Shown here: positions 1 to 64,000 of the stretch, piece after piece | How positions within the stretch are numbered: position 1 is the first letter of the stretch | How the letters are laid out: each line of letters opens with the position of its first letter | Assembly (NCBI GenBank): GCA_031266415.1 | Contig: JAISBB010000005.1 | Coordinates: forward strand, 1-64,000 | Origin: Oscillospiraceae bacterium | GTDB lineage: Bacteria; Bacillota; Clostridia; Oscillospirales; Ruminococcaceae | DNA length: 64,000 nt | Direction of reading: 5' to 3' | Position numbers and translations under genes: made by a program | The notes under the pieces: model-generated | Seen by the model: the letters and a program-made list of their open reading frames with translations, nothing else | What the model was told of the DNA's origin: nothing | The model's database searches: none

Positions 1-2
1 AC

Positions 3-164
3 TTCCCTTTCATTATCTTGATTGCGCTCGTTGATATTCGGAAAATGCGCTCGGTAAATTTGGGGATTACAAAACGAATAACTGAGCCCATACGACGCAA
101 CTCCGGGCGTATCATTGAAATGGCTACCCTCATTCTGTCTCTCCGTATTCGGGTGTTTGCATAG
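3..164 (+). other. Open reading frame entering from outside the window (unidentified C-terminal end)
   Basis: The third forward frame is open from the window edge to a TAG at 162-164, about 53 codons, while the other two forward frames close early. The translation starts hydrophobic (FPFIILIALVDI) and then turns basic. I do not recognise it. It could be the tail of a gene lying upstream, a decayed gene, or chance. The stop codon lies inside a 9-base tandem repeat at 160-177. The surrounding first ~500 bases look richer in G+C than most of the window. Confidence 0.25.
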
Positions 165-216
165 TGATCATAGTGATTCGCCCTTCTTTTTATTTTGGAG
201 TTTCAGGCTTCTCGAC

Positions 217-298
217 AATCGGTTATAGTCGGCTTTCAATCAATTATAACCGATTGAAAGCTCGTTATCGGTCTTTTCGGTTATCCGCAGTTTGCGGA
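217..298. repeat. Cluster of overlapping inverted repeats
   Basis: GCTTTCAATC at 232-241 pairs with GATTGAAAGC at 252-261 (10 bp, loop of 10). AATCGGTTAT at 217-226 pairs with ATAACCGATT at 246-255. The two stems share bases and cannot form together. A third hairpin, TCCGCA/TGCGGA, lies at 284-298 with a 3-base loop. There is no clear gene on either side, so the role is unknown; terminator, attenuator or element remnant are all possible. Confidence 0.5.
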
Positions 299-340
299 GA
301 TTTTTGATGATATTTTGAACCATGTAACGATTGCCATTCC

Positions 341-375
341 AAAATGCACCCAGCTCGGTTTGTTGGGTGCGTTTT
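341..375. terminator. Possible bidirectional terminator hairpin
   Basis: GCACCCA at 346-352 pairs with TGGGTGC at 364-370, and the flanking AAAA/TTTT can extend the stem past one T-G pair. The U-run is short in both directions, so its strength as a terminator is uncertain. It lies about 190 bases beyond the tmRNA 3' end. Confidence 0.35.
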
Positions 376-502
376 GAAACTACGACTATGTAACGGCGAT
401 ATGAATGTCATTGAAACCTTTTTCCCACGAACAAGCCGCCGCCGACCGCTGCAAGTTCTGCCATCCACAAAACCCTTGAAACCGAGGCTTTTTACCCCTC
501 CT

Positions 503-532
503 AAACACCAAAGCCCCCGCTTTCGCGAGGGC
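503..532 (-). terminator. Rho-independent terminator of ssrA
   Basis: Read on the minus strand, GCCCTCGC, a GAAA tetraloop and GCGGGGGC form an 8-bp stem (bases 513-532 with one G-T pair), followed by a T-rich stretch (TTTGGTGTTT). It starts about 30 bases downstream of the tmRNA CCA end and fits its terminator. Confidence 0.8.
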
Positions 533-562
533 AGTCATTGTATCAATGACGGTGTCTTAATA

Positions 563-954
563 TGGTGGAGAAGAGGGGAATCGAACCCCTGTCCGAGAAC
601 CTTTGCATATAGACCTCTCCAGGTGCAGTTCGTTTTCTTTATTCTTGCTGCAGTACGCCAACGAACAAAAACACCGCCGCAATATTCCTTAATTCATCGC
701 CAAAGACCAGGAAATTTCTAAGGCAACGTTCACCACAAAGTGACGCCTAGTTCAGGCCGTGGTCTACCCGATTAGACGGATGTCTGCATTTAAGCAGCGA
801 TAGCGCCCTCTCCAGAAAAATCTGCAAAGATTACGTTATGCTCATCTTTTTTACCTTTACTGCCTGCGTTTAAATACGCTTTAGACTTTTTAAGAGGTCA
901 CACTCTACCCGCTATCTATATGCTAAAAATCCCCGTCGAACCCATTGCTTCCCC
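563..954 (-). ncRNA. ssrA: tmRNA (transfer-messenger RNA)
   Basis: This RNA rescues stalled ribosomes together with SmpB. The 5' end GGGGAAG (954 downward) pairs with CTTCTCC before the encoded CCA at 563-565, giving the tRNA-like acceptor stem. The T-arm motif GGTTCGATTCC lies near the 3' end, and GGGTTCGACGGGG near the 5' end is the usual tmRNA signature. The tag frame ends with GCTATCGCTGCTTAA (stop at 790-792). If translation resumes at the GCA at 865-867 or the following GGC, the tag is 24-25 codons, running from AGSKGKK to GEGAIAA. This is longer than the 10-15 of most Firmicutes. The smpB gene lies just upstream on the same strand, and a terminator follows. The exact resume codon is inferred, not proven. 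Confidence 0.95.
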
Positions 955-1200
955 TTATTTAAATCAGAGAAAAAACTTAAAGGGACTTCCATCAACACCG
1001 AAATTTAAAAGCAACCTATCCAAACAATTTTTTCATTTACCACCAGCTCTATTGAACTCTTCCCGCCGTTTGAAAATTTACCACCACCACCCTCTAAATC
1101 TCTTGGCAACTCCTCACCTACTAGCAATTCCGAACCAACAACATTTGTTCTGCAGAACCTACACCAATACAATATTCACATGTTGTCACTCATCAGATTA

Positions 1201-1689
1201 CTAATTTGTGCGATTCCCAAGTTCTTTCACCGCTCGTTCTGCCATCCGCTTGGCTGTTTTTTCTGCAATATCATGACGCTTATCATAAAGTTTTTTGCCC
1301 TTACAGAGCCCAACTGAAACTTTAATTCTAGACCCTTTGAAATAAACTGAAAGCGGGATTGCCGAATAGCTTTTCTGCTTAACTGTGGAAAAAATTTTAA
1401 TAATTTCTTTCCTGTGAACCAATAACTTTTTTGGCCTAAGCGGATCTTTATTAAATATATTGCCACGGTCATATGGAGCTATGTGCATTCCCTTAACAAA
1501 CAATTCACCGTTTTCAATAGCGCACCACGAACCTTTTAAACTTATTCCACCCGCACGGATGCTCTTCACTTCCGTTCCAAACAACTCAACCCCAGCTTCA
1601 TATTTCTCTTCAACAAAATAATCATGAAACGCCTTCTTGTTGTTCGCAATAACCTTCGTTGACTTGTTCACCACCGGCCTCCTTCCCAT
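1201..1689 (-). CDS. smpB: SsrA-binding protein SmpB
   Basis: SmpB is the 162-residue protein partner of tmRNA, binding its tRNA-like domain and filling the decoding site of stalled ribosomes. The family signatures are present: VIANNKKAFHDYF near residue 14, the GTEVKSIRAG stretch near residue 39, and a basic C-terminal tail beginning KKLYDKR near residue 132 that becomes helical in the ribosome. Its length is normal. The ATG follows AGAGAGG closely. It sits 9 bases after ruvX, and the tmRNA gene follows 246 bases downstream, so protein and RNA partners are adjacent. Confidence 0.97.
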   Translation of the reverse strand: MGRRPVVNKSTKVIANNKKAFHDYFVEEKYEAGVELFGTEVKSIRAGGISLKGSWCAIENGELFVKGMHIAPYDRGNIFNKDPLRPKKLLVHRKEIIKIFSTVKQKSYSAIPLSVYFKGSRIKVSVGLCKGKKLYDKRHDIAEKTAKRMAERAVKELGNRTN

Positions 1690-1698
1690 TAACCTCTC

Positions 1699-2130
1699 TT
1701 AGCCCTCGGAATTAGCCTGATTTTTTCGAAATTCCAAATAACTTTCAAGAATTAAAACAGCAGTAACAACATCAACCAATTTTTTCCGTTTCTTACCGCA
1801 TTTGTCATTTGAGGTTAGCAATCGGTTCGCCAATACCGTAGTTAACCGCTCATCCCACAAAACCACCGGCAACCCGCTTGCATCCTTTAGCAATTTGGCA
1901 AAGGAAGTTGATTTTTGTGCCCGTACACCATCCATGCTGTTTAAATGTTTAGGGATACCCAAAACCAAAAGTTCAGCTGTGTTTTCTTTCACCAGTATTA
2001 CAATTTCTGTAAGTAACATTTTAAGATCAGGTTGATAAATGGTACAAAGCGGTACCGCCAACATTTCCAACTTATCGCAAATAGCAACACCGGTTCTAAC
2101 ATCACCAAGATCAATAGCCATGATCTTCAC
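1699..2130 (-). CDS. ruvX: YqgF/RuvX family RNase H-fold nuclease
   Basis: This 143-residue protein belongs to the YqgF/RuvX family, implicated in Holliday-junction resolution and pre-16S rRNA 5'-end processing. It opens with the catalytic strand MAIDLGDVRTGVA, where Asp is a metal ligand, and has the later acidic motif LWDERLTT near residue 92. The GTG start overlaps the end of lysS by four bases (GTGA), so the two are translationally coupled. Confidence 0.92.
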   Translation of the reverse strand: MKIMAIDLGDVRTGVAICDKLEMLAVPLCTIYQPDLKMLLTEIVILVKENTAELLVLGIPKHLNSMDGVRAQKSTSFAKLLKDASGLPVVLWDERLTTVLANRLLTSNDKCGKKRKKLVDVVTAVLILESYLEFRKNQANSEG

Positions 2131-3647
2131 AAATGGCCACCTAGCGGCTTCATTGTAGGGAACAACAACACATCACGAATTGATTCCGCCCCTGTGAGCA
2201 ACATCACTAACCGATCTATTCCAATACCAAGACCTCCAGTTGGTGGCAACCCATATTCCAAAGCTGTTACAAAATCCTCATCTGCGGGGTTTGCTTCTAA
2301 ATCGCCCTGTTGCCTTAATTTAGCTTGCTCAGCGAATCGTTCCGCTTGGTCTATTGGGTCATTAAGTTCAGAAAAGGCATTGGCATGTTCCCGCCCAACA
2401 ATAAAAAGTTCGAATCGTTCTGTAAAATCTGGGTCTTGTGGGCATCTTTTGGCAAACGGTGAAATCTCTACAGGGTGTTGCGTAACGAAGGTAGGCATCA
2501 CCAAATTCTTTTCCACATATTCTTCAAAAAATAAGCTTAAAATGTCGCCTTTTTTAGAGTACTCTGTATATCGAACTCCATGTTCATCTGCAATCCGTTT
2601 TGCATCTTCAAGTGTTTTTATTTCGTTGAAGTCAACGCTGGCGTATTTTTTGACAGCATTTTTCATCGAAATTCGTTCAAAGGGTTTAGAAAAATCGATT
2701 GTAATACCATTATAAACTATTTGAAATGTCCCTAAACCATCAAGGGCTACGGCTTTAATTAATTCTTCTGTAAGATTCATAATCCCTTCGTAATCCGTAT
2801 ACGCTTCATAAAGCTCAATCATTGTAAATTCCGGATTGTGTTTAATGGAAATACCTTCATTCCTAAAAATCCGCCCAAGTTCATAAACTTTATTAAATCC
2901 GCCAACAATAAGTCTTTTTAAATACAATTCTGGTGCAATCCGCAAGTACATTTTAAGATCCAACGCATTGTGATGTGTAACAAAAGGTCTGGCAGCAGCC
3001 CCCCCGGCAAGAGTTTGAAGAATCGGCGTTTCAACCTCTAAAAAACCTTTGGCATCTAAAAATTTCCGAATTGCATGAATTATTTTAGAACGGACCACAA
3101 ACGTATTTTTTACTGCTGGGTTCATAATTAAATCTAAGTACCGTTGGCGATACCTAAGGTCAATATCTTTTATTCCGTGGAATTTTTCTGGCAGTGGCCG
3201 CAATGACTTTGAAAGTAATGTGCAAAACACAACTTTAACCGAAATCTCTCCACGTTTGGTTTTAAAAATCTCGCCTTTCACCCCAATAATGTCACCAATA
3301 TCCCACTTTGCAAATGAATTATATATTTCTTCGCCTATATTATCGAGTTTAAAATACAATTGAATTTTGGTACCATCATCAGACAAATCAAGAAATGACG
3401 CTTTCCCCATATCTCGCCACGAAACTATTCTGCCAACCAAACTAACTTCTTTATTTTCAAACAATTCAAAATTTTCAAGAACCTCAAAAGCAGAAACTGT
3501 TCTGTGAAATTTAGTAATTAAAAATGGGTCCTTACCTGTTTCCTTTAATTCTTTTAATTTTTCTTTTCTTATTGTATAAAGTGCAGAATTACTTTGCTCT
3601 AAATCTAAATTCGAAAGATTTTCAGAATCTGTTTCATTGCTGACCAA
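2127..3647 (-). CDS. lysS: Lysyl-tRNA synthetase, class II
   Basis: It charges tRNA-Lys. The protein has an N-terminal OB-fold anticodon-binding domain (about residues 55-165; VSLVGRIVSWRDMGKASF) followed by the class II catalytic domain. Motif 2 (FRNEGI then KHNPEFTMIE) lies near residue 258, and motif 3 (GLGIGIDRLVMLL) near the C-terminus. About 506 residues is the usual size. I chose the TTG at 3645-3647 because GGGAGG lies about 8 bases upstream; an in-frame TTG two codons earlier is too close to that site. There is no T-box leader. Confidence 0.96.
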   Translation of the reverse strand: MVSNETDSENLSNLDLEQSNSALYTIRKEKLKELKETGKDPFLITKFHRTVSAFEVLENFELFENKEVSLVGRIVSWRDMGKASFLDLSDDGTKIQLYFKLDNIGEEIYNSFAKWDIGDIIGVKGEIFKTKRGEISVKVVFCTLLSKSLRPLPEKFHGIKDIDLRYRQRYLDLIMNPAVKNTFVVRSKIIHAIRKFLDAKGFLEVETPILQTLAGGAAARPFVTHHNALDLKMYLRIAPELYLKRLIVGGFNKVYELGRIFRNEGISIKHNPEFTMIELYEAYTDYEGIMNLTEELIKAVALDGLGTFQIVYNGITIDFSKPFERISMKNAVKKYASVDFNEIKTLEDAKRIADEHGVRYTEYSKKGDILSLFFEEYVEKNLVMPTFVTQHPVEISPFAKRCPQDPDFTERFELFIVGREHANAFSELNDPIDQAERFAEQAKLRQQGDLEANPADEDFVTALEYGLPPTGGLGIGIDRLVMLLTGAESIRDVLLFPTMKPLGGHL

Positions 3648-3686
3648 ACACAAACCCTCCCCACTTTTCTTTTCTTTAATTTCAAA

Positions 3687-4388
3687 TCAAATTGCTGTTA
3701 TCAACAACGGTGCAAAATTCAAATTATCTGCGGAAATTAATCGAAACAGTATATCATCATAAACACCGTTAAATGCAGTATCAATAGCATCTCCATGCAA
3801 ATGCCCATAATAGCAGGCCGTTATTATGGACTTGTATTTGTGTAATACATTTAAAATATCATTTCCATGCTCTTTTCCAAGTGGTGGATAGTGCAAAAAA
3901 ACTATCAATTCGTTTGCACCCAATTCAAGCCCCGCTTTTATTGAAGTTTCTAGCCGCAAAGATTCTCTTCTTATGATTTTTTGGTCGCCTTCTGTTGCCA
4001 TAGGCCCACAAATCCAACCTTTGGTGCCACAAATCCCAATTTCACCAAATAAGAATGCATTGTTTCTCAATAAATCAAGTGAATTTAAACCATAATCACT
4101 CCAAAAGGCTTTGTTTTTCTTAATACTCGCCCACCAATAGTCGTGATTCCCTTTCATAATCAGTTTTTTACCTGGTAGTGCGTGAATAAATTGGAAATCT
4201 TGCAAACACTCAGCAAAATTCATTCCCCAAGAGGTATCTCCAGCAAGAACAACCCAATCTTGTTTTTTAATGTCCATTCGCCAATTTTTTTCAAGCTTCT
4301 CTTCATAGTTCTTCCACCCGGGGAAAAGATCCATTTTTTTTTCAACGGCAAAAGAAAGATGTAAATCTCCAATTGCAAATAGTCTCAC
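3687..4388 (-). CDS. Metallophosphoesterase (predicted phosphohydrolase)
   Basis: A 233-residue calcineurin-like phosphoesterase with all metal-binding blocks: GDLHLS at residues 7-12, GDTSWG near 51, GNHDYWW near 81, LHYPP near 165 and GHLHGDA near 195. It resembles the small COG1768-type phosphohydrolases of Clostridia. The substrate is not known. It starts with GTG after GGAGAGGTGG. It lies between an exported protein gene and lysS, with 39 bases to the latter. Confidence 0.85.
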   Translation of the reverse strand: MRLFAIGDLHLSFAVEKKMDLFPGWKNYEEKLEKNWRMDIKKQDWVVLAGDTSWGMNFAECLQDFQFIHALPGKKLIMKGNHDYWWASIKKNKAFWSDYGLNSLDLLRNNAFLFGEIGICGTKGWICGPMATEGDQKIIRRESLRLETSIKAGLELGANELIVFLHYPPLGKEHGNDILNVLHKYKSIITACYYGHLHGDAIDTAFNGVYDDILFRLISADNLNFAPLLITAI

Positions 4389-4543
4389 GCAACCACCTCT
4401 CCAAAAACAACCTGCTTACACTCATTTTCCCACGCCGTCGGTCAATCTGCAAAACTGGCAATTAATTTCACAACCTCTATTATTTTCAGCAAAACAATTA
4501 TCACAGCTTCAAATCTCTGGCACAGAAAATTCAGCAGGCACTT

Positions 4544-5722
4544 CTATGTTTTCGCCGTTGTTTTCGCCGTTGTTTTCGCCGTTGTCGCTAAAGGTTGCCA
4601 ATTACTACTCGGTATTTCCTTTGTGGTCACCAGCAGAATCAAGTTTGAAGGAGTTTCGTCGGCACCCGGGAATTTGAGTGTTAGTGTGCCATTCGCATCA
4701 ATTTTCCCCTCAGGACCTTTCCCTTTGATAATACCTCTCAGCGAACCAGAGTTTTGATTTTTCTCACATTCCGCAGAGTCGAACCAATAAGTCCAAATTT
4801 TGGTGTTATCCTTAAACTTTTCTGCCTCTCCTTCCGGCAAACCATCTGTTGGACTAAAAGTGATATTCCAATCACCAGCAGGAATTGCAAGAAATTGAAG
4901 TAAGCAAGCTCCCATGTCTTCGCCCAAATCCGAAATCTTGTCTAACATTATTTCATTTTCGAAAAAATTAACACCTAATACTGCGGCTTGTTGTGTTGGC
5001 AAAATTTCAGTAATATTAAATACTATGCCATTTCGAAACGTTATTTCTAATTTACGGTAGCGGCGGCGCAAAGCAATAATCCCCGAACGAACCAGCGAAA
5101 TACTGTTCACGCGGTCGACTTTAAATTCATCGGAACCGTTAAGATAAACGGCATCCGCATCAATTTTTTGCGGTGCTGGAACAATCGCGTGAATAAAAAA
5201 TTCTATATCATCACCACTAGGTTTGTGCAAAATTGTAACAGTAATATTATGTTCTGATTGCGCCTGAGGAATCTGTTCGCGACCTTTCAGCACAACAACC
5301 CACGCACCATTTCGGTAACCGCAAACACCGCTTAAATAAGCAGTCCGTACCTCAATTGCTGCTCTTTTCCCCTTGGTTGTTGCTATTGACGTTTTAATAG
5401 TAAAATCTTCTTTTCGCAATCCCTCAGGTTGCCTTACTTTTCCCCCCCCATTACCAAAAACAGTACCTTCTCCTGTGCCGCCAAACACAAAATACATTGG
5501 CACATTACCATCGAGGTAAATTGTAATTTCATGGCCATCAGTGCTGACCTCAGAAACAGGAGTCGCACCACGAAGTTGCTTGGCAACCCCTTTATCCACA
5601 AGTGCAATCTTAGCGGTCGGAAGTGGGGTATCTGCGTCCGCAGCACAAATCAGCGGGGAACACAACAGAAGTAAAAGAACAAAAAAACTTAAAAAAACAG
5701 CTTCAAATTTGCGAAATTTCAT
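4544..5722 (-). CDS. Exported protein of unknown function with TTAK repeats at the C-terminus
   Basis: I do not recognise this 392-residue protein. It begins MKFRKFEAVFLSF, followed by a Leu-rich core and a likely signal-peptidase site near ICAADA, so it is probably secreted. The mature part looks beta-rich, with many short hydrophobic strands and no obvious catalytic motif. It ends in three TTAK-like repeats coded by three perfect 12-base units (4547-4582), and the TAG stop follows immediately. The ATG at 5720-5722 was chosen over an upstream TTG because GGGAGG precedes it by about nine bases and the signal peptide starts there. It has its own promoter (5788-5816). The neighbouring larger surface protein suggests an envelope role. 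Confidence 0.75.
   Translation of the reverse strand: MKFRKFEAVFLSFFVLLLLLCSPLICAADADTPLPTAKIALVDKGVAKQLRGATPVSEVSTDGHEITIYLDGNVPMYFVFGGTGEGTVFGNGGGKVRQPEGLRKEDFTIKTSIATTKGKRAAIEVRTAYLSGVCGYRNGAWVVVLKGREQIPQAQSEHNITVTILHKPSGDDIEFFIHAIVPAPQKIDADAVYLNGSDEFKVDRVNSISLVRSGIIALRRRYRKLEITFRNGIVFNITEILPTQQAAVLGVNFFENEIMLDKISDLGEDMGACLLQFLAIPAGDWNITFSPTDGLPEGEAEKFKDNTKIWTYWFDSAECEKNQNSGSLRGIIKGKGPEGKIDANGTLTLKFPGADETPSNLILLVTTKEIPSSNWQPLATTAKTTAKTTAKT
4547..4582. repeat. 12-bp tandem repeat, three perfect copies
   Basis: The unit TGTTTTCGCCGT (plus strand) occurs three times head to tail at 4547, 4559 and 4571. It encodes TTAK units at the C-terminus of the exported protein. Copy changes would lengthen or shorten the tail in frame without moving the stop. 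Confidence 0.9.
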
Positions 5723-5787
5723 GAAAGAAAAACCTCCCAAAACAAATAATTCAGTGAATTGCAAAAAATAAAAAAACAGCCACCGCT

Positions 5788-5816
5788 ATTTTACCACAAT
5801 GCTCATCAAACAGCAA
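5788..5816 (-). promoter_or_regulatory. Sigma-A type promoter of the 392-residue exported protein gene
   Basis: On the minus strand TTGCTG and TAAAAT are separated by exactly 17 bases, with the -10 ending 65 bases before the ATG at 5722. It lies downstream of the terminator of the preceding surface protein gene, so this gene appears to be transcribed separately. Confidence 0.6.
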
Positions 5817-5867
5817 CAAAGCAATCCTCTTTTTCATTGCCTTTTTTGACTGATTTTTTGCAATTTG

Positions 5868-5900
5868 TCAAAAAAAGCGAGCCACAGAAGTGGCTCGCTT
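5868..5900 (-). terminator. Rho-independent terminator of the surface protein gene
   Basis: AAGCGAGCCAC at 5875-5885 and GTGGCTCGCTT at 5890-5900 form a perfect 11-bp stem with a 4-base loop. On the minus strand it is followed by a run of T. It lies 65 bases past the stop codon of the large surface protein gene. Confidence 0.9.
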
Positions 5901-5964
5901 CTGGATTCCGTCGCTTTGTGTTGTGCAACATAATCCAACAAAAATTGCCTGTGTTCGTTTTTTA

Positions 5965-8187
5965 TTACTTGTTTCGTTTTCTGGAAATTCCGAAAGAAGC
6001 AAGCCCAAGCAACGCAATTCCAAGAACGCCGGCAGAAACATTTGCAACAGCACCGCCAGCTGGAAGGGATTTCTTTGTGTCCACAACAACCTCTGTGGCT
6101 TCAGTAGGTGCTGCGATAGGGGCTTCTGTTTCCGCGGTGGCAGGCCCCACGTTGCCAGCCCCAGCACCTGCTCCTTCCACTCCACCACCCGGTAAAACTT
6201 CACCAACAGGTGCCTCATCGACCAAACCATCAGTAGCATCAAACAAATCATCGTCAGGAGCGACAACATCACCGGCGGTCGTATCAGCATCCTTTCCAGC
6301 AGCAGCCGTTTCTGCGTCTGCTTCGTCAGATGCAGGAAGCGGATTCTTTTCTAAAAACTTTTTGGAAACAACAGCTACAACACCGCCAGCTTCAACACCA
6401 CTCGGCAGAGTCACTGTCATGTCGTCGCCATTTTGTTTTGTGCCTAATGCTTCTGCAACTTTTGCCTCATCCTCTGGGTCATCTGCCGCGGATACTGCAG
6501 TTGATTTTTTTGCTGCCAACCATGTGTCGAGGGTATCCTGGCTGTCGAACCAAACTGCGGTATACTCTTTCACACTGTAAGCGGGAACCGTAACTGTTTT
6601 TGCGACATCCATAGTGGAACCACTGACCACAGCAACAGAACTTCCGTCGGCAGCCGACGCGTCGTCAAGAGCAAAGTCAATTTTCTTGCCAATTGCGGCA
6701 CCTTTTGGGAAATTTACAAGAACAGTCTTGCCATTCGGCAATCCAATAGACAAATCTCCACCGGTTTTCGAAAACTCTTTAGCTGTGTCAGAAGCAATCG
6801 GTGAACCCGTTGGAATGGTTCCATCAGTGATATCATCAGCGCCATCGCTTTTGTCTAGAGAACCATCAACATCAACAACAAACTTTTTGCCACCGGCTTG
6901 GACAGTCACCTTACCTGTGAAACTTCCGGATTTCCCCTGTTCCTGCAACCGCAAAACAACAGCTAATGCGTCAACAGAGATAGTTCCGTCATCGCTTAAA
7001 TTAATTTTTCTTGTTTCCAGTTTTGGAATTACAGTGGCCCCCGATTTCCTAGTGTAAGTTACAGAAATCGAACTCGTATCTGTTGCGTCAAAATCTTTTG
7101 ACAGATTTTTAAACGCATTCACATAAGTCGGTGTTGCCGGCGTCCCAGCGCCTCTTACGGCCTTCTCTATGCTGTTTTTCGCAAGCAAAAAAATCATAGG
7201 GCACAAGTAGCGGTTTAACGTGGCCCCCGAAGTACCAGCACCGGCGGAACCGCCACCGCCATTTGTCAGGAACAGAGTGGGGTCCGTTGGCTCGGCCCCC
7301 TTTACCAAGAGGTTGGTTGCGTGTAGTCCGCCGATGGCGTACGTGTTCCCGGCCGGGGCCTGAACGTCATTTGCTCCGTCCGGTCCTATGTCTGTCGGCA
7401 GCAGCACAGTGGGGTTGCCGAAATATGGCAAGCCGGCGGTGGCGGCGCCAATGGGGGCAGCGGAGACGCCGCACACAACGCCGCCCCTGATGACTGCGAA
7501 GTCGTCCCTTCCAAAAGCGCAAGAAGGAGCGACCCACCAAAAGTTGTTAGCTCCCCCGTTAGAACCGGCCATGGCCAAGAACAGCGCGGCATTGGCTCGA
7601 CCAAACGCATATAAATTGGAGCCCGCGGCGATGTATTTTGATCGATCGCCCGTTATTTCCCCCCACCCGGCGGTCGGCAGCCAGGCGCCAGCCGCAAGGC
7701 CAGCGGGGCGTCCGGCTGCGAACTGTGACAATTTTGTGTTTAATGCGTTTTCAATTTCGATGAAACGATCCACAACCAACAAACAGGTTGCATGCGAATA
7801 ACCAGTTCGAATAGATTCTAATTCGGCCAAAACACCAAGGGCCGTTTTCGCAGCATCTGTTGGAGCCGCCTCAGACAGCGCGTTAACTTTTGTTAAAAGA
7901 TCAGCCAAACGTTTCTTCAACGCAACTGCATCTTCCGCAGATGGCGTTCCAACGTTTTCAAGTTCGCGGTTATAAAAAAGAGCAAATGCACCCTCGTTCA
8001 AACCTTTAACAGTGCGAGCAACAAAAGATTCGCCACTAAAAGAAAGAACCGGTTTCCCATTTTTTTCACCAATTGGCAAACAATTCGCTTCGCTAATATT
8101 CGCTTTCACAGTTGCCGCTGAGCCAACACTAACCCAACTTGCGAGAACGGCCACAGCCAAAAGGTTTCCTAACAATTTTTTCTTCAT
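5965..8187 (-). CDS. Large surface protein with C-terminal membrane/wall anchor
   Basis: This 740-residue protein has a signal peptide (MKKKLLGNLLAVAVLASW, cleavage near GSAA) and ends with the pattern LPAGG, a hydrophobic stretch and RKRNK. That is the layout of a sortase signal, although the classical Thr of LPxTG is replaced by Gly, so simple membrane anchoring is also possible. The middle holds beta-type segments; residues about 600-700 are acidic and Ala/Pro-rich, a likely wall-spanning linker. Residues about 150-349 are encoded by a sharply GC-rich block (see findings). No enzyme motif was recognised. The ATG follows GGAGGT. It has a clear promoter and terminator and forms a single-gene unit. 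Confidence 0.8.
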   Translation of the reverse strand: MKKKLLGNLLAVAVLASWVSVGSAATVKANISEANCLPIGEKNGKPVLSFSGESFVARTVKGLNEGAFALFYNRELENVGTPSAEDAVALKKRLADLLTKVNALSEAAPTDAAKTALGVLAELESIRTGYSHATCLLVVDRFIEIENALNTKLSQFAAGRPAGLAAGAWLPTAGWGEITGDRSKYIAAGSNLYAFGRANAALFLAMAGSNGGANNFWWVAPSCAFGRDDFAVIRGGVVCGVSAAPIGAATAGLPYFGNPTVLLPTDIGPDGANDVQAPAGNTYAIGGLHATNLLVKGAEPTDPTLFLTNGGGGSAGAGTSGATLNRYLCPMIFLLAKNSIEKAVRGAGTPATPTYVNAFKNLSKDFDATDTSSISVTYTRKSGATVIPKLETRKINLSDDGTISVDALAVVLRLQEQGKSGSFTGKVTVQAGGKKFVVDVDGSLDKSDGADDITDGTIPTGSPIASDTAKEFSKTGGDLSIGLPNGKTVLVNFPKGAAIGKKIDFALDDASAADGSSVAVVSGSTMDVAKTVTVPAYSVKEYTAVWFDSQDTLDTWLAAKKSTAVSAADDPEDEAKVAEALGTKQNGDDMTVTLPSGVEAGGVVAVVSKKFLEKNPLPASDEADAETAAAGKDADTTAGDVVAPDDDLFDATDGLVDEAPVGEVLPGGGVEGAGAGAGNVGPATAETEAPIAAPTEATEVVVDTKKSLPAGGAVANVSAGVLGIALLGLASFGISRKRNK
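7140..7740. other. GC-rich module inside the surface protein gene
   Basis: Counting bases line by line, 7201-7740 is about 63% G+C (340 of 540), while 7021-7140 and 7741-7800 are about 38-40%. The change at both edges is abrupt. The module encodes about 200 residues rich in Gly, Ala and aromatic residues (for example NNFWWVAPSCAFG). It keeps the reading frame, which fits replacement of one domain by a foreign or differently evolving one. Confidence 0.8.
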
Positions 8188-8216
8188 AACAAAATACCTC
8201 CAAATAAATACAAAAT

Positions 8217-8241
8217 TCACGTCTTTGATGATAAATCCACC
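8217..8241 (-). promoter_or_regulatory. Leader hairpin element, copy 1 (surface protein gene)
   Basis: On the minus strand GGTG, a 7-base loop (GATTTAT), CATC and then AAAGACGTGA lie about 7 bases after the predicted transcription start. The same arrangement occurs at 21455-21480, where the stem is GGTG/CACC. The difference preserves pairing (G-U versus G-C). Confidence 0.6.
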
Positions 8242-8254
8242 ACAACGTACCATT

Positions 8255-8283
8255 AGTGTAACACATAGTTTTCGTAAAATCAA
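8255..8283 (-). promoter_or_regulatory. Sigma-A type promoter of the surface protein gene
   Basis: TTGATT and TACACT on the minus strand are separated by exactly 17 bases, 68 bases upstream of the ATG at 8187. The leader contains the hairpin element at 8217-8241 and a strong GGAGGT ribosome binding site. Confidence 0.7.
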
Positions 8284-8376
8284 TAGGTATTGCAAAAAAA
8301 TTATTTTTTATTTCACACTAACTCATCGCCACCTGTAATTCTTTGCATTTTCGGTGTATTTACTTCGCAAAAAATT

Positions 8377-8616
8377 TTAACCAGAGCTTTTCGACCATCT
8401 TTCTATTTTGTAACCATATTCCAATTTCAAACTTACCTGTCGCACATCTCCAAAATCCAAATCGCACAATTTTAATCCCCCATTAACAAACTGATTCACG
8501 TCTCCTGTAACAAAAAACTCCGTTGTGAAAGAACCACACACCTCTCTGGAAATATCCCACTCTGAAAATATTGCTGTTGCAGAATCAATAACTGTCACTT
8601 TCTCACAAAAAAATCA
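8377..8616 (-). pseudogene. Duplicated 3' fragment of murI
   Basis: This stretch repeats the last ~190 bases of murI directly downstream of it. It encodes about 55 residues nearly identical to the MurI C-terminus (VTVIDSATAIFSEWD onward) and then continues 18 residues, SLKLEYGYKIERWSKSSG, to a stop. It has no ribosome binding site and lacks the rest of the enzyme, so it is probably not a functional gene. It likely preserves the original C-terminus that the upstream copy lost. Confidence 0.85.
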
Positions 8617-8812
8617 GCCACGCAAACTTACCTGCCGCACATTTCCAAAATCCAAATCGCACAATTTTAATCCCCCGTTAACAAACTGATTCACATCTCC
8701 TGTAACAAAAAACTCCGTTGTGAAAGAACCACACACCTCTCTGGAAATATCCCACTCTGAAAATATTGCTGTTGCAGAATCAATAACTGTCACTTTCCCA
8801 CAAAAAAAATCA
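8428..8812. repeat. Tandem duplication of about 190 bp at the end of murI
   Basis: Copy 1 covers about 8428-8616 and copy 2 about 8623-8812, with a 6-base joint. By eye there are five substitutions and one missing A in an A-run, giving about 97% identity. The duplication is recent enough to be obvious but has started to diverge. Confidence 0.92.
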
Positions 8813-9381
8813 AAAACACAAGGCGCCAAAAAACTATAGTGCGTGCAACCCAAAACAATTGCTTCCATTTGCTTCGGGAACTGTTTTAAATGCGAAAATA
8901 AAACTTCCTTTATTTTCGAAAGCTCTGCCCCAGATTCAATTAATGGAACCAATAACAAACTCGAAACCGAATAAACACGGCACTTTGGATTTTGGCACAT
9001 CACCAACTTTTCATATATATAACTCTGGCTAGTATATGGTGTTGCAAGTATTCCAACTTCCTTGAACATCTTCGTTTTTTTTACCGCTGGTTCTAAAACA
9101 TTTAAAACTTTAAATTGCGCACAATCTGGAACAATACTTGTCTCCTCCAACAAAACAACCGCGGAAGTGTTGCAGGCAGCAATCAAAACATCTATCTGTT
9201 CTTGCAAAAAAAAACCAAATACACCACTCAAAATTGAAATTAATTCTGCACGATTTTTATTTCCATAAGGCAAGTTCTTTGAATCCGCCAAATAAACAAC
9301 ATTGCAATCACAAACTCTTCGCAACTCACAAAGAGTAAAAAGCCCCCCAATCCCTGAATCAAACATCCCTACTTTTAACAT
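8614..9381 (-). CDS. murI: Glutamate racemase
   Basis: MurI converts L-glutamate to D-glutamate for peptidoglycan. The protein has FDSGIGGL (residues 7-14), the first catalytic Cys in AACNTSAV (Cys70) and the second in LGCTHY (Cys179), so it should be active. Its length of 255 residues is slightly short. The last residues (SLRG and stop) come from the duplication joint, where the frame changes, rather than from the ancestral end. It follows ddl by five bases, so D-Glu and D-Ala-D-Ala synthesis are coupled in one transcript. Confidence 0.93.
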   Translation of the reverse strand: MLKVGMFDSGIGGLFTLCELRRVCDCNVVYLADSKNLPYGNKNRAELISILSGVFGFFLQEQIDVLIAACNTSAVVLLEETSIVPDCAQFKVLNVLEPAVKKTKMFKEVGILATPYTSQSYIYEKLVMCQNPKCRVYSVSSLLLVPLIESGAELSKIKEVLFSHLKQFPKQMEAIVLGCTHYSFLAPCVFDFFCGKVTVIDSATAIFSEWDISREVCGSFTTEFFVTGDVNQFVNGGLKLCDLDFGNVRQVSLRG

Positions 9382-9386
9382 ACCGA

Positions 9387-10430
9387 TTACGTCACCGCCA
9401 ACTCAATCAAGCGATCTATCAACTCAGAGTAACGCAAACCAGCTTCCATCATTAATTTAGGGTACATACTAATCTCTGTAAATCCAGGAATTGTGTTCAC
9501 TTCCAAAAACCACGGCTTCCCACGTTTATCTACAATAAAATCCACCCGTGCCATTGATCTGCAGGAAAGCAATTCATAAACGCACTTTGCAGCAAGCTGC
9601 ACTTCTTTTTTTGCAGCTTCACTGATTCGCGCCGGAATATGCAAAACACTTGGCTTAAGGTATTTTGCCTCGTAATCATAAAACTCATTGCAAGGCTCAA
9701 TTTCACCAGGAACAGAAACAATCAGTTCTCTGCCCTCCAAAATAGCGCACTCCACTTCACTTCCTTCAATCGCTTGTTGAACCAAAACCTTCTCATCTTT
9801 GGCAAACGCAAATTCCAGTGCACACAGAAGCTCACTCTCGTGTTTGACTTTCACAACACCAATTGAAGACCCATTACTTGCCGGCTTCACAAAAACTGGG
9901 TACTCCATAGATTTTTCTACTGCAGCTTGCATTTGCGCAATCACTTTTCTTTCATTGCACCAAAATGTAATCCACTTTGGGATATTAATCCCGTGTTTCT
10001 CTAAAATTGTATTCGTTAAATATTTATCCATGCAAACAGAACTGCAAGTAGCCCCACAACCAACATAAGGCGTTGCAGAAAGTTCAAACATCCCTTGAAT
10101 TTTTCCATCTTCACCGCCAAACCCATGCAAAATCGGGAAAACAACATCAAATGTTTTAAAATCTTGTGCAGAATCACACATAATTAATTTGCCGCTGTTG
10201 GTAAATTCAACACGCCTAAAATCACTTATGTTTTCTTGCCACTTATCACTTTTAATTTTTTCAATATCACCAAAATAAAGGTGCCAATCACCACTTTTAT
10301 CAATAATAATTGTGCTTACATCGTATTTTTCATAGTTTAAATTAGAAAGGATACCGCAACCAGAAAATAGTGAAATCTCATATTCTGCGGAATTCCCACC
10401 CATAACAACTCCCAATCGTAGCCGAGACAT
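9387..10430 (-). CDS. ddl: D-alanine--D-alanine ligase
   Basis: Ddl joins two D-alanines with ATP for the peptidoglycan stem. It is an ATP-grasp enzyme of about 347 residues: the N-terminal GGNSAEYEISLFSG block, the central YDYEAKYL omega-loop and the C-terminal FLEVNTIPGFT metal-binding block. The Tyr of EAKY is the residue found in D-Ala-D-Ala rather than D-Ala-D-Lac ligases, so this strain is predicted to make vancomycin-sensitive type precursors; that is an inference. The ATG at 10428-10430 is preferred because AAGGAAG lies upstream; in-frame GTG and TTG codons precede it. Confidence 0.93.
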   Translation of the reverse strand: MSRLRLGVVMGGNSAEYEISLFSGCGILSNLNYEKYDVSTIIIDKSGDWHLYFGDIEKIKSDKWQENISDFRRVEFTNSGKLIMCDSAQDFKTFDVVFPILHGFGGEDGKIQGMFELSATPYVGCGATCSSVCMDKYLTNTILEKHGINIPKWITFWCNERKVIAQMQAAVEKSMEYPVFVKPASNGSSIGVVKVKHESELLCALEFAFAKDEKVLVQQAIEGSEVECAILEGRELIVSVPGEIEPCNEFYDYEAKYLKPSVLHIPARISEAAKKEVQLAAKCVYELLSCRSMARVDFIVDKRGKPWFLEVNTIPGFTEISMYPKLMMEAGLRYSELIDRLIELAVT

Positions 10431-10519
10431 AATCAACACTTCCTTTTGTTATTGTTTCGCAATGTATTCTAAGTTTATATTACAAACTTCAGGAGTTTTT
10501 TCTAACAAAACTTTCGCAC

Positions 10520-11290
10520 TTAAAGGTATTTCACCCGAATAATTTCACGGGCCTTTCCAGTTGTTGAATCAATTGTTAAAATCACGCCATTAATTTCATG
10601 TGGTCCGACAGCTGGCTTACATTGAAAAAAACCATCTGTTGCCGCCTTAAAATCAATTTCGGTTGGGTCGGCACCCAAAACCGAAACACAAACACCAACC
10701 ATTCCCAAATCAGAAATATAAGCTGTGCCCTTCGGTAAAATTTGTTCATCTGCTGTTTGCACGTGCGTGTGCGTTCCAACCACAGCAGAAACATGTCCAT
10801 CCACTTGAAATCCTAGCAGTTTTTTTTCTGCTGTAGATTCTGCATGAAAATCTATCACCGTTGCGGGATATTGATGTTGCGCAAGAACTGCCTCAATTGA
10901 CTCAAACGCACTGGTTGATGGCATTTTCATAAATGCACAGCCCATGACATTTATTATGCAAAGCTGAAAATGCCCTTTATCATAAACAAAAACACCATGC
11001 CCAGAAAAACCAGCAGGTAAGTTTATTGGTCGCAACAAAAAATCACATTCCGAAAAAAGGCGGGCAGCTTGCTTTTTACGGAATGCGTGATTCCCCGTTG
11101 TAATTACATCAACACCAGCACTAACTAACTTTTTTACGCTCTTGTAAGAAACGCCATTCCCAGCGGCCGAATTCTCTCCATTCGCAATCACAACATCAAT
11201 ATTTAAGCGCTTTATTATCTCTGGTAACCGACAACATAAAAACTCACAACCAGCCTCTCCAACAACATCACCAATCATTAAAACTTTCAT
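10520..11290 (-). CDS. ymdB: YmdB-family metallophosphoesterase (2',3'-cyclic-nucleotide phosphodiesterase)
   Basis: The sequence starts KVLMIGDVVG, with NGENSAAG near residue 40, TGNHAFRKK near residue 67 and VGTHTHVQTADE near residue 176, which are the metal-binding motifs of the TIGR00282/YmdB family. YmdB of Bacillus subtilis hydrolyses cyclic nucleotides and affects biofilm formation. About 256 residues is the family length. It lies 25 bases after rny, and the rny-ymdB pair is conserved in Firmicutes, which supports both calls. An in-frame TTG just before the ATG is an alternative start. Confidence 0.9.
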   Translation of the reverse strand: MKVLMIGDVVGEAGCEFLCCRLPEIIKRLNIDVVIANGENSAAGNGVSYKSVKKLVSAGVDVITTGNHAFRKKQAARLFSECDFLLRPINLPAGFSGHGVFVYDKGHFQLCIINVMGCAFMKMPSTSAFESIEAVLAQHQYPATVIDFHAESTAEKKLLGFQVDGHVSAVVGTHTHVQTADEQILPKGTAYISDLGMVGVCVSVLGADPTEIDFKAATDGFFQCKPAVGPHEINGVILTIDSTTGKAREIIRVKYL

Positions 11291-11314
11291 CAATAATCCA
11301 CTTTCAACAAACCT

Positions 11315-12871
11315 TCACTTCGCAAATTCAGCAACACGCCGTTCACGAATCATACTGACTTTAATCTGGCCAGGGTAATCAAGCTCTTGTTCTACCTTTT
11401 TTGCAATTTCACGGCCCAGTAAAATTAATTTGTCATCGTCCACAGCATCTGGATTAACCATTATCCGAATTTCACGTCCTGCCTGAATAGCGTAAGATTT
11501 TTCTACCCCAGCAAAAGAACGGGCAATTTCCTCAAGTTTTTCTATTTTCTTAATAAATTTTTCTAAATTTTCTCTGCGAGCACCAGGCCGTGCAGCAGAA
11601 ATTGCATCTGCTGCCTGAACCAAAAACGCTTCTGGAGATTTTGCTTCAATATCACCATGGTGGGCTTCAATCGCATGAATCACAGCAGGGGACTCTTTAT
11701 ACTTTTTTGCCAATTCCACTCCAATTTGAACATGCGACCCCTCAACTTCATAACTCATTGCTTTCCCAATATCATGTAATAATCCTGCACGCTTAGCAAC
11801 AGCAGCATTCGCTCCAATATCATCAGCCATCATTGCGGCAAGGTTTGCAACCTCCACAGAATGCAAAAATATGTTTTGAGCATAACTGGTTCTATATTTT
11901 AATTTCCCAAGTAACTTCACTAACTCCATGTTCATATTGTGGATTCCCAAATTTAAAAGTGCCTGCTCCCCATCCATTTTCATCTTTTGCTCTAACTCTT
12001 TCTGTGACTTTTCCACAATATCTTCAATTTTCCCCGGATGAATGCGCCCATCTATAATAAGTTTTTCTATGGCCATTTTTGCAATTTCTCGCCGAATTGG
12101 ATCTGGACATGAAACAGTTATAACTTCTGGGGTATCGTCAATAATAAGGTCAACCCCCAGTGAAGTTTCAAGTGCACGAATATTTCGACCCTCACGCCCA
12201 ATAATCCGGCCTTTCATTTCATCTGCCGGCAAAGGAATCACCGAAACTGTCATTTCAGCAACTTCATCAACACAATAACGTTGAATTGCTTGCGAAATAA
12301 CTTCTTTTGCTTTAGATTTTGATTCTTCTTCTAAGAAGCGACTATATTCAGATACTTTTAAAGCCTTTTCGTGATTTAATTCTTGATCTAATTTGTTGAT
12401 TATTTGTTCACGCGCTTGCGCCTTAGAAAGTCCAGAAAGCCGCTCTAATGCCTCAAATTCGTGGCGCTTAATCGTTTCAACCTCTTCTAATTTATTTTTT
12501 GCTTCTTTAAGTTTTGCCAAAATTTGCTCTTCTTTTTTTTCTAACCCCACTATTTTACGTTCAATTGTATCTTCTTTTTGAGAGACTCTGCGTTCCTGCC
12601 TGCCAAGTTCTGTACGTCTATCTTTAAGTTCTTTTTCAATTTCATTTCGCAATTTAAAAGCCTCATCTTTGGCTTCAAGCAAAACTTCTTTTCGCCTAGC
12701 ATCAGCTAATCGAATAGCTTCATTCACAATTTTTTTTGCTTCCTCTTCTGCACTTTTAATACCAGACTCTGCAATATTTTTACGACGAATTTCCCCCAAC
12801 TTAAACACAACCGGGCACAAAATCAACAAGAATAAAACGAACACAATAGCTTCAATTGTACCAACATTCAA
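11315..12871 (-). CDS. rny: Ribonuclease Y
   Basis: RNase Y is the membrane-bound endoribonuclease that starts mRNA decay in many Gram-positives. The 518 residues show an N-terminal membrane helix (about 5-25), a long Lys/Glu-rich coiled coil (about 30-200), a KH domain (GRIIGREGRNIRALE near residue 222) and an HD domain with LLHDIGKA (near 350) and EAHHGD. The start is TTG after GGTGAATAGG. A TATAAT-like sequence lies about 80 bases upstream on the minus strand. Confidence 0.96.
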   Translation of the reverse strand: MNVGTIEAIVFVLFLLILCPVVFKLGEIRRKNIAESGIKSAEEEAKKIVNEAIRLADARRKEVLLEAKDEAFKLRNEIEKELKDRRTELGRQERRVSQKEDTIERKIVGLEKKEEQILAKLKEAKNKLEEVETIKRHEFEALERLSGLSKAQAREQIINKLDQELNHEKALKVSEYSRFLEEESKSKAKEVISQAIQRYCVDEVAEMTVSVIPLPADEMKGRIIGREGRNIRALETSLGVDLIIDDTPEVITVSCPDPIRREIAKMAIEKLIIDGRIHPGKIEDIVEKSQKELEQKMKMDGEQALLNLGIHNMNMELVKLLGKLKYRTSYAQNIFLHSVEVANLAAMMADDIGANAAVAKRAGLLHDIGKAMSYEVEGSHVQIGVELAKKYKESPAVIHAIEAHHGDIEAKSPEAFLVQAADAISAARPGARRENLEKFIKKIEKLEEIARSFAGVEKSYAIQAGREIRIMVNPDAVDDDKLILLGREIAKKVEQELDYPGQIKVSMIRERRVAEFAK

Positions 12872-13301
12872 ACCTATTCACCATATACTACTTGGAACGG
12901 TTCCGCATAGAAACCAAACTAAATTCAATACTTTCAACTCACCGATTTATATTATATTTTAAAACACAACTTAGGCAGAAATAGACTTTTAGCATTATTC
13001 AACCGAATTAACACCAAACTTCAATTTTGCATTTGCATTCAAATAAGATTATAAAGCCACAAACAAGCATACCACAGCTATTAAAAACATATAGCCATAG
13101 ATTATATCCAAAAAATCCTTAAAAATCGGCAAATCACAAGTACTAAAAGGTACACCACTTTCCACGCAGTATCCTTTCACTGCAATTTTCAATTGTTTTC
13201 TGCAACCTTTGCAAAAAAACGAGTTTAAAAAAATAAAAACTATTAAATAAATCCCTATTTAAAAATTTAATACACACTTAGTATACCACTAAGTAATAAA
13301 C
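12872..13301. other. AT-rich intergenic stretch upstream of rny
   Basis: No gene is seen. On the minus strand TATAAT (12951-12956) could be the -10 of rny, but no convincing -35 sits at the right distance. The rest is AT-rich with poly-A/T runs. Near its right end is an inverted repeat at 13276-13294. Confidence 0.5.
13276..13294. repeat. Inverted repeat ACTTAGT-N5-ACTAAGT
   Basis: Two perfect 7-base arms (13276-13282 and 13288-13294) flank ATACC. It lies directly before the primase remnant. It could be an operator or a leftover of the mobile element; nothing else supports either reading. Confidence 0.5.
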
Positions 13302-14095
13302 GTGGCAAGCTTTATGGAGTGGTACAAAAAAACAAAAGATCAGAAATATTGGAAAAAACCTTGGTTAAAAAAGTGGCATACAATGAATCAAGATCAGGCA
13401 AAAAGATATATACAACAAAGGGCTGCAAAATATTCAGAACGAGATAGAAGGGGGAGTATATTTGCCCATATCCCATATGTTAAGAGTGAGACTGAGGGAA
13501 ATAGGACAGAAATAACCACACAAGAAGGAATACTTTTAATTATTAGGTAAACTGTTTTACAAGTGCAGGTATTATAAACATTCTAGGGCTTCAACATGGG
13601 ATTACAGATTATCCCCGTAAACTACAAAAGGCTTGCGAGATATTCAATATCCAACTAGAGAACAACTATAATAGGGCCAAAAACTTTATTAGTTCAGAGC
13701 CCATCAAACCAGTCTAAAAACAAACAAGATTGGCAAAACCCTGTGCCTGAACCGGATTTCTTTCTGAATGTCAACAAGAATATAAAGAAAACAACATATC
13801 ACAGGGAGTTCACAAAAGAAACTATCAACCGATTTAAGCTGGGCTATGTAGGAAAAAGAGCACCTCAAAAACGGAAAGCATCTTTGTCCTCGCTTGATAA
13901 TGCTAAAGAGAAACCAGAAATCCTATTTTTATTGTAGAGAGAGCTGGATGCTCAGTTATATTTGGAGAGCATAACAAATAAAAGAGCCCTAATAACCTTG
14001 CAGGTTGCAGGAGAGCCCAGTTCCTACTCAACCACTATTATAGCTACGGACAAAGTGGAATACCTCTCAAAGATAAATGTAGCTAACAAAAAAAA
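13302..14095 (+). pseudogene. Decayed mobile-element DNA primase (zinc-finger plus TOPRIM type)
   Basis: Several frames over 800 bases read as pieces of one plasmid/conjugative-element primase. Piece one (about 13383-13550, from MNQDQAKRYIQQ to ITTQEG) resembles the N-terminal CHC2 zinc-finger region, but the cysteines are gone. Piece two (about 13570-13716) reads GLQHGITDYPRKLQKACEIF. Piece three (13743-13937) contains FTKETINRFKLGY, the usual lead-in to TOPRIM. Around 13930 the bases would read IVEGELDALS, the TOPRIM motif, if small indels were repaired. Stops and frameshifts between the pieces make it non-functional. Identification rests on remembered family patterns, not on a search. Confidence 0.6.
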
Positions 14096-14787
14096 TCTAT
14101 TATGTCTATAGAAAAGAAAACAATTCCATAAATTTCAAAACTTGCCCATTTTTCGAAACAACTCCCAACACCTTTGTTTCTTGACATCCATTTGTCCCAA
14201 CAGTTCACAGCACCTGCCACAATGGAAAAATATTTTTCTATTTTCACAGACTACCACAATGCTTTTTTCTTGTGTTTCACACTTTTCTAAGCATTTTAGC
14301 AATTGCAGCTGCCTCCACACACCACACACACCAAATTCCGTTACAGTTATAATTAACTTTTTTCTACATTCATAAATAATCATTTAGTAAAACGACAATA
14401 ACCAACTCACCAGCCATTAGCTTCCCTAAGATACAAACACACCCATTGACACTCTGGCTTTTAGGCATAACAAACTTTAAGATTGACTGTTAAATTTTCA
14501 AACGCCATTTGCTTTTCTGAATTTTACTAACACACAAACGTAAGCAGAAAATTCAGTTGCCATTTTGTGGTGGTTCTTTCAACAAGTTAACTTCTGCGAC
14601 ACAAAACAATAATAATTAGCACAAATCATCAATTGATAGTTTCTGAAAAAACGAAGGAAATAACCACCATTTTCTTTTAGATTAAAATCATATACGCTAA
14701 AACCACAACGTTGCCAAATTTATGATAAAATATTCATTAAGAAACTGAAAATTTAATTGTAAAAATCCTATAAAGAGGTTCAAAGAT
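14096..14787. other. Intergenic stretch between the primase relic and obg
   Basis: Nearly 700 AT-rich bases without a convincing gene. A Cys-rich frame on the minus strand (14135-14383) has no ribosome binding site and no recognisable family. TGATAAAAT at 14723-14731 looks like an extended -10 about 57 bases before obg. Nothing else is seen. Confidence 0.5.
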
Positions 14788-16068
14788 ATGTTTATTGATC
14801 TTGCATTAATCAAAGTACAAGCAGGTAAAGGTGGAAATGGCGTTGTCAGCTTTCACCGTGAAAAATATGTTGCAAGCGGCGGCCCAGATGGTGGCGATGG
14901 CGGCAAAGGCGGCGATATCATTCTAAAAGTAGACCACAATTTAAACACATTGGTTGATTTTCACCTAAGAACAGAATTTAAGGCACAAGACGGAGAAAAT
15001 GGGAAACGCAATAACTGTGCAGGGAAATCTGCACCAAACATAGTAATCAAACTTCCCCAAGGAACAATTGTACGCGACAAAGAATCTAAAAACATAATCA
15101 TTGACTTGTCAGAAATCGAATCTTTTGTTATTGCAAAAGGCGGGCGCGGTGGGCGCGGGAACCAACATTTTGCAACACCTTCGCATCAAGTACCTAATTT
15201 TGCAATTCCAGGTGAAAAAGGCGTTACCAGAGATCTTATTTTGGAATTGAAAATATTAGCCGATGTTGGCTTAATTGGATTCCCAAATGTCGGCAAATCG
15301 ACTTTAATTTCAGCATTAAGCAACGCACACCCCAAAATCGCAAATTACCCTTTCACAACCTTGCAGCCACATCTTGGCGTTGTTTGCTCCAAAGGGTGCG
15401 TTCCGTTTGTTGTTGCAGATATCCCAGGATTAATTGAAGGTGCAAGTGGTGGTGCAGGATTAGGTCTTACTTTCTTAAGACACGTGGAACGCTGCCGGTT
15501 GCTTTGGCATGTTGTAGACGCCGCAGCCATTGATAGCAGGGACCCTATCTCAGACATTGAGATAGTAAACGGCGAACTGGCGAATTTCAGTTCAGATTTG
15601 TGCAAAAAACAACAAATATTAATAGCGAACAAATCAGATGCAGCCACCCCGGAACAAATTCAAAAATTAAAAAATTACGCACAAAAAAACAATGTTCCAT
15701 TCTTTGTGATCAGCGCAGCAACACAAAGCGGATTGAAACAATTGAAAGAAGTAACACTACAGATGATTAAAAACCTGCCACCTGTTAAAATTTTTACGCC
15801 AGAATTTCACGAAGAACTCACCCAAACATACCGCGCGAACCAAAAAGAATTTAAAATCGAAGTGAAAAATGGCGTATTTATAATCCAGTCGGAATATTTA
15901 GCACGAATCCTAAAATCTGGAGATTTACTTGATTATGAATCTTTATTATATTTTCAAAAAATGCTAATTAAAACCGGGGTAGATGCTGAACTTAAAAAAC
16001 TCGGAATTCAAAAATCAAACACCGTTATTATTGATGGGATTAACTTCGAATTTGAATACATTCCATAA
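14788..16068 (+). CDS. obg: GTPase Obg/CgtA
   Basis: Obg is an essential GTPase for 50S ribosome maturation and stress control. The 426-residue protein shows the Gly-rich Obg fold (residues 1-157; GGPDGGDGGKGGD), the G domain with G1 GFPNVGKSTL (near 166), G3 DIPGLI and G4 NKSD, and a C-terminal OCT domain (about 345-426). The ATG follows AGAGG. It stands alone on the plus strand, away from the rplU-rpmA genes it often accompanies, and converges with uvrB. Confidence 0.97.
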   Translation: MFIDLALIKVQAGKGGNGVVSFHREKYVASGGPDGGDGGKGGDIILKVDHNLNTLVDFHLRTEFKAQDGENGKRNNCAGKSAPNIVIKLPQGTIVRDKESKNIIIDLSEIESFVIAKGGRGGRGNQHFATPSHQVPNFAIPGEKGVTRDLILELKILADVGLIGFPNVGKSTLISALSNAHPKIANYPFTTLQPHLGVVCSKGCVPFVVADIPGLIEGASGGAGLGLTFLRHVERCRLLWHVVDAAAIDSRDPISDIEIVNGELANFSSDLCKKQQILIANKSDAATPEQIQKLKNYAQKNNVPFFVISAATQSGLKQLKEVTLQMIKNLPPVKIFTPEFHEELTQTYRANQKEFKIEVKNGVFIIQSEYLARILKSGDLLDYESLLYFQKMLIKTGVDAELKKLGIQKSNTVIIDGINFEFEYIP

Positions 16069-16146
16069 TCTCGTGATTCTTTATGTACAAAAATTTAGTG
16101 CTACTCTAAAACTTTCTTTGTTCAAAAAACACTCTGTAATTTCTTC

Positions 16147-18108
16147 CTATGGATTGCTTAACTCTTGGATTAAATCTCGAAGATGGGCCGCATATTCAAA
16201 TTCTAGCATTTTTGCAGCTTTTTTCATCTCTTTGGTCAACTCCACAATTTGAGCCGCTACTTCAATGTCGTTTTGCTTACCACTAACACCCTCAGCCAAT
16301 TCTTCAGAATAAGATAATTTTAACATATCGCGAACATCTTTCTTTATTGTTTCGGGAGTAATTTTGTTTTTAATATTATATTCTTTTTGAATTTGGCGTC
16401 TTCTATTTGTTTCCTCAATTGCTGTTTCCATTGAATCGGTAATAAAATCAGCATACATAATAACCTGACCATTCACATTTCTTGCCGCACGGCCAATTGT
16501 TTGAATCAGCGATGTTCGCGACCGTAAAAAACCTTCTTTGTCAGCATCAAGAATCGCGACCAATGAAACCTCTGGAATGTCTAACCCCTCACGAAGCAAA
16601 TTAATTCCGACCAAAACATCAATTTCCCCTAGCCTCAGCGCCCGTATTATCCGCGTGCGTTCAATGGTATCAATATCACTGTGCATATATTCAACTTTTA
16701 TTTTTTTCTCACCAAGATATTTTGTTAAATCTTCTGCCATTTTTTTTGTAAGTGTAGTCACCAAAACTCGTTCACAGCGTTGCGTTCGCTCATGAATTTG
16801 AGTTACTAAGTCCAGCACTTGCCCCGTAATTGGCTTCACTAAAATTTCTGGATCTAACAACCCAGTTGGGCGAATTAACTGCTCGAAAATATATGAAGAA
16901 CTTACATCCCTTTCGAAATCACCCGGGGTTGCACTAACAAAAACCACTTGATTTAGTTTCTCATAAAATTCTTCAAAATTAAGTGGCCTGTTGTCTCGCG
17001 CCGAAGGTAAACGAAATCCATTTTCAATAAGCACAGATTTCCTGGAAGCATCACTTGAAAACATACCTCTAACTTGTGGTAATGTAACATGCGACTCATC
17101 AATCACCATCAAAAAATCATCTGGCATATAATCAAGAAGTGTAAAAGGAGCACTCCCAGGCTCTCTGCCGGCAAGAATTCGTGAGTAATTTTCAATCCCT
17201 TTACAAAAGCCAATTTCCCTAAGAAGTTCCATATCGTAATTTGTTCGCTGCTTAATTCTGTGCGCTTCCACTAATTTACCTTCAACTTCAAATAGTTTAA
17301 CTTGATTTTGCATTTCTTCGCTAATAACATCAATTGCACCTGCCAATTTTTCCCTCGGGATCACATAATGCGAAGCAGGATAGATTGCAACATGGCGCAA
17401 ATTAGACTTTATTTGCCCGGTTACCGGATTAATTTTTAAGATTTTTTCAACCTCATCGCCCCAAAATTGAATTCTAATGGCATTTTCACTTTCATAAACC
17501 GGGAAAATGTCGACAACATCACCCCGTACCCTAAACTTATTATGAACAAATTCCACATTACTACGTTCATACTGAATCTCAATTAGTTTTTGAATTAATT
17601 CATCTCTAGTTTTATACATCCCCGGCCGCAAAGAAACCACCATATTTCTATAATCAACAGGATTGCCTAAACTATAAATGCAAGAAACACTCGCCACAAT
17701 AATAACATCTTTACGCTCAGAAAGAGCAGCGGTTGCAGAATGACGCAGCCGCTCTATTTCTTCATTAATTGCACTATCCTTTTCTATATATGTGTCTGTG
17801 CTAGCTATGTATGCTTCTGGTTGATAATAGTCATAATAACTTACAAAATATTCAACTGAGTTTTCTGGAAAGAAGTCTCTAAATTCACTGCACAGTTGCG
17901 CCGCTAAAGTTTTGTTGTGCGCAAGAACCAAAGTAGTACGGTTAACTCTTTCAATAACATTTGCAATAGTAAATGTTTTCCCTGAACCTGTTACCCCCAG
18001 CAACGTCTGTTCTTTATGCCCTTCTTTAAGGGATGCAACCAGGTTACTCACTGCCAGTTCTTGGGCTCCCTTTAGTGTAAATTCTGAGCTGATTTTAAAC
18101 TTCTCCAT
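16147..18108 (-). CDS. uvrB: Excinuclease ABC subunit B
   Basis: UvrB verifies DNA damage in nucleotide excision repair. The 653-residue protein has Walker A GVTGSGKT near residue 39, the [11 protein letters not shown] beta-hairpin, DESHVTLPQ (DEAD-like box), the C-terminal helicase half with TIGRAARN, and a final UVR motif ([18 protein letters not shown]) for UvrC contact. I chose the ATG at 18106-18108 ([10 protein letters not shown]); a TTG eleven codons upstream is possible. uvrA and uvrC are not in the window. Confidence 0.97.
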
Positions 18109-18228
18109 CCGGACTGCAACCCTCTTTAACCTTCCTTTCAACCAATTCCCTAAATTGACATTGCACTCACATCACTCAAAACATTTGCCCACTAACTTTT
18201 AACCATTTTAATTTAGCAGCACTTCAAT

Positions 18229-18951
18229 TTATCTTGTTGCTAACTCTTCCCATCTATAACCAACACCCCAAACCGTCGAAATGTATACCGGATTCGATGG
18301 CGTATCTTCAATTTTCATTCGAAGGCGCCGCACATTTACATCAACAGCTTTTTCGTCCACATCTTTTTTATCGTGTATGTTTGTCCACGCAGCTTCCATA
18401 ATTTGCATTCTGGTAAAAGCGGTATTTTTATTACTTAAAAACAACAGCATCATCCCGTATTCTATGAGAGTTAAATCAATTAATTCGGCATCTTTAAATA
18501 ATCTTCTTTGGCGCAAGTCCAATTTAAACGGGCCCGACTTCAAAATATAATGGTGGCCACCACTTGCTTGCTCTCTTGCAGCAACAACACGGCGGCACAA
18601 AGCATCCACGCGAGCCAAAAGTTCAGAAGGACTAAACGGCTTAGTTAAATAGTCATCTGCACCAACCATCAAACCGCTTACTTTGTCCATATCTTGAGCC
18701 TTCGCTGAGAGCATAATAATCCCAATCACACGATCTTTTTTTCTAATATATTTGCAAACTTCAACACCATCTTTATTTGGCATCATAATATCTAGGATCA
18801 CAACTTCAAAGTCGCCCTTGTTTTTCTCAAATTCATCAATTACCTCTTGGCCATCACTAACTGCTGTTACTTTATATCCTGCACGTGCAAGATTAACAAC
18901 AACAAACTCGCGTATTGTAGCTTCATCTTCCGCAAATAATATCGTTGCCAT
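18229..18951 (-). CDS. OmpR/PhoB-family response regulator (orphan)
   Basis: A 240-residue two-domain regulator. The receiver domain has acidic residues near 8-10 (AEDE), phospho-acceptor Asp54 (VILDIMMP), and the Lys of LTKPFS. The winged-helix DNA-binding domain covers about 140-235 (VDVNVRRLRMKIED, VWGVGYRW). No histidine kinase gene lies nearby, so its partner must be elsewhere or absent. The start is ATG after AGGGGGC, and it sits four bases after plsY. Its target genes cannot be told from the sequence. Confidence 0.92.
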   Translation of the reverse strand: MATILFAEDEATIREFVVVNLARAGYKVTAVSDGQEVIDEFEKNKGDFEVVILDIMMPNKDGVEVCKYIRKKDRVIGIIMLSAKAQDMDKVSGLMVGADDYLTKPFSPSELLARVDALCRRVVAAREQASGGHHYILKSGPFKLDLRQRRLFKDAELIDLTLIEYGMMLLFLSNKNTAFTRMQIMEAAWTNIHDKKDVDEKAVDVNVRRLRMKIEDTPSNPVYISTVWGVGYRWEELATR

Positions 18952-18954
18952 TTA

Positions 18955-19572
18955 TTATTGCCCCCTAAATAAAAATTTGGCATGCTCTTTGATGTTTTTA
19001 GTATGCGCCACAATAAGTATTATAGCAATCCCAACAATAAACAAAAAATCAATATCAAATTTGCCGCTAAAAAACACCCAAAGGTAATAATCCAGTGGCA
19101 AGCTAAGTGCTGCCCCAACCGCCCCCATACCAATTTGCTGCGTTCTTGCCACAACAAAAATAAAAACCGAGAACGCCATTAAAAAGATCGCAGGATTTAA
19201 CAATAACAAACCACCAGCAGTAGTTGCAACTGCTTTTCCTCCTTTAAAGTTAAAAAAAAGTGGGAAACAATGCCCCCAAAGAGCTGCCAGCAATGTCAAA
19301 TAGTCAACATGTAAACACGGTTGCACACAAAACCGTTTACAAATTTCACGCCCAATTGCAATTGCCAGTACTCCCTTGCTTGCGTCTAACAAAAGGACAA
19401 TCATACCCAAGTGCAACCCCAAAGTGCGAGTTATATTTGTTGCACCCGCATTTTTACTGCCCAATTCCCGGATATCTTTTTTTTTAAAGGTTTTCGAAAT
19501 TAAAATTGCGGGATTCACACTTCCAATTAAGTAAGCAATTACCATAGATAACAAGCACCCCAAGACTATCAA
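18955..19572 (-). CDS. plsY: Acyl-phosphate:glycerol-3-phosphate acyltransferase PlsY
   Basis: PlsY makes lysophosphatidic acid from acyl-phosphate, which is produced by PlsX (present at 46208-47191). The 205-residue membrane protein has IGSVNPAILISK near residue 16, ELGSKNAGATN near 36 and FNFKGGKAVATTAG near 108, which are family-specific loop motifs, plus several hydrophobic helices. The TTG start follows AGGTGAGG. It lies 11 bases after der. Confidence 0.95.
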   Translation of the reverse strand: MIVLGCLLSMVIAYLIGSVNPAILISKTFKKKDIRELGSKNAGATNITRTLGLHLGMIVLLLDASKGVLAIAIGREICKRFCVQPCLHVDYLTLLAALWGHCFPLFFNFKGGKAVATTAGGLLLLNPAIFLMAFSVFIFVVARTQQIGMGAVGAALSLPLDYYLWVFFSGKFDIDFLFIVGIAIILIVAHTKNIKEHAKFLFRGQ

Positions 19573-19583
19573 CAGAGCCTCAC

Positions 19584-20903
19584 CTACTTTTCGTGTTTTC
19601 TTTCCCGCGCAATAAGACGCAACGGCGTTGAATTCAAGCCAAAAACTTCACGAATTTGGTTTTCTATATATCTTTTGTATGAAAAATGGAATAAATCCAA
19701 TTTATTAACAAAAACCACAAATGTTGGTGGATTAACCCCCGTTTGCGTAATATAACCAACCTTTAATCTTTTCCCCTTATCAGAAGGTGGCTGTACTCTG
19801 GTAACAGCTTCTGCCAGCATCACATTTAGCGTTCCTGTGGTCAGACGCCTTGAATTTTGTGCATAGGCAAGTTTTGCTTCTTCCAAGAGTTTTTCCACAC
19901 GCTGCCCCGTTTTAGTAGATATGAAGCAAAATGGAGCATATGACATAAAAGCAAAAACTTCTTGCAAATTCCGCCTATAGCTTGACATTGTACCTGTTTC
20001 TTTTTCTATTAAATCCCATTTATTAACCACAATAACAATTGCTTTTCCTTTTTCATGAACATAACCGGCTATTTTAGTATCTTGTTCGGCGGGCCCTTCA
20101 ACAGCATCAATTAACATCAAACAAACATCAGCAGAGTCAACTGTTTTAAATGCACGAATCACACTAAAATATTCTATATCTTCCTCTACTTTACTTTTTT
20201 TTCTTATCCCCGCTGTATCAATAAGCACAAACTGCCCTTGCTCATTTTCTAACACCGTATCAACGGCATCTCGTGTTGTTCCCGCAATTTCTGAAACAAT
20301 CACTCGCTCTTCTGCAGTTAAACAATTAATCAACGAAGATTTCCCTGCATTTGGTCTCCCAATTACTGCAATTCTTAGCATATCATCAATTGTGTTCAAA
20401 TTGCTTTCAAAATCTATGAAAGAAAAAACAACATCTAAAAGATTTCCAATTCCGTGGCCGTGTGCAGAAGAAATTTCCACCACAGTCCCAAAACCCAAAT
20501 TATAAAACTCATAAAATTCAGGAACAGGTGCACCCAAAGAGTCACACTTGTTCACAGCAACAACCACCGGCTTATTTATTTTCACTAACAAGCCCGCTAT
20601 TTTTAAATCTTCAACAGTAACCCCCGTCTTTAAATCAACAACAAAAACCACAACTTCAGATTCTGCAATTGCAATTTTTATCTGCTGCTGAATTCGGTTC
20701 GATATATTTTTAGAAGCATTCGGTTCAAAACCACCTGTGTCAATAAATGAAACTGTTTGCGTATTCCATTCACATTCGCCAAAAATCCTATCTCTCGTTA
20801 CCCCAGGCGCATCTAAAGTAATTGATTTTTTTCTCCCAATTAATTTATTAAAAAGTGTAGATTTGCCGACATTAGTTCGGCCCACAATCGCGACCATTGG
20901 CAC
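19584..20903 (-). CDS. der: GTPase Der (EngA)
   Basis: Der is a double-GTPase required for 50S subunit assembly. Both G domains are visible: GRTNVGKSTL with DTGGFE in the first and GRPNAGKSSL (near residue 184) with DTAGIRKK in the second. A C-terminal KH-like domain (about 355-439) follows. Its length of 439 residues is standard. The start appears to be GTG (MPMVAIVG). The der-plsY order matches many Firmicutes. Confidence 0.97.
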   Translation of the reverse strand: MPMVAIVGRTNVGKSTLFNKLIGRKKSITLDAPGVTRDRIFGECEWNTQTVSFIDTGGFEPNASKNISNRIQQQIKIAIAESEVVVFVVDLKTGVTVEDLKIAGLLVKINKPVVVAVNKCDSLGAPVPEFYEFYNLGFGTVVEISSAHGHGIGNLLDVVFSFIDFESNLNTIDDMLRIAVIGRPNAGKSSLINCLTAEERVIVSEIAGTTRDAVDTVLENEQGQFVLIDTAGIRKKSKVEEDIEYFSVIRAFKTVDSADVCLMLIDAVEGPAEQDTKIAGYVHEKGKAIVIVVNKWDLIEKETGTMSSYRRNLQEVFAFMSYAPFCFISTKTGQRVEKLLEEAKLAYAQNSRRLTTGTLNVMLAEAVTRVQPPSDKGKRLKVGYITQTGVNPPTFVVFVNKLDLFHFSYKRYIENQIREVFGLNSTPLRLIARERKHEK

Positions 20904-21082
20904 CCTATATCATCCCTCTTTTGTTTCCTCTCACTCAATCTCTTAACAAAGTCCTACAATTAAAAAATATTTGCCATGCAAAAATCAATGCAATCGTACT
21001 AAAATCCATTATATCACATTTTAACAAAAAACCGCAAACTCAAAGGCAGCTAATCCTAAAAATACTAACCATGCAAAAACAT

Positions 21083-21121
21083 AAAATCTCCTTCCAGAGA
21101 TTTTTACTCAAGAAGGAGATT
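21083..21121 (-). terminator. Terminator region after the small lipoprotein gene
   Basis: Two alternative stems share bases: AATCTCCTTC/GAAGGAGATT (21085-21094 with 21112-21121) and AAAATCTC/GAGATTTT (21083-21090 with 21097-21104). On the minus strand a T-rich stretch follows. It lies about 35 bases past the lipoprotein stop. Confidence 0.5.
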
Positions 21122-21155
21122 AAACACAAAATGCACTTTCTCTTTAGATCGCTTT

Positions 21156-21425
21156 CTAGGTTTTAGGTTCCTCAGTTCCTGTTGTCGCTTCTGCTTTGGT
21201 TTCTGTTGTAGTTGAGGCATCAGTCGTTGTTGCTGAAGTGTCTTCCGTTGCCGGGGCTTCAGCTGCTGGTGTTTCTTCAGTTGCATCGGCTCCAGCCACA
21301 GAAGAACTTACTTGTACTGCGTTTTCTTCCTCTTTTTTATTGCTAAAAGGCCAACACCCAGAAAAAACAACACTAACTGCAACAACCACTAATGTAGCAA
21401 CAATTAACTTTTTCGTTGAATCCAT
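21156..21425 (-). CDS. Small lipoprotein with an acidic Thr/Ala-rich tail
   Basis: An 89-residue protein, not recognised beyond its layout. MDSTKKLIVATLVVVA starts a signal peptide ending in the lipobox VFSGC. The mature part begins with WPFSNKKEEEN and then is low-complexity (Thr, Ala, Glu; TTTDASTTTETKAEA), so it is probably disordered at the cell surface. The ATG at 21423-21425 follows GAGAGGTG; an upstream ATG would put the signal peptide too far in. It has its own promoter and shares a 5'-leader element with the large surface protein gene, suggesting shared post-transcriptional control. Confidence 0.75.
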   Translation of the reverse strand: MDSTKKLIVATLVVVAVSVVFSGCWPFSNKKEEENAVQVSSSVAGADATEETPAAEAPATEDTSATTTDASTTTETKAEATTGTEEPKT

Positions 21426-21454
21426 AATTTTTAAACACCTCTCAAAAAAATCAA

Positions 21455-21480
21455 TCACGTCTTTAAGGTGATAAACCACC
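21455..21480 (-). promoter_or_regulatory. Leader hairpin element, copy 2 (lipoprotein gene)
   Basis: On the minus strand GGTG, a 6-base loop (GTTTAT), CACC, TT and then AAAGACGTGA lie about 8 bases after the predicted transcription start. It matches the element at 8217-8241 in sequence, structure and position. Confidence 0.6.
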
Positions 21481-21494
21481 CGCGAACACTTAGG

Positions 21495-21523
21495 ATTATA
21501 CACTAATAGAAAGACAAAGCCAA
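21495..21523 (-). promoter_or_regulatory. Sigma-A type promoter of the lipoprotein gene
   Basis: TTGGCT and TATAAT on the minus strand are separated by exactly 17 bases, 70 bases before the ATG at 21425. The leader holds the hairpin element at 21455-21480. Confidence 0.7.
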
Positions 21524-21642
21524 CATCGTCGCATTGTTTTTACTTTGCGTACACAATTCATTAATTATTCTCCTGCGTTTTGCACACAAATTAAGACATA
21601 TAACAGTGCATTACTAACACATCTCAACTTGCAACCTCACTC

Positions 21643-23262
21643 TTAGTTTGAAATCTGCATGCGCGTTACATCTAAAAGTCCTGCGGGGGTTGCATACACA
21701 CCTTTTACTTTTGTTGAAGCTAAAAACGCCTTTTTGCCATAAAAAAGCGGAGAAATGTAATAATTTTTAATTAATATGTCTTCAATTTCATGTAGTAAAT
21801 CCATACACTCTTCTTGGTTACTTGTTATCCGCGCACGTTCAATAAGCCCATCTAGTTTTAAATCTTTCAAGTGAATAGGATTGCTATCAGACTTGGAATG
21901 AAAAATTGTAAACATTGATAAAGCATGTGGAAAATCTGCTGCCCATCCCCATCTGGTCATAACATAATTCCCTTTCCTAATGTTTGCCCAAGAAGTTACT
22001 GAATCCACGCTTACCATGTTAATTTTTATGCCAATTTTCGTCAAATCCTCTTGTATTTTCTCTGCCAATTGCTTATGGCTAGAATTCTCGGCAATCATCA
22101 TTAAATCAAGTGTTTTCAAACCCTTGCCATTAGGGTGCCCAGACTCAACCAGTGCTTCCTTTGCCTGTTCCAAATTACCTTCCACATCCAAAGGATTAAA
22201 ATAATCTCCACCGACTTCACGGAATTTTTTGTCCCTAGTTACGTCAGGGAACACAAACCCAATATACCCGCTAGCAGGTTGTTGGCTCAATTTAAACAGA
22301 TCAACAAGTTCTTTTCTATTAATCGCCAGTGTTATTGCTTTGCGAATCAATGGATTTTGCAATTCCTTTGCTTGTGAATTAAAAGCAACACAAATGGTCC
22401 CCATCAAATCCACCAGGTTCAATTCTGGAGTTCCATACCAAGCATCCAAGCTTTCACTTGGTACCCAAACCGAGATCAATACTTCATTCCTTCGAAAAGC
22501 AGCTTCTGCAGCTTTATCGTCCATTGTTAAATTAGCACGCAGCCAATTTACTTTTATATTATCTTTGTCCCAATACAATTCATTTTTCAATGCATCTAAA
22601 GTTGTTGGGGTACGTTTTTCTAACATAAATGGGCCGTTACAAACATAAGTTGAGCCCTCTTTCGACCACGCATTGCCATATTTTTCAATTATATCCTCGC
22701 GCAAAGGAACCGTAACAGAAGAAGTACAAATATCCAGAAAATATGGAATTGGAGTTGCCAATTTTACTTCAAACGTTTTTTCATCAACCGCTTTCACCGC
22801 AAGACTACCATCTTGGTTTCGTGCAACATCATCCAAAAGGTTTGCAAGAGGTGCCGCTTCCTTAGGGGTCGCTGCCCGCTGCCACGCATAAGCAAAATCG
22901 AACGCTGTAACAGGTTTCCCATCTGACCAAGCAGAGGGACGCAAATGGAACGTGTAAGTCATTCCATCATCACTTACATCATATGTTTCTGCCATCGCGG
23001 GAATAATCTTTCCATCAGGTGCAAATTTCATTAATCCCTCAAAGAACAAAAAAAGCATGCTCATTTCAAAATCTATGTGAATAGCAATCGGATCCATATT
23101 TTCCATTTGCGGCCCCAATATTACAGTTGCATCTGGTTCGTTTTTCGTTTTTTCTTCTGCCCTTTCATTCTTTAACTCTCCTTTGCGTTCTAAGCACCCC
23201 ACCAAACAACAAGCCAATAAACATAAAGGCATAATAAAACACAACCATTTTACTTTTTTCAC
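21643..23262 (-). CDS. oppA: Oligopeptide ABC transporter, substrate-binding lipoprotein
   Basis: A family 5 extracellular solute-binding protein of about 539 residues. The signal peptide ends in lipobox LVGC, so it is lipid-anchored and captures peptides for import. The family block FHLRPSAWSDGKPVTAFDFAYAW (about residues 95-117) and a later VATPIPYFL-type region support the call. The GTG at 23260-23262 follows GGAGG by 10 bases; the longer frame upstream includes the ribosome binding site itself. It is the last gene of oppB-C-D-F-A. Confidence 0.9.
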   Translation of the reverse strand: MKKVKWLCFIMPLCLLACCLVGCLERKGELKNERAEEKTKNEPDATVILGPQMENMDPIAIHIDFEMSMLFLFFEGLMKFAPDGKIIPAMAETYDVSDDGMTYTFHLRPSAWSDGKPVTAFDFAYAWQRAATPKEAAPLANLLDDVARNQDGSLAVKAVDEKTFEVKLATPIPYFLDICTSSVTVPLREDIIEKYGNAWSKEGSTYVCNGPFMLEKRTPTTLDALKNELYWDKDNIKVNWLRANLTMDDKAAEAAFRRNEVLISVWVPSESLDAWYGTPELNLVDLMGTICVAFNSQAKELQNPLIRKAITLAINRKELVDLFKLSQQPASGYIGFVFPDVTRDKKFREVGGDYFNPLDVEGNLEQAKEALVESGHPNGKGLKTLDLMMIAENSSHKQLAEKIQEDLTKIGIKINMVSVDSVTSWANIRKGNYVMTRWGWAADFPHALSMFTIFHSKSDSNPIHLKDLKLDGLIERARITSNQEECMDLLHEIEDILIKNYYISPLFYGKKAFLASTKVKGVYATPAGLLDVTRMQISN

Positions 23263-23307
23263 TAGAAATATTCCTCCATTTCTCAAAATATAATTAATTG
23301 CAAAATT

Positions 23308-24255
23308 CTATTGACAATTATGGCAAGCCACCAAATGCCCTGGCGAAATTTCTTGCAAAATAGGTTCACTATCTTCACAGAGTTCTCTTGCACATGGGCA
23401 CCGCGTTCTTAAGCGGCACCCAGAAGGCAAATTAAGCAAACTGGGGAAATCACCTGACAAAATTACCTTTTCGCCACAGTTTTTCGCTTTTGGGTCGGGA
23501 ATTGGAATTGCGGATATCAAGGACTTTGTATATGGATGCACGCCATGAAAAACGAGTTCATCACTTTCTGCCACCTCCACTAATTTCCCCAAATACATAA
23601 CACCAATGCGGTTACTCATATATCTTACTATGGATAAATCGTGCGCAATAAATAAATAAGTTAATCCAAACTCTTCTTGAAACTGGTGTAATAAATTAAT
23701 AATTTGAGCTTGTATTGAAACATCAAGTGCAGAAACCGGCTCGTCACAAACAACAAATTCAGGTGATATAGCCAACATTCTTGCAATTCCAATTCTTTGA
23801 CGTTGCCCGCCAGAAAACTCATGCGGGAATCTATTCGCTTGCTCACTGTTTAACCCCACATGCTGCAAAATTTCATTTATTTTGTCTTTGCGGTCTTGGG
23901 GTGTTGCTGCCAAATTGTGTATATCAATGGGTTCGCCAACTATATTTGCAATTGTCATTCTTGGATTTAATGAAGCATATGGGTCTTGGAACACAATTTG
24001 CATTTTCTTCCTATATTTTTGCATATTCACATTTGTAATATCTTCCCCATCGTAAAATATTTTTCCTCCAGTGGGTTCAAGTAGACGCAAAATGGTTTTA
24101 CCCATTGTGGTTTTCCCGCAACCAGATTCGCCAACAATTCCAAAAGTTTCTCCTTTTTTCACATAAAAAGAAATGCCGTCAACCGCTTTCACACAAAGTC
24201 TGCGCCCCAATTTAAAGTGCAATTTCAAATCTTCAACCTCAACCAGCTTAGACAT
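23308..24255 (-). CDS. oppF: Oligopeptide ABC transporter ATP-binding protein OppF
   Basis: This is one of the two ATPases driving peptide import. It shows Walker [13 protein letters not shown], the signature SGGQRQRIG, Walker [11 protein letters not shown] and a C-terminal Cys cluster ([14 protein letters not shown]) typical of Opp/Dpp ATPases. About 315 residues. The ATG at 24253-24255 was chosen because GAGAGGG lies 9 bases upstream; it overlaps the end of oppD by 8 bases. Confidence 0.93.
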
Positions 24256-25249
24256 TAATGGCATCCCTCTCGAATTCTTCTTTCTGATTTAACCAACAAG
24301 CACTGTAATGAACACTAGCAATTTGTGTATATGGCGGTCGCTTTTTTAAACAAATTGCCATGCATAACTTACACCTGGGCGCAAACGGACACCCAAGCGG
24401 CGGCACCAGCATGTTCAACGGGGTTCCTTCAATTGGCACCAATTTTTCTTCTTTTTTTGCCGTTAATTTGGGGATACTATTTATCAACCCTTTGGTATAT
24501 TCATGCCGTGACTCATAAAAAATATCCATAACTGTCCCATATTCAACTATTGTCCCACCGTACATAACAGCAATCCTGTCACACATGTTGGCAACAATCC
24601 CTAAATTATGGGTTGTTATTATTATAGCCATTCCTTTTTTTTCCTTCATCTCCAACATCAATTCCAAAATTTGCGCCTGCGTAGTAACATCTAGTGCTGT
24701 TGTGGGTTCATCTGCAATCACAAGTCGTGGTTCACAAGCAAGTGCAATTGCTATCATAATACGTTGCCGCATACCTCCAGAAAATTCGTGGGGATATTGC
24801 GTCAGGCGCCGTTGCGGATCGATTATTCCCACTGATTTAATAAGCTGTTCTGCTTTATACCACGCCGTTTTTCTGTTCATTTTATTTTTCAACATCAATA
24901 CTTCGCAAATCTGTGTTCCTATGGGATACACCGGATTCAACGATGTCATTGGATCTTGAAAAATCATGCTTATTTCCGTTCCTCGAATTATCCTTTTTTC
25001 TTTCTCTGTCATTTCATTAATTCGCAAACCATTAAAATCTATGCTACCACCAAGAATTTTGCCCGGAGGCGAAACAAAACCCATCACAGCATGTGAAAGA
25101 ACAGATTTCCCGCTGCCAGATTCACCAACAAGCCCAAGCACATCTCCTCTTTTTAATGAAACAGATACGTTATTAATTGCTTTAACTTCCCCACTTGGCA
25201 CAAAGAAAGAAAGTCGCAAATTTTTTATTTCCAATAAATCATTTGCCAT
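24248..25249 (-). CDS. oppD: Oligopeptide ABC transporter ATP-binding protein OppD
   Basis: The second ATPase of the peptide importer: Walker A GESGSGKSVLSH, signature SGGMRQRIM, Walker B VIADEPTTALD, and Cys-rich tail CPFAPRCKLCMAIC. About 333 residues. ATG 25247-25249 (MANDLLEIKNL) follows AGGTGG; a GTG five codons earlier is also in frame. It overlaps oppF, and oppC ends 16 bases upstream. Confidence 0.93.
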   Translation of the reverse strand: MANDLLEIKNLRLSFFVPSGEVKAINNVSVSLKRGDVLGLVGESGSGKSVLSHAVMGFVSPPGKILGGSIDFNGLRINEMTEKEKRIIRGTEISMIFQDPMTSLNPVYPIGTQICEVLMLKNKMNRKTAWYKAEQLIKSVGIIDPQRRLTQYPHEFSGGMRQRIMIAIALACEPRLVIADEPTTALDVTTQAQILELMLEMKEKKGMAIIITTHNLGIVANMCDRIAVMYGGTIVEYGTVMDIFYESRHEYTKGLINSIPKLTAKKEEKLVPIEGTPLNMLVPPLGCPFAPRCKLCMAICLKKRPPYTQIASVHYSACWLNQKEEFERDAINV

Positions 25250-25264
25250 TATCGACTTAACCAC

Positions 25265-26314
25265 CTAACTTTTCAACTTAGGGTCAAAAGCACTATTAAG
25301 CCCATCACCCAATAAATTAAACGCCAAAGTAATCGTGCCTAATAAAACAGTCGGCGCAATCAACAAACGCGGGCTTGTGTAAACACTTCCAAGGGCATCT
25401 GCTGCCATGGAACCTAAACTTGGCATTGGAGAAGAAACACCTAAACCTAAAAAACTCAAAAAACTTTCAGTAAAAATCGCAGATGGAATTTGCAATGTTG
25501 TTGAAACAATTAATATCCCTAGGCAATTGGTTAATAAATGTTTTTTTATAATTCGCCCACTGCTTGCACCCAAAGCAAAAGCAGCTGTAACAAATTCCGC
25601 TTCTTTTAAAGAAAGTACCTGAGCCCTAACCATTCTAGCCATCCCCACCCAATATGACAATGCAAAAATCAAAAAAATGCAAAACAAACCGATTCCAATT
25701 CTGCCGATCCATTCAAATCTCGGCGAAGAATCCACAAGCCATCTTAATGGCTCTCTTAAAATTGCAGAAAATAAAACAACAACCAAAATATCTGGCAAAG
25801 TATATAGCAAATCAACAAACTGCATCATAAACAAATCAATCAGACCACCAAAATACCCTGAAATTGCACCATAAGTAGCACCAATCACCAAAACAATAAA
25901 ACTTGCACACAACCCAACCAACAAAGAAATTCGGCTGCCCATCAGCAATCTGGCTAGGGTGTCACGTCCTAAAGCATCTGTTCCTAAAATATGCGGGAAA
26001 TTACGTTCATTTTTCTCTTTTGCAAGTGACGAACGGCCCATTAATCCTAAACTTCGACTTTCAGATATTTGCTCTCTGTAATTATATGGATAAAAAAACG
26101 GGATAAAAATTGTACATAAAATAACAAAAACAATCACAAACAATGCAAGCATTGCCACTTTGTTTTTCTTAAAACGGCGCCACCCATCTGCCCAAAAACT
26201 CACACTTTCCGCTACAAAAATCGGACCTTGCTTATCTTGCTCCGTTGCTGGTAAAAAATCTTCCGGATTATATAAAGAAATGGGAACACTCTTTGTATTT
26301 TTTTCTTCCACCAC
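25265..26314 (-). CDS. oppC: Oligopeptide ABC transporter permease OppC
   Basis: A membrane permease of 349 residues with an N-terminal cytoplasmic segment, a first helix near residue 55 (VAMLALFVIVFVILC), then the conserved HILGTDALGRDTLARLLMGSR block and the C-terminal EAA loop (EAEFVTAAFALGASSGRII) that couples to the ATPases. It pairs with OppB to form the channel. The start is GTG. Confidence 0.93.
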   Translation of the reverse strand: MVEEKNTKSVPISLYNPEDFLPATEQDKQGPIFVAESVSFWADGWRRFKKNKVAMLALFVIVFVILCTIFIPFFYPYNYREQISESRSLGLMGRSSLAKEKNERNFPHILGTDALGRDTLARLLMGSRISLLVGLCASFIVLVIGATYGAISGYFGGLIDLFMMQFVDLLYTLPDILVVVLFSAILREPLRWLVDSSPRFEWIGRIGIGLFCIFLIFALSYWVGMARMVRAQVLSLKEAEFVTAAFALGASSGRIIKKHLLTNCLGILIVSTTLQIPSAIFTESFLSFLGLGVSSPMPSLGSMAADALGSVYTSPRLLIAPTVLLGTITLAFNLLGDGLNSAFDPKLKS

Positions 26315-26324
26315 TTAAGCACCC

Positions 26325-27242
26325 CTATACCAATCTAATGCGCGGATCTATGATTTTATACAGGATATCAACTAATATATTCATTAGAACGATTATGAAG
26401 GCTAAAAAAATCGTTATTCCCATTATCAACGGATAATCGCGCCCTAACGTAGCAGAAATAAGCGCCATTCCGATCCCTGGGATATTAAACACTTTCTCAA
26501 TAACAAAGTTACCAATCAAAATCCAAGCCAATGTTGGCCCCAAATAAGTAATCACTGGCAACAAAGCATTTCTCAAAGCATGTTTAAAAATAATTTTAAA
26601 TGTTGAAAGACCCTTTGCCCTCGCGGTACGTATATAATCTTGGCCCAAAACATCAAGCATGCTAATTCGCACTAACCTCATTATGTACGCAGTCGGGTAA
26701 AAAGCCAAACAAGTAACAGGAAGTACATAATGAAGCGGAGAAAAAAGCCCCATAATTGGGAAAATAGATAATTTAACACAAAAAAACAACAAAAAAACAA
26801 TTGTGGTAATGAAACTTGGGACCGCAACACCCCAGGTGGAAAACAAAACCAGTAAATTATCTAAAAACTTCCCATGATAATATGCTGCCAACACTCCACC
26901 AATCATTCCAAAAATAACCGCAATCAAAATTGCAAGTACACCCAAGCGAGCAGAAACCACAAATCCACTCATTATAATTTCTTTCACTGTATATTCACGT
27001 CGTTTCAGTGAAACTCCAAAATCTCCTTTAAGCAAATTCACCATGTAATTTTTATATTGCACAACTCGTGGCTTATCTAACCCATATCTCGCATTTAATT
27101 CAGCAATGACTTCTTCGCTTGGTGCTTTTTCTGCCAAAAACGGACCACCGGGAACTAAAAACAGCAAAAAGAAAGTGATAGTTGTAACAGCAAAAACTGT
27201 AAACAAACCTAAAAACAAGCGCCTAATTATATATTTCAACAT
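26325..27242 (-). CDS. oppB: Oligopeptide ABC transporter permease OppB
   Basis: A permease of about 305 residues starting MLKYIIRRLFLGLFTVFAV. It has the N-terminal PGGPFL motif of the family and the EAA-type loop GQDYIRTARAKGLSTFKI. Six hydrophobic helices are apparent. The ATG at 27240-27242 follows GGAGG by about nine bases; the frame extends upstream, but that part overlaps the ribosome binding site. It is the first gene of the opp operon, 43 bases after pnp, and may be co-transcribed with it. Confidence 0.93.
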   Translation of the reverse strand: MLKYIIRRLFLGLFTVFAVTTITFFLLFLVPGGPFLAEKAPSEEVIAELNARYGLDKPRVVQYKNYMVNLLKGDFGVSLKRREYTVKEIIMSGFVVSARLGVLAILIAVIFGMIGGVLAAYYHGKFLDNLLVLFSTWGVAVPSFITTIVFLLFFCVKLSIFPIMGLFSPLHYVLPVTCLAFYPTAYIMRLVRISMLDVLGQDYIRTARAKGLSTFKIIFKHALRNALLPVITYLGPTLAWILIGNFVIEKVFNIPGIGMALISATLGRDYPLIMGITIFLAFIIVLMNILVDILYKIIDPRIRLV

Positions 27243-27285
27243 ATCTTTTTGCCTCCACAGAAAACTTTTCAAAGAGACTTGCAAA

Positions 27286-29382
27286 TTATCTAATAACATC
27301 TTTTTTAGAAAGAACCAATTTCCCCTGCTCATCTATTGAAATCAACTTTACCCAAATTTCTTCGCCTGACTTTGCCACACTTTCAATTTTATCAACTCGC
27401 TTGTTTTCAAAACGTGAAATGTGAACCAACCCTTCTTTTCCAGGAAGAATTTCAACAAATGCTCCAAATGGCATTAATTTTACAATCTTCCCTTTATACG
27501 TTTTTCCAACTTCCGGTTCTTGAACAATTAATTCAATTTGTTCTATTGCCCTTTTGGTATCTTGTGAATTTAAAGAAGAAACAAATATCGAGCCATCTTC
27601 TTGAATATCAATAGTAACTCCAAAATCAGCACAAAGCTTCTGAACGACTTTACCACCAGACCCAATTACGTCGCGAATTTTATTTACATTTATTTTGATT
27701 GTTTGAATTTTGGGCACATATTCATTAAGTTCTGGTCGCGGAGCTGCAATCTCTTGCAAAATAATTTCATCTATAATTTCTAAGCGTGCCTTCCTTGTTT
27801 TTTCAAAAGCCTCTTCTATAATTTCGTAAGTTAAACCATCTGTTTTTATGTCCACCTGGATTGCCGTTATTCCTTTTTTTGTACCTGCAACTTTAAAATC
27901 CATGTCACCAAAAAAATCTTCAATCCCTTGAATGTCCAACATAGTAACATGGCCACCATCGTAACAAACCAAACCGCAAGAAATCCCAGCAACGGGCGCC
28001 GTAATTGGAATACCTGCATCCATAAGTGCTAACGTAGACCCACAAACAGCAGCTTGCGATGTTGATCCATTTGAAGAAAGAACCTCTGAAACCAATCGAA
28101 TAGTATATGGGAATTCTTCCAGATGGGGAATTACCGGCAAAAGAGCACGCTCTGCAAGGGCCCCATGCCCAATCTCTCGACGGTTGGGCGCTCTGTTTGG
28201 TCTGGTTTCGCCAACAGAATAACTTGGAAAATTATAGTGATGGAAATATTCTTTGCTATCATCATCTTCCATTCCAGATAATACTTGAGCTTCCCTTGCC
28301 ATACCTAATGTCACAACGGTAAGAACTTGTGTTCGGCCTCGCAAAAACATCCCTGAACCGTGCACTCGTGGCAAAACACCAGCTTTTGCAGAAAGATCTC
28401 GCATCTCGTTTAAGTCGCGCCCATCAACTCGTTTGCCATTTATTAACCATGTCCGAACAATCTTTTTTTCAAGATTATAAAGGCACTCATCAATTACTAA
28501 CGGATTTATCTCATACCACTGCGCAAATTGTTCTTTAATTTCATTTTTAATTTGTTTTGTGTTTTCGTCTCGAACAAGCTTATTTTTTTCGTCTAAGGCG
28601 CTTTCTAATTTTGGTTTTGCAACTGCCTCAATTTTCTCTAAAACATCTTCAAATTCCACACTTACTTCTGTGGGACAGGTAATGTTTTTTTCTTTGCCAA
28701 CAGTAACTACAATTTCATTAATAAATTCTATTATTTTATTTATCTCTTTGTGTCCTTCTTTAATCGCTTCCAGCATAATATCTTCAGGAATTTCATATGC
28801 CCCAGATTCAATCATAATTACTTTTTGCTCTGTTGCTGATAATGTGGTAATCATTTTGGAACTTTTTCTTTGGATTTGAGTTGGATTTATAAGGATTTCG
28901 CCATTTGCATAACCCAAAATCACACCAGCAAGCGGCCCGTTCCATGGGATATCGGAAATAGACAGCGCAATCGAAGTTCCTATTATCCCCGCTACTTCTG
29001 GTGAACAATCTGGGTCAGCGGAAAGAACTGTAACTGTAATAGAAACTTCATTCCGTATTTCTTGCGGAAATAATGGTCTAATTCCACGGTCTATTACCCG
29101 TGCAGCCAAAATCGCACCTTCTGTGGGGCGCCCTTCACGTTTTGAAAAAGAACCGGGGATTTTCCCAATTGCATAAAATTTTTCTTCAAAATCCACAGAG
29201 AGCGGAAAAAAATCTATGCCAACTCGCGGTTGCGAAGAAATAACCGCATTAACCATAACAATCGTATCACCGTAATGAACAATACAAGCTCCGTTAGAAA
29301 ATCTGTTTACTGCTTCACCAACTTCAATAACAAGCTGTCTTTTAGCAAGTTGCATTTCAAAACACTTGCTATCGCTAAACAT
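27286..29382 (-). CDS. pnp: Polyribonucleotide nucleotidyltransferase (PNPase)
   Basis: PNPase is the phosphorolytic 3'-5' exoribonuclease of mRNA decay. The protein has two RNase PH domains, FFPLSVDFEEKFYAIGKIPGSF in the first and LRGRTQVLTVVTLG in the second, followed by a KH domain (RDVIGSGGKVVQKL) and an S1 domain (GKIVKLMPFGAFVEILPGKEGLVHIS). About 698 residues is normal. ATG 29380-29382 follows AAAGGTG; an upstream extension in frame is AT-rich leader. The usual rpsO partner is missing. Its promoter lies at 29443-29471. Confidence 0.97.
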   Translation of the reverse strand: MFSDSKCFEMQLAKRQLVIEVGEAVNRFSNGACIVHYGDTIVMVNAVISSQPRVGIDFFPLSVDFEEKFYAIGKIPGSFSKREGRPTEGAILAARVIDRGIRPLFPQEIRNEVSITVTVLSADPDCSPEVAGIIGTSIALSISDIPWNGPLAGVILGYANGEILINPTQIQRKSSKMITTLSATEQKVIMIESGAYEIPEDIMLEAIKEGHKEINKIIEFINEIVVTVGKEKNITCPTEVSVEFEDVLEKIEAVAKPKLESALDEKNKLVRDENTKQIKNEIKEQFAQWYEINPLVIDECLYNLEKKIVRTWLINGKRVDGRDLNEMRDLSAKAGVLPRVHGSGMFLRGRTQVLTVVTLGMAREAQVLSGMEDDDSKEYFHHYNFPSYSVGETRPNRAPNRREIGHGALAERALLPVIPHLEEFPYTIRLVSEVLSSNGSTSQAAVCGSTLALMDAGIPITAPVAGISCGLVCYDGGHVTMLDIQGIEDFFGDMDFKVAGTKKGITAIQVDIKTDGLTYEIIEEAFEKTRKARLEIIDEIILQEIAAPRPELNEYVPKIQTIKINVNKIRDVIGSGGKVVQKLCADFGVTIDIQEDGSIFVSSLNSQDTKRAIEQIELIVQEPEVGKTYKGKIVKLMPFGAFVEILPGKEGLVHISRFENKRVDKIESVAKSGEEIWVKLISIDEQGKLVLSKKDVIR

Positions 29383-29442
29383 CACATTTATCACCTTTTC
29401 TTTGCTTACAAATAACATTCTCTTAATATTAACTATTATCCC

Positions 29443-29471
29443 ATTGTACAACATCTTCACAACAATGTAAA
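29443..29471 (-). promoter_or_regulatory. Sigma-A type promoter of pnp
   Basis: TTTACA and TACAAT on the minus strand are 17 bases apart, about 60 bases before the pnp ATG. It is divergent to the DUF4340 gene promoter. Confidence 0.65.
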
Positions 29472-29536
29472 GCCATAAAATTACAATTAATATCATTTAG
29501 TCAATTAAGAGAAACAAGCACACCTAATTAAGGAAA

Positions 29537-29565
29537 TTGATATTGTAGACCTAATATGGTAAAAT
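29537..29565 (+). promoter_or_regulatory. Sigma-A type promoter giving a (near) leaderless transcript
   Basis: TTGATA and TAAAAT are separated by exactly 17 bases. The -10 ends only six bases before the ATG at 29572, so transcription would begin at or next to the start codon. No Shine-Dalgarno sequence lies in between. Confidence 0.65.
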
Positions 29566-29571
29566 AGAACC

Positions 29572-30975
29572 ATGAATTGGGAAAATAAACTGCATACTTT
29601 TAAGAACTTTGTTACAAAAAGATATGCTTTAATTTGGGCTATATTGGTTATTATTTTGACAACATTTTTAATATTAAATACATTTGAAAGGAGAAATATC
29701 TCATCAACTGCGCATTTTAAAATCAAAGTTGAAACCTTTGAGCGCTTAGAAGTGAAAAATGAAAATGGTGGATATACCATCGAAAATAACGGCGGGAAAT
29801 TTCGACTTGCAGCTGTCGATGTAAGCCTTTTTGATGAAAATAAAATGCACGAAGTTTTTGATTTCTTGCGCAATGCAACTATCAACACCATTCCCAAAAA
29901 AGAGAAAAAAAAGTTCGTAGAAAATCACACATTAGCCACCGTGAATATAAAAAGTGGGAAAAAAGTAATAAACTTTACAGTGCTAGAGGCAGCACCATCT
30001 GGCCTTGGCTACTATATTAAACTTGGGAATTCTGTTTATTTTTTATTAGGTGCTTCGGATTTATTTTCTTACACCAAATTGGACTTTATTTCAAAAAAAT
30101 TATTTGGCGAAAATTTTGCAGAGGCATCAGCAGAGGCATCAAATGAATGGACTTTCTCGAATTTTGCGGCAAATACAATTAATGTAACTAGTCTTGGTAA
30201 AGAAAACTTGAAAATTTTGGTAAGCAACAACAGTAATTCACTGATTTCAGACAAATTTCGAAGTGAATTAAACAATTTGGTGAATCTGGAAGCAAGTTCG
30301 GTTAAGTCAATAAATCCAACACGAGAAGAACAAGATGCTTTTGGTGTTTTTGTACCATCCCTGCAAATAACCATTAAACATGGAACCCTTACCGAAAAAA
30401 TTCGAGTCAGCAAACCTACAGATGGCATATGTTTTGTGCTAACAGCCGATGGAAAACGAATCCTCATTTGCCAAGAAACAGATTTTTCATTTTTGAATCT
30501 TAATTTTGAAAACCCAGAAAATTTAAAGAAAAAATATTTGGTGGAATGCAATCTTAACAAAATCAAAACAATAATAATTAGTAGTAAGAAAAAAAATTGG
30601 GATTTAAAGTTCAGCAATAATTTAGATTCCGTTTCTTCTACAACCACAGAAATAACTGGTAGTTTAGCAAATTGGGAGAATATCTTAAATTTATTAAAGG
30701 AATTTACATTTGGCAAAAACATGAATTTTGATTTAAGAGGGCTGCAAAACCTAGAATTTCGTTTGGAAATCAAATATGAATCAGGTAACATAGATAAATA
30801 CACGTTTTACAGCAATGGTGGCGATAAATATGTTGTGTATGGCGAAGATGAAAAATTATGTTTTGCTATAAACGATAAAGAATTAACAAAATTAATAAAT
30901 GCTATAATTGAATTGAGCAAAGAAACAGGTGAAAAAACTGAAAGAAAAACCGTTGCTAATAAGCCACAAGTCTAA
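29572..30975 (+). CDS. DUF4340-family membrane-anchored protein
   Basis: A 467-residue protein with one N-terminal membrane helix (about residues 21-38, LIWAILVIILTTFLIL) and a large outer part made of repeated beta-type segments, as in DUF4340 proteins. Those are often linked to ABC-2 transport or gliding-type systems, but no such partner genes are here and the function is unknown. Lys/Asn-rich composition matches the AT-rich surroundings. Its ATG lies right behind a -10 box without a ribosome binding site, suggesting leaderless translation. Its end overlaps the next gene by 47 bases. Confidence 0.75.
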   Translation: MNWENKLHTFKNFVTKRYALIWAILVIILTTFLILNTFERRNISSTAHFKIKVETFERLEVKNENGGYTIENNGGKFRLAAVDVSLFDENKMHEVFDFLRNATINTIPKKEKKKFVENHTLATVNIKSGKKVINFTVLEAAPSGLGYYIKLGNSVYFLLGASDLFSYTKLDFISKKLFGENFAEASAEASNEWTFSNFAANTINVTSLGKENLKILVSNNSNSLISDKFRSELNNLVNLEASSVKSINPTREEQDAFGVFVPSLQITIKHGTLTEKIRVSKPTDGICFVLTADGKRILICQETDFSFLNLNFENPENLKKKYLVECNLNKIKTIIISSKKKNWDLKFSNNLDSVSSTTTEITGSLANWENILNLLKEFTFGKNMNFDLRGLQNLEFRLEIKYESGNIDKYTFYSNGGDKYVVYGEDEKLCFAINDKELTKLINAIIELSKETGEKTERKTVANKPQV

Positions 30976-31735
30976 TTTACAATTTGAAGATATTCGTTCT
31001 ACCTTTGGCTTAAATACAAATCAAAAAATAATCATAGCAGGGCCATGTGCAATATATAACCACAACTCGTTTGTAGAAACCGTGGCTTTTTTGAAAACTC
31101 ACAACATTAAACTAATTCGTGCCGCCACATTTAAACCGCGAACATCTCCATATTCCTTTCAGGGGCTTGGGCATACTGCAAACAAAATCATTAAAGAAAC
31201 AAAACGGAAATATAAAGTATTTTGTGTCTCCGAAATAATGGACCCTCGCGAATTAAAAAACATGCTGGGGTATGCAGATGTGTTGCAAATTGGCGCTAGA
31301 AATATGCAAAATTTCAGTTTGCTTAAAGAAATTGGCGGGTGCAACAAACCCATCTTATTGAAACGTGGGTTGGCGGCCACCCTTGAAGAATTTATGCTAG
31401 CCGCCGAATACCTTGCCGTATCTGGCAGCCGTTCCATCATCCTTTGTGAACGCGGGTTGCGAACACCACAAACTCACGTTAGAAATTTATTGGATATTGC
31501 AGCAATTCCGGTTCTAAAAAAAGAAACAAAATTACCTGTGATTGTAGATTTGAGCCACTCTCTTGGCAGAACAGATGTGATTTGTGAAATTGCTCGTGGT
31601 GTTATTGCAGCTGGCGCAGATGGGATTATGGTTGAAGTTTTTAAAGAGCCACATAAAGCCCTTTCTGATGCTACTCAGCAGATAACATTCAACGAATTTA
31701 CAAATCTCATGAATTCCATTGGGAATTCCCGTTGA
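30929..31735 (+). CDS. aroF: 3-deoxy-7-phosphoheptulonate synthase (DAHP synthase, type I-beta)
   Basis: It condenses phosphoenolpyruvate and erythrose 4-phosphate, the first step of the shikimate pathway. The core motifs are clear: IIAGPCAI (near residue 35), RAATFKPRTSPYSFQG (near 65), KRGLAATLEEF (near 145), and VDLSHSLGRTD (near 208). At 268 residues it is the short form without a regulatory ACT or chorismate-mutase domain. The GTG at 30929 has only a weak ribosome binding site and lies inside the end of the DUF4340 gene, so expression may depend on translation of that gene. A later start is possible. Confidence 0.93.
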   Translation: MKKLKEKPLLISHKSNLQFEDIRSTFGLNTNQKIIIAGPCAIYNHNSFVETVAFLKTHNIKLIRAATFKPRTSPYSFQGLGHTANKIIKETKRKYKVFCVSEIMDPRELKNMLGYADVLQIGARNMQNFSLLKEIGGCNKPILLKRGLAATLEEFMLAAEYLAVSGSRSIILCERGLRTPQTHVRNLLDIAAIPVLKKETKLPVIVDLSHSLGRTDVICEIARGVIAAGADGIMVEVFKEPHKALSDATQQITFNEFTNLMNSIGNSR

Positions 31736-31762
31736 ACTCTTAAAAAAATTGAAATAACTTCA

Positions 31763-31792
31763 TTGACTTAAGATTTTATTCTATGCTATAAT
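31763..31792 (+). promoter_or_regulatory. Sigma-A type promoter of folT
   Basis: TTGACT and TATAAT are separated by 18 bases. The transcript would start about 20 bases before the GTG at 31819, too little room for a folate (THF) riboswitch. Confidence 0.7.
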
Positions 31793-31818
31793 CGGCAAGG
31801 AATTAAAATTCACGACTG

Positions 31819-32379
31819 GTGGTGGACCTTGCAAACAACTCATCTATAAACAAAACGATAAAGAAACTGTGCTTGGCTGCAGTCTTGATTGCTATGGGGC
31901 ACGTGATTGGTTTTTTTACATTCTTTATGCCAGGATTTCCCCAAAAAATTTCATTGGGTTTTTTGGTTGCCGGGGCTTGTGGTTATCTTTTGGGCCCGTA
32001 TGCAGCTATTTGTGGAGCTCTGGGGGATGTTTTGGGTTTTATTTCACGCTCACAAGGGAATTACATCTGGGGATTTACCGTTACCGCTGCCTTAGGTCAC
32101 CTTATTTATGGACTTTTTCTTCACAAAAAAAAGGCTAGCTTGCTCAGATGCTTTTTCGCATGCCTTGTAGTTATAAGTGTAGTAAATCTAACATTAAATA
32201 CACTTTGCTGTGTGTTTTGGTTAAATGCAAACAAAAGTTTTCAAGCGATTTTTATTGGTCGATTAATAGCCAACGCCATTTTTCTTGTAACACACCCGCC
32301 ATTGATGTTTGCCATATTAAAATCTCTAGAGCAGTTGCAAAAACGGTTACCTATTTTGCAATTTCAAACACAGGATTGA
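31819..32379 (+). CDS. folT: ECF transporter folate-family substrate-binding membrane protein (FolT)
   Basis: The 186-residue protein has about six hydrophobic helices. MPGFPQKISLGFL and GPYAAICGALGDVLGF are typical of the folate-family S component, which binds the vitamin and docks on the shared EcfA-EcfA'-EcfT module. That module is encoded at 58973-61442 in this window. The start is uncertain: GTG at 31819, or TTG at 31829-31831 is out of frame with it, so the GTG pair at 31819/31822 is kept. It opens the folT-tsaE-tsaB-ftsW run. Confidence 0.85.
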   Translation: MVDLANNSSINKTIKKLCLAAVLIAMGHVIGFFTFFMPGFPQKISLGFLVAGACGYLLGPYAAICGALGDVLGFISRSQGNYIWGFTVTAALGHLIYGLFLHKKKASLLRCFFACLVVISVVNLTLNTLCCVFWLNANKSFQAIFIGRLIANAIFLVTHPPLMFAILKSLEQLQKRLPILQFQTQD

Positions 32380-32385
32380 TGTATA

Positions 32386-32823
32386 TTGACTTTTATTACA
32401 CGCACTATTGAAGAAACAGAAAAGCTCGGCAGGCAAATTGGAACGGGAATAAAATCCAGATATTTGGTAACGTTAGATGGCGAGCTCGGAGCCGGCAAAA
32501 CGTGCCTTGTGCGCGGTTTAGTACAGGGTTTGGGAAGCAAAGATATTGTAACAAGTCCAACTTTTGCGCTAGTTAATGAATATGCTAGTTCTCACCTTCC
32601 TATTTACCATTTCGACATGTACCGAATTCACAGTATTTACGACCTAGAATCAACCGGCTTTTTCGATTACTTAGGATCAGAGGCTGTGTTACTTGTAGAG
32701 TGGAGTTTACGCATTGCAAATTTTTTACCAAATCCGCAATTACGCATTTTTTTTAAAACGGTAGAAAAAAATGAACGCAAATTAACAATCGAAGGAAACA
32801 TCTCCTTAATGGAAAGGCTTTGA
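32386..32823 (+). CDS. tsaE: tRNA threonylcarbamoyladenosine biosynthesis ATPase TsaE
   Basis: TsaE is the P-loop ATPase of the t6A37 tRNA modification complex. Walker A is GELGAGKT (near residue 33), then TSPTFALVNEY and the VEWSLRI block near residue 100. 145 residues is standard. The TTG start follows AGGATT by about nine bases. It lies directly before tsaB; tsaD is at 35748-36734 on the opposite strand. Confidence 0.95.
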   Translation: MTFITRTIEETEKLGRQIGTGIKSRYLVTLDGELGAGKTCLVRGLVQGLGSKDIVTSPTFALVNEYASSHLPIYHFDMYRIHSIYDLESTGFFDYLGSEAVLLVEWSLRIANFLPNPQLRIFFKTVEKNERKLTIEGNISLMERL

Positions 32824-33495
32824 TTGCAATTGAAAATATTAGGGATTGAAACTGCTACAAAAGCTACATCGGTAGCTTTGTGCAACAATGGCAAAATCCT
32901 TGGAGAAATCACAGCAAATACGCAAAAAGTTCACAGCAAAACTTTAGCTCCGATGATCGTAACACTTTTGGATTTGGTAGGGGAAAATTTAAAAGACATA
33001 GATGTGTTTGCCGTTTCTGGTGGCCCTGGTTCGTTTATGGGCCTTAGGATCGGGTTGAGTATTGCAAAAGGATTCGCAGTTGTTGAAAACAAACCAATTG
33101 CTGTAGTTCCAACTTTAAGGGGGCTGGCAGAAAACACGGCATTTCTAAAATTTGAAAGAGTAGCACTTGTTTGCGCAACACTAGACGCACGGTGTTCAAA
33201 TGTTTACGCTGGCGTGTGGAAATTAACAAACGAAAACTTTACTCCTTTGTGCGCAAATAAACTAATTTGCGTTACAGAACTAGAAACTAAACTCTCACTT
33301 CTTAAACAACAATTAAATTTACCATTAATTTTAGTCGGAAACGGCCTGTACAATTCACAGCTTGCCGCTACATCTATTGTTTTCAGTGAATCAAATGCAA
33401 ATCCACGCGCCACCTCAATCTGCAAACTGGCGGAGAATCGTAAATTTTGGTATAATGCCGCAACGGCAACACCCATTTATTTGAAAAATCTTTAA
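32824..33495 (+). CDS. tsaB: tRNA threonylcarbamoyladenosine biosynthesis protein TsaB
   Basis: TsaB is the non-catalytic partner of TsaD. It opens LGIETATKATSVALC and has VSGGPGSFMGLRIGLSIAKG near residue 63, the family fingerprint. 223 residues. The TTG start follows the tsaE stop without a gap, with GGAAAGG upstream, so the two are coupled. With tsaE and tsaD the window encodes three of the four t6A enzymes; tsaC is not seen. Confidence 0.95.
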   Translation: MQLKILGIETATKATSVALCNNGKILGEITANTQKVHSKTLAPMIVTLLDLVGENLKDIDVFAVSGGPGSFMGLRIGLSIAKGFAVVENKPIAVVPTLRGLAENTAFLKFERVALVCATLDARCSNVYAGVWKLTNENFTPLCANKLICVTELETKLSLLKQQLNLPLILVGNGLYNSQLAATSIVFSESNANPRATSICKLAENRKFWYNAATATPIYLKNL

Positions 33496-33525
33496 ATTAG
33501 GCAAAAAACGGAGGCAAAGTAGCAC

Positions 33526-34638
33526 TTGAAAAAGAAAACATTAGATAAGGCATTTATTGGAATTGTATTATGCTTGGTTGCTGTGGGACTAATGATGCTA
33601 TGGTCAGCTAGTTACGTTATTAGCTACTATAAATATGAAAATAGTTGGCATTTTATCTCTAAGCAATTCATTTTTGCAGTAATTGGAATGATAATAATGT
33701 TTGCGTTTGCCAAACTAGATTACAAAATATACTTCCGGTTCGCCGAATACATATATGCAGTTGCAATTTTTTTATTAATCATCGTTTTATTTATGCCACC
33801 CGTTAACGGTGCCCGCCGTTGGCTTACTTTGGGGATAGGTTCGTTTCAACCATCTGAAGTGGCAAAATTTGCGTTGATAGTAATTATTTCAAAAGTAGGG
33901 ACAATAAAAAAGGTTAGAATGCGAACTTTTAAATATGGAATTGTAAAACTACTGCTGCTCATGGGATTTGTAGCATGTTTAACAATTTTAGAACCACATA
34001 TTTCTGGCACTGTATTAATTTTCTCAATTGGGACTATTTTAATGTTTGTGGCTGGAGCAAATTTATTCTGGTTTTTAGTGGCTGCTATTTTTTTAGCGGC
34101 TTGCGTTGGCTTTGTTGTTCTAATCCCCGGAATCGCGGATTACGCAACAAGCAGGCTGCAATGTTGGCTAGACCCATTTTCAGATCCACGCGGGAAAGGC
34201 TACCAAATTGTGCAGTCGCTTCTTGCAATTGGTGCTGGTGGAATTAGTGGCGTGGGAATTGGTGGCAGCAAACAAAAACAATTGTATCTGCCAGAACCAC
34301 AAAACGACTTTATTTTTTCAATCGCATGTGAAGAATTAGGATTAATTGGCGCCGCAGTCATCGTCCTGATGTTCGCAAGCTTAGTCAGCCGCGGATTTAA
34401 GATTGCAAAAAGAACGCAAGATACTTTTGGGCGTTTGCTGGTTGTGGGAATTGTAGCACAAGTTGGCTTACAGGCAATTTTTAACATTGCCGTAGTAACC
34501 AACACCATTCCCAACACGGGAATAAATATGCCATTCTTTAGTTATGGCGGCACTTCGCTGTTAATGCTGCTGGCAGAAATGGGAATTGTCCTCTCTGTAG
34601 ATCAATTTGGCAAAAAAGAACGAATATATAAAATTTAA
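33526..34638 (+). CDS. SEDS-family glycosyltransferase (FtsW/RodA/SpoVE type)
   Basis: A 370-residue polytopic membrane protein of the SEDS family that polymerises lipid II into glycan. Motifs: ARRWLTLGIGSFQPSEVAKFAL (about residues 95-116), CWLDPFSDPRGKGYQIVQS (about 213) and the C-terminal NTIPNTGINMPFFSYGGTS (about 325). The last fits FtsW/SpoVE slightly better than RodA, but the role cannot be settled from sequence. The start is TTG with GGAGG nine bases upstream. A strong terminator follows. Confidence 0.92.
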   Translation: MKKKTLDKAFIGIVLCLVAVGLMMLWSASYVISYYKYENSWHFISKQFIFAVIGMIIMFAFAKLDYKIYFRFAEYIYAVAIFLLIIVLFMPPVNGARRWLTLGIGSFQPSEVAKFALIVIISKVGTIKKVRMRTFKYGIVKLLLLMGFVACLTILEPHISGTVLIFSIGTILMFVAGANLFWFLVAAIFLAACVGFVVLIPGIADYATSRLQCWLDPFSDPRGKGYQIVQSLLAIGAGGISGVGIGGSKQKQLYLPEPQNDFIFSIACEELGLIGAAVIVLMFASLVSRGFKIAKRTQDTFGRLLVVGIVAQVGLQAIFNIAVVTNTIPNTGINMPFFSYGGTSLLMLLAEMGIVLSVDQFGKKERIYKI

Positions 34639-34660
34639 ACACACGATCAACATGATTCGA

Positions 34661-34696
34661 GAAAAGCACAAAAGAAAATTTTCTTTTGTGCTTTTC
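34661..34696. terminator. Bidirectional terminator, perfect 36-base palindrome
   Basis: GAAAAGCACAAAAGAAAA (34661-34678) is followed without a gap by its exact reverse complement (34679-34696). The ends provide A/T tracts on both strands. It sits between the converging ftsW-like gene (plus) and the RING/DUF2628 gene (minus) and can serve both. Confidence 0.9.
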
Positions 34697-34701
34697 TTAC
34701 T

Positions 34702-35673
34702 TTAAAAATATACAAAATGCATTACACTTGCTAATATCACACCCAGTGTACAAAAAATTGCATTAATAATTGCAAGAACAGTCGCAGAAGTACTAGTACC
34801 ACCCCACTCAAACAACAACTGTTTTTTTGCAGCGGCAGGAACCGACTTTAATATATCGATTCTTCTTTGAACGTAGTTTTTATAAGACCCATTTGCCAAA
34901 AAACCCCATATTAAACTCATGCCAAACCAAAATAGGAAGAAAATAAAAAAAGAATTGTTAGCCGCATTTGACAACTCTTGCCACTTTCCTGAAATTACTT
35001 GCAAATTTAAATGTGTAATAGTTGGGCTAAAATTTGAAGTTTCGGAGCCTATCGCACTTTTTTTTTCAAAAGCAGGCATTACCTTCTGCAAACAGTCAGC
35101 CCAACGGTTCAATAAACCCCAAATTGTCGAAAATAAAATTCCCATACGGCTTATAAAAAACATACAACCTTCTTTATACATTTTTCGATAAAAAAGATAT
35201 AGCGTGGGACAAGCAAAAGCACAAAAATTAAATTTATAACGCTTGGTAAATGCACGTTTATAATAATTTACATTTCTCCTCACAAAAAGATCAATGTCGT
35301 ATTTCTCGGCAGTCTCTTCTGAGTTTGCATCGTCACTTGCAACATTTGGGGTTGCTGCATTTGGTGGCGTCTTTTGCTGAGATTTAAAAATCATAATTTC
35401 TGTTTTCAGTTGCCTGCCACAAAAATCACAGGTACCATCAGAGCCACTGTTTTGTTTCCCACAATGACCACAAATCTGTACGTCTAACACCGCAACGGGG
35501 TCACAAGAAAAACAATCTTCTGTTCCATGTCGCTCTTCATAAACACACTTGCCCCCTTTCAAAAAACACTCTTCATGATACGGTGCACCACACTCTGGGC
35601 ATACAACAACTACGGAATCTTCTTCCAAAATTTTTTTGCAAGATTGGCATTCTTGGCCCACAAATTTACTCAA
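34702..35673 (-). CDS. RING-finger-like zinc protein with DUF2628 and membrane helices
   Basis: A protein of about 323 residues. The N-terminal third holds Cys/His pairs (CQSCKKIL, CPECGAPYHEEC, CFSC, CGHCGKQ, CDFCGRQL) fitting a prokaryotic RING finger followed by a zinc ribbon. Then comes KRYKFNFCAFACPTLYLFYRKMYKEG, the DUF2628 pattern, and at least two C-terminal hydrophobic helices (about 245-265 and 300-320). Function is unknown; similar architectures are common in Clostridia. TTG 35671-35673 is preferred because AAGGAG lies 10 bases upstream and a TATAAT box overlaps the longer start. Confidence 0.75.
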   Translation of the reverse strand: MSKFVGQECQSCKKILEEDSVVVVCPECGAPYHEECFLKGGKCVYEERHGTEDCFSCDPVAVLDVQICGHCGKQNSGSDGTCDFCGRQLKTEIMIFKSQQKTPPNAATPNVASDDANSEETAEKYDIDLFVRRNVNYYKRAFTKRYKFNFCAFACPTLYLFYRKMYKEGCMFFISRMGILFSTIWGLLNRWADCLQKVMPAFEKKSAIGSETSNFSPTITHLNLQVISGKWQELSNAANNSFFIFFLFWFGMSLIWGFLANGSYKNYVQRRIDILKSVPAAAKKQLLFEWGGTSTSATVLAIINAIFCTLGVILASVMHFVYF

Positions 35674-35747
35674 TATCGCCGTTCTCCTTTTCTTAAAATC
35701 CAATTATAAATTTTTTAAAAACATAAACCGTACTTTTAAGTTAAAAG

Positions 35748-36734
35748 TTAAAGTAATGGATTAAGGTCCCAGCAAGCTATGTTCCCAGCATTAAATTCAT
35801 AGTAACCCTGTGCTGCAACCATTGCGGCATTGTCACCACAAAATTCAAACGCCGGGAAAAACGATTCAAATCCACAGCAATCAGCCCAGGCTGCAGCTTT
35901 CGTACGCAATTCACTGTTGGCACAAACTCCACCAGCCAAACAAAATCTGGCAGCATTTTTTTCTCGCATGGCAATTGATAGTTTTTCCAAAAGAACATCA
36001 ACAACAGCACCTTGAAAACTCGCGGCCATATCTGGGATATTTATTCCTACCTTTAATTGTTCACATTGAATTACATTTAGCGCCGCTGTTTTAAGTCCAG
36101 AGAAACTAAAATCCAAATCTGAACTCTTAACTTGGGGCCGTGGTAATTTATATCTCTTTCTGTTCCCCGTTTTAGCCAAAGCATCAATTGCTACTCCAGC
36201 AGGGTATTGTAATCCTAGTACTCGGCCCACTTTGTCAAGCACTTCACCAGCAGCATCATCCATTGTGCGCCCCATCACCTCATGTTGCACATAATCCACC
36301 ACATTAATTATTTGAGTATGGCCACCAGAAACAACTAAACATAAAAACGGCGGTTTTAAACCGCTGTGTGTAATGTAATTAGATGCAACATGACCTTTCA
36401 AATGATCAACGGCAACTAACGGTTTTTTCGCATAAAGCGCTAACCCTTTCGCAAAATTCACACCAACAAGTAACGAGCCAACAAGCCCTGGCTGTACAGT
36501 TACTGCCACAACATCTATTTCTTTAAGTGTTAAATTTGCCTGTGTTAAAGCATTTTTATAAACATCAACAATCTTTTCAACGTGACGGCGGGAAGCAAGT
36601 TCCGGAAAAACACCACCATATTTCTGGTGATCTATTATTTGAGAAAAAACAACGTTTGAAATCACTTTGCGGCCAACTTCAACAACTGCACAAGAAGTTT
36701 CATCGCAAGATGTTTCGAACCCTAACACTTTCAA
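35748..36734 (-). CDS. tsaD: tRNA N6-adenosine threonylcarbamoyltransferase TsaD
   Basis: TsaD transfers threonylcarbamoyl to A37 of ANN-decoding tRNAs. The 328-residue protein starts VLGFETSCDETS and has the iron-binding VDHLKGHVASN (near residue 108), the VSGGHTQI block, and SFSGLKTA with a late GGVCANSELR region. The TTG start overlaps the stop of the Nif3-like gene by four bases. Its partners tsaE and tsaB are 2-3 kb away on the other strand. Confidence 0.95.
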   Translation of the reverse strand: MKVLGFETSCDETSCAVVEVGRKVISNVVFSQIIDHQKYGGVFPELASRRHVEKIVDVYKNALTQANLTLKEIDVVAVTVQPGLVGSLLVGVNFAKGLALYAKKPLVAVDHLKGHVASNYITHSGLKPPFLCLVVSGGHTQIINVVDYVQHEVMGRTMDDAAGEVLDKVGRVLGLQYPAGVAIDALAKTGNRKRYKLPRPQVKSSDLDFSFSGLKTAALNVIQCEQLKVGINIPDMAASFQGAVVDVLLEKLSIAMREKNAARFCLAGGVCANSELRTKAAAWADCCGFESFFPAFEFCGDNAAMVAAQGYYEFNAGNIACWDLNPLL

Positions 36735-37846
36735 TTTCGTTCCAGTCCTTCAACACAAAAAAAACGCTCTAACGCCAAATCGCCAAACGCCCTTGTGCAT
36801 TTTATTTTTTTGTAATGCGCAACTATTTTTGCTTTAAGCCAATCTAACACTAAAACTTCTGTTGCAAAGTGGCCCGCATCAATTAACCCCAATCCTAAAC
36901 GCTCTGCTTCATACCAAACATTGTGCTTCACATCACCAGTTACTAACACGTCCGTACCAGCCGCAACAGCCGCACCTAAACAACTTGAACCTTGTCCACC
37001 ACAACAAGCAACACGCCGAATTTCTTGTTTTTTGGGGAAAAAATATCTGCAACCATCAACTTTCAATTTTTTAGTCACAAATTCCAAAAAATCTAAACTT
37101 GAAGCCGGGAAAGTAAGCTCGCCCCAAACTCCCATATTCAATTGTTCACCCAAGCCACGGTTCTCAAAAACATGAAATACTGGCTCCTCATATGGGTGAA
37201 CACTTTTTAATGCGGCAATTACCTTATCTAAATTTGACGATTTGCAGGCCATTTCTAATTTTACCTCTTTCACACACGTTTCTTCACCAGTTTCCCCAAC
37301 ATGTGGATTGGCACTGGCACCCGCAATAAATGTCCCCACTCCCTCGCAGGTAAAAGAGCAACTTTGGTAATTCCCAATCTCTCCTGCACCAGCCTGCACC
37401 ATCGCTTTTTTTAATTTCGGCAAAGATTCAATTGGGACAAAAACAACCACAATAAAACACGGTTTGCAACTCTTTATTTCTAATGGCACCTGGTTATTCA
37501 ATTCCAATGCATTGGCCAAGCACGAATTAACACCACCACGCGCAAGGTCAAGGTTTGTGTGCGCAGCAATTAAATTTATATCGTGCTTTATAAGATTCCA
37601 AACATAGTTGCTAGGAACAATTTTCTTAAGCGGCTGCCAAATTGGCGGGTGATGACAAATTATTAATGAAACACGCGAGGCAACAGCCTCTGCAATCACT
37701 GCCTTATTAACATCAAGCGCCAACAAAATTGAAGTTACATTACATTTCATATCGCCTATCAAAAGTCCAACATTATCAAAATCCAAAGCATTTTCAAAAG
37801 GCGCGATTGAATTCACAAAGTTATATATATCATTAACAGTGTGCAA
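36731..37846 (-). CDS. Nif3-like dinuclear metal-centre protein (YqfO type)
   Basis: A 371-residue member of the Nif3/YqfO family, annotated by some as GTP cyclohydrolase I type 2. Metal-binding blocks: ICHHPPIWQPLK (near residue 64), HTNLDLARGG (near 96) and, at the C-terminus, DAGHFATE. The central insertion (about 130-230; YQSCSFTCEGVGTF, HPYEEP) is the YqfO/CutA-like domain of the long form. The cellular role is unclear. TTG 37844-37846 follows GAGGTG by six bases; a GTG three codons earlier is in frame. Confidence 0.88.
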   Translation of the reverse strand: MHTVNDIYNFVNSIAPFENALDFDNVGLLIGDMKCNVTSILLALDVNKAVIAEAVASRVSLIICHHPPIWQPLKKIVPSNYVWNLIKHDINLIAAHTNLDLARGGVNSCLANALELNNQVPLEIKSCKPCFIVVVFVPIESLPKLKKAMVQAGAGEIGNYQSCSFTCEGVGTFIAGASANPHVGETGEETCVKEVKLEMACKSSNLDKVIAALKSVHPYEEPVFHVFENRGLGEQLNMGVWGELTFPASSLDFLEFVTKKLKVDGCRYFFPKKQEIRRVACCGGQGSSCLGAAVAAGTDVLVTGDVKHNVWYEAERLGLGLIDAGHFATEVLVLDWLKAKIVAHYKKIKCTRAFGDLALERFFCVEGLERN

Positions 37847-37870
37847 AAAAAACACCTCATCGCATATGTT

Positions 37871-38335
37871 TCAATCCGCCTTATTTTTACGTTCTTTTCT
37901 GTTTCCCAACAACATAAAAAATATAAGAAAGAAACAACCCAAACATACGCAAACATCCGCCAGATTAAACGCCGCAAATTTAAAAAACTTCACGTTTATA
38001 TAGTCAATAACTCCACCTCTAAAAATACGGTCCAAAAGATTGCTAACCCCACCACCAATAATCATAAATATACAAATTTGTTGCCGTTTTGGCACATTAT
38101 GCATAGATTTTGATATATAAAATACAGCAATCAAAACAACCGCCACAATACCAATTACCAAAAATCGGTGGCCTCTTAAAAGTCCAAACGCCATCCCATC
38201 ATTTCGCAGAACCGTGAATTCTATAATTCCAGGAATTTTCAAAATTGGCATCATATTGTAAAACCCTACTGCAATTTGCTTCATAAATTGATCTATTATT
38301 AAGACCGTCATCATAGAAAGTATTTCTGTAACCAA
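37871..38335 (-). CDS. lspA: Lipoprotein signal peptidase (signal peptidase II)
   Basis: LspA removes signal peptides of lipoproteins such as OppA. The motifs are IIDQFMKQIAV near the N-terminus, TVLRNDGMAFGLL, the catalytic Asp in GVSNLLDRIFRGGVIDYI and the second Asp in FNLADVCVCLG. I place the start at TTG 38333-38335 (154 residues) because GGGAGG lies 10 bases upstream; the frame runs further back into divIVA, but that would give an abnormally long, hydrophilic N-terminus. Confidence 0.92.
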   Translation of the reverse strand: MVTEILSMMTVLIIDQFMKQIAVGFYNMMPILKIPGIIEFTVLRNDGMAFGLLRGHRFLVIGIVAVVLIAVFYISKSMHNVPKRQQICIFMIIGGGVSNLLDRIFRGGVIDYINVKFFKFAAFNLADVCVCLGCFFLIFFMLLGNRKERKNKAD

Positions 38336-38357
38336 ATTTGACAATCCTCCCTGAGAA

Positions 38358-39119
38358 TTAACGTTTCGAAAAAATTCCTTTTTTCGCCGATTGCTTATCG
38401 TTTTCAGTTGATAAGCGATGATTTTCCCCAAATTTTAAAATCCCAAATTTAGAAACAAGATCCCCGTTTTTATTTGTTCCAACTTCAATAACCCGCGTTT
38501 CCATAATTCCATCACTACCGCCACTGTCAGTACAAAACGCCATCTGTTTTGTAACGGGTTCATCGCGATCTGGCTGCGCCATTTGCTCAAATTCATTAAT
38601 TATACTTTCAGCATCGCATTTTGAAAGTTTTTCAATTGGCTCAACATCTGGCAATTCTAAACTCGAACTCGGCAATTTGTCAAGCAACTCTAAATGAGTT
38701 TTGTAAAGAGTTGCCATTTCATTTTTAAAATTACCAACTTCTTTGCGCAATCTTTGCAGTGTGTTTTGTTCCTTTGCTATTTGGCTTCGCGCATTTACAA
38801 CAGCACTTTCAGCCTTAATATGCGCTTCTTTAATAGCGACATTTGCTTGTTCTTTCGCTTTCGATATAATACTGTCTCCTAATTTTTTTGCTTCAAACAA
38901 AACACCACGCAAACTATTTTCATCGTTCCGATACTCTTCTATTTTATCCGCTAATACACCTATCTTCTGCTCTAAAATTTCTTTTTCTTCACAAAGCCGC
39001 CGATACTCATCTGTCAACATCGCAAAAAATGCATCCACGTCTTCCATACTATACCCCAACCCGAACATTGCCTTGCGAAATTTTTTGTTTAATATTTCTG
39101 AAGATGAAGACCGCAACAC
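38358..39119 (-). CDS. divIVA: DivIVA-family cell division/polarity protein
   Basis: The N-terminus ILNKKFRKAMFGLGYSMEDVDAFF is the DivIVA membrane-binding domain, and a long coiled coil follows (about residues 33-150; heptad-like with Glu/Lys). The C-terminal 90 residues are low-complexity and probably disordered. DivIVA proteins sense curved membrane at poles and septa. At 253 residues it is longer than Bacillus DivIVA. It lies with sepF and lspA, the common order in Firmicutes. Confidence 0.9.
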   Translation of the reverse strand: MLRSSSSEILNKKFRKAMFGLGYSMEDVDAFFAMLTDEYRRLCEEKEILEQKIGVLADKIEEYRNDENSLRGVLFEAKKLGDSIISKAKEQANVAIKEAHIKAESAVVNARSQIAKEQNTLQRLRKEVGNFKNEMATLYKTHLELLDKLPSSSLELPDVEPIEKLSKCDAESIINEFEQMAQPDRDEPVTKQMAFCTDSGGSDGIMETRVIEVGTNKNGDLVSKFGILKFGENHRLSTENDKQSAKKGIFSKR

Positions 39120-39160
39120 TTAAAAAACCTCCTTAACTTCAATTTAAAAACAACATGAAT

Positions 39161-39583
39161 TTATCCAAAAAAACCTTCTGTTCCTTCGATTTCATCTAAT
39201 AAATTCCCCATAATATCTACATTATATGGAGTTATTATGTATGTGCTATTCGCTACTCTCTTAATTTGACCATCGTTAGCATAGGCAACACCACTTAAAA
39301 AATCCAATAATCTTCTTGAAATTTCTTTGCTTGTTGATTCTAGATTTAATACCACAGTGTGCTTAGAATTAAGGCTATTTGCTATTTCACCAGCATCTTC
39401 ATATTTTTCTGGTTTTACTAAAACGACTTGTAATTGAGTTGTTGTGTTTACACTCAAAACTTTTTTAGCATCTGATTTATTATATTTTTCACGTTCATTT
39501 TTATTAATAAAGCCTATATCTTCATTATCATAGTCTTCCGAATCAAGTCCCATTAAGCCTTTCAACTTTTCCACAAAGCTCAC
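39161..39583 (-). CDS. sepF: Cell division protein SepF
   Basis: SepF anchors FtsZ to the membrane and shapes the septum. The chosen start gives MSFVEKLKGLMGLDSEDY, the amphipathic membrane-binding helix followed by an acidic linker. The globular core (about residues 60-135) has VNTTTQLQVVLVKPEKYEDA and RRLLDFLSGVAYANDG. GTG 39581-39583 follows GGAGG; the open frame extends 33 codons upstream but would bury the membrane helix. 140 residues is the usual size. Confidence 0.93.
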   Translation of the reverse strand: MSFVEKLKGLMGLDSEDYDNEDIGFINKNEREKYNKSDAKKVLSVNTTTQLQVVLVKPEKYEDAGEIANSLNSKHTVVLNLESTSKEISRRLLDFLSGVAYANDGQIKRVANSTYIITPYNVDIMGNLLDEIEGTEGFFG

Positions 39584-39702
39584 AGTTCCCGCCTCCTTTT
39601 GAAAAATTATTTCGGCTTCCTTTATTATCCTCTTTTTGCTTAAAAATGTCAACATACACACTGATTTTCGCATCTTTTGCAATCACAAAAAACAAACTGC
39701 CA

Positions 39703-41514
39703 TTATTCGTCAAGTTTTAAAACTGACATAAATGCCTGCTGCGAAACTTCCACACTACCAAGGCGTCTTAAGCGTTTCTTCCCATCCTTTTGCTTTTCTA
39801 ATAATTTCTTTTTCCTAGAAATATCTCCACCATAACACTTCGCCAATACATCTTTTCTTAGCGCTTTTATTGTTTCACGTGCAATAATCTTTCCACCAAT
39901 TGCAGCTTGAATCGGAATCTCAAACATCTGCCTTGGGATATGTTCTTTCAGTTTTTCTACCATTTTTCTTCCGCGAGTAGCTGCTCTTTTTGCATGCACA
40001 ACAAACGAAAGTGCATCAACAACTTCGCCACTCAACAAAATATCTAGTTTGGCCAACTTAGAGGGCATATACCCTGCAGGCTCGTAATCAAGTGATGCAT
40101 AACCTTTTGTTCTAGACTTAAGAACATCAAAAAAATCATAAATTACTTCATTAAGCGGCAAAATATATTTTAGTTCTACACGGCTTGCGTCTGTGTAAGC
40201 CGTATTTTGAAAAACTCCTCTTCGTTCCTGGCATAAATCCATAATATTCCCCATAAACTGGGAAGGAGTAAGAATTGTTGCCTTTATCACCGGTTCAAAT
40301 TCTTCTGCTATAGTACTAGGATTGGGGTAATTTGCGGGGTTGTCGATATATGTTTCTTCCCCATTTTTAAGCACAAGTTTATATACCACACTTGGTGCTG
40401 TTGTAATTAGGTCCAGATCATATTCTCGCTCTAATCGCTCTTGAATTATTTCCATGTGAAGTAAGCCTAAAAACCCACACCTAAACCCAAAGCCAAGTGC
40501 ATTTGAAGTTTCTGGCAAAAAACTTAAAGAAGCGTCGTTTAATTGCAATTTTTCCAGTGATTCTTTTAAATCAATATATTTAGAACCTTCAACAGAATAA
40601 ACACCGCAAAATACCATCGGAACCGCTTTTCTATAACCAGGCAACGGCTCAAAAGCTTCATTTTCAGCAGTTGTTATGGTATCGCCCACCCTTGAATCTT
40701 TAACATTTTTAATCCCCGCTGCTATGTACCCTACTTGCCCCGCCAAAAGGATATCTGTTTGCTTTAATTTTGTAGGCATCATAATTCCTACTTCTGTAAC
40801 ACTAAATTTTGCACTTGTAGCCATCATTTTTATTTCCATTCCAACTTTAATAAATCCGTCTACCAACCGCACATAAACAATCACTCCCTTATAAACATCA
40901 TAAACGGAATCGAAAATTAAAGCCTTAAGTGGTGCGGTTGCATCACCTAACGGAGGCGGAATTCGTGCCACAATTTGTTGCAAAACTTCCTCAATATTTA
41001 AACCAGATTTCGCGGAAATTCTTGGTGCATTTTCTGCCGGGATAAGTAACACGTCTTCTATTTCTTTACAAATTCGCTCTGGGTCTGAAGAGTCGAGATC
41101 TATCTTGTTTAACACGGGAATAATTTCAAGATTATTGTCAAGCGCTAAGTGCGTGTTAGCCAACGTTTGCGCTTGGATCCCTTGTGAAGCATCAACAATT
41201 AAAATAGCACCTTCACACGCCATTAATGCTCTAGAGACCTCGTAATTAAAATCCACGTGACCTGGTGTATCAATTAAATTAAACGTATATTGCAATCCAT
41301 CATCAGCCAAATAATTCAAACTAACAGCACGCGCTTTAATTGTTATCCCACGCTCTTTTTCCAATTCCATATTATCAAGGATTTGCGATTCCATTTCACG
41401 AGCAGAAACAGCAGCTGTTTTTTCTAAAATTCTATCTGCCAACGTTGATTTTCCGTGATCTATATGTGCAATTATAGAGAAATTTCTGATTTTTTCTTTT
41501 GAATAACTATCCAC
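39703..41514 (-). CDS. lepA: Elongation factor 4 (LepA)
   Basis: LepA is a ribosomal GTPase affecting translation initiation and back-translocation. It has G1 [16 protein letters not shown]3 DTPGHVDF, G4 NKIDL, domain V with the [16 protein letters not shown] motif and the basic C-terminal domain specific to LepA ([19 protein letters not shown]). 603 residues is standard. It starts 35 bases after pyrG and belongs to the long minus-strand run from rpoB. Confidence 0.97.
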
Positions 41515-41548
41515 AAATACACCTTCTTCGCTTTCCTCAACACAATTT

Positions 41549-43976
<2,428 letters not shown>

Positions 43977-43980
<4 letters not shown>

Positions 43981-44597
43981 AGCGCTCCTGCTTGCTGCAT
44001 TTTCTTAACAAACCTTCTTAACGCTTGCCCTCGTGGCCCTATCATACTTTTCTCACTTGATGTCATTTGCGCAACTGTTTGCTTATTCACTAAAAAAATA
44101 GAGTCATATCCAAATCCGTTTTGCCCCAATTGCGAAAATGCTATCATTCCCTCACACCTACTCGAAATAAATTGTACTCCCGTTGCTTGCTTAGCTTGTT
44201 CAAAATCCAAAATAGCTGCTGAGCTTTCAACAAAACATAAACAACATTCAAATCTTGCTGTCCTTTTCTCTGGTGGAACATCTTTTAATAACTCCAATAT
44301 TAAGTTTAATCTACGCTCCTTTGAAAGATTATTGCAAAATCTAGCTGAAAAAACACCAGGAGCACCATTCAACGCATCAATGCACAGCCCTGAATCATCT
44401 GCTAAAGCTGCCTTCCCTGATTTTTTAGCAACAAAAGAAGCTTTAATAAACGCATTTTCTTCAAAAGTACTACCGGTTTCTTCAACTTGAATAAGGAAAT
44501 CTGGGACAATAAGTTTAATTCCAACTGGATTCAAAACTTCTTCGAATTCAGATATTTTCCCTTCGTTACTTGTTGCCATTACTAATTCCAAAAGCAT
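43977..44597 (-). CDS. rdgB: XTP/dITP diphosphatase (RdgB/HAM1 family)
   Basis: It removes non-canonical purine triphosphates. The N-terminal MATSNEGKISEF motif, the LADDSGLCIDAL block with GAPGVFSARF and the C-terminal FGYDSIF and SEKSMIGPRGQALR all match the family. About 206 residues. Two ATG codons stand in a row; I take the second (44595-44597) because AGAGG is six bases upstream. The longer frame upstream lies inside ftsY. The gene overlaps ftsY by 32 bases. Confidence 0.93.
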
Positions 44598-45525
44598 CAT
44601 CTTCCTCTGTCTGCAATAACGCATTAGCAAACTTTTGTGAATCAAATTTAAATAAATCCGCAATTCCTTCTCCTAAACCAACATACTCTATTGGGACTTC
44701 AAGCTCTGAGCAAATTCTTAGCACAACACCACCCTTTGAAGTCCCATCTAATTTTGTCAAAATAATTCCGGTTACGTTGGTCATCTCTTTAAATTTTTTT
44801 GCCTGCGAAATCGCATTTTGTCCAGTTGTGGCATCTAAAACTAAATAAATCTTTTTAATTGCACCTAAACAGTTTCGTTCAACTATTTTCCCTATCTTCT
44901 GCAATTCCATCATCAAATTTTTTTTATTGTGTAATCTTCCCGCAGTATCACAAATTAAAATATTTGCCTTTCTGCTTTTTAAAACTTCAATTGCGTCAAA
45001 AATAACGGCGCCTGGGTCATTTGTTCCTTCATTTTTCACCAACACAACACCAGCGCACTCTGCCCAAATTTGCAGCTGGCTAATTGCCGCATCTCTAAAT
45101 GTATCTGCAGCGGCAATTACTACATTCTTTCCTTGATTCCTAAAATTATACGCAAGCTTTCCGACAGTTGTTGTTTTGCCAACTCCATTCACACCCACAA
45201 CAATAATAATTTCTTGAAATGAATTCAATGGATTTAAACCCTGCTCTTTTTTCTCATTTGAAGCCAGCAATTGACTAACAATTGAAATAAACTCACTTTT
45301 AAATTGTTTCGGCGTAGTTAGCCCCGATTTTTTAACCACTTTGCGCAAGCGCTCACAAATTTCTGTGGAGGTTTGCACACCAACATCGCCCAAAATAAGA
45401 GCTTCTTCTAATTTCTCAAAAAACTCCTCATCTATTTGCTCTGAATTAAAAATCACGTTAACGCGCTTAACCACACCATCTCGCGTTTTCTTTAAGCCCA
45501 CCTTTAATTTTTCAAAAAAACTCAA
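44566..45525 (-). CDS. ftsY: Signal recognition particle receptor FtsY
   Basis: FtsY is the SRP receptor GTPase for membrane protein targeting. It has the N domain (about 1-95) and the G domain with GVNGVGKTTTVGKLA (near residue 112), DTAGRLHNK, TKLDGTSKGG and the C-terminal GLGEGIADL. 319 residues; there is almost no acidic A domain, as in many Gram-positives. The gene follows rnc directly, an order known in Firmicutes (rnc-smc-ftsY), but smc is missing here. Confidence 0.96.
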   Translation of the reverse strand: MSFFEKLKVGLKKTRDGVVKRVNVIFNSEQIDEEFFEKLEEALILGDVGVQTSTEICERLRKVVKKSGLTTPKQFKSEFISIVSQLLASNEKKEQGLNPLNSFQEIIIVVGVNGVGKTTTVGKLAYNFRNQGKNVVIAAADTFRDAAISQLQIWAECAGVVLVKNEGTNDPGAVIFDAIEVLKSRKANILICDTAGRLHNKKNLMMELQKIGKIVERNCLGAIKKIYLVLDATTGQNAISQAKKFKEMTNVTGIILTKLDGTSKGGVVLRICSELEVPIEYVGLGEGIADLFKFDSQKFANALLQTEEDDAFGISNGNK

Positions 45526-46218
45526 TCATTTCACATCCCTGATGGATTCTCGAAAAATACCCAGCAGTTTCAGCACTTCTTTAGCCGCTTGTTGCTCGGC
45601 TTCTTTCTTGCTGCTTGCTGTTCCCGTTCCTAAAATTTCTCTCTCCGAACCCAGATAAACTCCCACCGTAAAAACTTTTTCGTGCGCCGGCCCCACTTCA
45701 TTCATCAAAACATAGCTTAGCTTTTCTTTGGTGTTTTGTTGCACAATCTCTTGCAAAAATGTTTTATAATCCTTAAATTCCATTTGATATTCTTTGCTTA
45801 ACATTGGCTTCACAAATTCCAAAATAAAACTTCGTACTTTTTTCAACCCTGCATCAAGGTAAATTGCAGCAACAAGCGCTTCAAAAGCATCTGCTAACAC
45901 AGAAGGTGTTTTCGCTAAATCGCGTTTCCTCACTTTCAATAATTTAAACAATTCAAGCTGCTCTGCAAATCCACAAAGTGATTTTTCACAAACCAATATT
46001 GAACGCAACCTTGAAAGCTCTCCTTCGTCAAACTTTGGGTAGTTAACAAACAAATAATCAGCAACTACCATTGAAAGAATTGCATCACCCAAAAACTCCA
46101 AGCGCTCATTATCTGCAACTTTCTTCGCCTTGCAATGTGCATAAGAGGAATGGGTTAATGCCGTTTCTAAATATTCTTGATTATTAAATTTATAATTTAA
46201 TTTTTTCTCAAAACTCAT
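45526..46218 (-). CDS. rnc: Ribonuclease III
   Basis: RNase III cuts double-stranded RNA, including rRNA precursors. The catalytic signature NERLEFLGDAILSMV lies near residue 39, and a second acidic block (LADAFEALVAAIYLD) near 108; a double-stranded RNA-binding domain covers about 155-225. 230 residues. The ATG follows GGAG with six bases. It overlaps plsX by 11 bases; plsX-rnc proximity is common in Firmicutes. Confidence 0.96.
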   Translation of the reverse strand: MSFEKKLNYKFNNQEYLETALTHSSYAHCKAKKVADNERLEFLGDAILSMVVADYLFVNYPKFDEGELSRLRSILVCEKSLCGFAEQLELFKLLKVRKRDLAKTPSVLADAFEALVAAIYLDAGLKKVRSFILEFVKPMLSKEYQMEFKDYKTFLQEIVQQNTKEKLSYVLMNEVGPAHEKVFTVGVYLGSEREILGTGTASSKKEAEQQAAKEVLKLLGIFRESIRDVK

Positions 46219-47191
46219 TTTTTGCTCCGTTTGCTTTGTTTTTCATTTCCAAGCCCTGCATTATCGTATTTTTTACCACATGTGCATTGGCTCCTCCGTG
46301 CACTTTCAACACTAACTTATTAAGACCAACAAGCGGTGCCCCGCCAAAATTGGAAGGATCTAGTCGCTTTTTTAACATTTTTAAATCACTGCGCAACCTT
46401 AGTGCTGCCAACTTATTAAAAATATTTGCCGAAAAAATTCCACTTAATTCACTCAACATAAATGTAGAAACTGCTTCCATTGACTTTAAAAAAATGTTGC
46501 CACTGAATCCATCTGTAACTAAAACGTCACAATCACCAGAAATAGCACCATTGGGTTCAACATTCCCAATAAAATTGATCTCTGGTGAATCTTTTAACAA
46601 ATCAAATGTATTTTGTTGCAGTTTGTTGCCTTTAATCGACTCCACTCCTATGTTTAGCAACCCCACGCGTGGCTTTTGGGAACTACAAAATGTAGCTAAT
46701 TCGCAGCCCAATTTCGCAAAAAACTTTAACGTTTCAGGCTTGCAGTCACAATTTGCACCAGAATCAATTAGCATAAAGCACCCAGTTAAAGAAGGTAAAA
46801 ATGTTGCAAGAGCTGGCCGTTTAATTTCTGGGTTTCTGCCGATAATTAAACTGCCGCCAACAACCAAAGCCCCTGTACTCCCAGCACTAACAAAAAAATC
46901 TCCCTGGTCTTCTTTTAAAAGTCGCAAACCAACAGCCATGCTACAATTTGAATGTTTTGTTCTAATTTCTGTGGGTGGATCCTCAACAGAGATTACACTC
47001 TCGGCGGAAACAATTTCTATTCCATCTAGTGAAATATTATTGTCATGCGCCACGTCCTTTATTATTTTTGTATCCCCAACACAAATAATCTCTGCACCAG
47101 ATTCACGCCTCGCACTGGCACATCCTTCCAAAATCGAAATTGGAGCACCATCACCACCAAATCCATCAACAATAGCCTTAATAGCTCTCAA
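46208..47191 (-). CDS. plsX: Phosphate acyltransferase PlsX
   Basis: PlsX makes acyl-phosphate from acyl-ACP, the substrate of PlsY (18955-19572). It has [11 protein letters not shown] at the N-terminus, where most homologues read [32 protein letters not shown] near residue 88 and [13 protein letters not shown] near 143, then VTDGFSGN. 327 residues. The TTG start with GGGAGAGAG lies inside the end of rpoC (14-base overlap), so its translation is tied to rpoC. Confidence 0.94.
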
Positions 47192-50100
47192 TAAATCTCT
47201 CTCCCAACTTTTCCTCCCACGATTTTTGATTACTTATAATCTTTAATTCATTGTAATCAAAAATCCCTGTTCCTGCAGGAATTACTTTCCCAATAATAAC
47301 GTTTTCTTTAAGCCCAACTAAACGATCTGTTTTTCCCTTAATTGCCGCATCAGCCAATACACGAGTTGTTTCTTGAAATGCAGCAGCAGAAAGAAAGCTG
47401 TCTGTTGCAAGAGATGCTTTGGTAATCCCAAGTAGTACAGGAACAAATGTTGCTTCTTTCAGTGAAGTTCCTTCCTTTGCATTCAGCGCATTTATTCTAT
47501 TGTTTTCTTCAATAACTTGCCCTCTCTCTACCAGTGCCCCTGTTATTAAATTTGTGTCTCCGTGGTTAAGTACTCTAAGTTTTCTAAGCATCTGGCGGAC
47601 AACCACTTCAATATGTTTATCGTTAATATCTACTCCCTGCATACGGTAAACTTTCTGAACTTCCTGAATTAAGTAATCTTGAACTGCAAGTTCACCTTTA
47701 ATTATTAATATATCATGCAAATCAGACGCACCTTCTGTAATTGCATCACCCTTTTCAATAAAGCTACCATCTTTCACCTGTAGCCCCGAACCATATGGAA
47801 TTTGGTATTTTCTTTCTTCACACGCTTCTTCATCAAACACACGTACTACTTTTGTGTTATTTGTTTCTTGAATTGTAACTCTGCCTTTTATTTCGCTTAT
47901 AATCGCCAAATGTTTGGGTTTTCGTGCTTCAAACAATTCTTCAACCCTTGGCAACCCCTGTGTAATATCTTCATCTGCAATTCCACCCGTGTGAAATGTG
48001 TGCATTGTAAGCTGTGTCCCCGGCTCACCAATTGATTGTGCTGCCACAACTCCAACGGCTTCGCCAATAATCACCTGCTTACCACTTGTTAAATTTATTC
48101 CGTAACATTTCGCACAAATTCCATGCTTTGCCTTGCAGTTTAACACCGACCTTATTTTAACTTTCGTTATTCCAGCATCAACAATTTTTTCTGCATCTTC
48201 TTCGCACATCAATATATCTTTTGGAACAATTAATTTACCAGTCTGTGGATTCACCACATCATGCAGCAAATAGCGGCCAATTAATCTGTTTTGTAATGGT
48301 TCTATCAATTCATCATAATCAACCACATCACTTACACAAAGGCCTTCTGTGGCTCCGCAGTCTTCCTCTCGAATAATAATGTCCTGCGCAACATCAACTA
48401 ATCTTCTGGTCAAATACCCAGAATCTGCCGTGCGCAGCGACATATCTGCCATACCTTTCCTGGCACCACGAGATGAAACAAAATACTCCAAAACATTTAA
48501 CCCTTCGTGGTAATTTGCCTTAATTGGTATATCTATTATAGTGCCGGTTGTATTTGCAATCAAACCTCTCATTCCAGCCAACTGCCGCAACTGATTGATG
48601 TTTCCACGTGCGCCAGAATCTACCATCATAAAAATAGGATTGTATTTATCAAAACTTCCAGTTAAAACTTGCGTTACTTTTTTAATTGTACTTTCCCAAA
48701 CCTGAATTGCCATAAACGCACGCTCTTCATCTGCAAGCAGCCCGTGTTTAAATTGATCATTTATGCTCTTAACAACTGTTTCGGCTTCTTCTATTAAAAG
48801 TCTTTTCTCAATTGGCGGAACTACATCGTTAAATGCAACTGTCATTCCGCCGCGAGTTGCATATTTAAACCCCAATAATTTAAGTTTGTCTAATACTTCC
48901 GCCGTTTTTATTGTTCCGTGAATTCTAATACATTTTCCAACAATATCTCCAAGTTTTTTTCTGTTAACCAAAAATGAAATTTCAAAGTCTAACATGTTCC
49001 CTGGGTTCGCCCTATCAACAAATCCTAAATCTTGCGGGATTGCTTCATTAAAGATTGCCCGCCCTATAGTTGTTTCTACAATTTTACTGATTTGCTTGCT
49101 CTCAACTTCACCAAATAATCTAATTTTTACCTTCGCATGCAACCCTAAATACCCCAAACTGTGTGCTATTAGTGCCTCATCAACATTTTTATATAAATTC
49201 CCTTCACCAATTTCACCTGGGCGTTCCTGTGTAAGGTAATAAATCCCAAGAACCATATCTTGTGTTGGAACAACCACAGGATTGCCATCTGATGGTTTTA
49301 ATAAATTATTGGCAGCCAACATTAGAAATCGTGCTTCAGCCTCGGCTTCTACTGAAAGTGGCACATGAACAGCCATTTGATCGCCATCGAAATCAGCATT
49401 ATAAGCTGAACAAACCAGTGGATGCAATTTTATTGCTCTTCCTTCTACCAAAACTGGCTCAAAAGCCTGAATTCCCAATCTGTGAAGTGTTGGAGCCCTG
49501 TTTAGCAACACTGGATGATCCTTTATTATATTTTCCAATGCATCCCAAACACCAGTTTTAGCGCGCTCTACCATCTTTCGCGCATTTCTAACATTCCCCG
49601 CCACACCCAGTTCAACCAACCTTTTCATAACAAAAGGCTTAAATAATTCCAAAGCCATCTCTTTTGGAAGTCCACATTGATACATTTTTAATTCCGGGCC
49701 AACAACAATTACAGAGCGGCCAGAATAATCAACTCGTTTCCCAAGTAAATTTTGCCTAAACCGCCCTTGTTTCCCTTTCAACATGTCAGAAAGAGATTTA
49801 AGTGGCCTATTGTTTGCACCAGTTATTGGTCTGCCACGGCGACCATTGTCAATTAACGCATCAACTGCCTCTTGCAACATTCTCTTTTCATTGCGAACAA
49901 TTATTTCTGGAGCATCTAGCACCATCAATTTTCGAAGGCGATTATTTCTGTTGATTACACGCCGATATAAATCATTCAAATCACTGGTTGCAAATCTACC
50001 ACCGTCAAGTTGCACCATCGGCCGTATATCTGCAGGGATCACCGGTAAAACATCCAATATCATCCATTCTGGCCGATTTTTTGAAAGTCTGAAAGACTCC

Positions 50101-50735
50101 ACCACTTCCATTCTTTTTGTTAATTTCAATCGTTTTTGATTTGAAGCAGTTTCCATAGCTTCTTTAATTTGTTCACTTAATAAATCTAAATCAACTTTTT
50201 GAAGCAATTTTTTTATTGCTTCGGCTCCCATTCCCGCCTCAAATTCATCTTCATATTTTTCTCGCATTTCTTCATATTCTGCTTCACTTAACACTTGCCC
50301 TTCAGTTAGTGGTGTTCCGCCGTCATCTATTACAGCATAAGCAGAGAAATAAAGAACCTTTTCCAACATTCTTGGAGTAATATCTAAAATCAAACCAATT
50401 TTAGAAGAAGACCCTTTAACATACCAAATATGAGAAACCGGAACAACCAATTCTACGTGACCCATCCTGGCCCTTCTAACCTTTGATTCTGTTACTTCAA
50501 CCCCACACTTGTCGCAAATTTGCCCTCCATGGCGTGCTCTTTTATATTTACCACAACTGCACTCCCAATCTTTCACTGGACCAAATATTTTCTCGCAAAA
50601 TAAACCATCGCGTTCAGGTTTAAGTGTTCTATAATTAATGGTTTCCGGCTTCTTTACTTCACCAAATGACACACTCAGAATTTGCTCTGGAGACGCCACT
50701 CCTATTTTTATTGCATCAAAATCATTACACGCCAT
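47178..50735 (-). CDS. rpoC: DNA-directed RNA polymerase beta' subunit
   Basis: The catalytic subunit of RNA polymerase. It has the N-terminal zinc site [20 protein letters not shown] (about residues 59-78), the active-site [12 protein letters not shown] carrying the three catalytic Asp, and the second zinc cluster ([13 protein letters not shown]). 1185 residues fits a Firmicute. It follows rpoB by 35 bases. Downstream it runs into plsX instead of the usual rpsL-rpsG-fusA-tuf. Confidence 0.98.
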
Positions 50736-50770
50736 TAAAACAATTCCCTCCGCAACAATTTCTGTGAATT

Positions 50771-53700
50771 TTACAGATCTTCAAGCGCTACATCCATTCT
50801 TTCAATCAATTCTGACTTAACTCCCATCCCATCCTCAGAATCAATATCATCAATATATTCTGGCTCAAATTCAGTTACTTCTTCTTCCAACAGCTTTAAA
50901 TCAGCTTCTATGGGCATAAATGCTTCTTGATCTTTTTCTTCAAACATATGATCCATGTCAATTTCTGCACAGTTTTTGTCTAAAATCTGAATTGAAAGTC
51001 CCAATGACAGCAACTCTTTAACCAATACTTTAAAAGATTCCGGTAACCCTGCCTTCGGAATATTTTTCCCTTTAACAATTGCCTCATATGTTTTAACTCT
51101 TCCAATTATATCATCTGATTTAACTGTTAGAATTTCTTGTAGAGTGTATGCTGCCCCATAAGCTTCTAGCGCCCAAACTTCCATTTCCCCAAATCTTTGG
51201 CCGCCAAATTGCGCCTTGCCACCAAGTGGTTGTTGCGTAACTAAAGAATAGGGCCCCGTTGAACGTGCATGAATTTTATCATCAACAAGATGGTGCAATT
51301 TAAGAAAGTACATATACCCAACAGTTATTTCGTTGTCAAATGGCTCACCAGTTCTTCCATCGTAAAGCACTTTTTTCCCACTTTTGTTTTGCCCAAGCTC
51401 AATGAACCCTTCCACCGCGTCTTTCTCGGTTGCACCATCAAACACCGGGGTCATTATATGCACACCAAATTCTTTCGCAATCCAGCCCATGTGCACTTCT
51501 AAAACTTGCCCCATATTCATTCGTGCAGGCACTCCTAAGGGATTAAGAACAATATCTACAGGAGTTCCATCTGGTAAAAAGGGCATGTCTTCTTGTGGCA
51601 AAATTTTAGCAACAACGCCTTTATTTCCGTGCCGCCCTGCCATTTTATCTCCCACAGAAATCTTACGCTTTTGTGCTATATAGCACCTAACAATCATATT
51701 AATACCAGGGTCAAGCTCGTCACAATTATCACGTGTAAAAGTTTTAACATCAACAACTGTTCCATACTCTCCATGCGGCACCCTCAAAGAAGTATCTCTC
51801 ACCTCTCTTGCTTTTTCTCCAAAAATTGCACGTAATAATCGCTCTTCGGCAGTCAATTCTGTTTCTCCTTTGGGCGTTACCTTCCCAACAAGAATATCTC
51901 CTGCTCTTACTTCAGCTCCGACCCTAATTATTCCGCGCTCGTCTAAATCTTTTATGGCATCATCCCCAACATTGGGAACTTCTCTTGTAATTTCTTCTTT
52001 CCCCAATTTTGTGTCGCGCGCCTCAAGCTTATATTCTTCAATGTGAATTGAAGTAAATACATCATCTTTAACCAAGCGCTCACTTAGTAAAATAGCATCC
52101 TCATAATTGTATCCTTCCCAAATCATAAACGCAATCAAAACGTTTCTCCCCAGGCTTATTTCTCCATTTTTAGTAGAAGGTCCGTCTGCAATCACTTGCC
52201 CTTGTTCTACTCTTTCACCTTCACCAACAATTGGGTATTGATTTATGCAAGTGTCTTGATTAGATCTCATAAATTTTAATAAATTATATTCATCAATACC
52301 GTTTTCGTCATTTTGTATCTTAATAGAGCAAGCTGTTACACTTTTAACAATTCCTGCACTTTTTGCCAAAACAATCACGCCAGAGTCGACCGCCGCTTTA
52401 TATTCCATTCCCGTTGCAACAAGCGGTGCCTCTGGAACCAAAAGAGGAACTGCCTGTTTTTGCATGTTTGAAGCCATTAATGCACGATTCGCATCATCAT
52501 TTTCTAAAAATGGAATCATAGCAGTTGCAACAGAAACCACCATTTTCGGCGAAACATCCATATAATCAACTGCTTCACGCTCAATTTCAATAATTTTATC
52601 TCTGCGGCGCGCATTTACAAAAGGTCTAAGAAGTACTCCATTTTCATCAATCGGTTCGTTTGCTTGTGCAATAATAAAAGAATCTTCAACGTCTGCGGCA
52701 ATATACTCAATTTCATATAGAACTTTTCCAGTTCCACACTCAACCTTCATATATGGCGCTTCAATAAATCCATATTTGTTTGTTCGCGCATATGTTGCAA
52801 GGTAAGAAATTAACCCAATATTGGGTCCTTCTGGCGTTTCTATTGCACACATTCTTCCGTAATGAGAGTAGTGAACATCCCGCACTTCATACCCCGCTCT
52901 ATCTCGAGAAAGTCCACCCGGCCCCAATGCCGAAAGGCGCCTTTTGTGAGTTAGCTCTGCAAGTGGATTAATTTGGTCCATGAATTGAGAAAGTGGAGAA
53001 GACCCAAAAAATTCTTTAATTGCGGCAACCACAGGCCTAATATTAATTAACGCTTGCGGTGTGATAATATCAAGGTCTTGCATTTGCACAAGCATTCTTT
53101 CTCTTGTTGCTCTTTCAAGTCTAGAGAGTCCTACTTTAAATTGATTTTGAAGAAGCTCCCCAACCGACCTAATTCTGCGATTCCCCAAATGATCGATGTC
53201 ATCTACTTCACCAACACCATCTCGTACATTCAAAAAATAACTAATTGCCGCCAAAATATCAGATGTTGTTATATATTGCGGAATCAAATCGTCTTTACGT
53301 GCCTTTAATATATCTTTTAGTTCACCTTGCTCACTATTCTCCAAAATCTCTTGCAAAACATCATATGAAACCTTTTCATCTAGTTCCATTTCCTCTAATT
53401 CTGCTAGCGAAATATCAACAAATCTCCGAATATCAACCATCTTATTTGAAATAACTACAACCTTTTTCTCATCCCAATCTAAAACCACTCTATTTACACC
53501 AGCATCTTCAACTTTTTGTGCTTGTTCTTTGGTGATTACAGTTCCTGCATCAATAAGTACCTCACCCGTAGACTGATCAACAATATCTTCTGCCAATCTT
53601 TTCCCCACAATACGTGGAATCAAAGTCAATTTTTTATTGTATTTATAGCGCCCAACACGCCGCGTATCATAACGCCTGGGGTCAAAAAACAACCTTTCAA

Positions 53701-54466
53701 AATGAGCAGCGGCTCCCTCAACCGATTGAGGCTCACCGGGCCGCAATTTTTTATAAATTTCTATTAATGCTTCGTTGCGCGAACTTGATGGGTCTTTTGA
53801 AAACGAAGCTTGAAGTACATCACTTTCCCCAAAATATTTTAAAATCTCCTCATTCTCTACCATCCCCAACGCTCTAATCAGAACTGTTATAGCTATTTTT
53901 CGATTTTTATCTATTCGCGCGAATGCACGTCCATTTGAATCAATTTCAAATTCCAACCAAGCGCCCCTATTGGGAATAATTGTACAAGAAACCAATTTGC
54001 TACCAGATTTATCATATGCGGAAGAGTAATAAACACCAGGTGACCTAACAAGTTGTGAAACAACAACACGCTCTGCACCGTTTATAACAAATGTACCTTT
54101 GTCTGTCATAAGTGGCAAATCGCACATGAAAATTTCTTGCTCTTTAATTTCTCCACTTTCTTTATTTAATAGCCTAATTTTTACTCGCAACGGAGCTGCA
54201 TATGTTGCATCTTGCTCTTTGCACTCCTCTATAGTGTGTATTGGCTGTTGCTCTAATTTAAAACTCACAAAACTTAAGACTAAATTCCCAGAATAATCTG
54301 TAATCGGCTCCATATCTTTAAAATTTTCTTCCAATCCTTCTTTAAGAAACCAATCATAGGAATCTTTTTGCACTCTTATTAAATTTGGCATTTCCAGTTC
54401 GTTTTTTATCTTTGCAAAACTCATTCTGGTATTCTTTCCAAATTTAACTTCCTTTGTGTTTAACAT
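50771..54466 (-). CDS. rpoB: DNA-directed RNA polymerase beta subunit
   Basis: The 1231-residue beta subunit. The rifampicin-binding region reads [18 protein letters not shown] then [14 protein letters not shown], with Asp516, His526 and Ser531 (E. coli numbering) conserved. The next conserved stretch is [17 protein letters not shown], with Ala where E. coli has Pro564. C-terminal [20 protein letters not shown] is conserved. ATG 54464-54466 ([10 protein letters not shown]) was chosen because GGAGG lies 11 bases upstream; a GTG six codons earlier overlaps that site. A promoter lies at 54528-54556, and rplJ/rplL are not adjacent. Confidence 0.98.
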
Positions 54467-54527
54467 ACCTAATTTCTCCTCCACATATCAGAACACTATA
54501 TACACTTAAAAACAAACACACTTGGCA

Positions 54528-54556
54528 ATTGTAACATAAACTCGTAAGACTGTAAA
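54528..54556 (-). promoter_or_regulatory. Sigma-A type promoter of rpoB
   Basis: TTTACA and TACAAT on the minus strand are separated by exactly 17 bases, with the -10 ending about 61 bases before the rpoB ATG. This lies in a 140-base gap after the ABC exporter gene, so the rpoBC run can be transcribed on its own. Confidence 0.65.
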
Positions 54557-54606
54557 TGCGCATTTAGTTATATTTACATCACTACTAGGCTTTCAATGGC
54601 CGTGAA

Positions 54607-56358
54607 TTAATATTTATAGAGTTGTTTATAAATTCCATTTTTCGCCAGCAATTCTTCGTGTGTTCCCTCTTCCGCAATTTTTCCGTCACTTAATACAAAA
54701 ATTTTATCTGAATCTTTTATTGTTGAAAGCCTCTGCGCAATACTTATTGTTGTTCGCCCTTTACAAAGGTCTTTCAAAGAATTCTGCACAATTAGTTCGT
54801 TTTCCGTATCTAAGGCAGATGTAGCCTCATCCAGAATTAAGATTGGTGCGTTTTTTAAAAATGTTCTAGCAATGCTAATTCGCTGCTTTTGCCCGCCAGA
54901 AAGCCGCGATCCACGTTCTCCCACTTGCGTTTGATATTCTCGTTCCATTTTAGAAATAAATTCGTCGGCTCCCGCTCTTTTCGCCGCTTCAACTATCTCT
55001 TCCATGGTTGCTCTTTCTTTTGCGTACGCAATGTTTTCAGCAATAGTACCCGCAAAAAGATATATGTCTTGCTGAATAATTCCAATATTCGCCCTAAGAG
55101 ATTCTTTGGTAACCGTTTTTGTATCTACACCATCTATCAAAATTCGTCCTTCACTAACGTCATAAAACCTTGGTATTAAATTGCAAAGTGTACTTTTCCC
55201 AATTCCAGAAATTCCAACAAACGCAACCTTTTCTCCGGCCTTAATGTGAATATCAAGACCATTTAAAACGGCATCATTGGCACCATCATAATAAAACCGC
55301 ACATTCTCAAATTCAATTTCGCCTTTTACGGCAACGAATTTTTTCAGAGCCTTGGGACTCCGCTCCGTTGGTTTATCTAAAACACTTTTCACTCGCAAAA
55401 CACTTGTAACCCCTTCTTGCATACGCTCTATAGTATCTGTAAGCTTAAACATTGCATCAACCAACATATCTACATAAAGCACATACCCCATTAAATCTGC
55501 CGCACAAATATAATTTATCCTAATGAAAAATATACCAGCACCAACAACCGCAACATACACAAGACCTTCCACAAAGACCATTCCCGCAACAAATCGCGAA
55601 ATTACTATATTTAATTGCAAGCGCGATTTAAGGAATTCATCGCTACTTTTTTTAAACTTAAAGCATTCTTTTCCTTCATTCCCAAATGCTTTCGCTGTTT
55701 TAATGCCAAGCAAACTATCTTCTGCACTAGCATTTAACTCACCCATTTTCTGCCGCGCTATTAACATCGATTTATGGAACATTTTATTAAAATACATAAT
55801 AAACAACATTACCACACCCAGAACCGAAAACACAATTAGAGTTAACGGCACATTTGTTTTTAATAAAATTATAAATGCACCAATTGCCTTTAAAATAATG
55901 CTCGCAACATCAATAATGAAGTGATGTGTAATATCTCCAACGTCCTTTAAGTCAGTAGTTATTCTTGAAATCAATTGGCCAATTTTATTCCTATCAAAAT
56001 AAGAGAACGGAAGATATTGGATATGGGAAAACAAATCACGCCTTAAATCATTTTCCATCCGGAACCCCATTTTATGCCCAAAAAGCGTTGAATAAGACAT
56101 ACCTAACGAACTTATCAATGCGGAAACAAGTAAAATAACCATACACAACACAACAATACGATTGTTTTCTAATATTTCATTGCTCTGCAGTACTATTTTA
56201 ATTACCTGCGGGAAAATCAACCAACTTAACGTTCCAAGCATCGTGAAGAACAAATCTAAGATTAACAAATTTTTATATGGTTTTAAATAGCCTCGTGCCC
56301 AATTTATAAGTTGCCATGTGGTATATTTTCTTTTGTCAGCCGTTACTGTTTCTGTCAT
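54607..56358 (-). CDS. ABC exporter, fused permease and ATPase
   Basis: A 583-residue half-transporter with an N-terminal membrane domain of about six helices (residues 25-315) and a C-terminal ATPase: Walker A GISGIGKSTLC, Q-loop IIQQDIYLFAGT, signature RLSGGQKQRISIA, Walker B LILDEATSALD, and the H-loop region IAQRLSTIKDSD, where a Gln replaces the more common His-containing AHRLST. It resembles lipid/multidrug exporters of the MsbA type; the cargo is unknown. A homodimer is likely since no second half-transporter is adjacent. It overlaps radC by 23 bases. Confidence 0.9.
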   Translation of the reverse strand: MTETVTADKRKYTTWQLINWARGYLKPYKNLLILDLFFTMLGTLSWLIFPQVIKIVLQSNEILENNRIVVLCMVILLVSALISSLGMSYSTLFGHKMGFRMENDLRRDLFSHIQYLPFSYFDRNKIGQLISRITTDLKDVGDITHHFIIDVASIILKAIGAFIILLKTNVPLTLIVFSVLGVVMLFIMYFNKMFHKSMLIARQKMGELNASAEDSLLGIKTAKAFGNEGKECFKFKKSSDEFLKSRLQLNIVISRFVAGMVFVEGLVYVAVVGAGIFFIRINYICAADLMGYVLYVDMLVDAMFKLTDTIERMQEGVTSVLRVKSVLDKPTERSPKALKKFVAVKGEIEFENVRFYYDGANDAVLNGLDIHIKAGEKVAFVGISGIGKSTLCNLIPRFYDVSEGRILIDGVDTKTVTKESLRANIGIIQQDIYLFAGTIAENIAYAKERATMEEIVEAAKRAGADEFISKMEREYQTQVGERGSRLSGGQKQRISIARTFLKNAPILILDEATSALDTENELIVQNSLKDLCKGRTTISIAQRLSTIKDSDKIFVLSDGKIAEEGTHEELLAKNGIYKQLYKY

Positions 56359-57031
56359 CTAATAACAACCCCATTTCTTTCATTGATGCATACTCACTTC
56401 CCGATACAATAATATGGTCCACAACGTTTACATTAATGGATTTTAGCATGTTCTTTAAGTTTTTAGTGAAATACATATCATTACTAGATGGCATAGGCAA
56501 CCCTGCAGGATGATTATGACAAAGAATAACACTAGATGCATCATTTAATACAATATATTGGATAATTTTGCGCCACGAGACACCAACACTGTTAACTTCA
56601 CCTTCAAACAAACTATCCATTGCTGTAACATTCAAGCGATCGTCTAAGCAAAGAACATAAAGCTGTTCTTTCTGCTGCCCCTCGAACCGCGATATCATAA
56701 ATTCAGCAATTTTTCTTGTATCTTTAAAAAACTTTTTGTTGTGACTTTGTAACTTACAATACCTTGCAGTGGCCATAATCAATTTTAACAACACTGCCAC
56801 ATTTTCTCCAACCCCATTTTCTTTAATTAACAGTTCATACGGAGCATCTAGGACATTCGAAAGTGAACCAAATTTCTTAATTAATTTGTGTGCTAATTCG
56901 TTTGTATCTTTTTGTGGAACAGCAAAGAAAAGAAGTAATTCAAGCACTTCATGCTCAGCGAAATTTTTAAGTTCACCATTCTTAAACTTCTGCTTTACTC
57001 TTGCCCTATGTCCTTTATGCAGATTTTCCAT
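56336..57031 (-). CDS. radC: RadC family protein (JAB-domain)
   Basis: A 231-residue RadC/YicR-type protein. It shows an N-terminal helix-hairpin-helix region (about residues 30-75) and a JAB/MPN metalloprotease-like domain with HNHPAGLPMPSSNDMYFT near residue 175, which carries the metal-binding His and Asp. Despite the name its role in DNA repair is not established. The ATG lies 43 bases after the DUF5711 gene. Confidence 0.92.
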   Translation of the reverse strand: MENLHKGHRARVKQKFKNGELKNFAEHEVLELLLFFAVPQKDTNELAHKLIKKFGSLSNVLDAPYELLIKENGVGENVAVLLKLIMATARYCKLQSHNKKFFKDTRKIAEFMISRFEGQQKEQLYVLCLDDRLNVTAMDSLFEGEVNSVGVSWRKIIQYIVLNDASSVILCHNHPAGLPMPSSNDMYFTKNLKNMLKSINVNVVDHIIVSGSEYASMKEMGLLLDDRNSNG

Positions 57032-57073
57032 GTAATAACTTCACCCAATCAGCGCAACTGTTACTATTCCCCA

Positions 57074-58222
57074 TCAAAATTCTACCCGGCTCAACTCATT
57101 AGCACTAACCAAAAACAGATACTTGCCAATGCAAATAAAATCATATATTGGAACGTTACAATTATAGCTTTTTACCCTCTCTAAGTGTTTATTAAACAAT
57201 AGAATGTTTTTTTCAGTTAAAATTCCGATATTATTTTTCGAACATTTAATTGATTTTAATTCTTCTTCATTTATTTTGGTACTACCCAACTGATTTCCAT
57301 CACTTCCGAAGGCAATAACTTTAAACGAATTATTTATTCCATAATCTTCAAAACAAAGCGCGACTAAACCAGCATTACAATCAAATACTCTCAAATCTGC
57401 CCCATTAAATTTAAAAGTATTAATCAATTTTAAGGCGGAATTTAAAAAATAAACATTACTGTCTGTAACAACAACAACTCTACCACCAGTTGTATATTCT
57501 ACATGATACACCACATCTTCTGTATCAAATTTTTTTTTCAATTTCCCACTTGCAATATCAAAAAGACCAACAGAAGTGCACGGTTCGCCAGCTACACTAC
57601 TTAAAGAAAGCAACAAGAGCTCTCGTGAATCATTAGAAAAGGCAGCCATTAAAGCATAAGTTTGATTAAAATGCCACTCAATTTGATGATTTCCACTTTT
57701 GTTTTTTATGTGTACATTGGAAACGTGGTGGCCTGAATCTTCTATTACAGCCATTTTCCCATCGGGGGCCATTTCCACACTATATACAGTTCCTTTATTT
57801 TGTTCACTATGAAGCCTTACAAATTTATTATAAACATTTATATTACCATTCACCCCATCATAAACTGCCAGTTGTTTTCCATTGTGTGTAACTCCACCAC
57901 TACTTGCACTATGTTTAACATCAAGAAATTTTGCTGCATTGCGTGCACTATAAATAGAAACACTATTTTCACTAATTAACAACAAATTCCCGGAAAAGTC
58001 CTCTAATTTTATAGGTTCATCCATCACGTACCGCGGAAAACAAGTGCTCCCAATTAGGCTTACATATTCAAGAGAAACCATATTAAACGCGTAATTTATT
58101 GCATCTTTAAAGTACCAGAAAAATATTGCACTTAACACCAAAAGCAAAGAAAATATTAATACTTTTGATCTTTTTTTTCTCTTTGTTTTTTTGCGCATGT
58201 TCTCCAGTTCGTTTTTCCGCAT
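57074..58222 (-). CDS. DUF5711-type membrane-anchored beta-propeller-like protein
   Basis: A 382-residue protein with a very basic N-terminus (RKKTKRKKRSK), one membrane helix (about residues 22-40) and an outer part with repeated beta segments such as VSIYSARNAAKFL and VGLFDIASGKLKKKF, as in WD40-like propellers. The layout fits the DUF5711 family of Clostridia, whose function is unknown. It lies between truA and radC in a run of housekeeping genes, as often seen for this family. Confidence 0.75.
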   Translation of the reverse strand: MRKNELENMRKKTKRKKRSKVLIFSLLLVLSAIFFWYFKDAINYAFNMVSLEYVSLIGSTCFPRYVMDEPIKLEDFSGNLLLISENSVSIYSARNAAKFLDVKHSASSGGVTHNGKQLAVYDGVNGNINVYNKFVRLHSEQNKGTVYSVEMAPDGKMAVIEDSGHHVSNVHIKNKSGNHQIEWHFNQTYALMAAFSNDSRELLLLSLSSVAGEPCTSVGLFDIASGKLKKKFDTEDVVYHVEYTTGGRVVVVTDSNVYFLNSALKLINTFKFNGADLRVFDCNAGLVALCFEDYGINNSFKVIAFGSDGNQLGSTKINEEELKSIKCSKNNIGILTEKNILLFNKHLERVKSYNCNVPIYDFICIGKYLFLVSANELSRVEF

Positions 58223-58241
58223 GGTGTTTTTCTCCTCGGGT

Positions 58242-58991
58242 TTAGTAGATAACTTTATTTAAATAAAGCCCACATGCCGGCACAACGCGACTTGCCCCAC
58301 TTCTTTTTCCACTTGCAAGCAAATTTAAAATATCTTGCTCGTTTTTTTTATTGCGAGCGAACTCAATTAATGTCCCTATCATAATTCGAACCATCTTATA
58401 AAGGAATCCGTTTCCACTAACACGAAACAGCAACATCTCGGCTGTTTTGCTCACTTCAAAATAATATATCTCACGAATTGTATTCATTCCCCCACTACCT
58501 TGTGCACTTAATGACTTAAAATCATGCTCACCCACAAAACACGTTGCCAAATTGTTTAATTTCACAGGGTTTGGATCGCCTTTGCAGAAATAAACCAACC
58601 CATCTAAAAATGGATCGCAAAATCGTTGATTAGAAAGTTTGTATATATATTCTTTAGTTTTCACGGCATATCTAGCATGAAAATCTGGGGGTTTTTCTTC
58701 ATAATTTTTAACTACAATATCCCCAGGCAATCTTGCATTTAAAGCTTTAACTAAATTTTCGCCAGAAATTACATGCGGTGTTTTAAACCCAACAAAATAT
58801 TCGTTTGCATGTGCCCCCGAGTCTGTTCTGGAACAACCTTTAATTTCAATCTGGTGGCCCAACAGATCTTGAATAGCTGCTTGCAAAACACTTTGCACAG
58901 AAACCGCATTTTTTTGCACTTGAAAGCCATGATAATTTCTACCACAATATGATATTTTAAGCAACAAATTCCTCACAATTGAACTCGCCAC
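58242..58991 (-). CDS. truA: tRNA pseudouridine synthase A
   Basis: TruA modifies positions 38-40 of tRNA anticodon stems. The ISYCGRNYHGFQVQ block (near residue 13), the catalytic Asp in CSRTDSGAHAN (near 56) and RVSGNGFLYKMVRIMIGTLIE (near 195) are diagnostic. 249 residues. It overlaps the end of ecfT by 19 bases; the ecfA-ecfA'-ecfT-truA order is classical in Firmicutes. Confidence 0.96.
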   Translation of the reverse strand: MASSIVRNLLLKISYCGRNYHGFQVQKNAVSVQSVLQAAIQDLLGHQIEIKGCSRTDSGAHANEYFVGFKTPHVISGENLVKALNARLPGDIVVKNYEEKPPDFHARYAVKTKEYIYKLSNQRFCDPFLDGLVYFCKGDPNPVKLNNLATCFVGEHDFKSLSAQGSGGMNTIREIYYFEVSKTAEMLLFRVSGNGFLYKMVRIMIGTLIEFARNKKNEQDILNLLASGKRSGASRVVPACGLYLNKVIY

Positions 58992-59782
58992 CTATTCACC
59001 CAATATAAAATCACTATGTATATTGTAACAAAAACCAAAGTCCAAAAATCAATTAACTTCACTTTAAGAGACCTAAAACGCGTTCTTTTATCTCCGCCTG
59101 TGTAACACCTACTTTCCATTGCCACTGCCAAATCCTCTGCTCGCTTAAATGAAATGAAAAACAACGGAACTAAAACAGGTATATATGCTTTCAATTTTTC
59201 CATAAGTTTCGGTGAATCAAAGTGAGCTCCTCGTGATTTTTGTGCTTCAATAATTTTACCTGCCTCTGTAATCAATGTGGGAATAAACCGCAATGCAATC
59301 GAAAATATCATAGCAATTTCGTTCGGCGAGCCACCAAAAAGCTTAACTGGCTTTACAAAGTATTCTATGGCATCTGTTAATGCAATTGGAGAAGTTGTGA
59401 AAGTCAACAATGCAGTGCCAGAAATAAGGCAAGTAATTCGCAAAACCATAAATAAAAGAGAAAATATCCCTTGCTTTGTTACGCGCAACCACCAAAACTC
59501 AAAAATTGAGTCACCGCCAACAAAAAATATATTAATAAGCCCCGTTAACATAACCATTGGCATAATTGCTTTAAGATTTTTCCACAGCAGTTTAATTGAT
59601 ATCTTCGCCAGTTTATAAATCAGCACGACAACAAACAAGTTAAATATTAGTGCCTGCAATTTATTGAATATAAAAATTAAAATTGTATAAACAAATGTCA
59701 AACCCAATTTAACTCGCGGATCAATTCGGTGAACCACTGAATTGATTTGAAAAAAACGCCCCAGAGTAATATCTTTTAAAAT
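58973..59782 (-). CDS. ecfT: ECF transporter transmembrane component EcfT, apparent ATT start
   Basis: EcfT is the membrane scaffold joining vitamin-binding S components such as FolT to the two ATPases. It has five or so hydrophobic helices and the coupling motifs EAQKSRGAHF (near residue 170) and AMESRCYTGG (near 223). The first ordinary start, GTG at 59735-59737, gives VVHRIDPRVKLG and cuts off the conserved N-terminus. In the same frame just upstream the DNA reads LKDITLGRFFQINSV, matching the family start. The only start-like codon before it is ATT (59780-59782), with GGGAG eight bases upstream. A sequencing or assembly slip is the alternative. Confidence 0.88.
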   Translation of the reverse strand: MLKDITLGRFFQINSVVHRIDPRVKLGLTFVYTILIFIFNKLQALIFNLFVVVLIYKLAKISIKLLWKNLKAIMPMVMLTGLINIFFVGGDSIFEFWWLRVTKQGIFSLLFMVLRITCLISGTALLTFTTSPIALTDAIEYFVKPVKLFGGSPNEIAMIFSIALRFIPTLITEAGKIIEAQKSRGAHFDSPKLMEKLKAYIPVLVPLFFISFKRAEDLAVAMESRCYTGGDKRTRFRSLKVKLIDFWTLVFVTIYIVILYWVNRWRVQL

Positions 59783-59786
59783 GATT

Positions 59787-60620
59787 TCACTCCCTTTGCC
59801 CTAGCAATCTTGCAAACTCCGCTTGCGCCTGAGCCAACGTATATACTAATTTTGTATTATAGCCCATTTGTTTAAGTTTCCCAAACACTTTAGTAATTTT
59901 AGGAACATCTAAGCCAATTTTTATTAATTCATCGGCTCTACTAAAAACTTCAGCAACACTCCCATCCATTTTTACCCTTGCTTTATCCAAAACAATAATT
60001 CTATTCACATTTTCTGCAATCTCTTCTATATCGTGAGAAGCCAAAACAACCGTCACTTTTTCTTTTTCATGGTACTGCTTGATTTTTTGCAAAATACTTT
60101 TCTTTCCAACAGGGTCTAACCCTACAGTTGGTTCATCTAACACCAGAACCTTAGGCTTCATTATTAAAACACTGGCAATTGCAAGGCGCCGCTTTTGCCC
60201 ACCAGAAAGGTCAAATGGCGAGCTTTCAAGCACCTCTGAAGGCAACTCTACAAAATCCAAAATCTCAAAAATTCGCTTTTTTATTTCTGATTCACTCAGG
60301 TTCATATTCCGTGGTCCAAACACCAATTCCTTAAACACAGTTTGCTCAAATATTTGATCTTCTGGGTACTGGAACACCATTCCAACTTCAAATCTGGTAC
60401 TTTTCATCACAACTTCTTTAAGCTCAATTAAAACTCTGCCAACTGTTGGTTTAAGTAATCCATTCATGTGCCGAATCAGCGTAGATTTACCAGACCCTGT
60501 GGGACCAATGAGTCCAATAAATTCACCAGCTTTAATCTCCAAGCAAATATTGTCCAGGGCCACACACTGATTCGGCAACCCTCGATAATATATATACGTT
60601 AAATTCTCGAATCTAATCAT
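59787..60620 (-). CDS. ecfA2: ECF transporter ATPase EcfA2 (EcfA')
   Basis: One of the two ATPases of the shared vitamin-import module. Walker A is GPTGSGKSTLIRHMNGLL (near residue 37), signature DLSGGQKRRLAIA, Walker B VLVLDEPTVGLDP and H-loop ASHDIEE. The N-terminal YIYYRGLPNQCVALDNI loop is typical of the A' paralogue. 277 residues; only four bases separate its stop from the proposed ecfT start. Confidence 0.95.
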   Translation of the reverse strand: MIRFENLTYIYYRGLPNQCVALDNICLEIKAGEFIGLIGPTGSGKSTLIRHMNGLLKPTVGRVLIELKEVVMKSTRFEVGMVFQYPEDQIFEQTVFKELVFGPRNMNLSESEIKKRIFEILDFVELPSEVLESSPFDLSGGQKRRLAIASVLIMKPKVLVLDEPTVGLDPVGKKSILQKIKQYHEKEKVTVVLASHDIEEIAENVNRIIVLDKARVKMDGSVAEVFSRADELIKIGLDVPKITKVFGKLKQMGYNTKLVYTLAQAQAEFARLLGQRE

Positions 60621-60623
60621 AGT

Positions 60624-61442
60624 TCATGAACCTTCAAGAATCTTCACAAGTTCGACAACGCATTCATCTTCATCAACAATTCCCCAACCTTCTCTCAATT
60701 TTAATTCGGCACAAAATCTTGTGATTTGCGGTAATAACAACCCCGACTTATGCAATAATTCCACTTCACCAAAAACTTGCTTAGGAGCCCCTTCCAAAAT
60801 CACATTCCCATCATTTAACACAATAAGCCGCTCTGCCAAAGCCGCTTCTTCCATAAAGTGCGTTATCAATAAAATTGAAATCCCACACTCTGAATTCAAT
60901 TTCTTTAACAGTGCCATTACATCATTGCGCCCTTGCGGGTCAAGCATAGCTGTCGGTTCATCTAGCACCATAAAGCGCGGCCTCATTGCAAGTACTCCGG
61001 CAACAGCAACTCGCTGTTTTTGCCCACCAGAAAGCTCTTCAACAGACCGGTATCTGCACTCTAAAATCCCGAGTTTTTCCAAAATTTCTTCCACTCGTAC
61101 TTTCATTTCCGCGTGTGGGACCTGAAGATTTTCTAAAGCAAACGCCACATCTTCTTCAACAATAGCAGAAACCAATTGATTATCTGGGTTTTGAAAAACC
61201 ATTCCAACATTCTGCTTAACGGCAAGACTTTTTGTGGCATCTTTCGTATTAATTCCGATAACAACAACGTCACCAGATGCTGGAACTAACAATCCATTCA
61301 AGTGTTTTGCCAATGTAGATTTCCCAGAACCATTTGCACCGACAACTGCAACAAATTCTCCGCATTTAATTTGCAAATTAATATTATTCAAAACTGGTTT
61401 TACAGAATCATAAGAAAAATTAACATCTTTAAGCTCAATCAT
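60624..61442 (-). CDS. ecfA1: ECF transporter ATPase EcfA1
   Basis: The second ATPase: GANGSGKSTLAKHLNGLL (near residue 37), FQNPDNQLVSAIVEEDVAF, signature ELSGGQKQRVAVA, Walker B MVLDEPTAMLDP and ITHFMEE. 272 residues from MIELKDVNFSYD. The ATG at 61440-61442 overlaps the stop of the upstream methyltransferase (ATGA); ten additional upstream codons are in frame but not conserved-looking. Confidence 0.95.
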   Translation of the reverse strand: MIELKDVNFSYDSVKPVLNNINLQIKCGEFVAVVGANGSGKSTLAKHLNGLLVPASGDVVVIGINTKDATKSLAVKQNVGMVFQNPDNQLVSAIVEEDVAFALENLQVPHAEMKVRVEEILEKLGILECRYRSVEELSGGQKQRVAVAGVLAMRPRFMVLDEPTAMLDPQGRNDVMALLKKLNSECGISILLITHFMEEAALAERLIVLNDGNVILEGAPKQVFGEVELLHKSGLLLPQITRFCAELKLREGWGIVDEDECVVELVKILEGS

Positions 61443-62302
61443 TTTCTGGTCACAACTCCAGCAATTCCACACGGCAAAAATAACCCCGAAGCGGCTACAT
61501 TAAGCCCAATTTCTTCTATTTCAACGCAACACTCACGTTTTGCCGCGATTGTTGATTGCAGAAGATATTTCACAACTCCAGCTCCAAACCCAGCTGTATA
61601 TAAATTAAGCACCACCATTAAAAAGTCATTGCTTAATAGCTTTTCCACTAAATTTAAAAAAGCATATATATTTTTTTCAAATTTCCAAAATTCGCCCTCA
61701 GAACCTCGGCCGTAAGATGGAGGATCTAGCATTATTATATCATATTTATTGCCGCGCCTAATCTCTCGTTCAACGAATTTAAAACAATCGTCAACAATCC
61801 ACCTAATTAAAATATTACTTAACCTTGAAATCTTGGCATTTTCTTTCCCCCAAGCAACCATTCCCTTTGCCGCATCAACGTGGCAAACCTTAGCACCAGC
61901 ATTCCCCGCAACCAAACTTACCGCGCCTGTGTATCCAAAAAGATTAAGAAAGTCAACCGGTTTTTTTGCCGCTTTCACAATCTCATCAATTCGGCACCAA
62001 TTTGCCTCTTGCTCTGGGAAAAGACCCATGTGCTTAAAATTTGTAGGCTTTGTTAAAAAACTAATGCCTTCATATTTTACAATTTGCTTAAATTCTTTCG
62101 AACTAAAAAAATGCCAAGTACCACCACCATCTTTAGACCTAACATATTTGGCATCTGCTTTTTTCCAAAAAACTGAATTTTTTGCAGTTTGCCATATCAC
62201 TTGTGGGTCTGGACGAACTAATATGGAATCACCCCACCTTTCCAGTCGCTCACCATCAGAAACATCTAACAATTCATAGCCATCTATTTTGCTTTTTTTC
62301 AA
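61439..62302 (-). CDS. Class I SAM-dependent RNA methyltransferase (COG1092, RlmI-like)
   Basis: A 287-residue protein similar to the catalytic part of COG1092/RlmI methyltransferases, which modify cytosines of 23S rRNA. It has FGYTGAVSLVAGNAGAKVCHVDAAKGMV (SAM-binding motif, split around residue 120) and the catalytic DPPSYGRGSEG (near 205). An N-terminal PUA domain seen in RlmI is missing. The precise target is not known. It overlaps glmM by four bases. Confidence 0.85.
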   Translation of the reverse strand: MKKSKIDGYELLDVSDGERLERWGDSILVRPDPQVIWQTAKNSVFWKKADAKYVRSKDGGGTWHFFSSKEFKQIVKYEGISFLTKPTNFKHMGLFPEQEANWCRIDEIVKAAKKPVDFLNLFGYTGAVSLVAGNAGAKVCHVDAAKGMVAWGKENAKISRLSNILIRWIVDDCFKFVEREIRRGNKYDIIMLDPPSYGRGSEGEFWKFEKNIYAFLNLVEKLLSNDFLMVVLNLYTAGFGAGVVKYLLQSTIAAKRECCVEIEEIGLNVAASGLFLPCGIAGVVTRK

Positions 62303-63636
62303 GCCTCATCAAGCTCCTCTGTAATCCTCACCAATCTCTCTAATATATCTTTAGCCATAACACCATCTTCTCCTTCCACCAAAATCCTAATAACAGGTTC
62401 CGTTCCAGATTCTCTTACAATAATTCTACCAAATTCACCCAACTCATTTTCACATTTTTCTATTTCATTTTGAAAAAAATCGTCCGAAAGCACGTTTTTT
62501 TTATTGTGAAGCATCACATTACCGTTAATTTGCTGGTATTTTTCAAATTCATTACCCAGTTCATTAAAATCAATACCTAATTCCAAAATCGCTTTTAAAA
62601 ACAAACATGCTGTTAATTGCCCATCCCCTGTTTTCGAATAATCCAGATAAATTAAGTGCCCTGAGTTTTCTGCACCAAGATTACAATTATTTTGCAACAT
62701 CGCTTCTAAAACACATTTGTCGCCCACATCGGTCTTTATAACATTTATTCCTTTCGCTTCCATAGCCTTAAACAACCCCATGTTGCTCATTTTTGTAACA
62801 ACAACTTTCGAGCCTTGTAATTCGCCATTGCAGGCTGCATGCTTCGCAACAATCCAAAGGATATTATCTCCATCTAATACTTTCCCATTTCTATTCACAG
62901 CAAAACACCTATCCGCGTCACCATCGAATGCAAATCCAATATCACAATTATTTTTTTTAACAAATTCTACCAGATTCCTTACATTTGTGGACCCACATTC
63001 ACAATTAATGTTACGGCCATTTGGTTCACCATAAATAACTTGCAAACTTCCGAAATCGCGAAAAATCTCGTTTGCAGTTTCACTTGCACTTCCATTTGCA
63101 CAATCAACAGCGACTTTTAACGGTTTTTTTTTGTATTCAATGCCATCAACAAGCTCCTTCATTTTTGCTAAATAACCTGCCTTTACTGCCCTATTACAAA
63201 AAACCGTCCCTGGCTTGCGTACACACATATTCAAGCTGTTTGCCATTATTTCTTCAATTTTTTGTTCTTGCTTTTTGCACAATTTCATTCCAGTTGCATC
63301 AAACACTTTAATCCCGTTATATTCATATTGATTGTGAGAAGCAGAAATCATAACACCGCCAACTAACCCTTCGTTTAAAACAGCAAACGAAACCAGTGGT
63401 GTCGGAACAATACCAAGCAAGTTAACATCCATGCCAACAGAACACAAACCTGCAGCAACCGCAATTTCAATCATCCCAGAAGAGGCACGAGGGTCTTTGC
63501 CAATTGTAACCGTTCCAACCCCTTTCGTATTTATAAAAAAACTTCCCGCAGCCTTGCCAATTTCAAACGCTAAATCCGCTGTTAAATCTTTTCCTGCAAT
63601 TCCACGAACTCCATCTGTCCCAAAATATTTTTTCAA
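62299..63636 (-). CDS. glmM: Phosphoglucosamine mutase
   Basis: GlmM converts glucosamine-6-phosphate to glucosamine-1-phosphate for UDP-GlcNAc and the wall. KKYFGTDGVRG starts the protein; the phosphoserine loop is MISASHNQYEYNG (Ser100), with Gln and Tyr where most homologues have Pro and Asp; the metal loop is FDGDADR (near residue 240) and the sugar loop GAENSGHLI. The C-terminal RESGTEPVIRI binds phosphate. 445 residues. Confidence 0.96.
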   Translation of the reverse strand: MKKYFGTDGVRGIAGKDLTADLAFEIGKAAGSFFINTKGVGTVTIGKDPRASSGMIEIAVAAGLCSVGMDVNLLGIVPTPLVSFAVLNEGLVGGVMISASHNQYEYNGIKVFDATGMKLCKKQEQKIEEIMANSLNMCVRKPGTVFCNRAVKAGYLAKMKELVDGIEYKKKPLKVAVDCANGSASETANEIFRDFGSLQVIYGEPNGRNINCECGSTNVRNLVEFVKKNNCDIGFAFDGDADRCFAVNRNGKVLDGDNILWIVAKHAACNGELQGSKVVVTKMSNMGLFKAMEAKGINVIKTDVGDKCVLEAMLQNNCNLGAENSGHLIYLDYSKTGDGQLTACLFLKAILELGIDFNELGNEFEKYQQINGNVMLHNKKNVLSDDFFQNEIEKCENELGEFGRIIVRESGTEPVIRILVEGEDGVMAKDILERLVRITEELDEA

Positions 63637-63659
63637 TAAGTCACCCTACCTTCACATTA

Positions 63660-64000
63660 TCACAAACGCGAAAATCCCAAGTGTTTATAACACAAACCTG
63701 TTACACATCTTCCCCTAGGGGTACGTACCAAAAAACCTACCTGAATCAAAAATGGTTCACAAATATCTTCAATTGTAACGACTTCTTCTCCAACTGCAGC
63801 CGCCAAAGTCTCTACCCCAACAGGACCACCACCATAATTTTTAATTATTATGGTTAGCATTCTACGGTCAATATTGTCTAAGCCAAGTTCATCTATTTCT
63901 AATTTCTCTAAAGCAGATTTTGCCGCCATTTTAGTAATTATTCGCTCACCAGCAACTTCTGTGAAATCTCGAATTCTTTTCAACAGCCGGTTTGCAATTC
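63660..64000 (-). CDS. ruvB: Holliday junction helicase RuvB, C-terminal part
   Basis: The gene runs out of the window; only about the last 112 residues are present. They cover the end of the AAA+ small domain ([12 protein letters not shown]) and the winged-helix DNA-binding domain with [20 protein letters not shown] and [12 protein letters not shown], both diagnostic of RuvB. RuvB drives branch migration with RuvA. It lies 23 bases before glmM. Confidence 0.93.

Follow-up and report, generated by a model that had tools for sequence, protein, structure and literature searches.

A gene for an exported, probably wall-anchored protein carries an internal GC-rich block that differs abruptly from both of its flanks, including at synonymous sites. 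The gene lies on the minus strand at positions 5965-8187 of the window, by which we mean the whole 64,000-nucleotide stretch analysed, on contig C5 of a 736,233-bp draft genome (7 contigs, 97.8% complete). Tentatively, and at somewhat less than an even chance, we read the block as the variable part of a mosaic gene for a surface protein, a part that recombination has overwritten with divergent, GC-richer alleles from outside this genome (see also Origin of the block).

A sharply bounded GC-rich block within one gene

The features of the gene are as follows.

5965..8187, minus strand: gene for an exported, probably wall-anchored orphan protein of 740 aa (open frame, signal peptide, anchor-like C terminus)
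8113..8187, minus strand: signal peptide, codons 1-25 (from the translation)
7726..8112, minus strand: AT-biased N-terminal flank, codons 26-154, GC3 ~0.33 (GC3 segmentation, translation)
7138..7725, minus strand: GC-rich block, codons 155-350, GC3 0.66, rich in Ala, Gly, Leu, Pro and Thr (segmentation with permutation, codon-position composition)
5968..7137, minus strand: AT-biased C-terminal flank, codons 351-740 (GC3 segmentation, translation)
5968..6069, minus strand: LPXTG-like anchor region, with SLPAGG, a hydrophobic stretch and the basic tail RKRNK (anchor models below cut-off)

The richest 540 bp of the whole window lie at 7199-7738, with a GC content of 0.626, compared with 0.528 for the next independent stretch and a window mean of 0.382. 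Likelihood segmentation of GC3 delimits the block to codons 155-350; the log-likelihood ratio is 28.0, compared with 12.1 for the highest of 300 permutations. From the start of the gene, GC3 stays at ~0.35 for 154 codons, rises to 0.66 for 196 codons and then returns to ~0.35. Of the 434 ORFs that reach 200 codons in ~96% of the 736-kb genome, none has a stronger intragenic GC3 step. The abrupt GC-rich module that the first-pass annotation had placed at 7140-7740 is thus real and accurately located, and the flanks, which it had put at about 38-47% GC, come close to this at mostly 38-50%.

Amino-acid composition alone was considered as the cause of the step and is ruled out by fourfold-degenerate sites, at which GC is 0.64 in the block and 0.32 outside it (Fisher p = 2e-9); hence, the step is not a by-product of an Ala/Gly-rich protein. 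GC is nearly flat across the three codon positions of the block (0.60/0.61/0.65), and synonymous codon use is near-uniform across the GC-rich modules of this genome. Two genes of a GC-rich relative, by contrast, have codon-position values of 0.60/0.44/0.84 and 0.62/0.41/0.84. The dinucleotide signature of the module also departs from that of the genome (0.094, where 200 samples of its own genome reach no more than 0.071). Codon-usage and k-mer profiling had been proposed as a check; the profiles computed here cover GC3, codon positions and dinucleotides.

The block is nevertheless coding sequence. It is open in the frame of the gene, while the five other frames each contain two to eight stops, and a random open frame can be discarded as an explanation, with only 16 of 5000 base shuffles of the block left open. 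G occupies the first codon position at a similar frequency in the block (45%) and in the flank (49%), which indicates that codon periodicity persists. The reading frame is kept through the module, as had been claimed, and the in-frame joins at both of its ends make a chimeric assembly unlikely. A further rise in GC toward the 3' end of the gene (5999-6672, GC 0.527) has, in contrast to the block, a low GC3 of 0.27-0.50 and is ordinary coding sequence rich in Ala, Gly, Asp and Glu.

The gene comprises 741 codons from an ATG start, within a longer mechanical ORF that begins at 8295. Its product opens with the signal peptide MKKKLLGNLLAVAVLASWVSVGSAA, and a crude hydrophobicity rule likewise classes it as exported. 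A family search with the protein gave no match above cut-off and no known domain, and the anchor region scores below cut-off with both models concerned (14.1 of 20 bits for PF00746 and 14.7 of 15.9 bits for TIGR01167). The signal peptide, the LPxxG-like motif, the hydrophobic stretch and the basic tail resemble those of the LPXTG sortase-anchored proteins of Gram-positive bacteria, and, as in LPXTG systems, a sortase-family protein is encoded in the same genome (PF04203 at G000:C4:285983-286468, 28.7 bits for a cut-off of 26.6, reached only with its neighbours in frame). Unlike LPXTG proteins, this one carries SLPAGG as its motif.

Two neighbouring loci show repeats of their own. The adjoining exported gene (window 4544-5764) is without a GC step and ends in a 12-bp tandem repeat encoding TAKT units. 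At window 8428-8808, the 3' end of murI carries a tandem duplication of 186 bp, 97% identical and with a spacing of 195, which gives a second copy of the MurI C terminus downstream of murI.

Searches for relatives of the block and of the protein

The block has no other copy or silent cassette in its own genome, and no relative was found among phage records (DNA and protein), plasmids (protein), IMG/VR or ~85,000 species genomes. Solved structures and PHROGs likewise yielded nothing for it. For the whole protein, no credible relative appeared in 60 related genomes, three of them congeneric; a search of genome contigs found none for codons 351-600 of the C-terminal flank, and none was found for the whole mature protein. 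Two weak matches in relatives (E 0.007-0.009) were judged to be chance, one falling in a frame antisense to an S-layer-homology-like protein and the other antisense to a frame with a dockerin-like end. Homologous genes with the same module and the same GC step across the lineage would point to an ancestral module; no homolog of the gene was found in the three sister genomes. At the limits of the block, we found no attachment sites, no convincing flanking repeats and no mobile-element ends, only short two-copy matches. A structure model made without relatives had a mean pLDDT of 35 and was not interpreted.

Other GC-rich steps in the genome

A scan for GC3 windows, with ORFs called mechanically, covered ~708 kb (~96% of the genome). 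With rRNA, tRNA and a GC-rich, mobile-looking contig end set aside, the highest GC3 windows concentrate in a small set of genes, listed here with two members of lower GC3.

L036:9211-11808: GC-rich gene for an anchored signal-peptide protein, also ending in SLPAGG
L050, L051 and L057, on contig C6: GC-rich genes for tandem leader-sharing proteins with CxxC motifs, zinc-ribbon family
L030: GC-rich gene for a C39-like exported protein, judged by eye, with no Pfam match
L039: GC-rich gene, kind not assigned
L042: lower GC3, flagellin-like by eye
L038: lower GC3, CHAP-like protein

Among the 434 ORFs, the strong GC-rising steps that follow that of the window gene fall mostly in exported-type genes, or in a frame antisense to a leader-sharing member on contig C3. 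With exported status assigned by a crude signal-peptide (hydrophobicity) rule, a 60-codon window with a GC of at least 0.60 occurs in 7 of 95 ORFs with a predicted signal peptide and in 6 of 491 others (odds ratio 6.4, p 0.002). The overall GC distributions of exported and other ORFs differ little. The six others include a frameshifted member of the leader family, a frame antisense to a member of that family and frames at the mobile-looking contig end.

Three further loci are of note. An exported CHAP-like gene (L038:1253-2176) sits between the 16S and 23S rRNA genes of the rRNA operon. GC-rich genes at the end of contig C1 (L059, G000:C1:40001-43553) resemble a mobile element or foreign sequence. 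A short, bacteriocin-like frame (L040:4982-5254) has a double-glycine-type leader (MEKLDFETLTEVDLLAIGG) and, after it, a GC-richer part.

Leader-sharing mosaic paralogs

The leader LEKKKIFKRVLSFLIAASLVNVPIVCAN is common to ~12 places on contigs C6, C3 and C2, many of them frameshifted or cut by contig ends, and several contig ends break within the leader repeat. DNA identity between copies is 88-92% through codon 30 and ~30-48% where the copies are GC-rich. In the pair L051a and L051b, identity starts at 92% for these 30 codons, drops to ~60% for the following 90 and reaches 32-48% beyond them, where both genes become richer in GC.

In L051a, the GC-rich tract begins ~100 codons further upstream than in its paralogs, over a region in which the proteins still align at ~30-55% identity, and the amino-acid identity between L051a and L051b does not fall across the L051a GC boundary. 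At identical amino acids within this extended tract, third-position changes run toward GC by 13 to 3 relative to L051b and by 11 to 4 relative to L050b; the same count is 6 to 6 relative to L050a, and changes in an upstream control stretch of L051a are balanced. Homologous stretches within a single genome can hence be GC-rich to different degrees, and GC-richness does not depend on any specific protein domain.

Multi-gene surface families with a constant leader and a variable distal part constitute antigenic-variation-like repertoires. The copies on C6, C3 and C2 resemble such families in sharing leader DNA, in diverging downstream and in that several are frameshifted. The window gene differs in being single-copy and in having another leader.

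The organism and its sister species

An ATP/ADP translocase is encoded in this genome and in two of the three sister genomes. Endosymbiotic Clostridia with an ATP/ADP translocase have genomes of 1.0-1.3 Mb (PMC10579323); the present genome shares with them its small size and the translocase, and differs in being smaller still (0.74 Mb) and less AT-rich. Genome size and the translocase together indicate that the organism is probably a symbiont, and it would be placed in the endosymbiotic Clostridia clade.

In the sister genomes G001 (44% GC) and G003 (42% GC), many of the GC-richest coding windows, at 0.56-0.68 GC, lie in signal-peptide tandem families and flagellins. The enrichment for exported genes is weak in these sisters (reaching p 0.02 at a single threshold in G001 and no significance in G003), and the rise in GC is gene-wide, with no sharp internal block. 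The GC tendency is therefore common to the genus, with the sharp step best seen in the present genome. One region of G001 (L064:1-15600), ~15 kb long, is a tandem array of exported proteins that have a leader in common and carry GGAI-type repeats; its GC is mostly 50-60% in this 44% GC genome. A ComEC-type competence protein is kept in all four genomes of the genus; control searches showed ComEC to be common in bacteria.

Origin of the block

According to the reading we favour, a reduced-genome bacterium of the ATP/ADP-translocase lineage would retain the AT-biased leader, flanking domains and anchor of its surface protein, while recombination would from time to time bring in divergent alleles that overwrite the exposed segment as one block. 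The donor alleles would belong to a GC-richer pool outside this genome, with the retained ComEC channel allowing their uptake, and the block now present would not yet have drifted to the AT bias of the genome. The step, its coding nature, its recurrence in other exported-type genes of this genome and the mosaic tandem paralogs are observed directly; that recombination replaces the block, that the pool is external, that the segment is exposed at the surface and that interaction with host or phage is the reason are inferred.

Several results argue for overwriting: the step lies far beyond chance and at synonymous sites; strong GC-rising steps recur in exported-type genes, together with the signal-peptide enrichment; the leader-sharing paralogs are mosaic, with the L051a tract extended upstream; the dinucleotide signature of the module departs from the genome; and ComEC is kept throughout the genus. 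The recurrence of such blocks in exported proteins suggests a repeatedly renewed variable region, not a single acquired domain. Counting against overwriting are the lack of a donor or block relative in the searched collections, the near-equal codon-position GC, unlike that of typical GC-rich bacterial genes, the steady amino-acid identity of L051a and L051b at the GC boundary, which fits a process acting in situ equally well, and the lack of attachment sites or convincing flanking repeats; ComEC, moreover, is widespread. If the blocks are repeatedly renewed, composition alone would mark the parts of a symbiont surface that meet host or phages, and an otherwise shrinking genome would be keeping a diversified exported repertoire.

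A GC-biased process in situ, which would push fast-evolving, recombining exported segments toward GC at all codon positions without foreign import, appears somewhat unlikely, although flat codon-position GC and near-uniform synonymous codon use in the modules are what it would produce. The third-position excess from AT to GC in the L051a tract (absent relative to L050a and from the control stretch) and the raised GC of exported genes in sister species of various genome GC point the same way. A link between recombination and GC across bacteria, with GC-biased gene conversion, has been described (PMC4450053), and the raised synonymous-site GC in a subset of genes resembles it. Gene conversion, however, needs donor copies, of which the window block has none in its own genome, and the change from 0.35 to 0.66 within tens of bases inside one gene is much sharper than expected. 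Were the process nonetheless in situ, it would represent an unusually sharp local GC push in an AT-drifting genome.

The first-pass annotation had proposed an exchanged domain in place of a gene evolving as one unit. Its separateness from the gene is borne out by the sharp limits, the synonymous-site composition and the mosaic paralogs elsewhere. A one-off horizontal acquisition from a GC-rich organism, with no wider meaning, is improbable, even though the limits are sharp, the distinct composition is foreign to the genome at synonymous sites and mobile-element-like GC-rich genes stand at the end of contig C1. No homolog was found in the collections searched, convincing flanking repeats are lacking, codon-position GC differs from that of such donors, and similar blocks occur in several other exported-type genes and, less sharply, in sister species. 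An artefact of assembly or amplification, with chimeric joins to DNA of a GC-rich organism, would be in keeping with a draft genome in which several contig ends fall in the repeated leader family, but is highly improbable given the open block, its in-frame joins, the kept codon periodicity and the same pattern in several genes.

A genus-restricted reverse transcriptase

A reverse transcriptase that writes mutated copies into the GC-rich segments is a further, very unlikely explanation, raised by an RVT_1 protein above the Pfam cut-off at G000:C4:200127-201425 (L018:10124-11425). Its best match among solved structures is 8ub7, which we take to be the diversity-generating (DGR) enzyme of a Bordetella phage; NCBIfam and PADLOC returned only general or sub-cut-off reverse transcriptase matches. 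Relatives ~60% identical occur in G001 and G002 (the latter with one in-frame TGA), and G003 has a C-terminal fragment; the identity of MurI, given for comparison, is 35-48%. Among 57 relatives from outside the genus, no match appeared with E up to 1e-20, and IMG/VR gave none.

A reverse transcriptase alongside variable exported proteins recalls diversity-generating retroelements, but the template/variable repeat pair and adenine-specific change that mark them were not found here. Gapless, A-tolerant scans compared the enzyme surroundings, and separately the modules, with most of the genome and returned mainly paralog matches and nothing convincing; these scans used 60-nt windows and would miss gapped or much shorter repeats. 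A BLAST self-comparison showed no A-biased repeat pair, no template/variable repeat was found around the enzyme in G001, and neither the composition nor the base changes of the GC-rich modules are adenine-specific. A link between the enzyme and the blocks is therefore only a possibility. There is an equally slim chance that a dedicated, genus-specific mechanism, perhaps with this reverse transcriptase, rewrites exported-protein segments as GC-rich without the known template-repeat logic.

By eye, the C-terminal tail of the reverse transcriptase resembles the end of MutS. At L018:15600-17200, several short open frames rich in Cys, Gly and Asn, with KGYCFCD-like motifs, lie downstream of a frame with a radical-SAM SPASM-like Cys pattern, and may represent a peptide-modification cluster.
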